Shown in pieces: positions 1 to 64,000 of a DNA stretch of 64,000 nucleotides. The notes beneath the pieces are model-generated. The model saw only the letters and a list, made by a program, of their open reading frames with translations, had not been told where the DNA came from and did not search any database. The position numbers were made by a program, and so were the translations under genes. This DNA comes from Terricaulis silvestris (GTDB lineage: Bacteria; Pseudomonadota; Alphaproteobacteria; Caulobacterales; Aquidulcibacteraceae). The first letter of the stretch is position 1, and the number at the start of each line of letters is the position of its first letter. The stretch lies in NCBI RefSeq assembly GCF_009792355.1, contig NZ_CP047045.1, forward strand, positions 1,576,501 to 1,640,500, given 5' to 3'.

Positions 1-1013
1 CGCGCTTCGAGCGGACGGAGCTCTCCAGCATCGACACGACGCTGCTGCTCGGCGGCATGCTGTTCGCCGGCGCCTATTTCGACGGCGATAGCGCCGACGA
101 ACGCGAAGTCCGCCTCCTCGCTGACGAGATCTACGCCCGCGTCGAATGGACTTGGATGCGGCCGCGTGCGCCGCTGGTGTCGATGGGCTGGCATCCGGAG
201 AACGGCGGCGCCTTCATCGCTTACGATTGGGATCAGTATAACGAAGCGGCTTTGCTCTATGTGCTGGCGCTGGGTTCGCCGACGCATGCGTTGCCGGACC
301 GCGCCTGGGAGGCGTGGACGGCGCGGTTTGAGCGGCAATGGGGCGTGCATTGGGGCCAGGAGCACCTGCATTTCCCACCGACGTTAGCGGCTCACTACAG
401 CCCGACCTGGATCGATTTTCGCGGCATCCAGGACGCCTACATGCGCGGCAAAGGCATTGACTATTTCGAGAACAACCGCCGCGCGGCCTACGCGCAGCAA
501 GCCTATGCAATCGCCAATCCTGGCGGCTTTCGCGATTATGGCGCGAGGATTTTCGGGCTTACAGCGTGCGATGGCCCGGGTGATTTCGTCCTGGAGGTTG
601 ACGGACGCCGACGCGAATTCTTCAGCTATTCAGCACGCGGACCAGGAGACCGCGATGACGGCACGCTGTCGCCGTGGGCCGTCGGCGGCTCGATCCCGTT
701 TGCGCCGGAGATCACCATTCCCGCGCTCAAGGAAATTCGCAACCGCTACGGCGAAGGCGTCTACACCCGCTACGGCTTTCTCGATTCCTTCAACCCGACG
801 CTCACCGACACTAGCGTTCGCCTCCAGCACGGACGCATTGTTCCAAATGTCGGCTGGGTTGACGGCGACTATCTGGGCATCGATCAAGGGCCCATCGTGT
901 GCATGATCGAAAACTGGCGCAGCGGCCTGATCTGGAACGTGATGCGCCGCAGCCCACATATCCGGCGCGGGCTTGAGCGCGCGGGCTTCACCGGCGGCTG
1001 GCTCGCGGGATGA
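1..1013 (+). CDS. glycoside hydrolase, glycoamylase-like (GH144-type) domain, 5' partial
   Basis: The reading frame is open from the first complete codon (base 3), so the gene begins left of the window; the ATG at 57 is internal. The visible ~336 residues match the C-terminal (alpha/alpha)6 glycoamylase-like domain (PF10091/GH144 type): TELSSIDTTLLLGG near the start, WGVHWGQEHLHFPPT, and a late GVYTRYGFLDSFNP segment followed by DGDYLGIDQGPIVCMIENWR. Characterised GH144 enzymes are endo-beta-1,2-glucanases, so a beta-glucan substrate is plausible but inferred. Its stop overlaps the next start (ATGA), placing it first in a translationally coupled sugar operon with an ABC importer, a larger glycosidase and an esterase. 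The N-terminus and any signal peptide are not visible. Confidence 0.85.
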   Translation, partial: RFERTELSSIDTTLLLGGMLFAGAYFDGDSADEREVRLLADEIYARVEWTWMRPRAPLVSMGWHPENGGAFIAYDWDQYNEAALLYVLALGSPTHALPDRAWEAWTARFERQWGVHWGQEHLHFPPTLAAHYSPTWIDFRGIQDAYMRGKGIDYFENNRRAAYAQQAYAIANPGGFRDYGARIFGLTACDGPGDFVLEVDGRRREFFSYSARGPGDRDDGTLSPWAVGGSIPFAPEITIPALKEIRNRYGEGVYTRYGFLDSFNPTLTDTSVRLQHGRIVPNVGWVDGDYLGIDQGPIVCMIENWRSGLIWNVMRRSPHIRRGLERAGFTGGWLAG

Positions 1014-2281
1014 CGACAACCCGCCGTCGCGTCTTAGCCGGCATCGGCGCAGCGGCGGCGACATCAGCATGCGCGCGCAACACCGACCCCAACGTGCTGA
1101 CGATGTGGGCGATGGGGCGGGAGGCGGAGGTTGTCGGCGAAGTGCTGCCGGGATTTCTGGCTGAGCATCCCGGTGTCCGCGTCGAAATACAGATGCTGCC
1201 GTGGACGGCGGCGCATGAGCGCCTGCTCACGGCGTTTGTCGGCGATTCACTTCCAGACATCGCCCAGCTCGGCAACACGTGGATACCGGAATTCTCGTCG
1301 CTCAACGCGCTTGAGCCGCTCGACGCGCGCGTCTCCGGGTCCTCGATCGATCAAGCCGACTACTTCCCCGGCATCTGGAACACCAATCTCTACGGCGACA
1401 CGCTCTACGGCGTGCCCTGGTACGTCGATACCCGCGTCCTGTTCTATCGCCGCGACATCCTGCAACGCGCTGGCGTCGCGCGCGTGCCGCAAACGTGGCC
1501 GGACTGGCGTGCGGCGATGGAAGCGGTAAAGCTCGAAGTCGGCCCGCAGAACTTTTCCGTGCTGCTACCGCTCAACGAGTTCGAACCGATGCTGGCGCTC
1601 GGCTTGCAGCAAGATGAGCCGCTGCTGCGCGACCAAAACACGCGCGGCAACTTCCAAAGCGAAGGCTTCAAGCAAACGCTCGCCTTCTACAAAGCGCTGT
1701 TCGACGACGGTCTCGCGCCGCCATCCTCGAACACGCAGATCTCCAACGTCTATTCCGAGTTCGATCGCGGTTACTTCTCGTTCTACATCACCGGCCCCTG
1801 GAACATTGGCGAGTTCCAGCGCCGCTTGCCCGCCGATCGCCAAGACACTTGGATGACGGCGCCGCTGCCAGGCCCGCGAGGTCCGGGCGCATCGATCGCC
1901 GGCGGCTCAAGCCTCGTCGTCTTCCGCACCTCGCCGAAGAAGGAGCTTGCCTGGGCGCTCACCGAATATCTCTCGCGCCCCGAAGTGCAGATCGACTTCC
2001 ACGCCAAGACCGGCGACCTGCCGCCGCGCCGCAGCGTTTGGGAGACCAGCACGCTCGCCGACGATCCCTACATGGCTGCGTTCCGCGACCAGCTCGAGCG
2101 CGCTAAGGCCGCGCCGCCGGTGCCGGAATGGGAGCGCATCGCTGACGAACTCCGCCTTGTCGGTGAAAGCATGGTGCATGGCGAGATGGACGTCGAGCAG
2201 GGCGCAGCCGCCCTCAACGCACGCGCCGATCGCATTCTCGAGAAGCGCCGCTGGATGGTGTCGGAAGGGCGCGCGGTATGA
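1010..2281 (+). CDS. ABC sugar transporter, extracellular solute-binding lipoprotein (family 1)
   Basis: 423 residues, the usual size for a family 1 (MalE/UgpB-type) binding protein that captures sugars outside the inner membrane. The N-terminus has a twin-arginine-like stretch (TTTRRRVLAG) followed by a short hydrophobic segment and Cys in a TSAC context, suggesting a Tat-exported lipoprotein. Inside are typical family 1 features: EHPGVRVEIQMLPW near residue 55, a LYGVPWYVDTRVLFYRRDIL hinge region, and SFYITGPWNIGEF. Starts inside the preceding glycosidase stop and its stop overlaps the first permease start, so it should be co-translated with them. The substrate cannot be read directly; the flanking hydrolases suggest an oligosaccharide released from a glucan. 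Confidence 0.9.
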   Translation: MTTTRRRVLAGIGAAAATSACARNTDPNVLTMWAMGREAEVVGEVLPGFLAEHPGVRVEIQMLPWTAAHERLLTAFVGDSLPDIAQLGNTWIPEFSSLNALEPLDARVSGSSIDQADYFPGIWNTNLYGDTLYGVPWYVDTRVLFYRRDILQRAGVARVPQTWPDWRAAMEAVKLEVGPQNFSVLLPLNEFEPMLALGLQQDEPLLRDQNTRGNFQSEGFKQTLAFYKALFDDGLAPPSSNTQISNVYSEFDRGYFSFYITGPWNIGEFQRRLPADRQDTWMTAPLPGPRGPGASIAGGSSLVVFRTSPKKELAWALTEYLSRPEVQIDFHAKTGDLPPRRSVWETSTLADDPYMAAFRDQLERAKAAPPVPEWERIADELRLVGESMVHGEMDVEQGAAALNARADRILEKRRWMVSEGRAV

Positions 2282-3159
2282 AGCGCTCGGCAACCGGATG
2301 GCTGTTCGCCGGCCCGGCCGTGTTGGCGATCTTCGTCTTCTTCTTCATTCCGGCGACGGCAGCGCTCATCCTCAGTCTCACCGACTTTGACATCTACGCG
2401 CTCGCTGACATCCGCAATCTCCGCTTCGTCGGCCTCCGCAACTACGCCGAACTGCTACAGCTGCCACTGTTCTGGCTCGCGCTCGGCAACACGCTCTACT
2501 TCGTCTTTGTCGGTGTGCCGCTTTCGCTCGCGGCTTCACTTGGCGCGGCGATGCTGATCAATTCTAAGCTGGTCCGCTTCAAGCCACTTTATCGCACGAT
2601 CTTCTTCGCGCCGTTCGTGATGACGCTCGTCGCCGCCGCTGTCGTCTGGCGCTATCTGCTGCACACGCGCTACGGCATGGCGAATTATGGCTTGGAGCAA
2701 ATCGGGCTTCAGCCGATCGATTGGCTTGGCGATCCGGCGTGGGCGATGCCGTCGATCATCCTGTTCGCGATCTGGAAGACGTTCGGCTACAACATGATCA
2801 TCTTCCTTGCGGGGCTGCAGAGCATTCCGCAGGACCTCTACGAAGCCGCGCGCATCGACGGCGCCTCACGCTGGCAGCAATTCCGCCATGTCACGCTGCC
2901 CGGCCTGACGCCCGTGCTGCTGCTGACCGGCGTCCTGACCATGGCGCAATACTTCCAGCTCTTCGCTGAGCCGTACGTGATGACGCAAGGCGGCCCAGCG
3001 CAGCGCACCGTCACCGTGCTCTACTTCATGTACGAGCAGGGCTTTAAATGGTGGAATCTCGGCTCCGCGTCGGCCGTTGCGTTCGTGCTCTTCGTCTTCA
3101 TGTTCATCTTCACGATGTTGCAGTTTGCCATCGCCCGCCCGCCACGAGGCCGCGCATGA
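2278..3159 (+). CDS. ABC sugar transporter permease (MalF/UgpA type)
   Basis: 293 residues with about six membrane segments, the first at residues 11-31. The cytoplasmic coupling (EAA) loop LYEAARIDGASRWQQFRHV, which docks on the ATPase, is present near residue 190. Together with the next permease it forms the membrane channel of the importer. Start overlaps the binding-protein stop by four bases (ATGA), and its own stop overlaps the next start. Length and loop position are normal for the family. Specificity is unknown. Confidence 0.92.
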   Translation: MKRSATGWLFAGPAVLAIFVFFFIPATAALILSLTDFDIYALADIRNLRFVGLRNYAELLQLPLFWLALGNTLYFVFVGVPLSLAASLGAAMLINSKLVRFKPLYRTIFFAPFVMTLVAAAVVWRYLLHTRYGMANYGLEQIGLQPIDWLGDPAWAMPSIILFAIWKTFGYNMIIFLAGLQSIPQDLYEAARIDGASRWQQFRHVTLPGLTPVLLLTGVLTMAQYFQLFAEPYVMTQGGPAQRTVTVLYFMYEQGFKWWNLGSASAVAFVLFVFMFIFTMLQFAIARPPRGRA

Positions 3160-3977
3160 GCCGCCGCACCGAAACCATTCTCATGAACGCGCTGGTGATC
3201 GTGGTGGCGCTGTTCACTGCTTTCCCGCTGGTCTGGATGCTCTCGGTCTCGTTTATGTCGCCGGGCGAAGCGTCTGTCTTTCCGCCGCCGCTCTGGCCCG
3301 CGAATGCGACCCTTGAGAACTACGTCGAACTCTTCGCCCGCGGCGGTGTCGGCCGCTACGTCTTCAACTCGTTCCTGATCTCCACGTGCGCCACGTTGCT
3401 CGCGCTCACGTTCAACGTCACCGCCGGATATGCCTTTGCCAAGATGCGCTTTGCCGGCCGCGACGCGGTGTTCGGCATCCTGCTCGGCGCGCTCATCATC
3501 CCCGCCCAGGTTGGCATGATGCCGCTGTTCCTGATGCTGAAATCGATGGGCATCATCAACACCTACGCCGGCGCACTCGTGCCGTGGATCGCCAGCGTGT
3601 TCGGCATCTTCTTGGTTCGCCAGTTCGCGCTTTCGATCCCGGACGAGATGATCGAAGCCGCCCGCGTTGACGGCGCCAGCGAGTTTCGCATCTTCCGGTC
3701 CATCATCATGCCCGTGCTGACGCCGGTGCTCGTGACCGTCGCGCTCTTTACGTTCCTCACCAGCTGGAACGACTTCATGTGGCCGCTGATCGTGCTGACG
3801 GGTGAGCAGAACTACACGCTGCCCGTCGCACTCGCCGCGCTCTCGCGCGAGCACGTGCAGGACAATGAAATGATGATGGCCGGCGCTGTCATCACGACAA
3901 TCCCAGTGCTGTTGCTCTTCCTGGCGCTGCAGCGCTTCTACATCCAAGGCATGCTGAGCGGGAGCGTGAAGGGATGA
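3156..3977 (+). CDS. ABC sugar transporter permease (MalG/UgpE type)
   Basis: 273 residues starting MSRRTETIL; the ATG at 3156 overlaps the MalF-type stop in the coupled ATGA pattern and gives the normal family length, so the longer upstream reading frame is not used. About six membrane helices, first at residues 7-30. The ATPase-coupling loop MIEAARVDGASEFRIFRSI lies near residue 165. Second half of the importer channel, paired with the upstream permease. The stop again overlaps the following glycosidase start, so the five genes from the window edge are one translationally coupled unit. Confidence 0.92.
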   Translation: MSRRTETILMNALVIVVALFTAFPLVWMLSVSFMSPGEASVFPPPLWPANATLENYVELFARGGVGRYVFNSFLISTCATLLALTFNVTAGYAFAKMRFAGRDAVFGILLGALIIPAQVGMMPLFLMLKSMGIINTYAGALVPWIASVFGIFLVRQFALSIPDEMIEAARVDGASEFRIFRSIIMPVLTPVLVTVALFTFLTSWNDFMWPLIVLTGEQNYTLPVALAALSREHVQDNEMMMAGAVITTIPVLLLFLALQRFYIQGMLSGSVKG

Positions 3978-6900
3978 AGCGCATCCTCCACGCAATCGCC
4001 GTTATTGCGCTGATCGCCACGCTCGGCAGCGCCGAAGCGCAACAACGCGCGCGCGTGCTCGATAGCTTCGACACGATTGCGCCGTGGGGCACGGTGCTGT
4101 CCGATGGCGTCTCCGCCGCGATCACACAAGTCGAGGGCCAAGAAGGCGGCGCGGCGCGCTTTGCCTATAATTTCAACGGCGGCGCCGGATACGCTTCGAT
4201 GCGCCGTGCGCTACCGTTGCGCTTCCCCGCGAACTACGAAATCTCCTTCCTCATCCGCGGCGAGGGGCCGGCGAACAATCTAGAATTCAAGCTCGCGGAT
4301 GAAAGCGGCGAAAACGTCTGGTGGCGTGTCCAGCGCAACTTCACGCCATCGAGCGAATGGCAACGTGTCACCATCCGTAAACGTCACATCGAGTTCGCCT
4401 GGGGCCCGACCGAAGACCGCGCGCTCCGCCAATCTGCCTTCCTCGAATTCGTCATCAGCGCCGGGTCAGGCGGGCAGGGAGCGATCGAGATCGACCAACT
4501 CACCATCCGCGAACTCCCGCCGGCGCCCGCGACCTTCCCGACCATCCGTGGCAACGCCACTTCCGGCGCCAACTTCGCCGCAGCACTCGACAACAACCTT
4601 GAAACCGCTTGGCGCAGTGAAGCCGCCGGAGCTCAATCCATCACCTTCGACCTCGGCCTCGCCCGCGAATTCGGCGGCGTCGTTTTGCGTTGGGCACCCG
4701 ACGCCCACGCTGTGCGCTACGCACTGGAGTCATCGCTCGATGGCGAAGAGTGGCGCGCGCTAGGCGAAACCGCGCAAGGCGACGGCGGTGTCGATCCGTG
4801 GATGCTTCCCGAGTCCGAAGCGCGCTATATTCGTCTCCGGCTACAAGAAACCAACGCGCCCGCCTACGCCCTCGCCGAATTCCAGCTCCGCGATCTCGCC
4901 TTCGGCGCGACCCCTACGGCCTTCTTCCAAGCGCTCGCCCTGGAAGCCCCTCGTGGCGCTTATCCGCGCGGCTTCGTCAACGAACAAACGTACTGGACTC
5001 TCGTCGGCGTCGACGGCGGCGGCCCGCGCAACGCATTGCTCGGCGAAGAGGGCGCCGCCGAACTCGGCCGCGGCGGCGTTTCCGTCGAACCCTTCGTGCT
5101 CGCCAACGGCCGGCTCTTTTCCTGGGCGGATGTTACGCTGACGGCCTCGCTGCGCGACGCCTATCTACCGATCCCCAGTGTCGAGTGGCGCACGCCGCAA
5201 TGGCGCATGACCGCGACCTCGGCCGCCAACGGCAACCTCGCCGTCCCGCATCTCGCGCAGACCTACGTCCTCGAAAATCTCACGGATCAACAGCAAGAGC
5301 TGGCGTTCATCCTCGCGATCCGCCCATTCCAAGTGAACCCGCCACAGCAATTCCTCAACACGCCAGGCGGCTTCAGCCCGATCCGCGACATCGCGTGGAC
5401 CGGCTCAACGCTACGCGTGAATGACTGGGACACGATCCATCCCTCCGTCGCGCCCGACTCCGTGCAAGCCATTCCCTTCGACGATGGCGCGTGGCTCACC
5501 GCGACCAGCACCGCAACGTCCGCCGCCAGCGCGCAAGGATTCGCCGCGGCAGCGCTGCGTTACACCGTGCGTCTCGCCCCACGCCAACGCGCCGAGTTCG
5601 GATTCGCCGCGCCGTTGGCCGAGCGCGCCGAGATTCAGATTCCCGCGCGCATCACTCAGGCTTGGCTCCAGCGTGAGCAAGATGCCGCCGCCCGCAGCTG
5701 GCGCCGTCAGCTTGATCGCGTCCATTTCACCGTGCCGGACGAGGGCGCTCGCCACGTCAACACGATCCGCTCTTCCATCGCTTACATGCTGATGTCGCGC
5801 GATATCGCCGCGTTGCAGCCCGGCACGCGCTCATATGCGCGTTCGTGGATCCGCGACGGCGCCATGATGTCCGAGGGATTGCTTCGCGTCGGCCTCGACC
5901 AGCCTGTGCGCGACTACCTCGAATGGTATCGCCCTTACCAGTTCGAGAACGGCAAGGTCCCGTGCTGCGTCGATGCGCGCGGCGCCGATCCCGTGCCCGA
6001 GAATGATAGCCACGGCGAACTTATCCATCTCGCCGCCATCGCCTATCGCTACACCGGAGAGCGCGCGCTGCTCAACGAAAGCTGGCCTCATGTCGAACGC
6101 GCGATCGCGTATATGGAAGAGCTGCGCGCCTCCGAGCGCACCGCCGCGAACCAAACGCCCGAACGCCGCATGCTCTACGGCCTGATGCCGCCATCCATCA
6201 GCCACGAAGGCTACTCGGCGCGTCCGGCGTACTCCTATTGGGACGATTTCTGGGCGCTGCGCGGCTATATCGACGCCATCGACCTTGCAGAAGCGCGCGG
6301 CGATAGCGTCGCCGCCGCACGCATCGCCGCCCAGCGCGACGAATTCCGCACCGATCTCTTCGCCTCGATCAGCGCCTCCGCGGCGCACTTCAACGTCAAT
6401 TACATCCCCGGCGCCGCTGACCTCGGAGACTTCGACGCCACCTCCACCACGATCGGTCTCGCGCCAGGCGGTCAGCAAACCGCGCTACCACAAGAGTTGA
6501 TGCGCGCCACGTTCGAGCGCTACTGGCAGAACTTCGTCACCCGCCGCGATAGCGCGACCTGGGACGCCTACACCCCCTACGAACTCCGCGTCGTCGGCAC
6601 ATTCGCGCGCCTCGGCTGGCGCGATCGCGCCAATGAAGCGCTGGCGTTTTTCTTCGACGATCAACGCCCCGCCGCATGGAATCACTGGGCTGAAGTCGTC
6701 GGCCGCGAAGAGCGCACGCCGCGCTTCATCGGCGACATGCCGCACGGCTGGGTCGCGTCCGATTATCTCCGCTCCGCGCTCGACATGTTCGCTTACGAAC
6801 GCGAGCCAGACCAGGCCATCGTCATCGGCGCCGGCCTGCCCACATCGTGGTTCGACGGGCAGGGCGTCGCCATCTCGGACCTCAACACGCCATTCGGCAA

Positions 6901-7096
6901 GGTCGCTTACAGCATCCGCCGCGCCGGCGACGGCTATCGCATCCGCATCAGCGGCAACACGCGCCCGCCCGGCGGCTACGTCGCGCAATTGCCGTGGCCG
7001 AGTGCGCAACAGCGACTTTGCATAGGCAGCCGGCCTGTCGCAGGCGAACTCGTCATCCAACGTCCAGGCCAAACCGTCACGGTGCGCCCATGCTAA
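3974..7096 (+). CDS. large exported glycosidase: CBM-like + F5/8 type C + six-hairpin domain
   Basis: 1040 residues with a clear signal peptide (MKRILHAIAVIALIATLGSA, cleavage after about AEA), so it acts in the periplasm or outside. Domains as read: a beta-rich CBM-like module (about 28-180), a discoidin/F5-8 type C module (about 185-302, with DNNLETAWRS), a beta-sandwich middle, then an (alpha/alpha)6 six-hairpin glycosidase-like region (about 590-950) with SYARSWIRDGAMMSEG and ENDSHGELIHLAAIAYRYTG. The acidic residues in those segments are candidate catalytic groups. A small beta domain closes the protein. It is coupled to the permease gene and followed by the importer ATPase, so it probably trims glycans for uptake. 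The exact GH family is not assigned. Confidence 0.8.
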   Translation: MKRILHAIAVIALIATLGSAEAQQRARVLDSFDTIAPWGTVLSDGVSAAITQVEGQEGGAARFAYNFNGGAGYASMRRALPLRFPANYEISFLIRGEGPANNLEFKLADESGENVWWRVQRNFTPSSEWQRVTIRKRHIEFAWGPTEDRALRQSAFLEFVISAGSGGQGAIEIDQLTIRELPPAPATFPTIRGNATSGANFAAALDNNLETAWRSEAAGAQSITFDLGLAREFGGVVLRWAPDAHAVRYALESSLDGEEWRALGETAQGDGGVDPWMLPESEARYIRLRLQETNAPAYALAEFQLRDLAFGATPTAFFQALALEAPRGAYPRGFVNEQTYWTLVGVDGGGPRNALLGEEGAAELGRGGVSVEPFVLANGRLFSWADVTLTASLRDAYLPIPSVEWRTPQWRMTATSAANGNLAVPHLAQTYVLENLTDQQQELAFILAIRPFQVNPPQQFLNTPGGFSPIRDIAWTGSTLRVNDWDTIHPSVAPDSVQAIPFDDGAWLTATSTATSAASAQGFAAAALRYTVRLAPRQRAEFGFAAPLAERAEIQIPARITQAWLQREQDAAARSWRRQLDRVHFTVPDEGARHVNTIRSSIAYMLMSRDIAALQPGTRSYARSWIRDGAMMSEGLLRVGLDQPVRDYLEWYRPYQFENGKVPCCVDARGADPVPENDSHGELIHLAAIAYRYTGERALLNESWPHVERAIAYMEELRASERTAANQTPERRMLYGLMPPSISHEGYSARPAYSYWDDFWALRGYIDAIDLAEARGDSVAAARIAAQRDEFRTDLFASISASAAHFNVNYIPGAADLGDFDATSTTIGLAPGGQQTALPQELMRATFERYWQNFVTRRDSATWDAYTPYELRVVGTFARLGWRDRANEALAFFFDDQRPAAWNHWAEVVGREERTPRFIGDMPHGWVASDYLRSALDMFAYEREPDQAIVIGAGLPTSWFDGQGVAISDLNTPFGKVAYSIRRAGDGYRIRISGNTRPPGGYVAQLPWPSAQQRLCIGSRPVAGELVIQRPGQTVTVRPC

Positions 7097-7108
7097 GCGA
7101 GAGACCTC

Positions 7109-8203
7109 ATGGCGCACGTTGAGATCAAACAGTTGAGCAAATCGTTCGGCGCAACCAGCGTCCTGAAGAGCATCGATCTCGCCATAGACGACGGCTCGTT
7201 CGTCGTATTCGTCGGACCTTCCGGTTGCGGCAAATCTACTCTGCTGCGCGTGATCGCCGGCCTCGAAGACGCCACCAGCGGCCAAGTGTTGTTTGACGGC
7301 AAAGTCGTCAATGACATGACGCCGGCGCAGCGCGAGATCGCGATGGTGTTCCAATCCTACGCGCTCTACCCGCACATGACCGTCGCCGAGAACATGGCGT
7401 TCAGCTTGAAGCTGCGGAATGCGTCGAAGGAAGAGATCGACCAGGCCGTTGCGACAGCCGCCAAGATGCTCGGTGTCGAAACTCTGCTCGACCGCCTCCC
7501 ACGCGAACTCTCCGGCGGTCAACGCCAGCGCGTCGCCATCGGCCGCGCCATCGTGCGCAAGCCGAAAGTATTCCTGTTCGACGAACCGCTCTCAAACCTG
7601 GACGCTGAACTCCGCTCCCGCATGCGCTACGAACTCGCGCGCCTGCATAAGCAGCTGGCGACGACCATGATCTACGTCACCCACGATCAGGTCGAAGCCA
7701 TGACGCTCGCCGACAAGATCGTCGTCCTCTCGGCTGGCCACATCGAGCAGATCGGTGCGCCGCTCGAACTCTACCAGCACCCCGCCAACATCTTCGTCGC
7801 GGGCTTCATCGGATCACCGAAGATCAACTTGATGCCGGCCGAAGTCGTCGGCGCGGACGCCAATGCAATGACGCTGGGCGTTACGCAGCAACTCACCCTC
7901 CGCGCCGCCGTCAACGGGGGCAGCGCCAAGCCCGGCGACAAGGTCAGTATCGGCATCCGCCCTGAACATCTCACACTCGGCGATGGCGAGAACGCCTTCG
8001 ACGCCCGCATCGACTTCATCGAACGCCTCGGCGGCGTGTCTTATGCCTACGCCAACGGCCCCATCGAAGGTGAAGCGCTGACGCTCCGCTTGGCTGACGA
8101 CAGCACCGCCGCCATCGGTGACACCGTCCGCGTCGCGCCATCGCCCACCGACGCGCACGTCTTCAACGCCGACGGCGCCGCGTTCCCGCGCCCGCGCGCA
8201 TGA
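7109..8203 (+). CDS. ABC sugar transporter ATP-binding protein (MalK/UgpC type)
   Basis: 364 residues, normal for MalK/UgpC/MsmX ATPases. Walker A GPSGCGKST (residues 36-44), Q-loop QSYALYPHMTV, signature LSGGQRQRVAIGRA, Walker B VFLFDEPLSNLD and the H-loop THDQVEAMT are all intact. The C-terminal ~130 residues are the TOBE-type domain (SIGIRPEHL present) that contacts the permeases and may bind regulators. It supplies energy for the importer encoded just upstream. The 12-base gap to the glycosidase stop contains GAGAG before the ATG. The stop overlaps the esterase start (ATGA). Confidence 0.95.
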   Translation: MAHVEIKQLSKSFGATSVLKSIDLAIDDGSFVVFVGPSGCGKSTLLRVIAGLEDATSGQVLFDGKVVNDMTPAQREIAMVFQSYALYPHMTVAENMAFSLKLRNASKEEIDQAVATAAKMLGVETLLDRLPRELSGGQRQRVAIGRAIVRKPKVFLFDEPLSNLDAELRSRMRYELARLHKQLATTMIYVTHDQVEAMTLADKIVVLSAGHIEQIGAPLELYQHPANIFVAGFIGSPKINLMPAEVVGADANAMTLGVTQQLTLRAAVNGGSAKPGDKVSIGIRPEHLTLGDGENAFDARIDFIERLGGVSYAYANGPIEGEALTLRLADDSTAAIGDTVRVAPSPTDAHVFNADGAAFPRPRA

Positions 8204-8913
8204 GAGCCGCGCTCGCCGCAGCACTCCTCTGCGCCGCTTGCGCGAGCCATACGCCAACCATCGGCATGAGCGCTCAACATTTCGAAGGCCAAGTGAGACG
8301 CGCCGTGCAGTACGAATACCTGCTCTACCTGCCGCCGTCGTACACCGAGAGCGACGAAGCATGGCCGCTCGTCATCTTCCTCCACGGCTCCGGCGAATCC
8401 GGCGCCGATCTCGGCATGGTCCGCGCCCACGGCCCGCCGCGCCTCATCACCGAAGGCCGCGATTTCCCTTTCATCATGGTGGCGCCACAAGCACCCGAAA
8501 TGCGCCCCTGGGACATCGATGCGCTCGATCTCTTGCTCGACGACATCATGCGCACGCACCGCGTTGATCCAGATCGCGTCTATCTCACCGGCCTCAGCAA
8601 CGGCGGCAAAGGCGCCTGGAGCTGGGCCATCGCGCGCGCCGATCGCTTCGCGGCGCTCGCGCCCGTCGCCGGCTACGGTGACGCCAACCGTGTTTGCGCT
8701 CTGGGTCAGCTGCCAGTCTGGTCCTTCCACGGTGCGCTTGACGACGTCGTTCCTGCGGCGTTCGACACCGCAACCGTCGAAGCGCTGCAACGTTGCAACG
8801 GCAATGTTCGCTACACGCTCTACGAAGATGCGAACCACGATTCCTGGACACGCACCTACGCCAACGACGAACTTTACACCTGGCTGCTCAGCCAGCGCCG
8901 CGCGCAGCGCTAG
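8200..8913 (+). CDS. alpha/beta-hydrolase esterase (PHB depolymerase/esterase-like), exported
   Basis: 237 residues. The first 20 residues are hydrophobic with several Cys (LLCAACAS), reading as a signal peptide and possibly a weak lipobox. The fold markers are the oxyanion region FLHGSGESG, nucleophile elbow GLSNGGKGAW (Ser in SNGG), an acidic residue in GALDDVVP and a late His in ANHDSW, giving a complete triad. The family includes predicted esterases and feruloyl/acetyl-xylan esterases. Coupled to the ATPase gene by a four-base overlap, so it is the last gene of the sugar operon and may remove acyl groups from the substrate. It ends tail to tail with the sulfatase gene, overlapping by four bases. 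Confidence 0.75.
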   Translation: MRAALAAALLCAACASHTPTIGMSAQHFEGQVRRAVQYEYLLYLPPSYTESDEAWPLVIFLHGSGESGADLGMVRAHGPPRLITEGRDFPFIMVAPQAPEMRPWDIDALDLLLDDIMRTHRVDPDRVYLTGLSNGGKGAWSWAIARADRFAALAPVAGYGDANRVCALGQLPVWSFHGALDDVVPAAFDTATVEALQRCNGNVRYTLYEDANHDSWTRTYANDELYTWLLSQRRAQR

Positions 8914-10550
8914 TTCGACCAGTAGATGTATTCCTGCTCCTCGCGCCACGGCGTGTTGAGCGGCACATCGATTCGCACGGCGCCTTCGATCAGAGCCGGC
9001 CAAAGGGGCGCCGGCATCTGAGCATTTTGCGCTTCGATCATTGCCCGCATTGCCGCCACACGCTGAGGCTCTGCCGTGGAAAGATCGCGTCGCTCAGTGG
9101 GATCGTCGCGTAGATTGAACAGCCATGCTCGGTCTGGTGTCTCCGAAACCTGCAGCTTCCAATCGCCGTCCCGCACGACGCGATAGGGCCCTGAGCGCCA
9201 AAATAAACGTCGATGCGGCGCACCCTGCGCTCGTCCGGTCAAATACGGTAACAGATCCACACCATCCAGATTCTGCGCGGCTGGCGCGCCCGCCGCCGCG
9301 GCTGCAGTCGCGAAAATATCCATATGCGTCACTGGACCTTCGACACGCGTAGCCGCTGGCAGTCTTGCCAACCAACGCGCGAAGAATGGCGTGCGGATGC
9401 CGCCTTCGAAGAACGTCGCCTTCCAGCCGCGATAGGGCCGGTTAATGTTCGGCAAGCCGACGTACCAGGCGCCGCCATTGTCGCTGGTGAAGATGACGAG
9501 CGTGTTCTCGTCCAAACCTTGTTCGCGCAACGTCTCCATCACGCGCCCGACGCCACGATCCAGCGCGGTGATCATCGCGCCGTAGACACGCTCGGTATGG
9601 TCAGGAATGCCGCTCAGCGCGTCATAGTCTGCGCGTGTCGCTTGCAACGGCGTGTGCGGCGCGTTGAAGGCCAGATACATGAAGAACGGCCGGTTGCGGT
9701 TCGCGACGATCGCGGCGGACGCTTGCTCAGCCAAATAGTCCGTCATGTAGCCACGTGGCCGAAAGCGTTGCCCGCCATTCAACTGAACTGCGTAGGGCAG
9801 GTTCGCCCACAGGAAGCGATCGATCGGATCGAACGGCAGTTCGGCGTTGATCACGTCAGGATCGTTCGGGCGCATATACATCGCAGCGCCCGCCATGAAG
9901 CCCAAGCTCTCGTCGAAGCCTTGCGCCTCCGGCCGCATTTCCGGCGCTTCGCCGAGGTGCCATTTGCCCAGGTGCAGCGTGTGATAGCCCTGATCGTGCA
10001 TCACTTCGGCAATCGTCACTTCGCTTGCCGGTACGCCCAACTCTTCCAGCGGCGGCATGTCTGCCACGCGTTCGTTGTGGAAGATCGGCTGGTGCAGCGC
10101 GTTGGAATCGGAGTGCGAGAGATAGCGCGCGAATGCTTGCGGTGCGCCAGTGAACTCAAAGCCGAACCGCGTCGGGTAGCGCCCCGTCATGATCGCCGCG
10201 CGCGATGGCGAGCACGTCGCGTTGCTGGCGTAGGCCTGAACCACGCTCACGCCTTGCTGCGCCAGCGCGTCGATGTTGGGCGTGCGCACGACGCCGCCGC
10301 CGACGCCGCCATTGATCGAAATGTCGTTGAAACCTAGATCATCCGCCACAATCACGATCACGTTCGGCGGTCGCACGCCCTCTGCCGCATGCGCTGGCCC
10401 GCTGGACCACGTCACTTCGTGATACGGCGCGATTGGGTCGCGAATGTTGCTGATGATGCCCGGCAGATAATAGCCGTACTGCTTGAACGCGAGGAAGCCG
10501 CCGAGCGCGAGCAGGGCGAGGACGCCCACGCCAATGACAAGCCGCTTCAT
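8910..10550 (-). CDS. sulfatase (arylsulfatase type, formylglycine-dependent)
   Basis: 546 residues with an N-terminal hydrophobic segment (residues 4-22) acting as signal anchor or signal peptide. The sulfatase signature CSPSRAAIMTG begins at Cys113, which must be oxidised to formylglycine. Metal-binding Asp70-Asp71 (VADDLG) and the second signature GYHTLHLGKWHLG are present, as is FTSDNGG. Hydrolyses sulfate esters in the envelope; substrate unknown. It is transcribed divergently from a haloalkane dehalogenase/TetR pair, with a strong palindrome in the shared promoter region. A formylglycine-generating enzyme gene lies about 1.6 kb away, so the enzyme and its activator are encoded together. 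Confidence 0.92.
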   Translation of the reverse strand: MKRLVIGVGVLALLALGGFLAFKQYGYYLPGIISNIRDPIAPYHEVTWSSGPAHAAEGVRPPNVIVIVADDLGFNDISINGGVGGGVVRTPNIDALAQQGVSVVQAYASNATCSPSRAAIMTGRYPTRFGFEFTGAPQAFARYLSHSDSNALHQPIFHNERVADMPPLEELGVPASEVTIAEVMHDQGYHTLHLGKWHLGEAPEMRPEAQGFDESLGFMAGAAMYMRPNDPDVINAELPFDPIDRFLWANLPYAVQLNGGQRFRPRGYMTDYLAEQASAAIVANRNRPFFMYLAFNAPHTPLQATRADYDALSGIPDHTERVYGAMITALDRGVGRVMETLREQGLDENTLVIFTSDNGGAWYVGLPNINRPYRGWKATFFEGGIRTPFFARWLARLPAATRVEGPVTHMDIFATAAAAAGAPAAQNLDGVDLLPYLTGRAQGAPHRRLFWRSGPYRVVRDGDWKLQVSETPDRAWLFNLRDDPTERRDLSTAEPQRVAAMRAMIEAQNAQMPAPLWPALIEGAVRIDVPLNTPWREEQEYIYWSN

Positions 10551-10581
10551 CTCTCACCCCGCTTGACGGCCAGCCGAAACA

Positions 10582-10602
10582 AGTGGCACTAATAGTGCCA
10601 CT
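10582..10602. promoter_or_regulatory. perfect palindrome, candidate TetR operator
   Basis: Arms AGTGGCACTA and TAGTGCCACT are exact reverse complements around a single central A. The site lies in the 100-base gap between the divergent sulfatase and dehalogenase genes, 48 bases before the dehalogenase start. A -10-like TATATG (10602-10607) abuts its right end, so bound protein would block transcription. The dehalogenase gene is followed after two bases by a TetR-family gene, the obvious candidate ligand. Seen: the palindrome. Inferred: the regulator. Confidence 0.65.
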
Positions 10603-10650
10603 ATATGGACGTGCCAAAACGCCGTCAAATGGCTTCCGATGGAGGGCCTC

Positions 10651-11556
10651 ATGGATGTCCTGCGGACACCGGACGAACGCTTCGAGGCGCTTCCGGATTT
10701 TCCCTACGCCCCGCATTACACTGAAATCGCGGATGAATCCGGCGCCCATCTCCGCATCGCCGCGATCGACGAGGGCCCACGCACCGCCGCGCCCGTCCTG
10801 CTCCTGCACGGCGAGCCGACTTGGTCCTTCCTCTACCGAAAGATCATCGCGCGCCTCGCCGCCGCCGGTCATCGCGCTGTTGCGCCTGACCTCATCGGCT
10901 TCGGCCGCTCCGATAAACCCGCCGATCGCGCGGATTACACCTATGAGCGCCACGTCAAATGGATGAGCGACTGGCTCGTCGCCACCGACCTCCGCGACAT
11001 CACGTTGTTCTGCCAAGATTGGGGCGGGCTCATCGGTCTTCGTCTGGTCGCCGCATTTCCCGAGCGCTTCGCTCGTGTCGTCGCCGCCAACACGTTCATG
11101 CCAGAAGGCTCAGGCGCTACGCCCGCGTTCGAAGCATGGCTAGCTTTCAGCCAAGGCGTGCCGGTGTTTCCGACACCCATGATCGTCAACGGCGGCACCG
11201 TGCGCGAACTGAGCGAGGCCGATCGCAACGCCTACGAAGCGCCATACCCCGATGAAAGCTACAAAGCCGGCGCGCGGCAATTCCCAGCGCTCGTGCCAGT
11301 CAAACCGGAGATGGCGTCGGTGAAAGAAAACCGAGAAGCCTGGAAAGTGCTGGAGCGGTTCGAAAAGCCATTCCTCACCGCCTTCGCTGATCAAGATCCC
11401 ATCACCCGCGGCGCCGACGCGCGTCTGCAAGCGCGCATCCCCGGCTGCAAGGGTCAACACCACACCACCATCGTCAACGCCGGCCATTTCCTCCAGGAAG
11501 ATCAACCCGAGGAAATCGCCAAGGTGATCGACGATTTCATCAGGGCGACGCCATAG
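10651..11556 (+). CDS. haloalkane dehalogenase (DhlA/DhmA-like alpha/beta hydrolase)
   Basis: 301 residues from the ATG at 10651, chosen over the one at 10639 because GGAGG (10641-10645) sits five bases upstream and the product then begins [11 protein letters not shown], as in DhmA-type enzymes. Motifs: HGEPTWSF (oxyanion region, residues 53-60), nucleophile Asp123 with halide-binding Trp124 in CQDWGG, a late acid in AFADQDP and His in NAGHFLQED. These match the subfamily I hydrolytic dehalogenases that release halide from haloalkanes. Related epoxide hydrolases share the fold but usually have a different lid, so some doubt on substrate remains. Likely controlled by the palindrome at 10582 and by the downstream TetR gene. 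Confidence 0.82.
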
Positions 11557-11558
11557 AC

Positions 11559-12134
11559 ATGGCGCGCGCAGCCGAACAACTCGATGGCCGCCGCCAGCGT
11601 GCCGACGTCAGTCGCCGTCGTATCGCCCTCGCCATGCTCGAGCTCGTCCGCGAAGGCGAGGTGGAGCCGAGCGCCGACCTCGTCGCCGAGCGCGCCGGTG
11701 TCGGCCGCCGCACGGTGTTTCGACTGTTCTCCGACATGGAGGGCGTCTACCGCGAAATGCACGCCGTTATGGTGGAGCGCCTGACGCCGGACTTCATAGC
11801 GCCGTTAGAGGGGGCTACCTGGCGTGAACGACTCGACGAGATCGTCCTTCGTCGCGCCCGCATGTTTGATCAGATGCTGCCCATCAAATCGGCATCCGAC
11901 GCACACCGCTATCGCTCGAAATTCTTGCAGACCGAACACCGCAAGCTCACGCGCATGCAGCGCGACAGCCTGCGCCGCGTGCTCCCCGCCAATGTAGCCG
12001 ATGGTGAAGCGTTCGAAGCGCTCGATCTGGCATTGAGCTTCGAAGCCTGGCGACGCCTGCGCCAGGAGCAGGGGCTCAGCGCGAAGCAAGCCATCGGCGT
12101 GTTGCGCCACGCAACGCGGGCGCTTGTCAGCTAG
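11559..12134 (+). CDS. TetR/AcrR family transcriptional regulator
   Basis: 191 residues. The N-terminal helix-turn-helix is recognisable: RRRIALAMLELV, then PSADLVAERAGVGRRTVFRLF with the typical TetR recognition helix. The C-terminal ligand domain (about 70-191) is not assignable to a subfamily. It begins two bases after the dehalogenase stop, so the two genes are probably co-transcribed and the protein likely represses its own operon through the palindrome at 10582-10602. The inducer may be the dehalogenase substrate or a sulfatase-related molecule; this is inference. The 3' end overlaps the converging FGE gene by eight bases. Confidence 0.88.
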   Translation: MARAAEQLDGRRQRADVSRRRIALAMLELVREGEVEPSADLVAERAGVGRRTVFRLFSDMEGVYREMHAVMVERLTPDFIAPLEGATWRERLDEIVLRRARMFDQMLPIKSASDAHRYRSKFLQTEHRKLTRMQRDSLRRVLPANVADGEAFEALDLALSFEAWRRLRQEQGLSAKQAIGVLRHATRALVS

Positions 12135-13053
12135 GCGGCGCGTCGCCAGCGGTTCGGAATCCAAGATGCGACATGCCCAGCCCTTCATCGCCGGGCTGGC
12201 GTGACCCACTGCGGAAGCGCGAGCAGAAGTTCGAGGCGCAGAGGTTTGAGCCGCCCTTGAGCACGCGCATCGGCGCCTCGCCGTCGCGCGCGACATCGCG
12301 CGGCGCTGCGCCAACGAACGGATCACTCGTCCACTCCCAGACATTGCCGATCGTGTCGTAAAGCCCGCGCGCGTTGGGCGGGAAGCACGCCACGGGCGCA
12401 GTTCCCGTGAAGCCGTCCGCGCCCGAGTCCTGGAATGGAAAAACGCCCTGCCAGGTGTTTGCGATCGGCGTGCTGCCTGCCGCATACGCTTCAGCGCGTA
12501 CATCCGCCGAAGCCGGCCCGGCGCCGCGCGCGGAAAATTCCCATTCGTTTTCTGTCGGCAGCCGCCGATGCGCCCAACGTGCGTAGGCAACAGCGTCTTC
12601 GTACGCGACCGCAACGACGGGATGGCGCTCGCGTCCGCGGATCGACGAGCCACGTCCTTCGGGATGGCGCCAATTCGCGGCCGGATCGATGCGCCACGCG
12701 CCCGTCGCCCGATCGAACACCGCCGCGCCCATTGGCGCGCCATCAGCGCCCAGGCGCTCGGCGAGTGTTGCGTACGCCGTCGCGTCCACGAACGCCGCAT
12801 ACTGCGCGTTTGTCACTTCGTGCGCGTCGATCGAAAACGCGGCGACGTCGCCCTGACCGCCGTTGTGTTCTTCCGGCTCGAACACGTTCGCGCCGCGCGC
12901 GACGTGGCCAGCCGGGATATCGACAGCTGCGCCGAGCGCGGCGGCCGAACATTGGCGCGCTTGCTCCGTCCGCGCGCATGCCGCGAGCGCGAGAGCGGTG
13001 AGAAAAACCGCGGATATGACAATCCAATGATGCACGACGTTTGAGTACCGCAT
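12127..13053 (-). CDS. formylglycine-generating enzyme family protein, predicted lipoprotein
   Basis: 308 residues from the ATG at 13053; that start gives a clean lipoprotein signal ending LALAAC (Cys26). The longer frame starting at 13104 would bury it. FGE-sulfatase domain: HEVTNAQYAAFV, PVVAVAYEDAVAYARWA, RRLPTENEWEFSARG, NVWEWTSDPF, and the C-terminal copper-site pair Cys272/Cys277 (LCASNFC, spacing CX4C as in functional FGE), ending HLGFRT. It converts the sulfatase active-site Cys to formylglycine using oxygen. Its location close to the sulfatase gene supports that role. A lipobox on an FGE is unusual, because bacterial sulfatases are generally thought to be matured before export. Confidence 0.85.
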   Translation of the reverse strand: MRYSNVVHHWIVISAVFLTALALAACARTEQARQCSAAALGAAVDIPAGHVARGANVFEPEEHNGGQGDVAAFSIDAHEVTNAQYAAFVDATAYATLAERLGADGAPMGAAVFDRATGAWRIDPAANWRHPEGRGSSIRGRERHPVVAVAYEDAVAYARWAHRRLPTENEWEFSARGAGPASADVRAEAYAAGSTPIANTWQGVFPFQDSGADGFTGTAPVACFPPNARGLYDTIGNVWEWTSDPFVGAAPRDVARDGEAPMRVLKGGSNLCASNFCSRFRSGSRQPGDEGLGMSHLGFRTAGDAPPS

Positions 13054-13134
13054 CGTAAGTCCAGAGCAAGCCCGCCAACCCCGATGACTTCGCGGCGCCC
13101 ACATGCTTTAAATGTCCCAACGGAGGGGCGATTC

Positions 13135-13923
13135 ATGGCGGATATCACAGCGGGCGGACCGCAAGAGCGGTTCGATTTCGGCCGGGTCGTCGGGCAAACA
13201 TTCAGCCTGATCGGTCGCAACTTCGTGCTCTTTTTCGTGTTGGCGTTGCTGTTCGTCGGCGTACCGCAATTCGGTCTGCTCTATGCTCAGAGCTACATGA
13301 CGCAAACGCAGGGTCTCGGCGGCTTGTGGCAGGTGGCGCTGATGGGCGTCGTCGTCATGATGGTGAGCGCCTTCGTTCTGCAGGGATCGCTGACACGCGC
13401 CGCGGTGGACGATCTCTCGGGTTCAGGTGTGAAGTTCGGCGCAGCACTTGGCGATGGCTTTCGCTATTTCTTTCCGTTGTTGATCGTCGGCATCCTCGTG
13501 ACGCTCGGGATCTATATTGGCCTCGTACTGCTGATCATCCCCGGCATCATTCTCGCGCTACGCTGGTCGATCACGGCGCCCGTAGTTGTTATCGAACGAG
13601 ATGGGCCGACGCGATCGATGGGCCGCAGCGCCGAACTGACTGAAGGTCATCGCTGGGCGATCTTCGGCCTGTTCCTGCTCTATCTCATCGCTGCGTGGAT
13701 CATGCAGATCGTAGTCGGCGCCGTGTTTGGCGCGCTCGGCGTCGCGCGCGGATCGCCGGTGATTGGCCTCAGTACATTCGGGCTCGTGTTCATGGGCGTC
13801 AGCGCCGCCGTGCAGGCTTTGATCACCTTGATCAGCACCGTGGGCACAGCGGCGCTTTATTTCGAACTCCGGCGCGTGAAAGAGGGCGTTGGCGTCGAAC
13901 AGATCGCGTCGGTGTTCGACTAA
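13135..13923 (+). CDS. conserved membrane protein, YciC/GlpQ-membrane-domain-like
   Basis: 262 residues starting MADITAGG; the start at 13135 is preceded by GGAGGGG (13122-13128), a strong ribosome site. Six or so hydrophobic helices, beginning at about residue 25 after the segment FDFGRVVGQTFSLIGRN. The pattern with a central LLIIPGIILALRWS resembles the DUF7847/YciC-like family of unknown function. No catalytic motif is seen. It stands alone on the plus strand between the FGE gene and the MoxR operon, with which it converges and overlaps by four bases. Confidence 0.75.
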   Translation: MADITAGGPQERFDFGRVVGQTFSLIGRNFVLFFVLALLFVGVPQFGLLYAQSYMTQTQGLGGLWQVALMGVVVMMVSAFVLQGSLTRAAVDDLSGSGVKFGAALGDGFRYFFPLLIVGILVTLGIYIGLVLLIIPGIILALRWSITAPVVVIERDGPTRSMGRSAELTEGHRWAIFGLFLLYLIAAWIMQIVVGAVFGALGVARGSPVIGLSTFGLVFMGVSAAVQALITLISTVGTAALYFELRRVKEGVGVEQIASVFD

Positions 13924-14780
13924 CTCAAATCGTGCTTGTCGCGCTTGCGCTTGCCGAACAGCAGCCGCTGTTCCAAGCGCCGGCGCAGCGCGGCGTAGTA
14001 GGCTGAGAGAAATTCCGAATCGAGTTCGCGCCCGGTCTTGCGCCAGCTGATCTTGGTGCGAATGCGCTCGGCGACGGCGGTCATTGCCGTTGGGTCCGCA
14101 TTGCGCAGCACGCTCTCCAGCACCTGCAATTCCTTGACGCCGTACTGATCGAGCTGGGCGTCCGTGAACACAAAGGCAGGGTCACCCGCCCGCGCGCTCG
14201 CCATGTCGGGAAGCAACACTTGCTTCGGCGCCTTGATCACCCATGTCCCGGCGATGATGTCGCCCAGCCGCAACCGGTCGCGGTTGAAGAGGGGAAGGAA
14301 AACGAAGATCGCGCACCAGACGATGCCGCAAAGGATGATCAAAGCTTCGACGTCGCTCCCGTTGGCGAAGAGAAAGCCAATCGGCAAATAGAGCTCAAGC
14401 TCACGCATCGCGTTGCGCGCGACCACCTGATCGACCCGAAGCGCCCCACCACTGCGGGCGGCGACGCGGAGGCCCAGGATACGCTTGCCTGGCGTCGCCC
14501 CACGCGCTCCGCATTCGAACGCTGTGAAGTAGAAATTGCGCAGCAGGAAAAATCCTAGCAGCCAGATGATCGCCGCCAGCTGGCCGCTGGCGCCCTGCAT
14601 GCCCGTGGCCATGCCAAAGCCAGCGACCACCAGCGTTGCCGCGATCAGCGCGGCCACGATAATCGCCAAGTCGATCAGCAAGGCCGCGCCGCGTTCGCTG
14701 ACAGGCGCGATGCGCACGCGAAGGTCGACGCCCTCTGGCGTCACCAGCGGCCGCACTTCAGGATCGGCGGTGACGGTCAT
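13920..14780 (-). CDS. RDD family membrane protein
   Basis: 286 residues beginning MTVTADPEVRPL; the ATG at 14780 overlaps the SpoIIM stop by four bases. The RDD core follows at about residue 27: SERGAALLIDLAIIV, further hydrophobic helices, and TPGKRILGLRV, which is diagnostic of RDD proteins. The C-terminal ~110 residues are soluble and charged (ISWRKTGRELDSEF, LEQRLLFGKRKRD). RDD proteins are membrane proteins of varied or unknown function, some linked to ion exchange. Last gene of the DUF4129-DUF4350-MoxR-DUF58-SpoIIM-RDD operon. Confidence 0.88.
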   Translation of the reverse strand: MTVTADPEVRPLVTPEGVDLRVRIAPVSERGAALLIDLAIIVAALIAATLVVAGFGMATGMQGASGQLAAIIWLLGFFLLRNFYFTAFECGARGATPGKRILGLRVAARSGGALRVDQVVARNAMRELELYLPIGFLFANGSDVEALIILCGIVWCAIFVFLPLFNRDRLRLGDIIAGTWVIKAPKQVLLPDMASARAGDPAFVFTDAQLDQYGVKELQVLESVLRNADPTAMTAVAERIRTKISWRKTGRELDSEFLSAYYAALRRRLEQRLLFGKRKRDKHDLS

Positions 14781-15772
14781 CTGCGCTGCCCGCGCGGGAT
14801 GTAGAAATAAAGCGCCCAGATCACGGCGCTGGCGCCGGCGATGCTCCAGCGCACCAGATCGGCCTGGATCAGCTGGCGTGCGAAGCCTTCCAGCAGCCCC
14901 GCCAGCATCAGCATGACGACAACGCCGATCATGGCGACGCCGCCTTCGCGCCCCGCCCGTTCGGCCGCCTCGAGCCGCGACAGCGCGCCAGGAAACGCGA
15001 CGGCCCAGCCAACGCGCAAACCCGCTGCGCCGGCGAGCGTAATGGCCAAAAGCTCGGTCACGCCGTGGATCAGCACCCAACCGCCAAACTCGAACGCCAA
15101 ACCATGCGCGGCAAACACCGCGAACATCGCGCCCAAGGTGCAGCCGTTGTAGGCAATCAAGAATATGCTCGGCAGACAGAACGCGACGCCCAGCGCAAAC
15201 GCAAAGATCGCGATCTGCGCGTTGTGGGTGAACAGAAACGTCGCGAACACGCCGAGCGCGTCATCGACGTCGACGGGTTGGTAAAGCGTCTCGCGCAACT
15301 CCGCCGCGCTGGCCCCTGGATCACGACCGCCGGAGAGCTCCGCGGGGACGAACGAAAAGTAAAACGCCGGGTCGCTCTGAATTAGAAAGAACGCCGCGAG
15401 AGCGCCGACCGCCATGATCAGACCCGCCGCAATGGTCTCGCGCCACATGTTACGAACCGCGTTCGGCCAGGAATAGGCGAAGAAGTCGCCGATCCGCTCC
15501 ACCAGCGTCGTGCGTGCGCCATAAACGAAGAAATACGCCCGCGCACACAACGCCTCGAGATACTCGATCAGCGCCAAGTCCAACGACGTGGCCCGCGCCA
15601 CCGAGAGCGAGGACAATGTCGCCCGATAAAGGCTGGGGATCGCCAGCATGTCTTCATCGCTCAGGCTCGCCGGTGAGCGGCGCTCCAAACGCTTGAGCAA
15701 GTCTTCGAGCTGAACCCAAGTCGCTTCCCGTTCCTGCCGGAAGCGCAGGCTGCGCAGCGAGACATTCGCCAT
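14777..15772 (-). CDS. stage II sporulation protein M (SpoIIM/DUF95) family membrane protein
   Basis: 331 residues. The N-terminus is soluble (RFRQEREATWVQLEDLLKRLE), then about five to six membrane helices, including ALGVAFCLPSIFLIAYNG and a late HGVTELLAITLAGAAGL segment typical of the DUF95 family. In spore formers SpoIIM belongs to the DMP peptidoglycan machinery. In Gram-negatives this family travels with MoxR, DUF58 and RDD genes and its role is undefined. It overlaps its neighbours by one base (upstream) and four bases (downstream), so translation is coupled. Confidence 0.88.
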   Translation of the reverse strand: MANVSLRSLRFRQEREATWVQLEDLLKRLERRSPASLSDEDMLAIPSLYRATLSSLSVARATSLDLALIEYLEALCARAYFFVYGARTTLVERIGDFFAYSWPNAVRNMWRETIAAGLIMAVGALAAFFLIQSDPAFYFSFVPAELSGGRDPGASAAELRETLYQPVDVDDALGVFATFLFTHNAQIAIFAFALGVAFCLPSIFLIAYNGCTLGAMFAVFAAHGLAFEFGGWVLIHGVTELLAITLAGAAGLRVGWAVAFPGALSRLEAAERAGREGGVAMIGVVVMLMLAGLLEGFARQLIQADLVRWSIAGASAVIWALYFYIPRGQRR

Positions 15773-17085
15773 CAGACCCGCTCCCGACGCCGGAGATAAT
15801 CGTAAGCACGCACCAACGCCGGCCCGAGGTTCTCAACCGGCGCCGACACGATGTGCACGCCCAGGCGTTTTAGCCGTGCCAACACCACCGCACGCTCCTG
15901 CAGCAAACGCTGCGCGATCACCGCGCGCGAAACATCATCGCTGGTGACCGGCGTCGCGTCGCGCAGCGTTTCCAGCTCCTGGTCCGCGAACGCCACGAAC
16001 ACAATCATATGCCGCCGCGCCAGCCGCGTGATGTTCTCCACCATCAGCTCCGCGCTCACGGAATCCGCGAAATCCGTGAACACGATCACCATGGAGCGCC
16101 GCTGCAGCTTCTCCATCAGCGTCGCCAGACCCCAGGTGTGGTTGGTCTCTTCGGTCGAGTAATCGATTTTCGCCGTCTGGCTCAGCAGCAACGGAAACGC
16201 CCGTGCGCCGGAGACGAACCCAGTCGAAACATGCGGCCGCGAGTCAAAGCCGAAGAAGCTCACCCGATCGCCAAGCTTCAAGCCGACATAGGCCAGCAGC
16301 AGCGAAGCGTTGATGCTCCAGTCCACCCGCGGCGCACCCGCGATCGGCTCACACATGGTTCGGCCGGTATCGATGGCGAAGGCGATTTGATGGTTGCGCT
16401 CGGCGCGTACTTCTTTCGCCAGCAGCTTCGCGTGCCGCGCTGTTTGCTTCCATTCCACCAGCCGGCGATCCATGCCAGGTGCGAACTCCGCCAGCGAGTC
16501 GAACTCGGAGCCATCGCCGCGATCCCGAAGTGGCTTGATGCCGTGAATAAGGCTCCGCGAGAACAGCCGCTCCGCCTCGCGCTGAACACCGGCCAAGTCC
16601 GGCGCGATACCGACGTGGCGATTGAGCGGCTGAACGATCTGCCGCCACGCGAGGCCCAACGGCCCGGTCCAGCGTCCATGCACGTTCTCGATTACGCCAT
16701 CGCCGCGCCGCATCGGCTTCAGCCGCAGCGCCAGCTCGGCCTCACCTCCGCCCACATCGCCGCGCTGTGTTGGCGGCGCTGCTAGCACAGCGTTCGTTTC
16801 CAACGCGACATCGACCGCGCGCGGTCCACGTCCGGGCCACACCAGCCGCACCAGCGTGTCGAATGCCCCAGCGCCGATCGGCGCAAGCCGCGGCGCCGTC
16901 ACCGAAATGCTCGCGCGCTTCGGCGCCGGCGCCAGCACGCCATCGAACACCGTGAGCATCGCAATGCCCAACGCCCACGCGACGCCCAGCAGCCAAAGGT
17001 TCGGCGCAACCGCCGTCGCCAACAAGAGCGAGAGCGGCGCGCCGATCATGGCAAGCAGAATGGCGCGGCTGGTGGGTGCGATCAT
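15772..17085 (-). CDS. DUF58 (vWA-like) domain protein
   Basis: 437 residues. Two N-terminal hydrophobic segments (about 8-48) anchor it in the membrane. The DUF58 motif GSEFDSLAEFAPGMDRRLVEW is split across the centre, followed by a von Willebrand A-like domain with the metal-site DTGRTM and later FTDFADS. Such proteins pair with MoxR ATPases as chaperone-like modules that insert cofactors or assemble complexes. The start overlaps the MoxR stop by four bases. No substrate protein can be named from the sequence. Confidence 0.9.
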   Translation of the reverse strand: MIAPTSRAILLAMIGAPLSLLLATAVAPNLWLLGVAWALGIAMLTVFDGVLAPAPKRASISVTAPRLAPIGAGAFDTLVRLVWPGRGPRAVDVALETNAVLAAPPTQRGDVGGGEAELALRLKPMRRGDGVIENVHGRWTGPLGLAWRQIVQPLNRHVGIAPDLAGVQREAERLFSRSLIHGIKPLRDRGDGSEFDSLAEFAPGMDRRLVEWKQTARHAKLLAKEVRAERNHQIAFAIDTGRTMCEPIAGAPRVDWSINASLLLAYVGLKLGDRVSFFGFDSRPHVSTGFVSGARAFPLLLSQTAKIDYSTEETNHTWGLATLMEKLQRRSMVIVFTDFADSVSAELMVENITRLARRHMIVFVAFADQELETLRDATPVTSDDVSRAVIAQRLLQERAVVLARLKRLGVHIVSAPVENLGPALVRAYDYLRRRERV

Positions 17086-18038
17086 CGCGGCGCTTCGACC
17101 TGATCGAGGATGTCCTTCAACGCGGAGTCCGACGTGCGCCCCTCAATCTCCGCAGCCGGCGACAGCACCACGCGGTGCCGCAGCGCGGGACCCGCGAGCG
17201 CCTTCACGTCATCCGGGATCACATAATCGCGCCCGTCCAGCGCGGCCCAAGCGCGCGCGCCGACGCCCAACATCGCCGCCGCACGGGGCGACGCGCCAAG
17301 CTCGAACGCCGCGCCGTCACGCGTCGCGCGCACGATGCTCACGATGTAGCGGATCACTTCCGGCGTGAGGCGCGTCTGGTTCACCGCCGCCACTGCAGCC
17401 GTCAACGCATCGCCAGTGACGATCTTGCGCAGACCGAGAGCCACCGGATCGTGCCGCTGACTATGCGCGCCCTGTTCGCTAACGATCCGCAGCTCGTCCT
17501 CGAGACTCGGATAGGAAAGCACGTGCTTGAACAAGAACCGGTCGAGCTGCGCCTCCGGCAACGGGTAGGCGCCTTGTTGCTCGATCGGGTTCTGTGTCGC
17601 GATCACCGTGAAATGGGCGCTCAGCGCGTGCCGGACACCATCCAGCGTCACGCCACGTTCCTGCATTGCTTCTAGCAGTGCCGCCTGTGTCTTCGGTGGC
17701 GTGCGGTTGATTTCATCGGCCAACAACACATCGCAGAATATTGGCCCTTTGGTCAGGGTGAACGCGCTGGTCTGGAAGTTGAACAGGTTCGAGCCAAGGA
17801 TGTCGCCCGGCATCAAGTCCGGCGTGAACTGAATACGCCCGAACTTGAGATCGAGCGTGTGCGCAAAGCTCTGCGCCAGTAGCGTCTTCGCCGTGCCCGG
17901 CGGCCCTTCGAGCAGGATGTGCCCCCCTGCCAGCACGGCGGTCAGCATCAAATTGACGCTGTCGGTTTGCCCAATCACCGCCTTGCCGATCTCGCCCCTT
18001 ACGGCGTCGGCCATCTGTCGCAGCTCAGCGAGTTGCAC
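17082..18038 (-). CDS. MoxR family AAA+ ATPase
   Basis: 318 residues, standard for MoxR. Walker A GPPGTAKT (residues 45-52), Walker B LLADEINRTPPKTQ, sensor I region IATQNPIEQQGAYPLPEAQL with DRF following, and the C-terminal lid with sensor II. MoxR proteins act as ATP-driven assembly factors with vWA partners, here the DUF58 protein encoded next. The 3' part of the DUF4350 gene overlaps its start by 14 bases, consistent with coupled translation. Confidence 0.95.
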   Translation of the reverse strand: MQLAELRQMADAVRGEIGKAVIGQTDSVNLMLTAVLAGGHILLEGPPGTAKTLLAQSFAHTLDLKFGRIQFTPDLMPGDILGSNLFNFQTSAFTLTKGPIFCDVLLADEINRTPPKTQAALLEAMQERGVTLDGVRHALSAHFTVIATQNPIEQQGAYPLPEAQLDRFLFKHVLSYPSLEDELRIVSEQGAHSQRHDPVALGLRKIVTGDALTAAVAAVNQTRLTPEVIRYIVSIVRATRDGAAFELGASPRAAAMLGVGARAWAALDGRDYVIPDDVKALAGPALRHRVVLSPAAEIEGRTSDSALKDILDQVEAPR

Positions 18039-19254
18039 GTGTCATCTCCTCTTTCCAAGCGTGCAGCTTGCGCGCCGCTTCCAGCATCTGGTGTGGTGTC
18101 TTGGCGTTGGCGGCTTCCGCCTCCAACTGCGTATAGTTCGGCGTGACGCCATGAATCCCCGCCAATCGGTTGAGCAAGGCAGCGGCTTCCTCATCGGATT
18201 TGCGTGATCCCGATATCAGCTCCGCCAAATCACCAGCGATAAGACGCGCGTAACCTGCGCCCATGCGCTGCTCGCGCCGAGCCAAGCGGATGAGCGCTGC
18301 GGAATTGTCTGCAAGAGCCGCCTTGCCCAGCGCAATCGCGCGCCTTGCGGGTGCCGCCGGCCCAAATCGCGCCGCCGCGCGCCAGCCAAGCAGGCCCGCA
18401 CCTATCGCCAACCCCAGCGTCGCGCCCAGGAACGGCGGCTCGAACGCGAGACGCAACGCACTCCGCGAAGCGCCCAACCCGTTCAGCGTGACGTCAAATA
18501 TGATCGGCTCGTTCTCAACGCGCATTTGATCGAGCATCGCCAGGCCGGCCTGCGCCGTGTTGCGGTCGCCCATGCCGAGTGTGTTGAGGAAGTCAGGATC
18601 GGCCAGAATGTAGATCGGCAGGAAGCCTCCGCGATCGAAGCGTGCAAGCACGGTGCGGCCCGAGCCATCGGTGACCATCGGCGTCAGGTTCGGCCCACTG
18701 ATCGTTTGCAAGCGTTCAATACGGCCGCTGGTGCGGGTGGTCTTGTCCCGATAGCTGAGTCGCACCGCGCCTTCGCCTTCCGCCTGCGCGAACACCACGC
18801 CAGGCGCGATCTCGTTGATCAGAACGCCCAAACTGCCATCGTCGTATTGCGAGTAGCGCGAAACCCAGCCGCGATGGGTCGGGTGCGGACCCACCGCCCA
18901 TTTGGGTAACACCACAAGCGTTGCCGAACCTGCCGCGTCATCGAGTTCTTCGATCGAAATCGGATTCTCGGGCGTCAGCACCACCAGCGACTCAAGCCGC
19001 GCCGGGTCCATCGGTTGGCGTCCGATCGAAACGTCCACGCCGCGCACGCGCTCTAGCCGTACAACGCCCGCGAACCCGACTGCCGACGTCGAAAGAGCGT
19101 GTGCGCGCCCGTCGCGTCCTGTGGTGAGCTCCGGCGCGAACGCCGAGAGCGTGAAGAACGCGGCAAACGAAAACACGCCGACGAGGATGACCGCGAGCAT
19201 CACCATCGGCGAAAATCCGCCGCCACCGCGGCGAGCAGGGGCAACGGCCGTCAT
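18025..19254 (-). CDS. DUF4350 domain membrane protein
   Basis: 409 residues. A hydrophobic N-terminal helix (about 16-36) and a second around 285-305 (FLGATLGLAIGAGLL) flank a soluble periplasmic domain that reads as DUF4350, with LVVLTPENPISIEEL and FDRGGFLPIYILADPDFL. The C-terminal ~100 residues are cytoplasmic and helical. In MoxR operons this protein is an uncharacterised partner. Start and stop overlap both neighbours, so it is a fixed member of the operon. Confidence 0.85.
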   Translation of the reverse strand: MTAVAPARRGGGGFSPMVMLAVILVGVFSFAAFFTLSAFAPELTTGRDGRAHALSTSAVGFAGVVRLERVRGVDVSIGRQPMDPARLESLVVLTPENPISIEELDDAAGSATLVVLPKWAVGPHPTHRGWVSRYSQYDDGSLGVLINEIAPGVVFAQAEGEGAVRLSYRDKTTRTSGRIERLQTISGPNLTPMVTDGSGRTVLARFDRGGFLPIYILADPDFLNTLGMGDRNTAQAGLAMLDQMRVENEPIIFDVTLNGLGASRSALRLAFEPPFLGATLGLAIGAGLLGWRAAARFGPAAPARRAIALGKAALADNSAALIRLARREQRMGAGYARLIAGDLAELISGSRKSDEEAAALLNRLAGIHGVTPNYTQLEAEAANAKTPHQMLEAARKLHAWKEEMTRATR

Positions 19255-19898
19255 CGCCGCGATCCTTGCAATGCGAACGACGCGTACGCTTCACGACATT
19301 GCGCAAAGTCCTGCGCGCCCAACGCTCGCCCGCCGAACAAGCTCATCTCCACCGCGCGCGCGATACCTGAAAACACGTCACGCCCTTGCGGCGATAGTGG
19401 ATCGAGCCGCGCGATCTCGCGGCTGGTCAAACCCGGCCCGATCGCCAAACTGAAAACTTGTTCGAGGTCCTCGATGCTTCGATGCAGTAGCACGCGCGCC
19501 GCTTCGCTGTAGCGGCCTTGGGCGGCGAGGCGGTCGGCCTCTTCGAGCAACGCTTTCGCGCGCGCGTAAGCGGGACGATAGGCCGGCGCGGGTTGCGCCT
19601 CAGTTGCGGCATCTCGTTTGCGCCCGGGCAGGCGGCGCATGATCTCAGTGCCGATCACGTACAGAATGAGCAGCGCGACGACCGCGACGCCTGCCCAAAA
19701 CACGTAAACGAGAAACGGTGCGATCGCCTGCAGGAAGAGGGCGAGGGGCTCCAACCATGCCGGCGGTTCCGGCGGCACGAGTGCGTCCATCTGGAATTGG
19801 AGGCTTTGGTCCGCGCGTAGCTCGGCGTGCGCCTCCGCGAAGGCGCTATCAGCCCCGCCGGCGCTTGCGGCCTGCTGCGGTCCCACCGGTACGGTCAT
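19251..19898 (-). CDS. DUF4129 domain membrane protein
   Basis: 215 residues from the ATG at 19898 (MTVPVGPQQ), preceded on its strand by an AGGGGGA ribosome site; the longer frame from 19946 lacks one. A single membrane helix at about 66-92 (FLVYVFWAGVAVVALLILYV) is followed by the DUF4129 region: RAKALLEEADRLAAQGRYSE, then LLHRSIEDLEQ and GLTSREIARL. First gene of the six-gene MoxR operon; its promoter should lie in 19899-20043. Function unknown. Confidence 0.82.
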   Translation of the reverse strand: MTVPVGPQQAASAGGADSAFAEAHAELRADQSLQFQMDALVPPEPPAWLEPLALFLQAIAPFLVYVFWAGVAVVALLILYVIGTEIMRRLPGRKRDAATEAQPAPAYRPAYARAKALLEEADRLAAQGRYSEAARVLLHRSIEDLEQVFSLAIGPGLTSREIARLDPLSPQGRDVFSGIARAVEMSLFGGRALGAQDFAQCREAYASFALQGSRR

Positions 19899-20043
19899 GC
19901 TCCCCCTTAGCCCAGCTTTTTGCCAGCACCAGGACAGGACACGCAACCTCGGGGGGCGCCGATTTGGTGAACCAGACAGCCCGGCTTGCTAGCGCGGGCG
20001 GGGCCCGGCTATGCCCGATGACGGTTTTGCGTAGGGCGAGTGC

Positions 20044-21329
20044 ATGGCGCGCGGGTGGAAAAACTGGTCTGGCAGCGTGCGGAGCCAACCTGCGGTGCTG
20101 GCGCGCCCGGCGATGTTGGCTGAACTCGGCGGGCTGGTGCGGCGATCCGCCCATGTCCGCATCACCGGCGCTGGCCACTCTTTCACGCCGCTATGCGACA
20201 CCAGCGGCACGCTGATCTCCCTCGCTGACCTTGAAGGCGAGCTTGAACTTAGCGCCGATAAAGCGCGCGCTTGGGCGCCCGCCGGATGGAGCCTGAAGAA
20301 GCTCACCACAGCGCTCTGGGAAAAGGGCGTCTCGCTGATCAACCAGGGTGACGTCAATCCGCAAGCACTCGCTGGCGCAATCGCCACCGGCACACACGGC
20401 ACCGGCGCGCAACTGGGATCGCTTTCCACCGCTGCGCGTGCGTTCGAACTGATGCTCGCGGACGGCTCGCTCGTCACTTGCAGCGCCACCGAGCGCGCTG
20501 ATCTCTACGAAGCGGCGCGCCTCTCGCTCGGTTTGCTTGGCGTGGCTACGCGCATCGAGATCGACGTGCTGCCGGCATATCATCTGGAAGAGAAGATCGA
20601 GTCCCATCCTCTTGGCGATGTCGAGGCGCAGTGGAGCGAACTCGTCGCCGCCAACCGCCACGTCGAATTCTGGATATTCCCCTACAACGACTACGCTATC
20701 CTAAAGCGCCTAAACCCGGCGCCCTCCGAAGGCCCGCTGAAGCGCATGAGCGACATGGACGATCGCGCCTTCAGCGTCATCTGCGACCTCTGCGCCACGT
20801 TCCCGTTCCTCACGCGCAAGCTGCAGCCGCTCATCGTCGGCGCCGGCGTGAAGCAACGCCGCGTCGGCCCGGCGTACCAAATCTTCCCGTCAGATCGCTC
20901 GGTGCGCTTTGAAGAGATGGAATACGAAATGCCGCTCGAAGCGGGCTGGCCGGCACTCCGCGAAGCGATCGAGCGCATCAAAGCGAAGAAGCTCCCAGTC
21001 ACGTTCCCGTTCGAATTCCGCATCACCGCCGGCGATGACATCTGGCTCAGCCCCTTCAACGGCGGGCCGCGTCTCTCCATCTCCATGCACCAATACGCCC
21101 GCATGCCGTGGAAGGGCGTGTTCGGCGAAATCGAGCCGATCTTCCGCGCGCATGGCGGCCGACCCCATTGGGCCAAGCGGCACTCGTTGACAGCGCAAGA
21201 TGTCAATGCGCTCTACCCGCAAGCCAGACGTTTCGGCGCCGTACGCGCCGAGTACGATCCCACCGCCAAGTTCGCCAACGCGCACTTGGCGCAATTGTTC
21301 AGCATCGACGCAGCACGGAAAGCCGCCTG

Positions 21330-21330
<1 letters not shown>
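20044..21330 (+). CDS. FAD-linked sugar-lactone oxidase (D-arabinono-1,4-lactone oxidase family)
   Basis: 428 residues. The N-terminal FAD-binding type 4 domain shows VRITGAGHSFTPLC, where the His of GHS is the position used for covalent flavin attachment in aldonolactone and alditol oxidases, then GDVNPQALAGAIATGTHGTG and LSLGLLGVATRIEIDVLPAY. The C-terminal ALO domain ends with GGRPHWAKRHSL and FGAVRAEYDPTAKF, the substrate-site HWxK pattern of L-gulono/D-arabinono-lactone oxidases. It likely oxidises a sugar lactone or polyol with oxygen; the true substrate is unknown. Its stop overlaps the next start by one base (TGATG). Confidence 0.88.
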
Positions 21331-23634
<2,304 letters not shown>

Positions 23635-23717
23635 CGAACGCCCCCGACGCTGATCGCAAGGCGCTTCCATCGCCGCGACGCCTGTATAAGCTGCCGGCGA
23701 ATCTTGGGGACGCATTG

Positions 23718-25391
<1,674 letters not shown>

Positions 25392-25482
25392 AGTCCAGCG
25401 AGCATCGCTCACACACGGTGTGATCGTGTTTCGCTTGATCGGGTAAGGGCGCTGCAATATGGCGGCGCCCGGAGGGCGGCTC

Positions 25483-26091
25483 ATGACAAATGGCTTCACA
25501 CTTTACGGCAGCTCCATCAGTGGCAATTGCCTAAAACCCAAATGGGTGGCCGAACGACTCGGCGTGCCGGTGAAATGGATCGAGATGGATTCGTTTGACG
25601 GCTCGACGCGTACGCCCGAGTTCCTCGCACTCAATCCCGCCGGCCAAGTGCCGCTCGCAATATTCGATGACGGTCGCAAGCTCGCGCAGTCGAACGCCAT
25701 CATGATCTACCTCGCGGAGGGCAGCGATCTCATTCCGCGCGACGCTTACGATCGCGCGCGCATGTTCGAGTGGTTGTTCTGGGAGCAGTACAGCCACGAA
25801 CCGGTCGTCGCCGTGCGCATCGCGCGTCTGCACTATCTGAAAACGCCCGAAGCCGAGCTTGATCCCAATCTGCTCAAGAAGGGCAACGCCGCACTCGCGC
25901 GCCTCGAACTTCAGCTTACCGAGACGCAATACTTGGTTGGCGCCACGCTAACCCTCGCCGACATCGCGCTGGTCGCTTACACCCGCAAATCGCAGTTGGG
26001 CGGCTTTAACCTTTCCGATTATCCCGCTGTTATGGCCTGGATTGCGCGCGTCGATCGCGATCTTGGAATTGAAGGCCAGTATTTAGCGTAG
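25483..26091 (+). CDS. glutathione S-transferase family protein
   Basis: 202 residues from the ATG at 25483, with GGAGGG (25471-25476) six bases upstream, so the in-frame ATG at 25459 is rejected. The N-terminal thioredoxin-like half shows SISGNCLKPKWVAERLGVPV, NPAGQVPLAIFDDG (cis-Pro) and LAQSNAIMIYLAEGS (glutathione gamma-Glu contact). The C-terminal all-helical half ends with YLVGATLTLADIALVAYTR. Cytosolic conjugation or detoxification; the subclass is not clear. The 91-base gap upstream contains a short inverted repeat, TCACAC / GTGTGA, at 25409-25423. Confidence 0.9.
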   Translation: MTNGFTLYGSSISGNCLKPKWVAERLGVPVKWIEMDSFDGSTRTPEFLALNPAGQVPLAIFDDGRKLAQSNAIMIYLAEGSDLIPRDAYDRARMFEWLFWEQYSHEPVVAVRIARLHYLKTPEAELDPNLLKKGNAALARLELQLTETQYLVGATLTLADIALVAYTRKSQLGGFNLSDYPAVMAWIARVDRDLGIEGQYLA

Positions 26092-26170
26092 CTAAAGTGA
26101 GAGGGAACCGCCGCGCTCTAGCCGTATTGCGTTGCAACGGGTTATGCTGGGCTTCGAGCAAAGAGGGCGC

Positions 26171-27028
26171 ATGGACGTTTACGGGGATTTTTGGCCCGTT
26201 CTGCTGACGACGTTCGGCCTCTTCTTGGCGGTCGGCTTCCTCGCACAATTGATCGATGGCGCGGTGGGGATGGCCTACGGCGTCATCTCGTCTTCCGTCT
26301 TGCTCGCGTTCGGCGTGCCGCCAGCGCAGGTCTCCGCCACCGCGCACGCGGCGGAATGCTTCACCACCGGCGCCTCGGGCGCGTCGCATCTCATCCATCG
26401 CAATGTCGACTGGAAACTGTTCTGGCGCCTCGCGCCCGCCGGCGTGGTCGGCGGCGTCATCGGCGCGTATCTTCTCACTGGGTTCGACCCAACCTTCATC
26501 AAGGCCGTCGTCATCGCCTATCTCGGCGTGCTCGGCGTGTTCATGCTTGGCCGCGCAATCGCGGGTCCAAAGGAAGAGCCGCCGCATCTGAAACACGTCG
26601 TGCCACTCGGCGTCGTCGGCGGGTTTCTCGACGCCAGCGGCGGCGGCGGCTGGGGGCCGATCGTTACATCAACGCTGCTCGGCCGCGGTCACCCGCCGCG
26701 CTATGTCATCGGCAGCGTCAACTCCGCCGAGTTCATCGTCACCGTAGCCATCTCGCTCACCTTCCTCTGGACGCTGATCACCGGCCGCTTCGAACTGGAA
26801 GGCGGCCTCGTCGCTGGCGGCGCGGCGCTGGCGGGCCTCATTGTTGGCGGCTTGATCGCTGCTCCGCTGGCTGGCTACGTCACCAAGATCGCCCCGGCGC
26901 GATTCCTCCTCGGCGCCGCCGCGATCCTCGTCATGGGGCTGTCAATCTGGCAGGGCATCCAGCTCTGGCCGCGCCTGTTGGAATATCCGGTTTTCCGCGA
27001 GTTCGCCGAGAGCGCGGCGCTGCATTAA
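26171..27028 (+). CDS. TSUP (TauE/SafE) family membrane transporter
   Basis: 285 residues from the ATG at 26171 (MDVYGDFW), preceded by AGAGGG. About eight membrane helices. The two TSUP repeats show: LIDGAVGMAYGVISSSVLLA with ATAHAAECFTTG, and GGFLDASGGGGWGPIVTSTL with GSVNSAEFIVTV. TSUP proteins export sulfite, sulfoacetate or other small organosulfur anions; substrate not known here. A link to sulfate released by the sulfatase at 8.9 kb is only speculative because the genes are 16 kb apart. Confidence 0.9.
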   Translation: MDVYGDFWPVLLTTFGLFLAVGFLAQLIDGAVGMAYGVISSSVLLAFGVPPAQVSATAHAAECFTTGASGASHLIHRNVDWKLFWRLAPAGVVGGVIGAYLLTGFDPTFIKAVVIAYLGVLGVFMLGRAIAGPKEEPPHLKHVVPLGVVGGFLDASGGGGWGPIVTSTLLGRGHPPRYVIGSVNSAEFIVTVAISLTFLWTLITGRFELEGGLVAGGAALAGLIVGGLIAAPLAGYVTKIAPARFLLGAAAILVMGLSIWQGIQLWPRLLEYPVFREFAESAALH

Positions 27029-27098
27029 CCTTTGAGTGCGAACGCCGTGTTTACGACCGCTAAGCGAAACTAAAGGCGCTTCGCGGAGCAGGCGGTTC

Positions 27099-30000
27099 GT
27101 GGTCAGCACGGTCAATTCAGCCATCGCGTCGGCGCTCTTCGGGGCGTCGTCCAGCGATTCGGTCGGCGTCAGCGCCGACATGCTGACCGCGTGGGCGCGC
27201 GCCAAAGCCGGCGTCGGCGTTGATACCGCGACGGCAACACAGGACCCCAACGCGCCAATCACACCGGTCTGGACCCCGGGCATTTCGCCCAGCGCTGCCG
27301 CGCTGGTGCAGCGTGCGCTCTCCAACAAGGCGTTCTTCGACACCGACGCCAAGCTCTATTCAGATCTCGGCGCCACCGGCGACTACAAACGCCTGTTCGC
27401 GCTCTACTCCGGGCTCTCGACGCTGCAGGCGCTTGCGGGCCATTCGGAAGACACATCGCTCTCGAAATCGCAGCTCGCGCAAACCGCCGCGCAATTCACG
27501 CGTGGCCTCGGCGAGCTTGAAGCCTTCTTCACGCAGCAACAATTCGAAGACATCCGCTTGGCCCAAGGCGATCGCGTCGATGCCACGCAATCGACGCTCG
27601 CCATGCCGACCAAAACCGAGGACTACACGACCGCGATTATCCATCGCGGCGGACTCTACAACACAGTCTCCGGCCTCGCCGACGACGCGAAGTTCAACAT
27701 CGTCGCCACTTCCGCGGGCGGCACAGTGAACACCATCGCTATCGATCTCTCCGAGATGGGGTCGATCACGCGCACGCTCGGCAATGTCGTAAGCTATGTA
27801 AACGGCAAGCTTGCCGCCGCCGGCGCCGCATCGCGCATCGAGACTGTGGATCTGACGCCGAAGACCAGCTCGATCGTGGTCGGCGGCCGCGCTATCGAGA
27901 CGCGCTACACCGGCCCACGCCAGTACGCGCTCAGGGTCGATGTGCGCAGCAGCGAGAAAGTTGCGTTCGAGCCAATCGCCGCCGATCCCGCCTTCTACGT
28001 CGTCGGCCAGACCGCCAACGGCGCGCGGCTCATCAAGCTCTCCGACGTTGACGGCGCCGCCGGCCAACCCGTCCTGCTCGATCGCCCGGGCGCCGCCACC
28101 GATCCGACCGGCGCCAACGTCGCCACCGGCTGGCTCGGCCCCGGCGCGCCATACACGTCCATCACCAACGCCAGTGAGCAACGCACCAACGCGATGATGA
28201 CGGGCGGTCTGGGGACGTTTGAAACGCTGCTGCGCGACGCCGGCGAAGCGGTGCTGCAACTCGAGTTCGCCGATGGCCGCAAGCTTTCCGTCAGCACCGG
28301 CTGGCGCAGCGACGATCTGGAAGCCTGGCGCACACGCGCGGGCGAAAGCAACGATCGCGCAATCATGGACGATCTTGCCGAACGCTTAACGCAGCTCTTG
28401 CATGAGCAGGGCGTCGCGGCCGCCGTCGATGTCTGGGAGGACGCTGGCAATATCGGGTTCTCGGTGTTTGGCGCCGAAGGCGTGCGCGCGTCGAACCTTT
28501 CGGTCAGCGGCAGGAACGCCACGATCACCACAATTGAACCGCCCGGCATGGTCGGCGGCTTGCGCGACGGCGTGTTCGCGCGCCGCTTCGAAGCCGGCGC
28601 CGTGGCGGCCGCAAGCGCGCTTTTCGCCGGGAGCCAGACATTCGTCATCACCACCACGAACGGCACCCACACCATCACCATCGACGGCGGCGAAGATGGG
28701 GTCGACGCCGCGACCTTGACCGAACGGCTCAACGAAAAGCTGATCGAACGCGGCGTCTCCGCGGCAGCCTATCTCATCGATAATAGCGGCGCCCTCACGC
28801 TCCGCTTCGATGCGCTCCACGACGTCACCGCAATCAGCGCCACGCTTAACGAAGACGAGTTCGACGCCACGCTGCAAGCGCCCGGCGCCTGGGCCAATGG
28901 CGGCTTGCCGGCGTCGAGCGCCGGCCAACCCTACGGCGACGCTATCCGCACCTACACCGCCGCTGGTTCTCCGCTCACCACCCATGCCGGCGCGCTCAGC
29001 ATCGAACTCGTCGTCGCTACGCCGACAGGTAACAAGACCGTCAGCGTCTCGATCAGCGCGCAAGAGCGCCTCGATCATCCCGACTCCGGCGGCGATCTCA
29101 ACCAACTCTTCCAAGATCGCATCGCGACCGCGCTCAACGCCGCTGGCGCATACGTCGGCGCGTCGAGCGGCGATCTCACGCAATGGCAAGTCGCCGAAGT
29201 CTCCGGCCAGCGCATCGCATCAATCACCGTCAACGGCGACGCCCAAACGCTAACCGCCCTGCAACCGAGCTTCGCGCTCGGCGGGGCACAATCGGCCGAA
29301 CGCAGCTTCACCGGCGCCCAAGCCGCCACTGGCGTCAGCGATGACGTCGCAGCACTATTAAGCGACGACAATGTCTCCATCACCTTCAGCACCGTCTGGG
29401 GCGACCGCACAGTCTCCGCTTCGCTCCAACCCGGCGACCCACGCACACTCGAATCCGCAGCGCTCCGCCTCAACGAAGCGCTCGCGTCACAAGGCTACGA
29501 CCTCGGTGTCGCCGCCACCGCGCTTTCCGGCGCCGGCGCTGGCTTGCGCGTCGTCACCGGGGCCTCGCACACAGTTCGCGGCGTCTCCAACATCGCACTC
29601 GGCGCTTCGAACAACGCGAGCACACTCGACGCCATCGATTCCACCAGCAGCGCCGACGATCCCATCGGCGCCCTCGGCGTCGCCCAGCGCGCATCGCGCG
29701 GCGCTGCTGTCAGCGAAACCGTTCCTGCCTCCTCGTCACTCGTCGCGCCTTCCGCCAACGGCGCCGCATGGTTCCCCGGCCGCGCGTTTGACGTCAGCAT
29801 CGGCGGCGGCGCCAAAGTCGCGACCGCCCGCGCTGTCGCCACCGGCGCCGACGGCGCGGTCTACGTGCTCGCCGATCTCTCCGGTGACTCCGCCAACCGC
29901 GCCATCAAAGGCGCGCGCGACGTAGCACTGCTCAAATACGATTCCGCCGGCAAGCTCGCCTTCACGCAGATGCTCGGCGCAAGCCAATCCGCCAGCGGCT

Positions 30001-31526
30001 TTGCGCTTGCCGTTTCCGCCGATGGCAAGGTCGCCGTCGCCGGTTCGGTCGAAGGCCAACTCTCCGGCACGACCGGCAAAGGCGGTGCGGATTCCTTCGT
30101 CACCGTGTTCGACGCCAACGGCAAAGAAGCATGGACCGCGCGCCGCGGCGCAACCTCGGACGACCAAGCCCTCGCCATCGCGTTCGCACCGAACGGCAGT
30201 CTCGTCGTCTCCGGCAAAACCAATTCCGCGCTCGGCGGCCAAGTCGCGCTCGGCCAAAGCGACGGCTACGTCCGCGGCTATTCCCCCGCTGGAGCCGAAC
30301 TCTTCACCCGCCAATTCGGCACTGGCCGCGATGACGCCGCGTCCGCCTTGCTCGTGCGCGACGATGGCTCGGGCGGAATAGAAATCTTCACCGGCGGCGT
30401 CGAGGACAATCGCGGCGTCCTCCGCCGTTTCACGTACTCCAGCAGCGCCGGCTTCGCCACCGGCGCCACGCGCGACATCGGCTATTTCCACGGCGGCGCC
30501 ATCAACGCCATCGCCGCTGACGGTAGCTCACTCTATGTCGGCGGCGAAATCGGCGCTGATCGTTTGACGCTCGGCACAGCTGCGCGCGGTGCGGTCGCGG
30601 GCAAGGACGGTTTCGTTGCGCGCCTCGACACCGGCCTTATCTCAACGTCGCTCGATCGCGCTACTTACATCGGCTCATCGCAAGACGACGCCGTGAAGGG
30701 GCTCGCCATCGTAGGCGGCCAAGTCTACGCGGCAGGCACGAACGGCGGCGTTCTCGTGGGGGCAGGCTCAGCCAACGCGCCGCAAAGCTTCCTCACCCGG
30801 CTCGACGGGGCGGGTGACATCGACTGGAGCCGCACCTTCACCACCGCCGGCGGCGCGATGACCATGAGCAGTCTCGCCGTCGATCAATCCGGCGCCTCGC
30901 CGCTCGACATTCTTGGACTGCCGCGCGGCGTCGTCGCTTCGAACCAATCCGCACCGTTGGTCGATCGCAACGCGCTTCGTGTTGGCGACGAATTCCGCAT
31001 CGGCGCCGAAGGCCGCCGCATGGTCACCATCCGCATCACCGAAAAAGACACGCTCGCTACGCTGGTCAATTCGATCACCCGCGCTATCGGCTCAGCCGGC
31101 CGCGCCGAGATCGTGAAGGAAAACGGCGTCGAGCGGTTGAAGATCAGCCCGCGCGGCGAACAAGCCGTTCGCATTGACGCCGGCCGCGCCGATCAGAACG
31201 CGCTCCCCGCGCTCGGTCTCGCGCAAGGCGTCGTTTCCGTGAACACGGCGGGCCGCGGCTCGATCAAGACGTTCGGCCTCGGCATCATCGCGGCCGATCT
31301 GAAGCTCGACAGCAAAGAATCCATCACGCGCACCAAGGCGGAGCTCTCCGCCGCAATCTCCATCGTGCGCCAAGCCTACGACACGCTCTTGAACCCAAAC
31401 GCCAAAGAGCTGACCGAGGAAGACAAAGCGCTCGCCGCCCGCCGCCAAGCCGCCGGCGCAGCACCTGAGTACTACAACGCGCAACTCGCCAACTACCAAG
31501 CCGCGCTGGCGCGGTTGGGCGGTTAG
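27099..31526 (+). CDS. giant protein with flagellin-IN-like repeats and SBBP-type beta-propeller (FlaEY-like?)
   Basis: About 1475 residues from a GTG at 27099 (VVSTVNSAIAS), with AGGCGG just upstream; the frame stays open back to 27036. No signal peptide is seen. The first ~150 residues are helical. Then come several divergent 65-85-residue units, each a beta pair, a TLxxLxxxLNxxL-type helix with Gly-Val-Ala, and another beta pair, like flagellin IN motifs (examples at roughly residues 200-270, 390-475, 510-600, 610-700, 740-830). Residues ~890-1280 form beta-propeller blades with SADGKVAVAGSVEG and APNGSLVVSGKT. A final IN-like unit and a helical tail (TKAELSAAISIVRQAYDTLL) follow. From memory it resembles Caulobacter FlaEY, a flagellar-filament factor; this is tentative. 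No other flagellar gene is nearby. Confidence 0.6.
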   Translation: MVSTVNSAIASALFGASSSDSVGVSADMLTAWARAKAGVGVDTATATQDPNAPITPVWTPGISPSAAALVQRALSNKAFFDTDAKLYSDLGATGDYKRLFALYSGLSTLQALAGHSEDTSLSKSQLAQTAAQFTRGLGELEAFFTQQQFEDIRLAQGDRVDATQSTLAMPTKTEDYTTAIIHRGGLYNTVSGLADDAKFNIVATSAGGTVNTIAIDLSEMGSITRTLGNVVSYVNGKLAAAGAASRIETVDLTPKTSSIVVGGRAIETRYTGPRQYALRVDVRSSEKVAFEPIAADPAFYVVGQTANGARLIKLSDVDGAAGQPVLLDRPGAATDPTGANVATGWLGPGAPYTSITNASEQRTNAMMTGGLGTFETLLRDAGEAVLQLEFADGRKLSVSTGWRSDDLEAWRTRAGESNDRAIMDDLAERLTQLLHEQGVAAAVDVWEDAGNIGFSVFGAEGVRASNLSVSGRNATITTIEPPGMVGGLRDGVFARRFEAGAVAAASALFAGSQTFVITTTNGTHTITIDGGEDGVDAATLTERLNEKLIERGVSAAAYLIDNSGALTLRFDALHDVTAISATLNEDEFDATLQAPGAWANGGLPASSAGQPYGDAIRTYTAAGSPLTTHAGALSIELVVATPTGNKTVSVSISAQERLDHPDSGGDLNQLFQDRIATALNAAGAYVGASSGDLTQWQVAEVSGQRIASITVNGDAQTLTALQPSFALGGAQSAERSFTGAQAATGVSDDVAALLSDDNVSITFSTVWGDRTVSASLQPGDPRTLESAALRLNEALASQGYDLGVAATALSGAGAGLRVVTGASHTVRGVSNIALGASNNASTLDAIDSTSSADDPIGALGVAQRASRGAAVSETVPASSSLVAPSANGAAWFPGRAFDVSIGGGAKVATARAVATGADGAVYVLADLSGDSANRAIKGARDVALLKYDSAGKLAFTQMLGASQSASGFALAVSADGKVAVAGSVEGQLSGTTGKGGADSFVTVFDANGKEAWTARRGATSDDQALAIAFAPNGSLVVSGKTNSALGGQVALGQSDGYVRGYSPAGAELFTRQFGTGRDDAASALLVRDDGSGGIEIFTGGVEDNRGVLRRFTYSSSAGFATGATRDIGYFHGGAINAIAADGSSLYVGGEIGADRLTLGTAARGAVAGKDGFVARLDTGLISTSLDRATYIGSSQDDAVKGLAIVGGQVYAAGTNGGVLVGAGSANAPQSFLTRLDGAGDIDWSRTFTTAGGAMTMSSLAVDQSGASPLDILGLPRGVVASNQSAPLVDRNALRVGDEFRIGAEGRRMVTIRITEKDTLATLVNSITRAIGSAGRAEIVKENGVERLKISPRGEQAVRIDAGRADQNALPALGLAQGVVSVNTAGRGSIKTFGLGIIAADLKLDSKESITRTKAELSAAISIVRQAYDTLLNPNAKELTEEDKALAARRQAAGAAPEYYNAQLANYQAALARLGG

Positions 31527-31604
31527 GGGGGGCAGCTAGACCGCCGCATGTGCTATGTTGCGTGCGTCAGTGCCTAGACTGGCATCAGGTGTTAGGTGGC
31601 AACC

Positions 31605-32108
31605 TTGAAAGCGATAGCCGGATTCATATTGGCAGCGTCCACGTTGCTGGCGGCAGCTTGCAGTCAGTCGGTCGAGGAAGTCTTACCGATCGAGACCATT
31701 CACTTGAATGTGCCGATTGAAACGCGCTCTGACTTCGTGCGTACACTTCGCGGTTATGCTGACGAAGGCGGTTACAGAGTGGGAATTCGCACCGGATCAA
31801 CGTCGCGATGGGGAGAACCGCTCGATTTCGAACTGCGCCGCCGTGATTTCTCAATCCTTGGGCATTGCGTCCTGCTCGATGGCGCCCCGAGCGGAATAAT
31901 CGTGGCGGACGGTAGACCTCAGATAGATGCGGCAATCGATCCGGAGATGTTTGAGGTCTCATTCTATCCGGGCAACCAGGGTCGCAGTGATGCGCAGTAC
32001 TCCGCGATGATTGACCGGTTTGTCGGTCGAGTGGATGCCCTGGAAGGAGTCGAGGTCGTCACAGGCGAAGGCCCTCAGTTTGCGACTGGTGCCACGGGTG
32101 AGGATTGA
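31605..32108 (+). CDS. hypothetical lipoprotein overlapping tRNA-Thr
   Basis: 167 residues from a TTG at 31605, chosen because AGGTGG (31594-31599) precedes it; a GTG at 31596 is the alternative. The signal peptide ends LLAAAC (Cys about 19). The rest has no motif I recognise; it is beta-rich with FELRRRDFSILGHCVLLDG. Codon use is unlike the neighbours, with AGA, GGA and ATA appearing and lower GC overall. Its last 22 bases overlap the 3' end of the tRNA-Thr gene on the opposite strand, so the final residues (about GATGED) are encoded by tRNA sequence. This suggests a gene acquired or truncated at a tRNA. Existence as a gene is likely, function unknown. Confidence 0.6.
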   Translation: MKAIAGFILAASTLLAAACSQSVEEVLPIETIHLNVPIETRSDFVRTLRGYADEGGYRVGIRTGSTSRWGEPLDFELRRRDFSILGHCVLLDGAPSGIIVADGRPQIDAAIDPEMFEVSFYPGNQGRSDAQYSAMIDRFVGRVDALEGVEVVTGEGPQFATGATGED

Positions 32109-32161
32109 ACTCACGACCTCACCCTTACCAAGGGTGCGCTCTACCACTGAGCTACCGCGGC
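32087..32161 (-). tRNA. tRNA-Thr (GGT anticodon)
   Basis: Read on the minus strand: acceptor GCCGCGG pairs with CCGTGGC, D-arm TAGCTCAGTGGTAGAGC, anticodon stem CACCC/GGGTG with loop TTGGTAA (anticodon GGT), T-arm GTGAG-TTCAATC-CTCAC, discriminator A and an encoded CCA (32087-32089). All stems pair, with one G-T in the acceptor. It lies between a lipoprotein gene (overlapping its 3' end) and a small gene ahead of murA. The 164 bases from 32162 to 32325 hold its promoter region and no further gene that I can see. Confidence 0.96.
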
Positions 32162-32325
32162 GTTGCCAGGAGCGGCGAGGCCCAGCGGGCCGCCGTCGAG
32201 ACCGGGGCTTCTAGCCCGCGTCGCCGGGCGATGGAAGCCCGGCGCGGCGGGGCGCCGCAGACGCCGTCTTGCGGTCACGCATGTCCGTCCGCAGGATGCG
32301 CCAGAGACCGGATCGAATCGCGCCC

Positions 32326-32439
32326 ATGACCACCAAGCCGCCGCCCGCGAACCCGCGTGACAAGCGTCTCGCCGAAGCGTTGAAACGCAACATCGGCCGC
32401 CGCAAAGCCGCGCAAAAGCCGGATCAACGCAAGAAGTAG
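32326..32439 (+). CDS. small basic conserved hypothetical protein upstream of murA
   Basis: 37 residues, beginning [19 protein letters not shown] and ending in a Lys/Arg-rich tail with [12 protein letters not shown]. Very basic with no hydrophobic segment. Similar short NPRDxRLAxAL-type proteins are, from memory, common just ahead of murA in alphaproteobacteria. The gene lies 83 bases before murA on the same strand. Possibly a nucleic-acid or ribosome-associated peptide, but that is a guess from charge alone. Confidence 0.65.
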
Positions 32440-32522
32440 CGCGGCCGCTTGGGCTCGCCTTGCTTAGGCCCGGTCCGCACCCCATAACGCGCGCTTGGGG
32501 CCGGGGCCGACGAAAGCACTTC

Positions 32523-33802
<1,280 letters not shown>

Positions 33803-33803
<1 letters not shown>

Positions 33804-34240
33804 TGAGCGGCTTGCTGAAACTGATGGCCGAAGACGCCGCCGATTTGGAAATCATCGGCGCGGCGGTGCAAGACGCGTTGGTGCGCGTCGGCGAGATCAA
33901 TGTTGATAAGCGCGCGCGTCGTTTCGCCATGCTCATCAGCCGCTTTCGTTGGGAAGAAGCCGGCGCCACCGGCCCCTTCGAGCGCATCCGCGCAGCACTT
34001 TCATTCGAAAGCGTGCTCGGCATCAAAAGCCGCAAAGTTCGCCTCGATTCCAAGGAAGCGCTCGCCTCGCTCCTCTCCGTTTCGTTCACGCCCGCCGAAG
34101 AACCACCCGGCGGCATCGTCCGCCTCGTCCTCGCCGGCGGCGGTGAAATCGAACTTGAGGTCGAGTGCCTCGACGCTTTGCTGATGGATCTCGGCGCCAC
34201 CTGGCAAACCCCGCGCCGCCCCGATCACGAAAAGGCATGA
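33803..34240 (+). CDS. DUF2948 family protein
   Basis: 145 residues. Typical DUF2948 features are EDAADLEIIGAAVQDALVRV near the start, the SRFRWEE segment and the late VECLDALLMDLGATWQTP. Found next to murA throughout alphaproteobacteria, function unknown. Overlaps murA by one base and the UPF0262 gene by four. In the remembered gene order hisD follows this gene; here it does not. Confidence 0.9.
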
Positions 34241-34713
34241 GCGAGGAGCGCAACCGCCTCGCCGACGTCACGCTCGACGAAGCCTCGCTCGCGCCTGCTT
34301 CGCCCGACGCCGAACACGAACGCCGCATCGCGCTGTTCGATCTGAAAGAGAGCAATTCCTTCGTCGTCATCGGCGAAGATCGCGGCCCCTACCTGTTGAC
34401 GCTCGCAATGTCCGACGGGCGTCTCGCGTTCGACGTTGCAGTGGAAGCCGGCGAGCGCGTCATCCTGCATCACATGCCGATGTCTGCGCTGCGCAAGATG
34501 ATCAAAGACTACTTGATGATCTGCGACAGCTACCAGAACGCCATCCGCAACGCGTCGCCCATGCAGATCGAAGCGATCGACATGGGCCGTCGCGGTCTCC
34601 ACAACGAAGCCGCCGAAGTTCTGCAAGATTCCCTGCAAGAGCGCATAACCATCGACCTCGAAACCGCACGGCGCCTGTTCACGCTGGTCTGCGCACTCCA
34701 TGTGCGGAGCTAA
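34237..34713 (+). CDS. UPF0262 family protein
   Basis: 158 residues from the ATG at 34237 in an ATGA overlap; the frame open from 34165 is ignored. Family markers are RNRLADVTLDE at the N-terminus, HHMPMSALRKMIKDYLMIC in the middle and IEAIDMGRRGLHNEAAEVL towards the end. Function unknown, alphaproteobacterial. Cytosolic by composition. Constant neighbour of the small phosphatase and infA. Confidence 0.92.
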   Translation: MSEERNRLADVTLDEASLAPASPDAEHERRIALFDLKESNSFVVIGEDRGPYLLTLAMSDGRLAFDVAVEAGERVILHHMPMSALRKMIKDYLMICDSYQNAIRNASPMQIEAIDMGRRGLHNEAAEVLQDSLQERITIDLETARRLFTLVCALHVRS

Positions 34714-34718
34714 AGCTC

Positions 34719-35174
34719 GTGTCGGGGGTATTGCCGGCGTCGGTGCTGTTTGCGTGCACGCACAACATCATCCGCTCGCCCATGGCCGCTGGCCTGATGC
34801 AACTCCAATTCGGCACGCTGGTCCGCGTCGATAGCGTCGGCGTACGCCCCGGCGAGGAACTCTCCACCATGGCCGCCTTCGTCATGGATGAAGCTGGCAT
34901 CGACATCTCGCGCCAGCGCCCAAAGGGCCTCGACGCCTTCGGCGAGTATTACGACGACGGCCCGTTCGACCTCATCGTCACGCTCAGTCCCGAAGCGCAC
35001 CACACCCTGCTGGACCAGATTCCCCAGCTGGGTGCGGCCGCCGAGTACTGGCCGACTTTCGACCCCTCCCTGGCGGAAGGCTCACGCGATCAGGTTCTTA
35101 TGGAATACCGCGCGGTTCGGGACGGTCTGGCCAAAAGGATCGCCCAGCGCTTCGTCCGCCCATCGACGGGCTAA
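34719..35174 (+). CDS. low-molecular-weight phosphatase / ArsC-like protein
   Basis: 151 residues from a GTG at 34719. The P-loop CTHNIIRSP at Cys13 fits CX5RS, the signature of low-molecular-weight tyrosine phosphatases and thioredoxin-coupled arsenate reductases. The usual DP acid late in the fold is not obvious. A GLDAFGEYYDDGPFDLIVTL region follows mid-protein. Context is housekeeping (UPF0262 and infA), so a role in arsenic resistance is unlikely. Six bases separate it from UPF0262. Confidence 0.82.
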   Translation: MSGVLPASVLFACTHNIIRSPMAAGLMQLQFGTLVRVDSVGVRPGEELSTMAAFVMDEAGIDISRQRPKGLDAFGEYYDDGPFDLIVTLSPEAHHTLLDQIPQLGAAAEYWPTFDPSLAEGSRDQVLMEYRAVRDGLAKRIAQRFVRPSTG

Positions 35175-35220
35175 GCTGGCCCCCCTATAAGGCCCCCGCC
35201 GTGCCGATTCAGGAGAAAGA

Positions 35221-35439
35221 ATGGCCAAGGAAGAACTATTGGAATTCGCGGGAACCGTGGTTGAGCTACTGCCCAACGCGACGTTCCTGGTGAAGCTCGA
35301 GAACGACCACGAGATCATCGCCCACACCGCCGGCAAGATGCGCAAGAACCGCATCCGCGTTCTGGCCGGGGATAAGGTGCTGGTTGAGATGACCCCGTAT
35401 GATCTGACCAAGGGTCGGATCACGTACAGATTCAAGTAA
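35221..35439 (+). CDS. infA: translation initiation factor IF-1
   Basis: 72 residues, full length. A single S1/OB domain with [39 protein letters not shown] and [12 protein letters not shown]. Binds the 30S A site during initiation. AGGAGA about ten bases upstream is a good ribosome site. Stop overlaps the SDR start by one base. Confidence 0.98.
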
Positions 35440-36311
35440 TGGCATCAGGCTCACTCGATCGCGCCGTCGTTGTCACCGGCGCCAGCACCGGCATCGGCCG
35501 GGCCGCCGTCACGAAAGCCGTGCGGGAGGGCGCTCACGTCTTCGCCAGCGTCCGCAAGCAAACCGACGCTGACGCACTGCAAGCCGAGTTCGCTGACGCC
35601 GTCACCCCGCTCATCTTTGACGTCGCCGACGAAGCCGCCGTCCGCGCTGGCGCCGCGCAAGTGGCCGCCGCGCTGGGCAACCGCAAGCTGTTCGGCCTCG
35701 TCAACAATGCCGGCATCGCCGTGCCTGGCCCGTTGCTGCATCTCGACACCGACGACATGCGCCGTCAGTTCGAGATCAACGTGTTCGGCGTCCACACCGT
35801 CACGCGCGCCTTCGCCGATCTGCTCGGCGCCGAGGAGAGCCGCACCGGCAATCCCGGCCGTATCGTGATGATCTCGTCCGTCGGCGGTCAAAACGGCGCG
35901 CCGTTCGTTGGGCCTTACGCGTCATCGAAGTTCGCCATCGAGGGCTATTCGCAATCGTTGCGCCGCGAACTCATGCTCTACGGCATCGACGTCATCGTCA
36001 TCGGCCCCGGCGCTATCGCCACGCCGATCTGGGACAAGGCTGAAGGCGAAGACCTGAAGCGCTTCTCCAACACCAAGTACGCGCCGATGGTGGAACGCGT
36101 CGCCGACTACATGCTGAGCCAAGGAAAAAAAGGTCTGCCGGCGTCCGACGTAGGCGACCTGATCTGGTTCTGTCTCAGCGATCCTAAGCCCAAGACGCGC
36201 TACCACATCCTGCGCAATCCCTTCATGGACCGCACACTGCCGCGGCTTATGAACCCGCGCTTAGTGGACCGTATCATCGCTGACCGCCTGGGCTTCCCGA
36301 AGCGCCCATGA
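35439..36311 (+). CDS. short-chain dehydrogenase/reductase (classical SDR)
   Basis: 290 residues. Rossmann motif [17 protein letters not shown] near residue 10, [11 protein letters not shown], catalytic Ser in [10 protein letters not shown], and the active-site Tyr-x-x-x-Lys in [19 protein letters not shown](P)-dependent oxidoreductase with unknown substrate. It sits between infA and maf, where many relatives have nothing, so it is probably a lineage-specific insertion. Overlaps both neighbours by one and four bases. Confidence 0.92.
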
Positions 36312-36862
36312 CGCGTCTTGTGCTGGCGAGCGCGAGCCCGCGCCGTCTGGCGCTCTTAGCGCAGATCGGGATCACACCCGACGAAGTCGTCGCCACCTAC
36401 ATCGATGAAACCCCTCTCAAAGGCGAAACCCCACGCTTGCTCGCGCTCCGCCTCGCGCGCGCAAAAGCCGAAGCGGTGAACGCCGACAACGCCATCATCC
36501 TCGCCGCTGACACCGTCGTCGCCGTTGGTCGCCGCCTTTTGCCCAAAACCGAAACCGAACAACATGCGCGCGAGTGCTTGGCACTACTCTCCGGCCGCTC
36601 GCATCGCGTGCTCACCGGCGTCGCGGTGAAGGCCAAGGGCGTTACACGCACGCGCCTCGCGGAAGCCCGCGTCGCCTTCAAGCGCCTCAGCGCGCAAGAA
36701 ATCGACGCCTACATCGCCAGCAACGAATGGCAGGGCAAAGCCGGCGGTTACGCCATTCAGGGCCTGGCCGCGCGCTACGTCACCAGCGTCATCGGCTCCT
36801 ACACCGCCATCGTCGGCCTGCCGCTCTACGAGACGGCAAACCTTCTCGAGTCCGCGCGATGA
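36308..36862 (+). CDS. maf: Maf-like nucleoside triphosphate pyrophosphatase
   Basis: 184 residues. [17 protein letters not shown] at the N-terminus, [13 protein letters not shown] with the metal-binding Asp, and the [16 protein letters not shown] segment that positions the Maf base-specific residues. Hydrolyses non-canonical or modified nucleotides (dTTP/UTP or m7GTP type) and is associated with septum formation. Start and stop both overlap neighbours by four bases in the coupled infA-maf-RNase-yacG run. Confidence 0.95.
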
Positions 36863-37941
36863 GCGAACCGCTCGAAACCTGGATCGACGCCGCGATCGGC
36901 GAAACCCGCGAAGCGCTCGTGCGCGAAGGCAAGCCGATCGCGCTGCGCGTTGCGCGCGCCAGCGACGAAGGCCGCCGCGCCCGCTGGGGCGAGCTTTATT
37001 GTGCGCGCGTTCGTGAAGTGGATAAACGCCGTCGCGGCGCCTACCTCGATCTCGGCCTCCGCGATCAACAGGGCTTCCTACCCCTCGGCGACGACGGTCG
37101 CGTCCGCATGCGCAAAGAGCGCGTCGTCTTGCACGAAGGCCAAGGCGTCATCGTCGCCGTCACCCGCGAAGCCGCGCGCACCAAGAACCCGGTGCTCGAC
37201 CTCAGCGAAATCGGCCACGATGGTGAAGCCCCGCACCGCATCGGCCAACACGAATGCGACAGCGAACTCATCCTCGCCCGCGCCGCCGATCCCGCCATCC
37301 GCGCCAAGCTCGATGCGTCAATCGAAGACTCTCTCGCCCGCACCGCGCCCATTCCCGGCGGCGGCGCGCTCACCATCGAACCCACATCTGCGCTCGTCGC
37401 CATCGATGTCGACGCCGGCGGCCGCGCCGGCTCCGGCGATCCCGAACGCTTTGCGCTCGATCTCAACGTCGCCGCCGCAATCGAAGCCGCCCGCCAGATC
37501 AGGCTCCGCAATCTCGCCGGCATCATCGCCATTGATTTCGTGTCGATGCGCGCCAAATCGCATGGAAAGCAATTGGAGGAGGCCGTGCGCCAAGCCTTCG
37601 CCGGCGATCCGTGGAGCATTCAGTTCGGCGCGCTCTCCCGCTTCGGCGTGTTCGATCTCGCCCGCGCGCAACTCCGCACGCCGCTGCACGAACAACTCCG
37701 CGACGTGGACGGCCGCCTCAGCACCGAAACCGTAGCGTTGATGGCGCTCCGCGCCATCGAACGTGAAGGCCGCGCCCAGACCGGCCGCCAGATCGCCTGC
37801 ACAGTGTCACCGGATGTGAAAGCCTGGCTCGACGCCGCCGAGATCGATTGGCGCGCGCAGCTCTCCAATTCCATCGGCATGCGCTGGACGCTCGACGCCC
37901 AACCCGGCCCGCGCGACCGCATCGATGCGAGAGCGCTATGA
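36859..37941 (+). CDS. ribonuclease E/G family protein
   Basis: 360 residues from the ATG at 36859. S1-like region with [20 protein letters not shown], then the RNase E/G catalytic core with [12 protein letters not shown] (metal Asp) and [10 protein letters not shown]. It stops where RNase G ends and lacks the Zn-link CPxCxG and the long RNase E tail, so it is shorter than either family member. Processes RNA 5' ends in the cytoplasm, if active. Overlaps maf and yacG by four bases each, an alphaproteobacterial arrangement. Dimerisation without the Zn-link is unclear. Confidence 0.85.
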
Positions 37942-38120
37942 GCAAGTGCGCCATCTGCGGCAAGCCGCAGGACCCAAAGTTCAAACCGTTCTGCTCAAAG
38001 CGCTGCGCCGACGTCGATCTGAACCGTTGGTTCTCCGGCGGTTACGCTATCCCAGCCATGGAAGAAGACGATCCGGACGGCGAAGCGCCGGACCCGCGCA
38101 GCGAGCGCGGCGAGACGTGA
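37938..38120 (+). CDS. yacG: DNA gyrase inhibitor YacG, zinc-finger protein
   Basis: 60 residues from the ATG at 37938. Four zinc-binding Cys at 4, 7, 19 and 23 (SKCAICGK and PFCSKRCADVDL), then the conserved WFSGGYAIP. YacG binds GyrB and blocks DNA binding. The acidic tail is normal. Coupled to the RNase gene upstream and to the next membrane protein gene by four-base overlaps. Confidence 0.95.
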   Translation: MSKCAICGKPQDPKFKPFCSKRCADVDLNRWFSGGYAIPAMEEDDPDGEAPDPRSERGET

Positions 38121-38713
38121 GCCTGGAGATTATCCTCAGCGCACTCGGCATCGCCATCGGTGGCATCGCCATCGTGTTCGCGCTGATTGCGCTCGCGCCC
38201 GCGCGCACGTTGCTCGAACTCGACAGCGCCAAGGGCCTCGCTCACATGCGCGTACGCCCGCTTTGGGGTCTCGCTGCCGAAACCGAGTTCATCCGCAACC
38301 GCGGCAACACCAAGAAAAGCCGCGTCGGAAGCTTGCTGAAGCGCATCCGTGAGCTCCCGCGCATGGCTCACGCCGCGCTGATCGCGCCGAAGCTCGTCGC
38401 GCCCGCGCGGCAATTGCTCCGCGACATCGGCGCACTAAAGCCCAAGGCCAGCACCATCGTGGTATTCGTCAACGCTGGTCACCCGATGGCCAATCTGGTG
38501 ATTGAAGTTGCGCAAGGGCTGAAGGCGACGTCACCACTCGGCTTCGAAATCCGCACCCGCGAAGGCCTCGGCCTCGATCTCACCGCCCACATCGAAGCCA
38601 ACGCCTCGCCGCTCACGCTCTGGAGCGTCTATCGCCGCTTTCGCACCGAGCCGAACGTCCTGGAATTCCTGCGCCGCCTGCGCAAGGAGAGCGAGCCTAA
38701 GCCGCCGAGATAA
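38117..38713 (+). CDS. hypothetical protein with one N-terminal membrane helix
   Basis: 198 residues from a GTG at 38117 overlapping the yacG stop. Helix at about residues 5-27 (ILSALGIAIGGIAIVFALIA), then a soluble region with many Arg/Lys and a VFVNAGHPMANLVIEVAQGL segment. No recognised domain. Co-translated with yacG. The 3' end overlaps the converging 95-residue gene by 17 bases. Confidence 0.65.
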   Translation: MSLEIILSALGIAIGGIAIVFALIALAPARTLLELDSAKGLAHMRVRPLWGLAAETEFIRNRGNTKKSRVGSLLKRIRELPRMAHAALIAPKLVAPARQLLRDIGALKPKASTIVVFVNAGHPMANLVIEVAQGLKATSPLGFEIRTREGLGLDLTAHIEANASPLTLWSVYRRFRTEPNVLEFLRRLRKESEPKPPR

Positions 38714-38984
38714 ACACCGTGAACGGCTGCGGCTCGCGCCCGGCGTCCTCCGCCATGTGCAGCGAACCGATCGCGACCACCGTCTTCATGTCCTTGTTCT
38801 TCACCACGCCATTGAGTTCGTATTCGACATGCCCGCGCGTGAACACTTCGCGGTCAGCGTGCTCGAAGAACGCCGCCACGACATCGTCCGCCGGCCGGCT
38901 CATCAGGTCGTCGCGGTGTTCGAACTTGTAGGAACCTTCCGCGCCAGTCGCGGAATCCATCATGCGCGCGATATAGGTCGCCAT
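38697..38984 (-). CDS. conserved hypothetical protein, 95 residues
   Basis: Start taken at the ATG at 38984 (MATYIARMMDSATG), which has GAGAGG upstream on its strand; the frame extends to 39026 without support. Soluble alpha/beta protein with HVEYELNGVVKNKDMKTVVA. No family recognised. It is convergent with the preceding gene. Nothing else is seen in 38985-39043 before the palindromic repeat. Confidence 0.6.
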   Translation of the reverse strand: MATYIARMMDSATGAEGSYKFEHRDDLMSRPADDVVAAFFEHADREVFTRGHVEYELNGVVKNKDMKTVVAIGSLHMAEDAGREPQPFTVFISAA

Positions 38985-39043
38985 CGGTGAGCCTCTCAAT
39001 GAAAGGGTCACGCCATAGCCGCGCAACGCGACAGCTCCGTGAC

Positions 39044-39143
39044 AATATGGACCGCCGGCGCCTCGCCGGCATACGGAGCTTCAACCGCCGACGCGATTGC
39101 AGGATGAGCGAAGAAGCCGGCGAGGGCGCCGGCGGTCCATATT
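39044..39143. repeat. long inverted repeat overlapping the xth stop codon
   Basis: Perfect 19-base arms AATATGGACCGCCGGCGCC (39044-39062) and its reverse complement (39125-39143), extended inward by TCGCCGGC / GCCGGCGA with one extra base. The right arm ends inside the xth stop codon (39142-39144). A related half-copy (gcgccggcgtcctcgccgg) occurs at 53345-53363. No T-run follows, so an intrinsic terminator is not clear. Confidence 0.85.
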
Positions 39144-39927
39144 AGTCCGCGAACGTCCCAATAATCGGCACGTGGTCGGACGCCTTCTCCATCGACCGCG
39201 CCTTCTTGTAGATATCGACGTTCTCCAGCGCGTCCGCCGCTTGCGGCGAGAGCAGGAGGTGATCGATGCGGATGCCGTTGTCGCGCTGCCAGGCGCCGGC
39301 TTGGTAGTCCCAGAACGTGTACTTATGCGCCGCGCCATCGGCCTGCATGTAGGCGTCCGTCAGCCCGATATTCTGCAGCGCGCGATAGGCGGCACGCGTC
39401 TCCGACTGAAATAGCGCATCCGTCACCCACGTCCGCGGATCGACGCAATCCACGTCGCGCGGGATCACGTTGTAATCGCCCGCAATCACGAAGCGCTCTT
39501 CCAGCGGCAGCAAAGATTGCAGATGCGTGCGCAGCGCTTCCATGAACTGCAGCTTGAACTGAAACTTCTCCGTCCCGATCGGATTGCCGTTCGGCGCGTA
39601 AATCGAAGCCACGCGCACCGGCCCGCCGGGCGCCGCAATCACTGCTTCAATGTAGCGTGAATGCTCATGCTCAAGGCCGGGAATGCCGCGCGTGAATTCC
39701 TCGATGCGATACTTCGAGAGAATGGCGACGCCGTTATAGCTCTTTTGCCCGAACGTCTCGACGTTGTAGCCCATCGCCTCGAACTCAAGCCGGGGGAAGC
39801 GCGGGTCTTCGCACTTGATCTCCTGGAGGCACCAAATGTCGGCGCCCACGTCCTCGAACACCTTCAGCGCCGTCGGCAGGCGCGCGAGGATGGAATTGAC
39901 GTTCCAGGCTGCAATCTTGAGGGCCAT
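39142..39927 (-). CDS. xth: exodeoxyribonuclease III
   Basis: 261 residues. AP-endonuclease fold with WNVNSILARLPT, catalytic Glu in CLQEIKCED, the SIYAPNGNPIG segment, GDYNVIPRDVD and the final catalytic DHVPIIGTF. Repairs abasic sites and removes 3' blocks in DNA. Length is normal. The last codons and the stop are partly formed by a palindromic repeat, which may mean the repeat supplied the present stop. Confidence 0.95.
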   Translation of the reverse strand: MALKIAAWNVNSILARLPTALKVFEDVGADIWCLQEIKCEDPRFPRLEFEAMGYNVETFGQKSYNGVAILSKYRIEEFTRGIPGLEHEHSRYIEAVIAAPGGPVRVASIYAPNGNPIGTEKFQFKLQFMEALRTHLQSLLPLEERFVIAGDYNVIPRDVDCVDPRTWVTDALFQSETRAAYRALQNIGLTDAYMQADGAAHKYTFWDYQAGAWQRDNGIRIDHLLLSPQAADALENVDIYKKARSMEKASDHVPIIGTFAD

Positions 39928-39958
39928 GCGCCCGCCTTAGCGGGCGTCGGGCTAGGGT

Positions 39959-40117
39959 TCAATTGCCAAACCAGAAGGCGCCAAGCGCAAGAAAGCCGAT
40001 CAGCACCAGAACGATCGACACCACCATGATGTAACGAACGTGCTGCGTCCCGGATTGCCCGGCGCGGGCCTCTTCGGCTTCCACTTCGACGTGGTCGCCA
40101 ACCTTATGGGCGGTCAT
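39959..40117 (-). CDS. small single-helix membrane protein
   Basis: 52 residues from the ATG at 40117 (MTAHKVGDHVEVE). An acidic N-terminal segment with EARAGQSGTQHVRYI precedes one C-terminal membrane helix (about 30-50). The layout matches short alphaproteobacterial membrane proteins of unknown function, with some likeness to aa3-type oxidase subunit IV, but no oxidase gene is nearby. It lies 31 bases upstream of xth on the same strand. Confidence 0.6.
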   Translation of the reverse strand: MTAHKVGDHVEVEAEEARAGQSGTQHVRYIMVVSIVLVLIGFLALGAFWFGN

Positions 40118-40207
40118 GGGCGTACTCCTTCGCCCCCGTTCTCGACAGTTTCCGCCTGTCGCAAGCCCAAGGGAAGCCAATTTCACGGCGCCGTGTTAGA
40201 AAGCGCC

Positions 40208-40540
40208 ATGACTGTAATCCTATGGGCCTTCACCTTGTTCCATGTGGCGGTAGGGCTGGCGAGCCTCGCCGCCGCCGTACGGTTGCTCACCCCGCAAGAA
40301 CGCGCGCACTGGCGCTCGACGGTAGCGCTTCTCGTCGCTGAGCTGCTGTGCTGGATTTACCCGATCGCTGCGTTCGTGAGCGTGAAGAGCGCCTGGGCCG
40401 CCAACGCAGCCGGGCACCCGTTCGCGATGATCATGCTGCTCGCACCAATCCTCTGGCTCGTGCTGATGGGCGTGATGTTCGCCATCGTGGACTTCGCGGA
40501 GGACGGCGTGTTGGGGAATGCGCGGGATAGGGGCGCGTAA
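40208..40540 (+). CDS. small integral membrane protein, unknown function
   Basis: 110 residues from the ATG at 40208 (MTVILWAFTLFHVAVG). Three to four hydrophobic helices, including VALLVAELLCWIYPIAAFVSV and MIMLLAPILWLVLMGVMFAI. No motif recognised. Its single-gene transcript starts in the 90-base gap after the divergent small membrane protein. Confidence 0.6.
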   Translation: MTVILWAFTLFHVAVGLASLAAAVRLLTPQERAHWRSTVALLVAELLCWIYPIAAFVSVKSAWAANAAGHPFAMIMLLAPILWLVLMGVMFAIVDFAEDGVLGNARDRGA

Positions 40541-40559
40541 GCGTAGCGCCGGTAGTTCG

Positions 40560-40928
40560 TCACGTCCGACGTCGCCACCTAGTGAAGAACGCAATTGCGT
40601 AGAGCAACGCTGAGATCGTCAAGAGAACCGCTAGACCGAAGATCACGAGGTTCACCTCGGCTCTCTGAGGAACGACGAAGCGACCAAGAAGGACGCCTGA
40701 GGTTACAAGCAATCCGCATATCGCCCACGGTATAGACAACAGCATATACGCCGTGGCGAGTTGAAGCGCGCCAGGTGTGGCGGAAGCCAAAATGAGTGAT
40801 CCCGGAACGAAGAACAACGCCGGCAAGAACACATAATGCTCAGGCAAGCCCGCGACATATATCGCGAGCCCGGTGAGGCAGAGCACGCCGCCCGCGACGT
40901 GTTGCAACCTCAAGCTTTTCGCCAACAT
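40560..40928 (-). CDS. small integral membrane protein, four helices
   Basis: 122 residues. Four hydrophobic segments covering most of the length, such as VAGGVLCLTGLAIYVAGL and LVIFGLAVLLTISALLYAI, and a short basic tail. Codon use includes AGA and ATA more than neighbouring genes. Its start overlaps the nitroreductase stop by one base (TGATG), so it follows that gene in an operon. Function unknown. Confidence 0.65.
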   Translation of the reverse strand: MLAKSLRLQHVAGGVLCLTGLAIYVAGLPEHYVFLPALFFVPGSLILASATPGALQLATAYMLLSIPWAICGLLVTSGVLLGRFVVPQRAEVNLVIFGLAVLLTISALLYAIAFFTRWRRRT

Positions 40929-41587
40929 CAGAATCCCCGAAACTCCGCAATCTCATCCACCTCTGCCCGATCGCTGCGCAGCGCATTCACCGGCTTCGCC
41001 GTGTCCGCGTATCCCAGCGCCATGCCGCAATAGATCATCTCTTCGTCGCGCAGCGAAAAATGCGCCGCCAACGGCGTGCGCACGCGCGCCCAAGCTTCCT
41101 GCATGCAGCTTTGCACGCCGCGCTCGATCGCCGTCAGCGCCACGCTTTGCATGAACATGCCCAGATGCGCCCATTGGCCGTGACCCATGGCTTTCTCGAT
41201 CACAAAGAACAAACCCACCGGCGCGCCGAAGAAATTGAAATTCTCCGCCAGGTGCATCAGCCGCGCGCCCTTGTTCTCGCGCGGAATCTCAAGCTTCGCA
41301 TACATGTCCTCGCCCAGCTTGTAGCGTCGCGTGCGATAGGGCTCCCAAAGGTTCGCGGGATAAACCAGCCGCTCGCCCTCATCCCCCGGCAAGTTCGCCC
41401 GCGCCAACGCCACCACCGCATCGCGCTCCGCGCCCGCCACCGCGATCACCTTCCAAGGCTGCAAATTTCCGCCCGATGGCGCAAACCGCGCCACATCCAA
41501 AATCTCGCGCACTAGCGCTTCGGGGATGGGGTCAGGCTTAAACGCGCGCACAGAAATGCGGGTCTTGATGGCTTCAGTCACGTTCAT
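40928..41587 (-). CDS. nitroreductase family flavoprotein
   Basis: 219 residues from the ATG at 41587 (MNVTEAIKTRISVRAF). The frame runs on upstream into a heptad repeat, which would add a spurious leader. FMN-binding N-terminal RISVRAFKPDPIP, FAPSGGNLQPWKVIAVAG, and a late GMALGYADTAKPVNALR. NAD(P)H-dependent reduction of nitro groups, quinones or similar; substrate unknown. Cytosolic. Followed by a coupled membrane protein gene. Confidence 0.9.
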   Translation of the reverse strand: MNVTEAIKTRISVRAFKPDPIPEALVREILDVARFAPSGGNLQPWKVIAVAGAERDAVVALARANLPGDEGERLVYPANLWEPYRTRRYKLGEDMYAKLEIPRENKGARLMHLAENFNFFGAPVGLFFVIEKAMGHGQWAHLGMFMQSVALTAIERGVQSCMQEAWARVRTPLAAHFSLRDEEMIYCGMALGYADTAKPVNALRSDRAEVDEIAEFRGF

Positions 41588-41590
41588 ATC

Positions 41591-41665
41591 GGCAGTAGGC
41601 AGTCGGCAATCGGCAGTCGTCAACAGATTGGCGCCCGATTGCCGACTGCCGACTGCCGATTGCCG
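41591..41665. repeat. inverted array of tandem heptamers
   Basis: Four tandem 7-mers GGCAGTA, GGCAGTC, GGCAATC, GGCAGTC (41591-41618), a short spacer, then four heptamers of the opposite sense GATTGCC, GACTGCC, GACTGCC, GATTGCC (41637-41664). A perfect 15-base pair is CGGCAATCGGCAGTC (41604-41618) with its complement at 41651-41665. It fills the gap between the Sel1-repeat gene and the nitroreductase gene. Confidence 0.9.
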
Positions 41666-41671
41666 GGCGCG

Positions 41672-42301
41672 CTAGCGCCGCGCATCCCGCGCCCGCTGCG
41701 CAATGTCCTTAGCGTAAACCCGGCCGGCCTTTTGCGCCGCGTCGATCTCCGCCGCCGTCATCTCCCGCGCCAGCGCCTTGGCGCGCTTGCGCGCCGCATC
41801 ATTCCCCGAAAGCGACACGCCCGCATAAAGCCAAGACAGCGCCTCCACCGGATCGCGCTTCATCAGCATGTCCGACAGATGCATCATCGCTGGCGCATGT
41901 CCGAGCTCGGACGCCCGCAGCAACCAACGCCGCGCGTCGTCCGGCTCACTCAGCGTCGCCAGCTCGATCATCGCATCGCGATCGCCCGCACCCGCCGCCG
42001 AGCGAAACAGCGTCCGCGCTTTCTCTACGTCCTTGTTCACGCCAGAGCCAGCGCGCAGCGCAATCCCGTACGCGGTCTCCGCGCCCGAATGCCCGCCATC
42101 CGCCGCGCGACGAAAGCACGCCACCGCGGCTTCCTTCTCGCGCGGCCCGCCAAGCCCGCGCCAATACAGGATGCCAAGATGGTAGAACCCCGCCGCGCGC
42201 TCTTCGTCTTGCGTCGCTTCTTCCAGCAACCGCCGCGCACGGCGCCAGTTGCCTTTCTCGAACGCGTCCAAGCCGCTGTCGAGTTTGGAGCGGCCGAACA
42301 T
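41672..42301 (-). CDS. Sel1-like/TPR repeat protein
   Basis: 209 residues from the ATG at 42301 (MFGRSKLDSG) overlapping the Fe-S protein stop by one base. Sel1-type helical repeats of about 36 residues with A-x2-YxLGxxYxxGxG: FYHLGILYWRGLGG, AETAYGIALRAGSG, AMIELATLSEPDDA, AMMHLSDMLMKRD. No signal peptide. Probably a protein-protein interaction scaffold in the cytoplasm. Partner unknown. Confidence 0.85.
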   Translation of the reverse strand: MFGRSKLDSGLDAFEKGNWRRARRLLEEATQDEERAAGFYHLGILYWRGLGGPREKEAAVACFRRAADGGHSGAETAYGIALRAGSGVNKDVEKARTLFRSAAGAGDRDAMIELATLSEPDDARRWLLRASELGHAPAMMHLSDMLMKRDPVEALSWLYAGVSLSGNDAARKRAKALAREMTAAEIDAAQKAGRVYAKDIAQRARDARR

Positions 42302-42627
42302 CAGACCGAGAAACTCACGCCGCACCCACAGGCCGACGTCGCGTTGGGGTTCTTCACTTTGAACGAAGCGCCGATCAGCTCCTCGACCCAATCCACCTCG
42401 GAGCCCAACAAGAAGGGCAGCGAAACCGGATCGACGAACAGCCGCGCCCCATCGCGCTCGATCACCAGATCGTCGGTGTTGGCCGCGCCCGCCACTGCGA
42501 TCTCGTACTGAAAACCGGAGCAGCCGCCGCCTTCGACCGCCACGCGCAAGCCAGCGCCGGCGGGCTCGGTAGCCACCACGGTCTTGATCCGCTCGGCGGC
42601 GGAGGCGGAGAGGGCGATGTCAGCCAT
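42301..42627 (-). CDS. erpA: iron-sulfur cluster insertion protein (A-type carrier)
   Basis: 108 residues. A-type Fe-S carrier signature with Cys in EGGGCSGFQY and the C-terminal pair in SACGCGVSF. Delivers Fe-S clusters to apoproteins. ErpA and IscA are hard to separate by eye; position next to dgt, divergently transcribed, fits the erpA-like gene of alphaproteobacteria. Coupled to the Sel1-repeat gene downstream. Confidence 0.9.
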   Translation of the reverse strand: MADIALSASAAERIKTVVATEPAGAGLRVAVEGGGCSGFQYEIAVAGAANTDDLVIERDGARLFVDPVSLPFLLGSEVDWVEELIGASFKVKNPNATSACGCGVSFSV

Positions 42628-42711
42628 TCGTTAACGCAAATCCATGAGCGCTTTCTCAAGCGACTGTAGCCCATATATGGTCTCAACCAGACCAAGAGGA
42701 GAAGCCAGTTC

Positions 42712-43947
42712 GTGGCTGACGGGCAGAAAGCTGTGAAACGCACCAAGGCCAAACTGGCCGGCGAGGGCGGTTACGTCCGCCCGCCACGCGCGCCCTACGC
42801 CACCGATCCAGCGAAATCCCGCGGCCGCCTGCACCCGGAACCCGAAAGCCGCAACCGCAATCCGTTCGAGCGCGACAGGGACCGCATCGTCCACTCCAGC
42901 GCGTTCCGGCGTCTGCGCGGCAAGACCCAAGTATTCGTCGCCCACGAAGGCGATCACTACCGCACGCGGCTCTCGCACTCGCTCGAAGTGGCGCAGATCG
43001 CGCGCACCGTCGCGCGCCAGATGGGCCTCGATGACGATCTCGCCGAAACCCTCGGCATCGCTCACGATCTTGGCCACCCGCCATTCGGCCACACCGGCGA
43101 AGACGTCCTCGACGCCGCAATGGAAGGCTACGCCGGGTTCGATCACAATGCGCAGACCCTGCGCGTGCTGACCAAACTCGAGCGCCGCTATCCCACCTTC
43201 GACGGCCTCAACCTCACTTGGGAAACGCTGGAAGGCGTCGTCAAACACAACGGCCCGCTGATCCGCTATGGCGCCACGCTGCAGGACCTTCCGATCGCGA
43301 TCCAAGAATACGTCGCCACCCACGATCTCGAACTCGAGTCCTGGCCCGGTCCAGAAGCCCAAGTTGCCGCCTTCTCAGACGACATTGCCTACAACAATCA
43401 CGACATCGACGACGGCCTCCGCGCCGGCTTGTTCACACTCGCCGAAATCCGCGCCGACGTGCCGATGGTCGAACGCGTGCTCGTCACCGTCGAACGCGAC
43501 TACCCGGACATCGACGAATTCCGCACCTCAGCCGAAATGGTTCGCCGTCTGATCGGCGTGCTGGTGGATGATCTGGTCTGGGAATCCACTAATCGCCTGA
43601 ACGATCTAAAGCCGCAAACCCCCGAAGACATCCGCGCCGCCGGCAAGCCCCTCGTCGGCTTCAGCGATGTCATGAACGAGCACCAATCCGTGCTGCGCCG
43701 CTTTCTGATGCAGCGCATGTACCGGCACTGGAAGGTCAACCGCTCCCGTAGCCACGCCAAGCGCATCTTGCGCGAGCTGTTCGATCTCTTCCTCGGCGAA
43801 CCGGAACTCTTGCCTCCGGCGTGGCAAGAGGGCGGCGACGGCCCCCGCGGCCAACGCACCGCCCGCCGCGTTTGCGATTATATCGCCGGCATGACCGACG
43901 ATTACGCCATCGAAGAACACCGGCGCCTTTTCACCTTAGAACGCTAA
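42712..43947 (+). CDS. dgt: deoxyguanosinetriphosphate triphosphohydrolase-like protein
   Basis: 411 residues from a GTG at 42712, with AGAGGAG (42694-42700) upstream. HD-domain metal site: RLSHSLEVAQIAR, then HDLGHPPFGHTGED and a later Asp in FSDDIAYNNHDIDDG. Hydrolyses dNTPs to deoxynucleosides and triphosphate, helping control dNTP pools. In remembered relatives argS follows directly; here a SPOR-domain gene is next after 123 bases. Confidence 0.93.
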   Translation: MADGQKAVKRTKAKLAGEGGYVRPPRAPYATDPAKSRGRLHPEPESRNRNPFERDRDRIVHSSAFRRLRGKTQVFVAHEGDHYRTRLSHSLEVAQIARTVARQMGLDDDLAETLGIAHDLGHPPFGHTGEDVLDAAMEGYAGFDHNAQTLRVLTKLERRYPTFDGLNLTWETLEGVVKHNGPLIRYGATLQDLPIAIQEYVATHDLELESWPGPEAQVAAFSDDIAYNNHDIDDGLRAGLFTLAEIRADVPMVERVLVTVERDYPDIDEFRTSAEMVRRLIGVLVDDLVWESTNRLNDLKPQTPEDIRAAGKPLVGFSDVMNEHQSVLRRFLMQRMYRHWKVNRSRSHAKRILRELFDLFLGEPELLPPAWQEGGDGPRGQRTARRVCDYIAGMTDDYAIEEHRRLFTLER

Positions 43948-44070
43948 GGCTTCCGTTACGCCTGCGGAATTATGGATTCCTCGCGGAGTTCCCGCGCGCA
44001 TTAAGCGGTGGTGAACGCCGCGCGTGGTAAACAACCGTAAACGCCCGCGATTCCGGGCAGGTGGCGCACA

Positions 44071-44682
44071 ATGAGCAGAAGCTACGATCCACGCATGCAC
44101 GCGTATGACGATCAGGCGCGTCACGCGGGCATGGTCTATATTCTGATGCTTGTCGTTGCGGTCGCGTTCGGTGGCTTCCTTTGGCAGCTCTACAGCGCCC
44201 CAGAAATCCCGCGCATCACAGCGCCAACATCGCCGTACAAAATCGAACCGCCAGCCGAAGCGCGCAACGCTCCGGATCAAGTTGAGCAGGGCGCCTTCGC
44301 GGATTCGCTCGAAGGCGTCAGCGAACAAACCGCCGAAGTGACCCCGCGCCCCGCGCCGGAAACGGTCATCGTCGAAAACGCGCCGGCCGAAGGCCCGCCA
44401 CAACTGGGCACGGCGCCGATCTTTGCCAACAACGGCCCTTACGTGGCCCAACTCGCCGCACTGCAATCGGAGGCCGCGACCGACCAAGCCTGGCGCCGTC
44501 TTTCTTCACGCGCACCGCAACTCTTCGCCCACGCGCGTCTCGACGTCGAGCGCGCCGATCTCGGCCAGCGCGGCATCTACTACCGCGTCCGCGCCGGCTA
44601 CTTCGCCGACCGCGCCAACGCCGCCCGCTTCTGCGAGCGCATACGGCAGATGGGCCAGGACTGCATCGTGGCCGCGCGCTAA
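44071..44682 (+). CDS. SPOR-domain membrane protein
   Basis: 203 residues. One membrane helix at about 21-40 (MVYILMLVVAVAFGGFLWQL), a Pro/Glu-rich periplasmic linker, then a C-terminal SPOR domain from about residue 125 (PYVAQLAALQSEAATDQAW, and GIYYRVRAGYFADRANAARF). SPOR domains bind denuded septal peptidoglycan. Ten bases ahead of nagZ, matching the conserved order. Confidence 0.92.
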   Translation: MSRSYDPRMHAYDDQARHAGMVYILMLVVAVAFGGFLWQLYSAPEIPRITAPTSPYKIEPPAEARNAPDQVEQGAFADSLEGVSEQTAEVTPRPAPETVIVENAPAEGPPQLGTAPIFANNGPYVAQLAALQSEAATDQAWRRLSSRAPQLFAHARLDVERADLGQRGIYYRVRAGYFADRANAARFCERIRQMGQDCIVAAR

Positions 44683-44691
44683 GAGACCGCC

Positions 44692-45714
44692 ATGCTTTCA
44701 ATTGCCTTAGGCGTGCGCCAAGCCAAGCTCGACGCGGAGATGCGCGCGTTCTTCCAAGATGCGCGCCCGTGGGCGTTCATCCTCTTCCGCGAAGCCTGCG
44801 TCTCACGCGTTCAGGTGCAAGCGCTCTGCAACGAACTGCGCGAAGCCGCTGGTCACGACGCCATTGTCTGGATCGATCAGGAAGGCGGCCGCGTCGCGCG
44901 TCTCAAAGCGCCCGAATGGCCAACGTGGCCAGCTGCTGCAAAATATGGCGAGGCGTTCGCGCGCGACAATGTCACCGGCATCGAAGCGACCTATCTCGGC
45001 CACCGCCTCATTGCGCACGAACTAAAGTCCATCGGAGTCGATGGCGACTATGCGCCGGTGCTGGATGTGCCTGTCGAAGGCTCAGACAAAATCGTCGGCG
45101 ATCGCGCCTTCTCCGCCGAACCCAAGCTGGTCGCCACGCTCGCGCGCGCCGCGCTCGAAGGCTTGCACGATGGCGGCGTCGCCGGCTGCATCAAGCACAT
45201 GCCCGGCCACGGCCGCGCCACCGCCGACAGCCACCTTGCGCTGCCGCGCGTGAGCGTGAGCGAAGCCGAACTCATCAACGACATCTATCCCTTCACGCGC
45301 CTCGCCGACGCCGAAGCCGCGATGACCGCGCACATTATCTACGAAGCCTGGGATCCCGATCGACCCGCGACTTGCTCGCCGAAGGTGATCGACGAAATCA
45401 TCCGCGCCACCATCGGATTCGAAGGCCTGTTGATGAGCGACGACCTCGACATGCACGCGCTGCAATTTGCCATGAACGGCGGCCTGCAGCAGCGCGCCGA
45501 AACCGCGCTCAAAGCGGGCTGCGATGTGGTGCTGCAATGCTCCGGCAAGCTCGCCGACATGCAGGAAGCCGCCAAAGGCTGCGCCAATCTCACCGGCCCC
45601 TCCATGGTTCGCGCCCGCGCCGTGGAATCCTTCGCAAAACGCCCAGCGCGCGAATTCGACGCAGACGCTGGCTGGGCCCGTTTCAATCTGTTGATGAATA
45701 GCCAAACCAGCTAA
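44692..45714 (+). CDS. nagZ: beta-N-acetylhexosaminidase (GH3), peptidoglycan recycling
   Basis: 340 residues. GH3 signature KHMPGHGRATADSH at 168-181 with the catalytic His, IDQEGGRV near residue 61 and the nucleophile region LLMSDDLDMHAL. Cytosolic; cleaves GlcNAc from anhydroMurNAc-peptides during wall recycling. No signal peptide. The TAA at 45712-45714 is five bases before a long palindromic element. Confidence 0.95.
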   Translation: MLSIALGVRQAKLDAEMRAFFQDARPWAFILFREACVSRVQVQALCNELREAAGHDAIVWIDQEGGRVARLKAPEWPTWPAAAKYGEAFARDNVTGIEATYLGHRLIAHELKSIGVDGDYAPVLDVPVEGSDKIVGDRAFSAEPKLVATLARAALEGLHDGGVAGCIKHMPGHGRATADSHLALPRVSVSEAELINDIYPFTRLADAEAAMTAHIIYEAWDPDRPATCSPKVIDEIIRATIGFEGLLMSDDLDMHALQFAMNGGLQQRAETALKAGCDVVLQCSGKLADMQEAAKGCANLTGPSMVRARAVESFAKRPAREFDADAGWARFNLLMNSQTS

Positions 45715-45718
45715 AATC

Positions 45719-45824
45719 CGTCATTCCGGGGCTCGCGAAGCGAGAACCCGGAACCCAGGGGCAACCACACTGGTCTATGATCCCCTGGGTTCCGGATCGC
45801 GTGTCCCACGCGTCCGGAATGACG
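45719..45824. repeat. palindromic element, type A copy 1 (nagZ-scpA intergenic)
   Basis: 106 bases. Outer arms CGTCATTCCGG (45719-45729) and CCGGAATGACG (45814-45824); inner arms CCGGAACCCAGGGG (45748-45761) and CCCCTGGGTTCCGG (45782-45795). The same arm order, spacing and near-identical inner arms occur at 63508-63617 inside trmFO. It fills nearly the whole gap before scpA. Confidence 0.92.
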
Positions 45825-45838
45825 AACGTGATTTTGAG

Positions 45839-46660
45839 ATGAGCAGCGACGACATCGAAATCATTGAAGGTGATCTCTTCGCCGCCGAGCAGGCGGACGA
45901 GGGCGAAGCGCTCATGCTCGCGCTCGATCACTTCGAGGGTCCGCTCCATCTCCTGCTCGAACTTGCGCGCGCCAAGAAGATCGACGTCGCCAAGGTTTCC
46001 GTCGGCGAGATCGCTGACCAGTATCTCGCCTTTATCGCTGAAGCGCGCTCGTCGAACGTGGAAATCGCCGGTGATTATCTGGTCATGGCCGCGTGGCTCG
46101 TGGTGCTGAAATCGCGCCTGCTGATCCCCAAGCCACAACTCGCAGAAGACGAACCAGACCCGCAAGCCATGGAAGCGGCGCTCCGGCAGAAGCTCATGAA
46201 CCTGCAACTCGCGCGCGCCGCCGCGAAACGCTTGCAGGAGATGCCGCAACTCGGCCGCGACGTGTTCCTGAACGGCCAGCCCACGACGACGGTGCTCACC
46301 AAGCACACCGTCTGGCGCGCCGATCTCTACGAATTGCTCAACGCCTATTGCGCCGAACGCGCCAAGAGCATCCGCAAGCGCGCCTACACAACGCAAGTCC
46401 GCCGCGCTTATCCGCTCGAAACTGCGCGAAAGCGCCTCGAACAGGCTCTTACGCGCCTGGAAGAATGGAGCTCTATCCGCTCCATCACGCCGCCGATGGA
46501 CTCCAGCGAAGACGCACCGCCGGCGGAGAGCTATCTCGCCTCCACCTTCGGCGCCGCCCTCGAACTCGCCCGCGAGCACAAGCTCGAACTGCGGCAAGCG
46601 GAAGCGTTCGCGCCGCTGTTCGTGCGCGCGCGCCCAGTCCAGAATGGCCCCACCGAATGA
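45839..46660 (+). CDS. scpA: segregation and condensation protein A
   Basis: 273 residues. Kleisin of the SMC complex: ALDHFEGPLHLLLELARAKKIDV at the N-terminus (split motif) binds the SMC neck, and a C-terminal winged-helix part contacts the SMC head. Helps organise the chromosome. The leader is only 14 bases from the palindrome to the ATG, without an obvious ribosome site. Its stop overlaps scpB by four bases. Confidence 0.94.
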   Translation: MSSDDIEIIEGDLFAAEQADEGEALMLALDHFEGPLHLLLELARAKKIDVAKVSVGEIADQYLAFIAEARSSNVEIAGDYLVMAAWLVVLKSRLLIPKPQLAEDEPDPQAMEAALRQKLMNLQLARAAAKRLQEMPQLGRDVFLNGQPTTTVLTKHTVWRADLYELLNAYCAERAKSIRKRAYTTQVRRAYPLETARKRLEQALTRLEEWSSIRSITPPMDSSEDAPPAESYLASTFGAALELAREHKLELRQAEAFAPLFVRARPVQNGPTE

Positions 46661-47385
46661 ACTCGCCCGACCAACCCGTCGCTGACCAGCTGCGCCGCCT
46701 CGAAGACGCCTTCACCGAGGGCGGCGATCGCCCGCGCGCCGAACCCAGCGCCGACGCCATGCGCGCCGCCGAAGCTTTGCTGTTCGCCGGCGGCGAACCT
46801 ATCACCGCCAAGGCGCTCGGCGAAAAGCTTGGCCCCGCCGTCGACGTCGCCACCGTGCTGATGAAGCTGAAAGCCGATTACGCCGAGCGCGGCGTCCAGC
46901 TGGTCGAAGCGGGCGGCGCCTGGCGCTTCCAGTCGGCCCCTGATCTTTCCAGCCTCTTCACCGAAACCCGCGAAGCCCCCAAGCGCCTGCCCAAGGCGGC
47001 GATGGAGACGCTGGCGGTAATTGCATACCATCAGCCCGTGACCCGGGCCGAGATCGAGGAAATCCGTGGCGTCAGCCTCTCGCGCGGCTCCATGGAGCTG
47101 CTGCTTGAGATCAGCTGGATCCGGCCCCGGGGCCGGCGCCGCACACCTGGCCGTCCACTTACCTTTGGTACTACCGACGCATTCCTGAGCCAGTTCGGCT
47201 TGGCGTCGCTTGACGCCCTCCCAGGCAAGGACGATCTCAAGGGCCTAGGCCTGCTCGATCCACGCGCCGCCAGTGCTTTGGATGTGCCGCGCCCGAGCGA
47301 GGAGCTGGCGAGCGACGAAGAACCGCTGTCGGATGGTGACGACGCGGCAAGCTTTTTCGTGGATCATATGGATCAAGACGAGTAA
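46657..47385 (+). CDS. scpB: segregation and condensation protein B
   Basis: 242 residues from the ATG at 46657. Two winged-helix domains: AMRAAEALLFAGGEPIT, then AAMETLAVIAYHQPVTRAEI and the family motif EIRGVSLSRGSMELL. The second half has GRPLTFGTTDAFLSQFGLAS. It ends in a variable acidic tail. Binds ScpA to complete the SMC-ScpAB complex. Read through from scpA by overlapping stop/start. Confidence 0.95.
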   Translation: MNSPDQPVADQLRRLEDAFTEGGDRPRAEPSADAMRAAEALLFAGGEPITAKALGEKLGPAVDVATVLMKLKADYAERGVQLVEAGGAWRFQSAPDLSSLFTETREAPKRLPKAAMETLAVIAYHQPVTRAEIEEIRGVSLSRGSMELLLEISWIRPRGRRRTPGRPLTFGTTDAFLSQFGLASLDALPGKDDLKGLGLLDPRAASALDVPRPSEELASDEEPLSDGDDAASFFVDHMDQDE

Positions 47386-47421
47386 GCGCCGCGCGCGTCC
47401 TCGAGTTGGAGTTCCGTTCAA

Positions 47422-47640
47422 ATGCATATGCCTGGGTTGATCCCGATTCTTATCGTCCTGGTGCTGGCGTTCCTGCTGTTCAGCCGCCCGGGCCGCATCT
47501 CCGGTCTGATGGAAGATCTCGGCAAGGGCATTAAGGGCTTCCGCAAAGGCCTGTCCGAGCCCGAAACCCCGCCGCCGGCCGCCGGTGATCCGCCGCGCCA
47601 GGTGCCGGACCAGACCACCAACGGAGACCGCGCGCAGTAA
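47422..47640 (+). CDS. tatA: Sec-independent translocase subunit TatA
   Basis: 72 residues. One N-terminal helix (about 5-21), then an amphipathic helix LMEDLGKGIKGFRKGLSEP and a Pro-rich tail. The usual FG hinge after the helix is FS here (LLFSRPGRI), a deviation worth noting. Forms the Tat pore for folded proteins with twin-arginine signals, such as the sugar-binding lipoprotein at 1010. Confidence 0.88.
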   Translation: MHMPGLIPILIVLVLAFLLFSRPGRISGLMEDLGKGIKGFRKGLSEPETPPPAAGDPPRQVPDQTTNGDRAQ

Positions 47641-47663
47641 TCGAGCGCGCGGGCTAAACCGCA

Positions 47664-48200
47664 ATGCTTCCGAGCCTCGGCTTCAACGAGATCATTATCC
47701 TCGGTATCCTCGCCCTCGTGGTGGTGGGGCCGAAGGATTTGCCGTTGCTGTTCAGGAAGCTCGGCAAATGGACCGCGAAGCTGCGCGGCATGGCGCAAGA
47801 ATTCCGCACCGGCTTCGATGAACTCGCCCGCCAAGCCGAACTCGACGAACTGAAGCGCGAAGTCCAAGCGCTCCGCCGCACCACAAACCTCGGCGAACTC
47901 GCCCGCGAGATCACCAAACCGCTGCCGACGCTCGAAGACTACGCCGGCATCTCGAAGCCGACGCCGGTGGTGCCCGAGCGCATGGCCTCCTCCTCGATGG
48001 AGGAGGCGCCACGAAGTGGCGGAGGAGGTGCGCGCGTTGAAGGTGAAGACGAGCCATTAGAGGGCGCTCCCGTAGAACCGAGCGTAGCACCTCCTCAGTC
48101 ATCGCTACGCGATGACAGCTCCTCCATCGAGGAGGAGCGGAAGGCACTCGACGTCCCCGAGCACGCCGACGCCGCGCCGATCGCGCGGAGCGCTCCGTGA
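47664..48200 (+). CDS. tatB: Sec-independent translocase subunit TatB
   Basis: 178 residues. MLPSLGFNEIIILGILALVV with GPKDLPLLFRKLGKW is typical TatB: a helix followed by an amphipathic helix to about residue 75. The tail from about residue 108 to 158 is encoded by an imperfect palindromic element and is rich in Glu, Ser, Pro and Gly. TatB with TatC forms the twin-arginine receptor; the tail is usually variable, so it probably tolerates the insertion. The stop overlaps tatC by four bases. Confidence 0.92.
   Translation: MLPSLGFNEIIILGILALVVVGPKDLPLLFRKLGKWTAKLRGMAQEFRTGFDELARQAELDELKREVQALRRTTNLGELAREITKPLPTLEDYAGISKPTPVVPERMASSSMEEAPRSGGGGARVEGEDEPLEGAPVEPSVAPPQSSLRDDSSSIEEERKALDVPEHADAAPIARSAP
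47987..48137. repeat. palindromic element, type B, inside tatB
   Basis: Outer 19-base perfect arms CTCCTCCTCGATGGAGGAG (47987-48005) and their complement at 48119-48137. Inner arms GAGGAGGTGC (48022-48031) and GCACCTCCTC (48087-48096). Two further small hairpins, GCCACgaaGTGGC (48008-48020) and around 48099-48117. Entire element lies in the reading frame of tatB. Confidence 0.9.
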
Positions 48201-49048
48201 GCAACACTGCGCTCAAAGACGACGAGGAAGTCGAAGCCTCGCGCGCTCCGCTGCTCGATCACCTCGCCGAACTGCGCAATCGGCTGATGGCGTCGCTCGC
48301 TTGGGTCGTGCTCGGCGTCATCATCTGCTTCTTCTTCGCCGACAAGATTTTCCTGTTCATGGTTCAACCGTTCCAGACGGCAATGGCTAGCAGCAACCCC
48401 GAGAACGCGGGCCAAGCCATCGAACTCATCAACACCGGCGCCTTCGGCTTCTTCTCCGTGAAGATGCAGATCGCGCTGTTCGGCGGCATCATCTTCGCGT
48501 TCCCCATCATCGCGTGGCAAGCCTACGCGTTCATTGCGCCGGGGCTCTACAAGAAGGAGCGCGCGGCCGCGGCGCCGTTCATGGTCGCCGCGCCAATCAT
48601 GTTCGCGCTGGGCGCCGCGTTTGTCTTTTATGTCGCCATGCCCATGGCCCTCATCTTCGCGTTGGGACAGCAAGTCAGCGAAGGGCCCGTTCACGTCCGC
48701 TATCTGCCCAAGGTTGAAGAATACATGGGGCTGGTCACCACTCTGGTGCTCGCCTTCGGTCTGATGTTTCAGATGCCCGTCGTGCTTTCGCTCCTGGGTC
48801 GCGTCGGCATCGTCTCAGCCTCGGCGCTGCGCAAGGGCCGCCGCTACGCCATCGTCGGCATCGCGGCGTTCTCGGCGCTCGTCACGCCGAACGACGTCGT
48901 GTCCATGGTCGTCATGGCCGTGCCGGTTTACCTGCTCTACGAAATCTCGATCTGGATCGTCGCCGCCATCGAAGCGGCGCGGAGCAAACGCGAGAAGGTC
49001 GAGGCCGCGGCGCTCGCCGCTGCCGACGTTCACTCTCCCGGCCCGTAG
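48197..49048 (+). CDS. tatC: Sec-independent translocase subunit TatC
   Basis: 283 residues from a GTG at 48197. Six membrane helices; conserved LLDHLAELRNRLM at the cytoplasmic N-terminus and FAFPIIAWQAYAFIAPGLY with a KKERAA loop after the first periplasmic region. The late SALVTPNDVVSMVVMAVPVYLLYE is characteristic. Recognises the RR signal peptide together with TatB. Acts after tatAB in the same operon. Confidence 0.97.
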   Translation: MSNTALKDDEEVEASRAPLLDHLAELRNRLMASLAWVVLGVIICFFFADKIFLFMVQPFQTAMASSNPENAGQAIELINTGAFGFFSVKMQIALFGGIIFAFPIIAWQAYAFIAPGLYKKERAAAAPFMVAAPIMFALGAAFVFYVAMPMALIFALGQQVSEGPVHVRYLPKVEEYMGLVTTLVLAFGLMFQMPVVLSLLGRVGIVSASALRKGRRYAIVGIAAFSALVTPNDVVSMVVMAVPVYLLYEISIWIVAAIEAARSKREKVEAAALAAADVHSPGP

Positions 49049-49071
49049 CGCGCGCGCGCGCGTTCCGCTAA

Positions 49072-50493
<1,422 letters not shown>

Positions 50494-50510
50494 AGCGCGC
50501 CGGAAACCCT

Positions 50511-50622
50511 CTTCCTTGCGGAGAGGGTCGCCGCGCAGCGGCGGGGTGAGGGGCGTTCAAACGATCAGGCGCCGGAGCGGTTGAACGCCCCTCATCCCCT
50601 AGCCCCTTCTCCGCAAGGGAGA
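50511..50622. repeat. nested inverted repeat between serS and aat
   Basis: Outer arms CCTTGCGGAGAGGG (50514-50527) and CCCCTTCTCCGCAAGG (50603-50618). Inner arms GGGGTGAGGGGCGTTCAA (50543-50560) and TTGAACGCCCCTCATCCCC (50581-50599) with one unmatched base. Lies between convergent genes, so it may act as a bidirectional terminator; no T-run is present. Sequence family differs from the type A element. Confidence 0.85.
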
Positions 50623-50633
50623 ATGGGAACGCG

Positions 50634-51278
50634 CTACGCCTGCAAAATCTCCAGCAACGCCGCGCCACTCGCATCCTCCGCCAGCGCACCAAAATCCGCC
50701 GGCGCATCCAGCGCCACGCCAAGCATTGCCTGAAAAATCCGCCGCGGCAGCGTCTGCGCGCCGAACTGTTCCAAATGTGGCGTGATGAACTGCGCATCGA
50801 GCAACTTGAACCCGCCGTGCCGCAACCGCGCGGCCAAATGCACCAGCGCCGCTTTACTCGCATCGGTCGCCCGCGCGTACATGCTTTCGCCGAAGAACGC
50901 CCCGCCCAGCGCTACGCCGTACAAGCCGCCGACTAACTCGCCGCCGATCCGCGCCTCGACGCTATGCGCCACGCCCTTCGCTGCCAGCGCCAGATAAAGC
51001 GCGCGGATGTCGGCGTTGATCCAGGTGTCCTCGCGCCCCGCACCCGGCTGCGCGCATTCGTCGATCACCGCCGCGAAATCGCGGTCGATCGTGAAGCTGA
51101 ACCGCCCCGACCGCAGCGTCCGCGCCAACCGCTTCGGCACATGAACGCGATCCAGCGGAAACACGCAGCGCCATTCCGGATCGACGATAAAGAATCCGTC
51201 GTCTGCGCGGCTTTCCGCCATCGGAAAGACGCCGCGCCGGTAGCAGGCGAGCAGATCCTCGGTCGAGAACGGCTTCAT
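50634..51278 (-). CDS. aat: leucyl/phenylalanyl-tRNA-protein transferase
   Basis: 214 residues from the ATG at 51278 (MKPFSTEDLL). N-end-rule transferase markers: ACYRRGVFPMAESRADDGFF, PEWRCVFPLDRVHVPKRLAR, WINADIRALYLALAAKGVAHS and GGAFFGESMYARATDASKAAL. Adds Leu or Phe to substrates with N-terminal Lys/Arg for ClpAP degradation. The upstream frame to 51419 crosses the 51379 gene start and is not used. Confidence 0.95.
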   Translation of the reverse strand: MKPFSTEDLLACYRRGVFPMAESRADDGFFIVDPEWRCVFPLDRVHVPKRLARTLRSGRFSFTIDRDFAAVIDECAQPGAGREDTWINADIRALYLALAAKGVAHSVEARIGGELVGGLYGVALGGAFFGESMYARATDASKAALVHLAARLRHGGFKLLDAQFITPHLEQFGAQTLPRRIFQAMLGVALDAPADFGALAEDASGAALLEILQA

Positions 51279-51378
51279 GGACGCGCCAGTATGCCCGGAC
51301 TCGCGCCAACCGTCACGCGCCCGCGCCATACGAAAGGATAATCTCGCGGCCGCGCGGTACTGAGAGTAAGCTCCACCC

Positions 51379-53337
51379 ATGGACGCGCCCGTACTCCTGC
51401 CCACCCGCGAGCAGCTCATCCACGCGCTCTACGAAGCCGCCGAGATCGAGCACAACCTGATGTGCACCTACCTTTACGCAGCCTTCAGCCTGAAGGATGG
51501 CGAAGCGGAGGGTCTCAACGCAGAGGAGGCGGAAGCCGTCAAGCGCTGGCGGCGCGCGATTGTCGATGTCTCAATCGATGAGATGGGCCACCTCGCCGCG
51601 GTTTGGAACATCACGGCGGGCGTCGGCGGTATGCCGCGCTTCGGCCGCGTGAACTTTCCCATCGACCCGGGCTATCTGCCCGCCGGCATCGTCGTGAAGC
51701 TCGCGCCCTTCAGCGAAGACGTGCTGCAGCACTTCATCTTTCTCGAACGCCCCAAAGGCTCGGACGAGCCCGAAGGCAAGGGCTTCGAGTGCACGCGCAC
51801 GTTCTCGCGCGCCGCGCCCGCCCCCCGGCTCACGCCCATGGGCTTCGACTACGCAACCGTCGGCGAATTCTACGAAACGATGGAGGCCGGGCTCGACATC
51901 ATGTCCCGCAAGCTCGGCGAGAAAGAATTGTTCTGCGGTGATCCGGCGCTGCAACTTTCGCCAAGCGAAATTGATCTCAGTGGCGCCAAGCCCGTGCTCT
52001 GCACCAAGACCGCGAAGCAAGCGTGCGCCGCCATTATCACGCAAGGCGAGGGCGCTTCCGAGGAAAACCCGGATTCGCATTATTGTCGCTTCCGCAAAAT
52101 CCGCGAAGAGCTGACGGCACTGAAGGCCAAGAACCCGCGCTTCGAACCCGCGCACGCCGCCGCCACCAATCCGGTGTTGCGCCGCCCGCCACAGCCGGAA
52201 GGGCGCGTCTGGATCGAGGATCCGGAAGCGTCAGCGATCGTCGATGTCGCCAACGCCTCGTACCAAACCATGCTGCGCCTCATCGCGCACGCTTACGTCG
52301 TGCCAAGCCCCAGTGCGGAAAAGAGTCTCGCCGTCGATCTGGGCATCGATCTGATGAAGGCGTTGGCGTTGCTCGGCGAGAGCGCAGCGCGACGCCCCGC
52401 CGGGCCATCCAACCCCGATTGCAACGCCGGCGTCTCGTTCACCGCGCTGCGCGATTCCGCGCCGCTCCCGCGCGCTGCCAGCACGCGGCGTTTCTTCGTC
52501 GAGCGCATGGCGGAACTCGCCAAGGGCGCCGCCAGGCTCGACCAATCCGACACCCGCGTCGCCCGCGCCGCCGGTCTGCTCAAAGCGCTCGCCGCGCGCG
52601 CGACAAAGTTCGCCGACATGAGCGACGAACCGGTTGCGTCCTCACCGTCACAAGCCGCCGCGCCGCCGTCAAAGCCCGCCCCACCACAGCACATCGTCGA
52701 TGGCGTCGAGATCGTCGAAGGCGAGACGGTCACGATCCATTACCAGGGCAAACTCTGCATCCACTCGCGCTTCTGCGTGACCGGCGCGCCAAAAGTTTTC
52801 CTCGCCAACGTCGAAGGCCCGTGGATTCATCCCGACGACATGGACGCCGAAGAGCTGATGGCCGTCGCGCGCGAATGCCCATCCGGCGCGATCCAATATC
52901 GCCGCAACGACGGAGGCCGCGAAGAACAAGCGCCGCCGGTTAATCTGATCCGTACACTCGAAGCAGGGCCCTACACCTTCCGCGGCGATCTCCGCATCGA
53001 TGGCGAGCCGATCGGCTTCCGCGCCACGCTCTGCCGCTGCGGCGCATCGAAGAACAAACCGTTCTGCGACGGCTCGCACCACGAGATGGGCTTCACTGCC
53101 TCAGGTGAACCGCCCACCGGCGACAAAACCGCCATGCTCGCCGTCCGCGACGGCCCCATCGACATCGCGCCGCAACTCGATGGCCCACTGATGGTGCGCG
53201 GCAACATGGAAATCATCGCCAGCACCGGCCGCATGGTCGCGCGCATGACCGCCGCACGCTTCTGCCGCTGCGGCCACTCCAACACCAAGCCGTTCTGCGA
53301 CGGCACCCACGCCAAGATCGGCTTCAAGTCGACCTGA
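51379..53337 (+). CDS. ferritin-like (VioB-type) + Fer4_19 + two CDGSH domains
   Basis: 652 residues. N-terminal ferritin-like domain of the VioB/iminophenylpyruvate-dimer-synthase type (about 8-330), with candidate metal ligands in AEIEHNLMC (Glu24, His25) and DEMGHLAAV (Glu68, His71). A Pro/Ala linker follows (about 405-435), then a divergent mono-cluster ferredoxin-like domain with Cys460, Cys466 and Cys500 (KLCIHSRFC, ARECPSGAIQ). Two CDGSH domains: Cys552/Cys554/Cys563/His567 and Cys629/Cys631/Cys640/His644, each fitting CxCxxSxxxPxCDGxH. It may bind one di-iron and up to three Fe-S clusters. No signal peptide. Promoter probably in 51279-51378. Role unknown. Confidence 0.85.
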   Translation: MDAPVLLPTREQLIHALYEAAEIEHNLMCTYLYAAFSLKDGEAEGLNAEEAEAVKRWRRAIVDVSIDEMGHLAAVWNITAGVGGMPRFGRVNFPIDPGYLPAGIVVKLAPFSEDVLQHFIFLERPKGSDEPEGKGFECTRTFSRAAPAPRLTPMGFDYATVGEFYETMEAGLDIMSRKLGEKELFCGDPALQLSPSEIDLSGAKPVLCTKTAKQACAAIITQGEGASEENPDSHYCRFRKIREELTALKAKNPRFEPAHAAATNPVLRRPPQPEGRVWIEDPEASAIVDVANASYQTMLRLIAHAYVVPSPSAEKSLAVDLGIDLMKALALLGESAARRPAGPSNPDCNAGVSFTALRDSAPLPRAASTRRFFVERMAELAKGAARLDQSDTRVARAAGLLKALAARATKFADMSDEPVASSPSQAAAPPSKPAPPQHIVDGVEIVEGETVTIHYQGKLCIHSRFCVTGAPKVFLANVEGPWIHPDDMDAEELMAVARECPSGAIQYRRNDGGREEQAPPVNLIRTLEAGPYTFRGDLRIDGEPIGFRATLCRCGASKNKPFCDGSHHEMGFTASGEPPTGDKTAMLAVRDGPIDIAPQLDGPLMVRGNMEIIASTGRMVARMTAARFCRCGHSNTKPFCDGTHAKIGFKST

Positions 53338-53379
53338 AGAAGAAGCGCCGGCGTCCTCGCCGGCATGGTTGGCCCGCTT

Positions 53380-53456
53380 GCCCTTCGACAGGCTCAGGCT
53401 GACGCTACTGGGATAGCGACGCCAGAAATGGCGTCACCCTGAGCCTGTCGAAGGGC
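53380..53456. repeat. inverted repeat upstream of the ArsR gene
   Basis: Perfect 19-base arms GCCCTTCGACAGGCTCAGG (53380-53398) and the complement at 53438-53456, with an internal GACGCCA/TGGCGTC hairpin at 53418-53435. A very similar CCTTCGACAGGCTCAGG motif is common across proteobacterial genomes as a dispersed repeat. It lies in the 215-base gap between the CDGSH gene and the ArsR gene. Confidence 0.88.
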
Positions 53457-53534
53457 GACGCCACGCACCACCAGAAATCACCCGCAAAAAACCCCTTGAC
53501 CCTGCCGCGAGCCGATATATAACCAAAACAGAAT

Positions 53535-53550
53535 ATAACCAATCGGCTAT
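53535..53550. promoter_or_regulatory. candidate ArsR operator and -10 region
   Basis: Imperfect palindrome ATAACCAATCGGCTAT just two bases before the ATG of the ArsR-type gene. A further copy of ATATAACCAA occurs at 53517-53526 and the same decamer at 53533-53542, so there are two direct repeats 16 bases apart. TATAAC at 53534-53539 could be the -10 box, in which case transcription would begin at or next to the start codon and the regulator would be leaderless and self-repressing. This is inference. Confidence 0.5.
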
Positions 53551-53552
53551 CA

Positions 53553-53900
53553 ATGAACCTGGACGCCACATTCTCCGCTCTCGCCGATCCAACCCGCCGC
53601 GCAATCCTCGCCCGGCTGGCGGAAGGTGAGGCCTCGGTGATGGAGCTCGCCGCACCTTTCGCGATGAGCCAGCCCGCGATCTCAAAGCACCTTCGCGTGC
53701 TCGAAAACGCCGGCCTCATCACCAAGGGCCGCGACGGGCAGAAGCGCCCATGCCGCATCGAAGCCGAACCGCTCGAAGCCGCCAACGAATGGCTCGAACG
53801 CTATCGCGAGTTCTGGGAGCAGAACTATCAGCGCTTGGACAATCTGCTCGAGGCGCTGCTCGAAGAAACCAAACCAAAGCCGAAACGCAAAAAGAAATAG
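53553..53900 (+). CDS. ArsR/SmtB family transcriptional regulator
   Basis: 115 residues. Winged helix-turn-helix with DATFSALADPTRRAILARLA, then EGEASVMELAAPFAMSQPAI and SKHLRVLENAGLI. No metal-binding ELCVCDL Cys motif, so it is of the non-metal class that usually controls SRPBCC genes. A Lys-rich tail ends the protein. First gene of the run to 57436, preceded by a likely self-operator. Confidence 0.93.
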   Translation: MNLDATFSALADPTRRAILARLAEGEASVMELAAPFAMSQPAISKHLRVLENAGLITKGRDGQKRPCRIEAEPLEAANEWLERYREFWEQNYQRLDNLLEALLEETKPKPKRKKK

Positions 53901-53946
53901 CGCCGCGATGTCGGCGTTGGGTGGGTGCGATCAAGGAGAGAGGATC

Positions 53947-54384
53947 ATGGCGGACAACAACAATTATCGCGTCGCGGAATTGCCGCTTACGCCTCATCCG
54001 GAGCTGAAGAAATGCGGCCACCTCATTGGCTCTTGGAGAAATGAAGGCGGCGCGCCAGGAACCTCAACTTACAAGTGGGGTTTGGGCGGACACTTTCTCA
54101 TTCAACAATTCGAGACGGAAACGCCCAGGGGCCGGCGCCTGAGCGGCGTCGAGTACATCACGTGGGACCAGGACACGCAGTCCTTACGTTCGCACCTCAT
54201 GGCCGATGACGGCAGCAATTTCACCTACACGCATCAAGTGGACAACGACGGGACGGTTTGGAGCTGGTTCGGAGCCGACAACTTCTTCAAAGGCAAGATC
54301 AACGAAGACGGCAAAACAATCACCGGCCGCTGGCAATGGCCGGGCGGCGGGTTCGATGCGACCTCAACGCGGGTCTCAGATTAG
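53947..54384 (+). CDS. conserved hypothetical (DUF1579-like lipocalin fold)
   Basis: 145 residues from the ATG at 53947 (MADNNNYRV), which has GGAGAGAGGA upstream; the frame open from 53908 is ignored. Motifs such as LKKCGHLIGSWRNEGGAPG, YKWGLGGHFLIQQFE and KTITGRWQWPGGGF fit the DUF1579/heme-binding-like beta-barrel proteins of unknown function. Second gene of the ArsR-led run. Not assigned a substrate. Confidence 0.7.
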   Translation: MADNNNYRVAELPLTPHPELKKCGHLIGSWRNEGGAPGTSTYKWGLGGHFLIQQFETETPRGRRLSGVEYITWDQDTQSLRSHLMADDGSNFTYTHQVDNDGTVWSWFGADNFFKGKINEDGKTITGRWQWPGGGFDATSTRVSD

Positions 54385-54477
54385 TCAGCAAACGCAAAAA
54401 CAAAGAAAGCGCCGCTGTCGGCGCAGGTGGGGACCCGTTCGTCCTTCGGACGAACAACGAAACAAGGAGAGAAGACA

Positions 54478-54978
54478 ATGCCAGCACCAGCACAAGTCAC
54501 GTTGCCGAGCGATCGCGAAGTCCGTGTCGTCCGCCAATTCAACGCGTCGCGTCAGCTCGTCTACGATGCGCATACAAAATCCGAACTCCTGCCGAAATGG
54601 CTCGGCTATGATAGTTGGGATATGCCGGTGCGCGACATGGACGTCCGCGTCGGCGGCAAATACAAGTGGCAGTGGAAAAGCCGCGAAGACGGCAAGCAGT
54701 TCGGCTTCTTCGGCACTTTCACTGAAGTGAATGCGCCGGCGCGGCTCGCGCACGATCAATACTTCGATCCGGGCGATATCGGTGGTTCGATGCCGGCAGG
54801 CGATCCGTGCTTCGTGTCGCTCGATCTGCAAGAAGCGAACGGCGTCACCACGCTCGTTTGCACCATGAAGTTTGCGTCGAAGGAAGCGCGTGATGGCGCC
54901 GTCTCAACCGGCATGACTGACGGCATGGAGTTTAGCTACACCCGCCTCGACGACATGTTCGCCAAGCAAGCCGCGTGA
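54478..54978 (+). CDS. SRPBCC (AHSA1-like) domain protein, copy 1
   Basis: 166 residues from the ATG at 54478 (MPAPAQVTLPSD) with AAGGAGAG upstream. START-like fold: REVRVVRQFNASRQLVYDA, TKSELLPKWLGYD, MRVGGKYKWQWKSR-like segment, and KEARDGAVSTGMTDGMEF. Binds hydrophobic ligands or acts in stress response; exact role unknown. It is followed by a near duplicate. Confidence 0.88.
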   Translation: MPAPAQVTLPSDREVRVVRQFNASRQLVYDAHTKSELLPKWLGYDSWDMPVRDMDVRVGGKYKWQWKSREDGKQFGFFGTFTEVNAPARLAHDQYFDPGDIGGSMPAGDPCFVSLDLQEANGVTTLVCTMKFASKEARDGAVSTGMTDGMEFSYTRLDDMFAKQAA

Positions 54979-54992
54979 AAGGAGAGATGATA

Positions 54993-55496
54993 ATGCCAGC
55001 ACAAGCTCAAGTCACGCTGCCAAGCGATCGCGAAGTTCGCGTCACGCGCCAATTCAACGCGCCGCGTCAGCTCGTCTACGACGCGCACACCAAGCCCGAA
55101 TTGATCGTCAAATGGATGCTCGGCCCACCCGGCTGGGACATGCCCGTCTGCGATATGGATGTCCGCGTCGGCGGCACATACAAATGGCAATGGAAAAACA
55201 AGGAAGACGGTAAGCAGTTCGGCTTCTTCGGCACGTTCACTGAGGTCAACGCGCCCGCGCGTGTCGCGCATGACGAATACTACGATCCAGGCACTGTCGG
55301 CACGTCGATGCCGGTCGGCGATCCAGCGATCGTGTCACTGGATCTCAACGAGCAAGCGGGCGTCACCACGCTCAGCTGCACCATGAAGTTCGCGTCGAAA
55401 GAAGCGCGTGACGGCGCGGTCTCCACCGGCATGACCGACGGCATGGAGATGGGCTACGCCCGCCTCGACGACATGTTCAAAGCCAAAGCCGCCTGA
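54993..55496 (+). CDS. SRPBCC (AHSA1-like) domain protein, copy 2
   Basis: 167 residues from the ATG at 54993 (MPAQAQVTLPSD), preceded by AAGGAGAG at about 54979. Closely matches copy 1 along its full length, including the REVRVTRQFNAPRQLVYDA and DGAVSTGMTDGMEMGYARLD segments and the same nucleotide words, so it is a tandem duplicate. One residue longer in the middle (WMLGPPGWD versus WLGYDSWD). Spacing 14 bases from copy 1. Confidence 0.88.
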   Translation: MPAQAQVTLPSDREVRVTRQFNAPRQLVYDAHTKPELIVKWMLGPPGWDMPVCDMDVRVGGTYKWQWKNKEDGKQFGFFGTFTEVNAPARVAHDEYYDPGTVGTSMPVGDPAIVSLDLNEQAGVTTLSCTMKFASKEARDGAVSTGMTDGMEMGYARLDDMFKAKAA

Positions 55497-55504
55497 AGGA
55501 GGAA

Positions 55505-55987
55505 ATGATGTCAAAGAACAAGATCACGCCCTTCCTCTGGTACGACAAGGAAGCCGAGGACGCCGCCAAGTTCTACGTGTCGATCTTCAAGAACGCGAAG
55601 ATCAACCAGGTCGCGCGCTATCCAGAAGGCAGCCCCTACGAAGCGGGGACGGTCATGACGGTGGCGTTCGAACTCGACGGCCAGCACTTCACCGCCATCA
55701 ATGGCGGTCCGCACTTCAAACTCGATGAGGCGATCTCCTTCACCGTGGATTGCGATGGCCAGGCCGAAGTGGATCATTATTGGGAAAGCCTGCTCGCCGG
55801 CGGCGGCACGCCAAGCCAATGCGGCTGGCTGAAGGATCGCTACGGACTTTCTTGGCAAGTGACGCCGAAGCAGCTGATCGAACTCACCACCAGTTCGGAC
55901 AAGGCTCAAAACAACCGTGTCTTCGCCGCGATGATGAAAATGTCGAAGATCATCGTCGCCGATCTCGAACGCGCCGCGAAAGCATAA
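55505..55987 (+). CDS. VOC-fold (PhnB/YjdN-like) protein
   Basis: 160 residues. Glyoxalase/VOC fold with FLWYDKEAEDAAKFYVSIF near the start, FTAINGGPHFKLDEAISF in the middle and LLAGGGTPSQCGWLKDRYG, the PhnB-type motif. Members are often called 3-demethylubiquinone methyltransferase-like, but true enzyme activity is unproven. In the ArsR operon, four bases before the next gene. Confidence 0.88.
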   Translation: MMSKNKITPFLWYDKEAEDAAKFYVSIFKNAKINQVARYPEGSPYEAGTVMTVAFELDGQHFTAINGGPHFKLDEAISFTVDCDGQAEVDHYWESLLAGGGTPSQCGWLKDRYGLSWQVTPKQLIELTTSSDKAQNNRVFAAMMKMSKIIVADLERAAKA

Positions 55988-55991
55988 GCCG

Positions 55992-57062
55992 ATGTCGGCC
56001 AAGGACGCGGACGCCTATCTCGCCAAGCTCAGCGCCGATAAACGTGCGACGCTGGACGAGGTGAGAAAGGCGATCCGCGCCGCGGCGCCAGATGCGGAGG
56101 AGGGCCTAAGCTACGGCATGCCCGCCTTCATCCAAGGCAAGCCGATCGCCGGCTACAACGCCAGTGCCAATCACTGCTCATACTTCCCCATGAGCGGCGC
56201 CATCACCTCCAAGCTCGCCGCCGATCTCAAACAATACGAAGTAAGCAAAGGCGGCTTCCGCTTTCCCATCGGCAAACCGCCGTCCGCCGTGCTAATCAAG
56301 AAGCTCGTTCAAGCGCGCCTCGCGGAGATCGGCAGCGTGGCAAAGAAATCTCCCGCGAAGAAGGCCAAGAAAGCGGCGGCGAAAACCGCGGCGCCCGATG
56401 TCAAATCCGTCCTCGCCGAACTAAAACGCGGCTCATCGCCCGCCTACAAAGCCGATCTAGCCAAGCGCTATGGCATCGTCACCAAAGCGCCGGTCTATGG
56501 CGTCGCCGTCGGCACGCTGCGCATGATGGCGAAGCGCATCGGATACAATCGCGCGCTTGCCGAACAGCTCTGGAAGAGCGGCGTCCACGACGCCCGCATG
56601 CTCGCCACCATGATCGACGATCCCGCCGACGTGACGCCCGCGCAAATGGATCGCTGGGTCAAGGATTGCGACAATTGGGGTTTGGTCGACACCGCGTGCT
56701 TCCACTACTGGGACCGCTCGCCCCACGCCTTCAAGCAGATCGAAAAGTGGGCCAAGGCCAAAGAAGAATTCACCAAGCGCGCCGCTTTCGCATTGCTCGC
56801 GTCAGCTGCGCTGCACAAAACCATCACCGACGAGCAATGCTTGCGCGGCCTCGAGCTGATTGAGCACAACGCCAGCGACCCGCGCAACTTCGTCAAGAAA
56901 GCCGTCAACTGGGCGCTCCGCGCCATCGGCGGCAAGAAGAGCTCAAAGTGCCGCGCCGCCGCGCGCGAACTCGCCGAACAGCTCAGCGTCTCGGAAGACG
57001 CCACCGAACGCTGGGTCGGCAAGGACGCCATGCGCGCGTTCGATAGGCCCGCCAAGAAATAG
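55992..57062 (+). CDS. DUF1801 + AlkD-like DNA-alkylation-repair fusion
   Basis: 356 residues. Residues 1-112 are DUF1801/YdhG-like (ATLDEVRKAIRAAAPDAEEG, LSYGMPAFIQ, GGFRFPIGKPPSAVLI). A Lys/Ala linker follows (about 115-133, KSPAKKAKKAAAK). Residues ~136-356 are the ARM-type AlkD region with RYGIVTKAPVYGVAVGTLRM, MIDDPADVTP and a late RNFVKKAVNWALRAIG. AlkD enzymes excise alkylated bases with HEAT repeats. The fusion pairs two domains that are usually separate. Nine bases before a VOC gene. Confidence 0.85.
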   Translation: MSAKDADAYLAKLSADKRATLDEVRKAIRAAAPDAEEGLSYGMPAFIQGKPIAGYNASANHCSYFPMSGAITSKLAADLKQYEVSKGGFRFPIGKPPSAVLIKKLVQARLAEIGSVAKKSPAKKAKKAAAKTAAPDVKSVLAELKRGSSPAYKADLAKRYGIVTKAPVYGVAVGTLRMMAKRIGYNRALAEQLWKSGVHDARMLATMIDDPADVTPAQMDRWVKDCDNWGLVDTACFHYWDRSPHAFKQIEKWAKAKEEFTKRAAFALLASAALHKTITDEQCLRGLELIEHNASDPRNFVKKAVNWALRAIGGKKSSKCRAAARELAEQLSVSEDATERWVGKDAMRAFDRPAKK

Positions 57063-57070
57063 GGGAGAGA

Positions 57071-57436
57071 ATGATGATCAAGAAAGTCGCCTTCACGATG
57101 TTGCCCGTCACCGATGTGCCACGCGCCCGCAAATTCTATGAAGAAACGCTCGGCCTCACCGTCGGCCTCCACGGCGGCAAGGGCGACAATTGGTGGATCG
57201 AGTACGACCTGCCGCTAGGTGGCTGCATCGCGCTCTCCAGTTTCGGACCCAGCAAGCCAGGTGACGGCATCACGCTCGCGCTCGAAGTCGAAGATCTCGA
57301 TAGCTTAATGGAGCGCCTGAAGGCTGCCGGCGTCGAGTTCAAGCACGGCATCATCCCCGGCCCACACTGCCGCATGGCGCCGTGCAGTGACTCAGAAGGC
57401 AACCCGATCCTCCTGCATCAACTGAATCCGAAATAG
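57071..57436 (+). CDS. VOC family (glyoxalase/bleomycin resistance-like) protein
   Basis: 121 residues from the ATG at 57071 (a second ATG at 57074 is equally possible). One paired beta-alpha-beta-beta-beta unit: MLPVTDVPRARKFYEETLGL, ALEVEDLDSLMERLKAAGV and a late DSEGNPILLHQL. The first metal-ligand His is replaced. Last gene of the ArsR-led run. Converges with a small lipoprotein gene without a gap. Confidence 0.88.
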   Translation: MMIKKVAFTMLPVTDVPRARKFYEETLGLTVGLHGGKGDNWWIEYDLPLGGCIALSSFGPSKPGDGITLALEVEDLDSLMERLKAAGVEFKHGIIPGPHCRMAPCSDSEGNPILLHQLNPK

Positions 57437-57634
57437 TTACTCGCTGCCCAGCCGGTCACGCAGCGCATCGTTGCTGATGTGCGCGTCGTGAAACTCAGCC
57501 GGCGCGTCGATCGGGTCGGCTGCCAGGACAGGCGCGAACTGCGCCTGTTCCGAACTGGCGCAAGCGCTGAGCGCCATGATGAGAAACGCCATCGCCACCA
57601 GCACGGCGACGCCGGCAATCTGTTGTTGGCCCAT
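57437..57634 (-). CDS. small lipoprotein, 65 residues
   Basis: Start at the ATG at 57634 (MGQQQIAGVAVLVAMAFLI). Signal sequence ends ALSAC (Cys about 25), giving a mature chain of about 40 residues with many Asp and Ala. No homologue recognised. Starts right after the VOC stop on the opposite strand. Confidence 0.55.
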   Translation of the reverse strand: MGQQQIAGVAVLVAMAFLIMALSACASSEQAQFAPVLAADPIDAPAEFHDAHISNDALRDRLGSE

Positions 57635-57695
57635 GGTGAAAAGTCCGCTTGTTGCCGAGTGCAATACGAACTCTGCAAGCCGCGCGCCGTTAACC

Positions 57696-58163
57696 TCAGT
57701 TGGCCGTCATGATCGACGCAGGCGCACCGTAACGCTGCGGCCAGTCGGCGTAAGCGACATCCGTCGGCCCCACCGCGAACGCCACCACGCTCCAGGTCCC
57801 GTTCTGCTTCCGCAGCAGCGCATAGGTGGTCCCGCCGCCATCGAGCACGCCATCCGCCGCACGCTGCGCATACCGTGTCGTCGACCAATCGATCTGCGCT
57901 CCCTCGCGCGTCCAAGGCTGCGCCACCAGCCAGCCCCACTCGCCCTCGACCCGCTTGGTCGTCACCTCGAATGTCACCGGCAGCCCAATCTCGACGCCTG
58001 CCTGCGCCGAAAGCGCATCAACCATCGCATCGCGCTCAGGATCGGGCGCCTGCGCTGCTTGCCCAGCCTGTCCCTCGGTCGCCGCCGTCTCTTCGCTCGG
58101 CGCCTGCGCCGGCGGTGTGCACGCAGCAGCCAACACGGCGAACGCCACGATCAATGCGCGCAT
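57696..58163 (-). CDS. hypothetical lipoprotein, 155 residues
   Basis: Start at the ATG at 58163 (MRALIVAFAVLAAACTPP) with lipobox LAAAC (Cys about 15). A Gln/Ala/Glu-rich segment then a folded part with VEIGLPVTFEVTTKRVEGEWGW, probably beta-rich. It lies one base after accC, which is upstream on the same strand. No family is recognised. Confidence 0.7.
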   Translation of the reverse strand: MRALIVAFAVLAAACTPPAQAPSEETAATEGQAGQAAQAPDPERDAMVDALSAQAGVEIGLPVTFEVTTKRVEGEWGWLVAQPWTREGAQIDWSTTRYAQRAADGVLDGGGTTYALLRKQNGTWSVVAFAVGPTDVAYADWPQRYGAPASIMTAN

Positions 58164-58164
58164 C

Positions 58165-59520
58165 TCAGCTCTCCGCCGCCGCTTTGGCAGCCAAATTCTT
58201 CTCAAGCCAATGGATCGAGTAATCGCCGTTGATCACGTCCGGCTCGTTCATCAGATCGCGGAACAGCGGCAGCGTGGTCTCGACGCCGGTGATCACCATC
58301 TCGTTCAGCGCGCGCCGCAGGCGCATCAAGCACTCCGCGCGATCGCGGCCATGCACGATCAGCTTGCCTATGAGCGAGTCATAGTTTGGCGGAATTGAGT
58401 AACCGGCATAGATCGCGCTGTCCAACCGCACGCCCAAACCGCCCGGCGGATGGTAGCTCGTAATCTTGCCGGGCGATGGCCTAAACGTCGCCGGGTTCTC
58501 GGCGTTGACGCGGCACTCGATGGCGTGGCCGTTAAACTTCACGTCCTTCTGCTTCACCGAAAGCGGCGCGCCATCGGCAATGCGGATCTGCTCGCGCACC
58601 AGATCGATGCCGGTGATCATCTCCGTCACCGGATGCTCGACCTGCAGCCGCGTGTTCATCTCGATGAAATAAAACTCGCCATCCTCGTAGAGGTACTCAA
58701 CCGTACCCACACCGAGATAGCCAAGCTTCTGGATCGCCTCCGCCGTCACGCGTCCAATCGTGGCGCGGTCTTCCGCGTTTAGAGCCGGCGAGGGCGCTTC
58801 TTCCAGCACCTTCTGGTGACGGCGCTGCAGCGAACAATCGCGCTCGCCCAAATGGATCACGTTGCCATGGCTGTCCGCGACCACCTGGATCTCGATGTGA
58901 CGCGGGTGCGTCAGATACTTTTCCATATAGACTTCGTCATTCCCGAATGCCGCCTTCGCTTCCGCGCGCGCGGTCTGGAACGCTTCGACCACATCATCTT
59001 CCGTGCGCGCGACCTTCATGCCGCGCCCGCCGCCGCCGGCAGCGGCCTTGATCAGCACCGGATAGCCAATCTTCTTGCCGACCTTCTTGGCTTCCGCTTC
59101 CGTCGCGATGCCGCCATCGGAGCCACGCACCACAGGCATGCCCGTATCGATTGCCGCTTGCTTGGCCGCGATCTTGTCACCCATCAGCCGGATGTGCTCG
59201 GCCGTCGGGCCGATGAACGTCATGCCGTGCTGCGTCACGATCTCCGCGAACTTCGCGTTCTCGCTCAAGAACCCGTATCCCGGATGGATCGCCTGCGCGC
59301 CGGTGATCTCGGCCGCCGCGATGATCGAAGGAATGTGCAGATAGCTCTTCGCCGCCGGCGGCGGCCCGATGCAGACGCTCTCATCCGCGAGCCGCACATG
59401 CATCGCGTCGGTATCCGCCGTCGAGTGCACCGCAACCGTGGCGATGCCCATCTCCTTGCACGCGCGGTGAATGCGCAGCGCAATCTCGCCCCGGTTCGCG
59501 ATGAGGACTTTTTCAAACAT
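58165..59520 (-). CDS. accC: acetyl-CoA carboxylase, biotin carboxylase subunit
   Basis: 451 residues. [20 protein letters not shown] at the start, ATP-grasp glycine loop [15 protein letters not shown], and [26 protein letters not shown] split across the active site (Glu and Arg). Carboxylates the biotin on AccB with ATP and bicarbonate, first half of acetyl-CoA carboxylase for fatty acid synthesis. Three bases follow accB, and the pair accB-accC with aroQ upstream is the usual alphaproteobacterial order. Confidence 0.98.
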
Positions 59521-59523
59521 CTC

Positions 59524-59994
59524 TTATTCCAAGATCACCAGCGCTTCACCGTATTCGACCGGCTGTGCGTCGGTGACCAGAATGGCGACCACCTTGCCCG
59601 CGCGCGGCGCCGGGATCGGGTTGAACGTCTTCATCGCTTCGACGACGAGCATGGTCTGGCCTTCGGTCACCGCGTCGCCGACTTTGATAAACGGCGCAGC
59701 ACCCGGCTCAGCTGAAAGATAGGCGGTCCCCACCATCGGCGAAGGCACCGCGCCCGGATGCGAAGCAGCGTCAGCGGGCGCCCCACCCACCGCCGGAGCA
59801 GGAGCCGCTACCATCGGCGCAGCCGCCGGAGCGTAGTGAACCGCGGGCGCCGCCGCCGCTGTCAGCGTCCGCGCGATGCGCAGCCGTAGCTCGCCGTGCT
59901 CAACCTCGATTTCCGACAGCCCGGTGTCGTCCAGGATCGCCGCCAGCTCGCGCACAAGGTCGGGATCAATCGCGGAATTTTTCTTTTCGCTCAT
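59524..59994 (-). CDS. accB: acetyl-CoA carboxylase biotin carboxyl carrier protein
   Basis: 156 residues from the ATG at 59994 (MSEKKNSAIDPDLVREL). An N-terminal helix pair binds AccC; then a long Ala/Pro linker (about 47-76), and the C-terminal biotinyl domain with Lys122 in VVEAMKTFNPI. Carries the carboxyl group between AccC and the carboxyltransferase. Longer frame to 60285 overlaps aroQ and is rejected. Confidence 0.97.
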   Translation of the reverse strand: MSEKKNSAIDPDLVRELAAILDDTGLSEIEVEHGELRLRIARTLTAAAAPAVHYAPAAAPMVAAPAPAVGGAPADAASHPGAVPSPMVGTAYLSAEPGAAPFIKVGDAVTEGQTMLVVEAMKTFNPIPAPRAGKVVAILVTDAQPVEYGEALVILE

Positions 59995-60011
59995 CGTCTG
60001 CGTTTTCCTGC

Positions 60012-60470
60012 TCACGCGGTCTGGCTCTCTTGTGCAATCAAGGCGGCCGCTTCTACGGCCAGCAAATAGGACGTCGCCCCAAACCCGGCGATCACGCCCT
60101 TCGCGGCTTGGCCCACCAGCGACACATGGCGAAACTCTTCGCGCGCCGCCGGGTTCGACAAATGCGTCTCGATCACGGGGATCCCGATTGCCTTGATCGC
60201 ATCGTGAAGCGCGACCGAGGTGTGGGTATAGGCGCCCGCGTTTAGAACAACCGCCGCCGCCTTGTCGCGGGCCTCCTGCAGCCAATCGACCAGTTCGCCC
60301 TCAATATTGGACTGCCGGAACACCACTGTCCGACCAAGCTGGGCGGCGCGCTCGGCGCAGGCTTTCTCGATGTCCGCGAGGGTGGCGCGGCCATAGATTT
60401 CAGGCTCCCGCGTCCCCAATAGGTTCAGATTGGGGCCGTTCAGCACATAGATCGGTTTGGCGTCCGGCAT
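60012..60470 (-). CDS. aroQ: 3-dehydroquinate dehydratase, type II
   Basis: 152 residues from the ATG at 60470. [20 protein letters not shown] with catalytic Tyr and Arg, [18 protein letters not shown] and [15 protein letters not shown]. Dehydrates 3-dehydroquinate in the shikimate pathway. Dodecameric enzyme family. Eighteen bases ahead of accB. The divergent thiS promoter lies in 60471-60548. Confidence 0.97.
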
Positions 60471-60548
60471 CGTCCTCTGCGCGGGCGGTTGGGGCTTTAC
60501 GTTGAACCCCGGCTCAAGGGGCTCTAAGTCGGGCGGATAGGAAGGCCT

Positions 60549-60749
60549 ATGCGTCTGACGGTCAATGGAGAAACGCGCGAGGCGCCCGATGAGGCGACGC
60601 TTGCCGACCTCCTCGCCTCCCTGGGGATTGACGGCCGCCGCGTCGCCGTAGAACGCAACCGGGAGATCGCGCCTAAGTCTCTGTGGTCGCAGATTGTTCT
60701 TGCTGAGGGCGATCAGCTGGAGATCGTGCAATTCGTGGGGGGCGGGTGA
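60549..60749 (+). CDS. thiS: sulfur carrier protein ThiS
   Basis: 66 residues ending in FVGGG, the Gly-Gly tail that is thiocarboxylated. Ubiquitin-like beta-grasp fold with [20 protein letters not shown] and [15 protein letters not shown]. Donates sulfur to ThiG for the thiazole of thiamine. Normally adjacent to thiG; here two other genes intervene. Its stop overlaps the next GTG by four bases. No TPP-riboswitch-like sequence was recognised in the 78 bases upstream. Confidence 0.92.
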
Positions 60750-60955
60750 GCTTGGATTGGTCTCAGTGTCCAGCCGTTGAACGCAACCCGGCTAAGGTCA
60801 GCGGTGCTTGGTTGTTCAAAGGTACGCGCGTGCCGGTCGTCGCATTGCTTGAGAACCTCCGTGGCGGCGCCACAATCGACGACTTCTTGGCTTGGTTTCC
60901 CGGCGTTGAGCATCGACAGGTCATCGCCGTCCTCCAACACATCGGAGATAGCTGA
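60746..60955 (+). CDS. DUF433 domain protein
   Basis: 69 residues from a GTG at 60746 overlapping the thiS stop. DUF433 signature: [41 protein letters not shown] and [16 protein letters not shown]. Such small HTH proteins are often VapB-type antitoxins with a DUF5615 toxin. The usual partner is not seen, because the next gene is a different 102-residue protein. It sits inside the thi cluster. Confidence 0.88.
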
Positions 60956-61263
60956 TGCGGCACGGACCGGATTACGGCGTGCCTCAACGTCTCGCGCATC
61001 TGTTAGGTTTGGCTGATCCGTCAGAGGATGGCGAAGGCGTTGTGTTTGGACAGGATCTGCTTTCTCGCAGTCAGTATTCGCCAGGTGAGCTTCGACGGCT
61101 CGGAGCAGAGCTAGACGCATTGCTGGCAGACGAGACGATTGGAAAGGCGGAGTTGAAAGGCATTTTGAATCGTTCGATGGGCAAAGCATGGGGCGTGCCT
61201 TTCAGCTTCCGAGGCCCGCGAGAATTTCTGGAGGCAGTTGCAAAGCAACTGCGGACACAATGA
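60955..61263 (+). CDS. hypothetical protein between DUF433 and thiG
   Basis: 102 residues ([19 protein letters not shown]). Predicted mostly helical with [16 protein letters not shown] and [19 protein letters not shown]. No known toxin or PIN motif and no signal peptide. Its start overlaps the DUF433 stop by one base and its stop overlaps thiG by four, so it is translationally tied to both. Base composition is less GC-rich than thiS and thiG, a hint of acquired DNA. Function unknown. Confidence 0.7.
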
Positions 61264-62036
61264 CAAACGACTCCCCACTCACCATCGCCGGCAAGAGCTA
61301 CGCCTCCCGCCTCATCATCGGCACCGGCAAGTACAAAACCTACGCCGAGAACGCCGCCGCGCTCGAAGCCAGCGGCGCTGACATCGTCACGGTTGCGGTG
61401 CGGCGCGTGAATCTGTCCGATCCCACCAAAGAGCGCCTCACCGATCACATCGATCCGAAGAAGACGACGTTCCTCCCCAACACCGCCGGCTGCTTCACCG
61501 CCGACGAAGCGTTGCGCACGCTCCGCCTCGCGCGCGAGGCCGGCGATTGGAAGCTGGTGAAGCTCGAAGTCCTGGCCGACCAGAAGACGCTCTATCCCGA
61601 CATGGAAGAGACGCTCGCCGCCGCCAAAATCCTCGTCGCCGAAGGCTTCGACGTGATGGTCTATTGCAGCGACGATCCAGTGTACGCGCGCAAGCTCGAA
61701 GACGCCGGCTGCGTCGCTATCATGCCGTTGGGCTCGCTCATCGGCTCCGGCCTCGGCATCCAGAACCCCGTGAACATCCGCCTCATCGTCGAACAATCCC
61801 GCGTCCCCGTCATCGTCGACGCCGGTGTCGGCACCGCCAGCGACGCCGCCATCGCCATGGAGCTCGGCGTCGACGGCGTCCTCATGAACACCGCCATCGC
61901 CGAAGCGAAGGACCCAGTGCGCATGGCGCGCGCCATGAAGCACGCGGTGATCGCGGGGCGCGAAGCGTATCTCGCCGGGCGGATGGGCAAGAAGAAGTAC
62001 GCCGATCCGAGTAGTCCGCTGGCCGGACTGATTTAG
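61260..62036 (+). CDS. thiG: thiazole synthase
   Basis: 258 residues from the ATG at 61260. The Schiff-base Lys101 is in [26 protein letters not shown] at the N-terminus and [20 protein letters not shown] in the phosphate-binding C-terminal loop are typical of the TIM barrel. Condenses DXP with ThiS thiocarboxylate and dehydroglycine to thiazole phosphate. thiO, thiE and thiC are not in the window. Confidence 0.96.
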
Positions 62037-62044
62037 TTTGTTGG

Positions 62045-62512
62045 CTAAAATCGCGAATGCGGATTGACTGCGCCCTCAACCGGTCCCGCCACGACGTCCC
62101 AGTGCTCGACTATGCGGCAGTCCTGAACGCGGAAGACGTCAGCGAGTGCGTATGCAGGGGCGCCTTCCGCAGGGGTGAAACGCACGTGCAGAAACACGAG
62201 ATCGCCTTCAGCGATCGTGCGGACAATCTCCCAGCGCGCTTGAGGCACTGCGGCGATCACCCCCTCTAGAAAGCTGGCGGTCGCTTCGCGTGTGCCGCCG
62301 GGAATGTCAGGTTTATGCTCGATGAAGTCGGGCGCCATGTAACGTTCAAAGGCCGCGCGTGGATGACGCTCGGGCTCCACGAGTGCTTCAGTGTAGAACG
62401 CGACCACCACGGCGCGGTTATCGCATTGCGCGCCGCTAGTGGGAGACCCGCGATGCGCACACGACGCAAGTCCCACGCTCGCCGCAGCGAGCAGAAAAAC
62501 AAAACCGCGCAT
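62045..62512 (-). CDS. SnoaL-like/NTF2-fold lipoprotein
   Basis: 155 residues. Lipoprotein signal ending GLASC (Cys18). The mature part fits a SnoaL-like NTF2 fold: VVAFYTEALVEPERHPRAAF, PDFIEHKPDIPGGTREATA, and DVFRVQDCRIVEHWDVV. These proteins are often polyketide-cyclase-like or of unknown function. It is convergent with thiG and lies nine bases after trmFO on the same strand. Confidence 0.82.
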   Translation of the reverse strand: MRGFVFLLAAASVGLASCAHRGSPTSGAQCDNRAVVVAFYTEALVEPERHPRAAFERYMAPDFIEHKPDIPGGTREATASFLEGVIAAVPQARWEIVRTIAEGDLVFLHVRFTPAEGAPAYALADVFRVQDCRIVEHWDVVAGPVEGAVNPHSRF

Positions 62513-62521
62513 TCGCTTCCC

Positions 62522-64000
62522 CTAGGCCGCCGTTAGCCAGCTGTTCAAATCCTGTAACGCCCGCTCCGCCATCGCGAGCTTCTTTGCGCGCCCGCGCTCT
62601 TCGCCCTTGAGCTTCTTCCCGTCCGCCCCATGCGTCGGCGCGGCGATCTCCGGAAATAGCCCGAAGTTCACATTCATCGGCTGAAACGAGCCCTTGCCGC
62701 CGGCAATATGCCCGCCCGTCACGTGCGCAATCAACGCGCCCAGCGCAGTCGTGGCAGGCGGCGGTTCAATCGCACGCCCCAAACGCTCCGCCGCAGCAAA
62801 GCGCCCCGCCATCATCCCCATCGCCGCACTCTCGACGTAACCCTCAACGCCCGTCACTTGCCCCGCAAACCGCACGCGCGGCTCCGCGCGCAGACGCAGC
62901 GTGCCGTCGAGCAGCTTCGGCGAATTCAGAAACGTGTTGCGATGGATCCCGCCCAGCCGCGCAAAGCGCGCGTTTTGCAAGCCGGGGATCATGCGGAAAA
63001 TCTCTTCCTGCGCGCCGTACTTCAGCTTGGTCTGAAAGCCCACGATGTTGAACAGCGTGCCAAGCTTGTTGTCCTGGCGAAGCTGCACCACCGCATGCGC
63101 GCGCTTGCCGACGCGCGGGTCCAACAGCCCCACAGGCTTCATCGGCCCAAACCGCAACGTGTCGAGCCCCCGCTCCGCCATCACCTCGATCGGCAAGCAG
63201 CCTTCAAAGTAGGGCGTATTCTTCTCCCATTCCTTGAACTCAGTCTTCGCGCCCGCGTTCAGCGCATTGATGAACGCCACATACTGCACCTCATCCATCG
63301 GACAGTTCACATATGCGGCTTTGTCGCCGCCCGGACCTTCCTTGTCATAACGCGACTGCTTCCAAGCAATGTCGAAATCAATCGAGTCCGCATGCACGAT
63401 CGGCGCGATCGCATCGAAGAACGCGAGCGAGTCTTCGCCCGTGAGATTGCGAATGGAGTCAGCGAGGGAAGGCGAAGTCAAAGGTCCTGTCGCGAAAATA
63501 ATACTCTCGTCATCCCGGCCGGAGGCGCGCAGCGCCGTAGAGCCGGGACCCAGGGGATCGTAGAGCGCATCATTTGCCCCTGGGTCCCGGATCGCGCTCC
63601 GCGCGTCCGGGATGACGGAAAGGAGTTGATCGAGTGATTTGATCTCTTCGCGCTCCACCGTGATCAACGGATGCGCCACCAACGCCGCCGTCACCGCATC
63701 GCTAAACACATCGCGATCCACCGCCAAAGCGCTGCCAGCCGGCACCTGCGCCGGGCCAGCGCTCGCCATCACCAGCGAGCCCAACCGCCGCATCTCTTCA
63801 TGCAGCAGCCCAACAGCATTCCCGCGCCAGTCATCGCTACGGAACGAATTGGAACACACCAGTTCCGCGAACTTCTCCGTGTGGTGCGCGTCGGTTTTCA
63901 CCAGCGGCCGCATCTCGTGCAGCACCACCGGCACGCCAGCGTTCGCCAACGCCCAAGCGGCCTCGGATCCAGCCAAACCGCCGCCAACGACATGCACAGG
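62522..64000 (-). CDS. trmFO: methylenetetrahydrofolate-tRNA-(uracil-5-)-methyltransferase TrmFO, 5' partial
   Basis: At least 492 residues, reading in from the window edge: the codon before HVVGGGLAG is GTG in frame with a preceding Pro codon, so the true start lies beyond 64000. FAD loop [40 protein letters not shown] and the late [20 protein letters not shown] are diagnostic. Forms m5U54 in tRNA using folate and FAD. Between about visible residues 127 and 164 an extra segment is encoded by a palindromic element (63508-63617), making the protein longer than the usual ~440-470. Confidence 0.95.
63508..63617. repeat. palindromic element, type A copy 2, inside trmFO
   Basis: 110 bases. Outer arms CGTCATCCCGG (63508-63518) and CCGGGATGACG (63607-63617); inner arms CCGGGACCCAGGGG (63543-63556) and CCCCTGGGTCCCGG (63577-63590). 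Same architecture and nearly the same core as the nagZ-scpA copy. It is read through in frame by trmFO, encoding about 36 residues between [14 protein letters not shown] and [10 protein letters not shown]. Confidence 0.93.

Follow-up and report, generated by a model that had tools for sequence, protein, structure and literature searches.

The trmFO gene of the genome analysed here carries, in frame, a palindromic element that belongs to a dispersed repeat family, and in related species of the same Caulobacterales-like genus the corresponding loop of the enzyme is either empty or filled by repeats of at least four families. Very probably, the insert in trmFO arose when a dispersed self-complementary repeat landed in frame, and such landings were tolerated in disordered loops and then decayed, were replaced or were exchanged. 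The results go past the preliminary description of this DNA, which was made from the letters alone and dealt with a single palindrome and one further copy of it; the recurrence of several families at the trmFO site across species is found alike at linkers of the E2 acyltransferase. The window is the whole stretch of 64,000 nucleotides that was analysed, and the genome from which it comes (G000) forms one contig of 3.86 Mb. The features of the window to which we refer are the following.

39044-39143, no strand assigned: copy of family F, the family of E2 linkers and of RAYT unit ends
45719-45824, no strand assigned: second copy of family A, right after an ORF ending at 45714
53380-53456, no strand assigned: copy of family C, the same family as in trmFO of G038 and G057
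62522-64000, minus strand: trmFO; the match starts at genome position 1640506, about 6 nt past the window edge
63503-63619, minus strand: trmFO segment of 117 nt (39 codons), where uninserted relatives have an 18-nt loop
63508-63617, no strand assigned: palindromic element of family A (head-to-head pair of CGTC-ended hairpin units), 110 nt, inside trmFO

A palindromic element in the trmFO reading frame

The preliminary description had claimed a nested palindrome of 110 bases within trmFO, and both the arms and the folding of shuffled sequences bear this out at 63508-63617. The outer arms (63508-63521 and 63604-63617, 14 nt) are 93% complementary and the inner arms (63540-63556 and 63577-63593, 17 nt) are 94% complementary. 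Folded alone as DNA, the element reached -45.3 kcal/mol, compared with a shuffle mean of -25.6 (z -7.8), and the coding-strand RNA of the element reached -74.9 (z -7.4); none of 200 shuffles was as good in either fold. An arm pattern that was drawn up after the element had been seen matched once in the window and not once in 100 shuffles. Searching 63400-63720 against Rfam detected no family at gathering score, and five sub-threshold matches to miRNA and snoRNA entries in this interval were taken as chance.

The reading frame is open across the element, as had been proposed, and two curated models identify the product as TrmFO (NF003739, 653 bits with a cut-off of 262; TIGR00137, 533 bits with a cut-off of 429). 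The protein as used here has 494 aa, and one trmFO was found in the genome. An added segment had been claimed at a place where typical TrmFO has a short link; it measures 117 nt in the window genome against 18 nt in 12 of the 27 genus members in which the loop could be read, which amounts to 33 extra codons. The TrmFO of Thermus thermophilus is the closest solved structure by sequence as well as the closest PDB structure by fold, and its residues 129 and 130 adjoin across the insert site. In an AlphaFold2 model (40 sequences, mean pLDDT 80), the insert forms a low-confidence segment, with pLDDT below 50 at residues 130-163 of the 492-aa window protein, and is predicted to sit between a helix and the strand leading into ATGPLTS. 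A second stretch of the model with low pLDDT covers residues 218-227.

The element is dispersed in the genome. With the two strands taken together, family A gave 41 match rows at E<=1; 19 copies with both arms complete, 96-108 nt long, could be delimited, the one in trmFO among them. The second occurrence that had been reported within the window, and placed by that description between nagZ and scpA, has the same layout as the trmFO copy. At E<=1e-3, a match was present in 29 of 30 genus genomes and in 47 of 60 genomes of the taxonomic family. CGTC stands at both ends in 15 of the 19 complete copies, and AGTC occurs in L006, L016, L023 and L026. All 19 are head-to-head pairs, as the search required two inverted ends and left single units uncounted. 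Judging by eye, CCA follows the first unit, and the hairpin loop is longer and is itself paired. Also by eye, a change in one arm goes with a change in the other from copy to copy (GTCATCCCGG with CCGGGATGAC, GTCATTCCGG with CCGGAATGAC, GTCATTCCAG with CTGGAATGAC, and GTCATCCTGG with CCAGGATGAC), as in a family that may be maintained by its pairing. Two 14-mer matches to the CGTC pattern in open frames (L030, L031) were non-palindromic and were discarded.

The TrmFO loop across the genus

TrmFO gave one match in each of 58 of the 60 family genomes, which are mostly drafts; across the genus, two proteins with three sites were followed. The segment is not common to all relatives. Of the 27 genus members with a readable loop, 12 show a length of precisely 18 nt and G049 one of 27 nt; the other 14 hold inserts of 33-159 nt that keep the reading frame. 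Assigned by motif expressions that were composed, for the trmFO and the E2 families, after the sequences had been seen, the inserts comprise family A in eight species, B in three, C in two and D in one. Family A occupies trmFO of G000, G050, G041, G035, G059, G044 and G039, and persists as a 33-nt hairpin remnant in G045. It is read in phase V-I-P in G000, G050 and G059, and in phase R/S-H/R-P/S in G041, G035, G044 and G039. Family B (TCCTCCCCCGC..GCGGGGGAGG and variants) is found in G042, G043 and G048, the G042 insert being assigned from its sequence because the motif expression missed it, family C (GCCCTTCGACAA..TTGTCGAAGGCC) in G038 and G057, and family D (CCCTCCCCGCGAGGGG..) in G056. For all inserts except that of G043, that is for 13 of 14, the fold surpasses those of 99 or more of 100 shuffles.

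Families C and D recur in the genomes that carry them and in others. With both strands and the trmFO copy included, C gave 37 match rows in G038, 29 in G057, 50 in G059, 20 in G000 and 1 in G034, and D gave 66 in G056, 62 in G048 and 7 in G000. Family B is thinly documented outside trmFO: a strict pattern matched there once in G000 and three times in G048, matched G043 at trmFO alone, and had no match in G042 or G056. Outside the genus, no trmFO insert was seen in any of the 24 readable genomes among 30 family members. Of the best 80 of 583 contig-database loci, all but one (79) show the short loop, and the odd one out, L074 from a Caulobacterales MAG, shares its loop peptide with G043.

The history of the insert was followed on a species tree of two genes, both near trmFO, which we take to be serS and accC; several of its nodes are weak. 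On this tree G050, which carries A, is sister to G036 with an empty loop, and G043, which carries B, is sister to the empty G031, each with support 100. A tree built from the TrmFO core, with the insert region removed, likewise pairs G050 with G036 (100), and it pairs G000 with the empty G058 (98). Over the 27 tips, the insert state requires 13 changes where shuffled labels require 12.5 on average, and insert presence alone requires 9 where they require 9.2; the insert state at trmFO shows no signal on the two-gene species tree. In the SerS-like protein, residues ~227-268 are divergent in G033, G051 and G037 (L213, L214, L212) compared with other genus members, and no repeat peptide was obvious in that segment.

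G000 and G050 have unusual codons in common over 60 nt on either side of the insert, and their local-over-global identity around it ranks first of 325 pairs (z 3.08). Between the sister species G050 and G036, identity of ~0.93 drops to 0.67 at the insert and recovers beyond it. The second-ranked pair, G042-G055 (z 2.80), has no insert in common, and other same-family pairs rank 11 to 112 of 325, so that the strong mosaic signal is confined to one pair. Around the insert, G000 and G050, which are not sister species, have a short mosaic patch in common, and these flanks point to exchange in this one case.

Synonymous divergence is lower in the insert than in the core in four of five pairs, G000-G050 having 0.125 in the insert and 0.606 in the core; in G041-G035 the insert value (0.646) exceeds that of the core (0.518). 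Stem pairing may have held down part of the low synonymous values. Over the five pairs, pN/pS is 0.09-0.17 in the core and 0.41-0.56 in the insert, indicating that the enzyme is under purifying selection and that constraint in the insert is relaxed.

E2 linkers and a proposed origin of the inserts

One copy of family A in G033 falls inside the E2 acyltransferase, between the lipoyl and E3-binding domains; Pfam detects lipoyl, E3-binding and catalytic domains in this protein. All genus genomes but one (29 of 30) yielded E2, with linkers that were readable in 28. Linker 1 contains a family motif in 22 of these 28, namely A in nine, E in nine and F in four, where E (GGACCGCCGGCTTCCAGCCGGC.. and variants) and F (GGACCGCCGGCGTCCTCGCCGGC.. 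and variants) are repeat types that occur beside A. In 21 of 28 species, 99 or more of 100 shuffles fold less well than linker 1, and the six linker-1 sequences of similar length that have no motif give z values of -1.1 to 0.7. The motif search flagged linker 2 in 10 of 28 species. The shuffle test was passed by eight of the 28, of which five carry B and three F; two of the flagged linkers failed it, that of G047 being a short fragment and that of G057 one arm by itself. The linker-1 state requires 12 changes on 28 tips against 15.1 for shuffles, 3.4% of which are as low. It carries some phylogenetic signal, which points to slower turnover than at the trmFO site. Pairs of linker 1 have pN/pS of 0.42-1.04. 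Some palindrome-free linkers have ends similar to those in species with A, as AARNDDG in G054 beside APRNDDG in the carrier G046, and these A-like ends probably reflect decay.

Repeats in open frames were also sought elsewhere. When 25 own-genome places of family A were checked for frames reaching 30 codons or more to both sides, three complete copies besides the trmFO one proved to have such a frame (L002, L014, L015); the trmFO copy is the one among the 19 that is placed in a recognised gene. For families B, C and D, 5 of 17 places in this genome have a frame of 50 codons or more on both sides, and one of these five, L283, matched no Pfam family. From the A matches listed in five relatives, trmFO copies excluded, 41 places were sampled (G033 14, G050 6, G059 14, G056 6, G057 1), and nine of them have a frame of that length on both sides: one, the E2 copy of G033, interrupts a recognised gene internally, and another touches the start of a PaaD-like gene. 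At this last place (L302, G050:C6 ~17.27-17.35 kb), the end of the A copy appears to provide the ATG start. A scan with exact 13-nt arms, which overlooks decayed copies such as the E2 one, found 19 palindromes over 464 kb of own sequence (20 stretches and the window), and at three of the 19 the frame again reaches 50 codons or more to both sides: trmFO, 717678-717747 and 307135-307199, the last belonging to no family. The palindrome at 717678-717747 (L358) is of F type, in a frame that is open on the plus strand for 100 codons before it and 410 after it. Within the window, a palindrome of ~78 nt made of GGCAGTCGGCAATCGG-like units lies at 41588-41665, outside families A-F. Nested inverted repeats at 50510-50622 (TCTTCCTTGCGGAGAGGG / CCTTCTCCGCAAGGGAGA around a second pair) are D-like by eye and directly follow the ORF 49081-50493.

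The course of events that we propose would begin with a family A copy landing in the flexible TrmFO loop, with a net length divisible by three and the frame open. In the 19 own A copies, 58 of 114 frames are stop-free, from which roughly one random landing in six would leave a gene open. Selection would purge landings in folded parts and retain those in disordered loops and interdomain linkers, and such selection for tolerant places would cause the same few sites to be refilled, across species, by unrelated families. The inserted peptide would be a relaxed, disordered spacer, presumably neutral. Afterwards the segment would decay, give way to another repeat, or cross between species by short-tract homologous exchange. 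Arrival was presumably by transposition, with insertion coming first and decay later; against this course stands that by eye the trmFO inserts showed no target-site duplication.

We regard it as unlikely that the segment has instead been domesticated, with the peptide or the mRNA hairpin being useful, for example in translation pausing, expression control or protein contacts, and kept by selection. Such a role would agree with the presence of an insert in 14 of 27 readable species, with the very stable fold predicted for the mRNA and with pN/pS below 1 in all five trmFO insert pairs; conserved stem pairing, however, could depress pN/pS by itself. Moreover, the peptide varies between families and phases, the loop is empty in 12 of the 27 species, presence follows the tree no better than shuffled labels do, and the six motif-free E2 linkers attain a similar length without unusual pairing.

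It is distinctly improbable that the DNA of loops and linkers is a preferred target of the repeats and that recurrence reflects target choice more than tolerance by the protein. The same loop is used by unrelated families, A enters it in two reading phases, and by eye the flanks of the other 18 complete A copies show no obvious common target. What speaks for directed insertion is the likeness of junctions within a family (A in G000 and G050; the left junction of B in G042, G043 and G048) and a CAA codon that stands three codons before the insert in all eight A carriers, four of which have ATCAAATC upstream, but shared flanks may have been exchanged together with the insert.

A single ancient insertion per protein, followed by losses instead of repeated gains, would account for the common junctions and some flanking codons of same-family carriers and for the weak phylogenetic signal in the E2 linker-1 state, but it is very hard to credit, as every loss would need to restore a loop of exactly 18 nt in each of 12 species, four families and two phases demand several events, the G000-G050 insert is far less diverged at synonymous sites than the core, and all readable family members outside the genus lack the insert.

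Relation to known repeats and candidate movers

Protein-coding palindromes are already known as the palindromic elements (RPEs) of Rickettsia and as intragenic REPs. The preliminary description had likened the trmFO element to RPEs, and this holds as regards the way of working, that is, palindromes coding for extra protein segments. The accessible text of a 2024 review describes RPEs as dispersed palindromes of ~150 bp that lie in frame in protein genes and add a peptide segment (PMC10969869). Palindromes here likewise lie in frame in protein genes, at trmFO in 14 of 27 species and at E2 linker 1 in 22 of 28. The hosts, in contrast, are not Rickettsiales, most complete A copies lie outside recognised genes, and unrelated families use the same orthologous sites.

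Family A is more closely comparable with the CGTC REPs. In the accessible part of their description, these have CGTC ends and a CCA-like tail, form head-to-head pairs, with head-to-head dimers predominating, occur mainly in alpha-Proteobacteria with intragenic examples, and have a stem of 8-9 bp with a loop of mostly 4-5 nt; other loops are given for Bradyrhizobium and two more species, the REPs are described as having no linked tyrosine transposase genes, and those of R. conorii are equated with RPE-6 and RPE-4 (Di Nocera et al. 2013, PMC3733652). Family A agrees in its CGTC ends (15 of 19) and in a RAYT link in none of 24 loci; its complete copies, sought by two inverted ends, are head-to-head pairs with CCA after the first unit by eye, and its hairpin loop is long and paired and not of the 4-5 nt mostly reported in the accessible part of that paper. 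By its sequence we class family A as CGTC-REP-like, outside assignment to the four published families (CGTC-1 to 4). The same accessible part gives one case of same-site use, in recB of two Xanthomonas, with other genes hit at different sites, and raises flexible linkers or loops as a possibility for intragenic REPs (PMC3733652). The enterobacterial ERIC and RU elements are small mobile sequences that lie inside genes and carry reading frames, as the accessible text on them states (Delihas 2007, PMC2759123). They differ from the repeats described here in sequence families and hosts, and the accessible text has nothing that we could find on recurrence at orthologous linkers (PMC2759123). In the open-access literature searched, the accessible part of PMC3733652 included, we met with no account of palindromes that occupy linkers of trmFO or E2. 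As far as these literature searches show, the finding that, outside Rickettsia, unrelated families have repeatedly come to fill the same orthologous linkers is new.

In the accessible text of the 2024 review, the share of palindromic elements in new or changed Rickettsia proteins is called unexplored, and a like mechanism elsewhere is considered conceivable (PMC10969869). The landing of dispersed repeats at tolerant sites, which we favour for trmFO, can be followed here at orthologous sites in 27-28 readable species that are not Rickettsia, where an empty state (at trmFO), several kinds of insert and decayed-looking sequences are found; with sister species as controls, these states open to direct test the idea that disordered linkers originate from repeat DNA, and TrmFO and E2 are two enzymes suited to such a test. 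More tentatively, and as a possibility about which we have some doubt, mobile palindromes may be the chief supply from which interdomain linkers and loops throughout the genus keep gaining new sequence, with at least six families (A-F) that share disordered sites of core enzymes, decay, overwrite one another and pass between species as short patches. If so, such linkers would turn over at about the pace of species formation.

RAYT-type transposases (PF01797) were found in 16 of 30 genus genomes, and PF01797 had no match in the window genome. At 24 loci examined from 34 listed matches, 13 RAYT genes are bracketed by inverted E or F arms, 12 of them F-like and one, in G048, of type E; two of the 12 F-like loci have GGAGCGCC instead of GGACCGCC, and one is diverged. 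The E/F-ended units are ~0.58-0.75 kb long. Three more loci have arms of other kinds, and in the remainder arms were short or not found, some of these loci being cut by contig ends. The F-like and E arms at the 13 loci resemble terminal inverted repeats of the RAYT unit, and since they bracket the gene, E and F in the E2 linkers look like the two ends of a unit without its gene. This recalls the MITE-like TIRYT elements of Di Nocera et al., as E and F resemble the two ends of the ~0.58-0.75 kb units joined together. The likeness covers E and F. The A motif, in contrast, flanks RAYT at none of the 24 loci examined of the 34 listed matches, and its arms are unlike the terminal inverted repeats there. 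The E/F-ended units point to a candidate enzyme for part of the repeat traffic, and for E a link to mobility is suggested by one RAYT unit and a few loose arm matches.

That unit of G048 (L391, C208) has its RAYT gene between 25-nt family E-type arms, the repeat of E2 linker 1 in nine species. In G059, an F-ended RAYT unit (L183:1250-1837 and flanks) lies at the start of a gene, presumably ubiA, and a flanking stretch of ~38 nt that takes in the gene start is imperfectly present on both sides of the unit.
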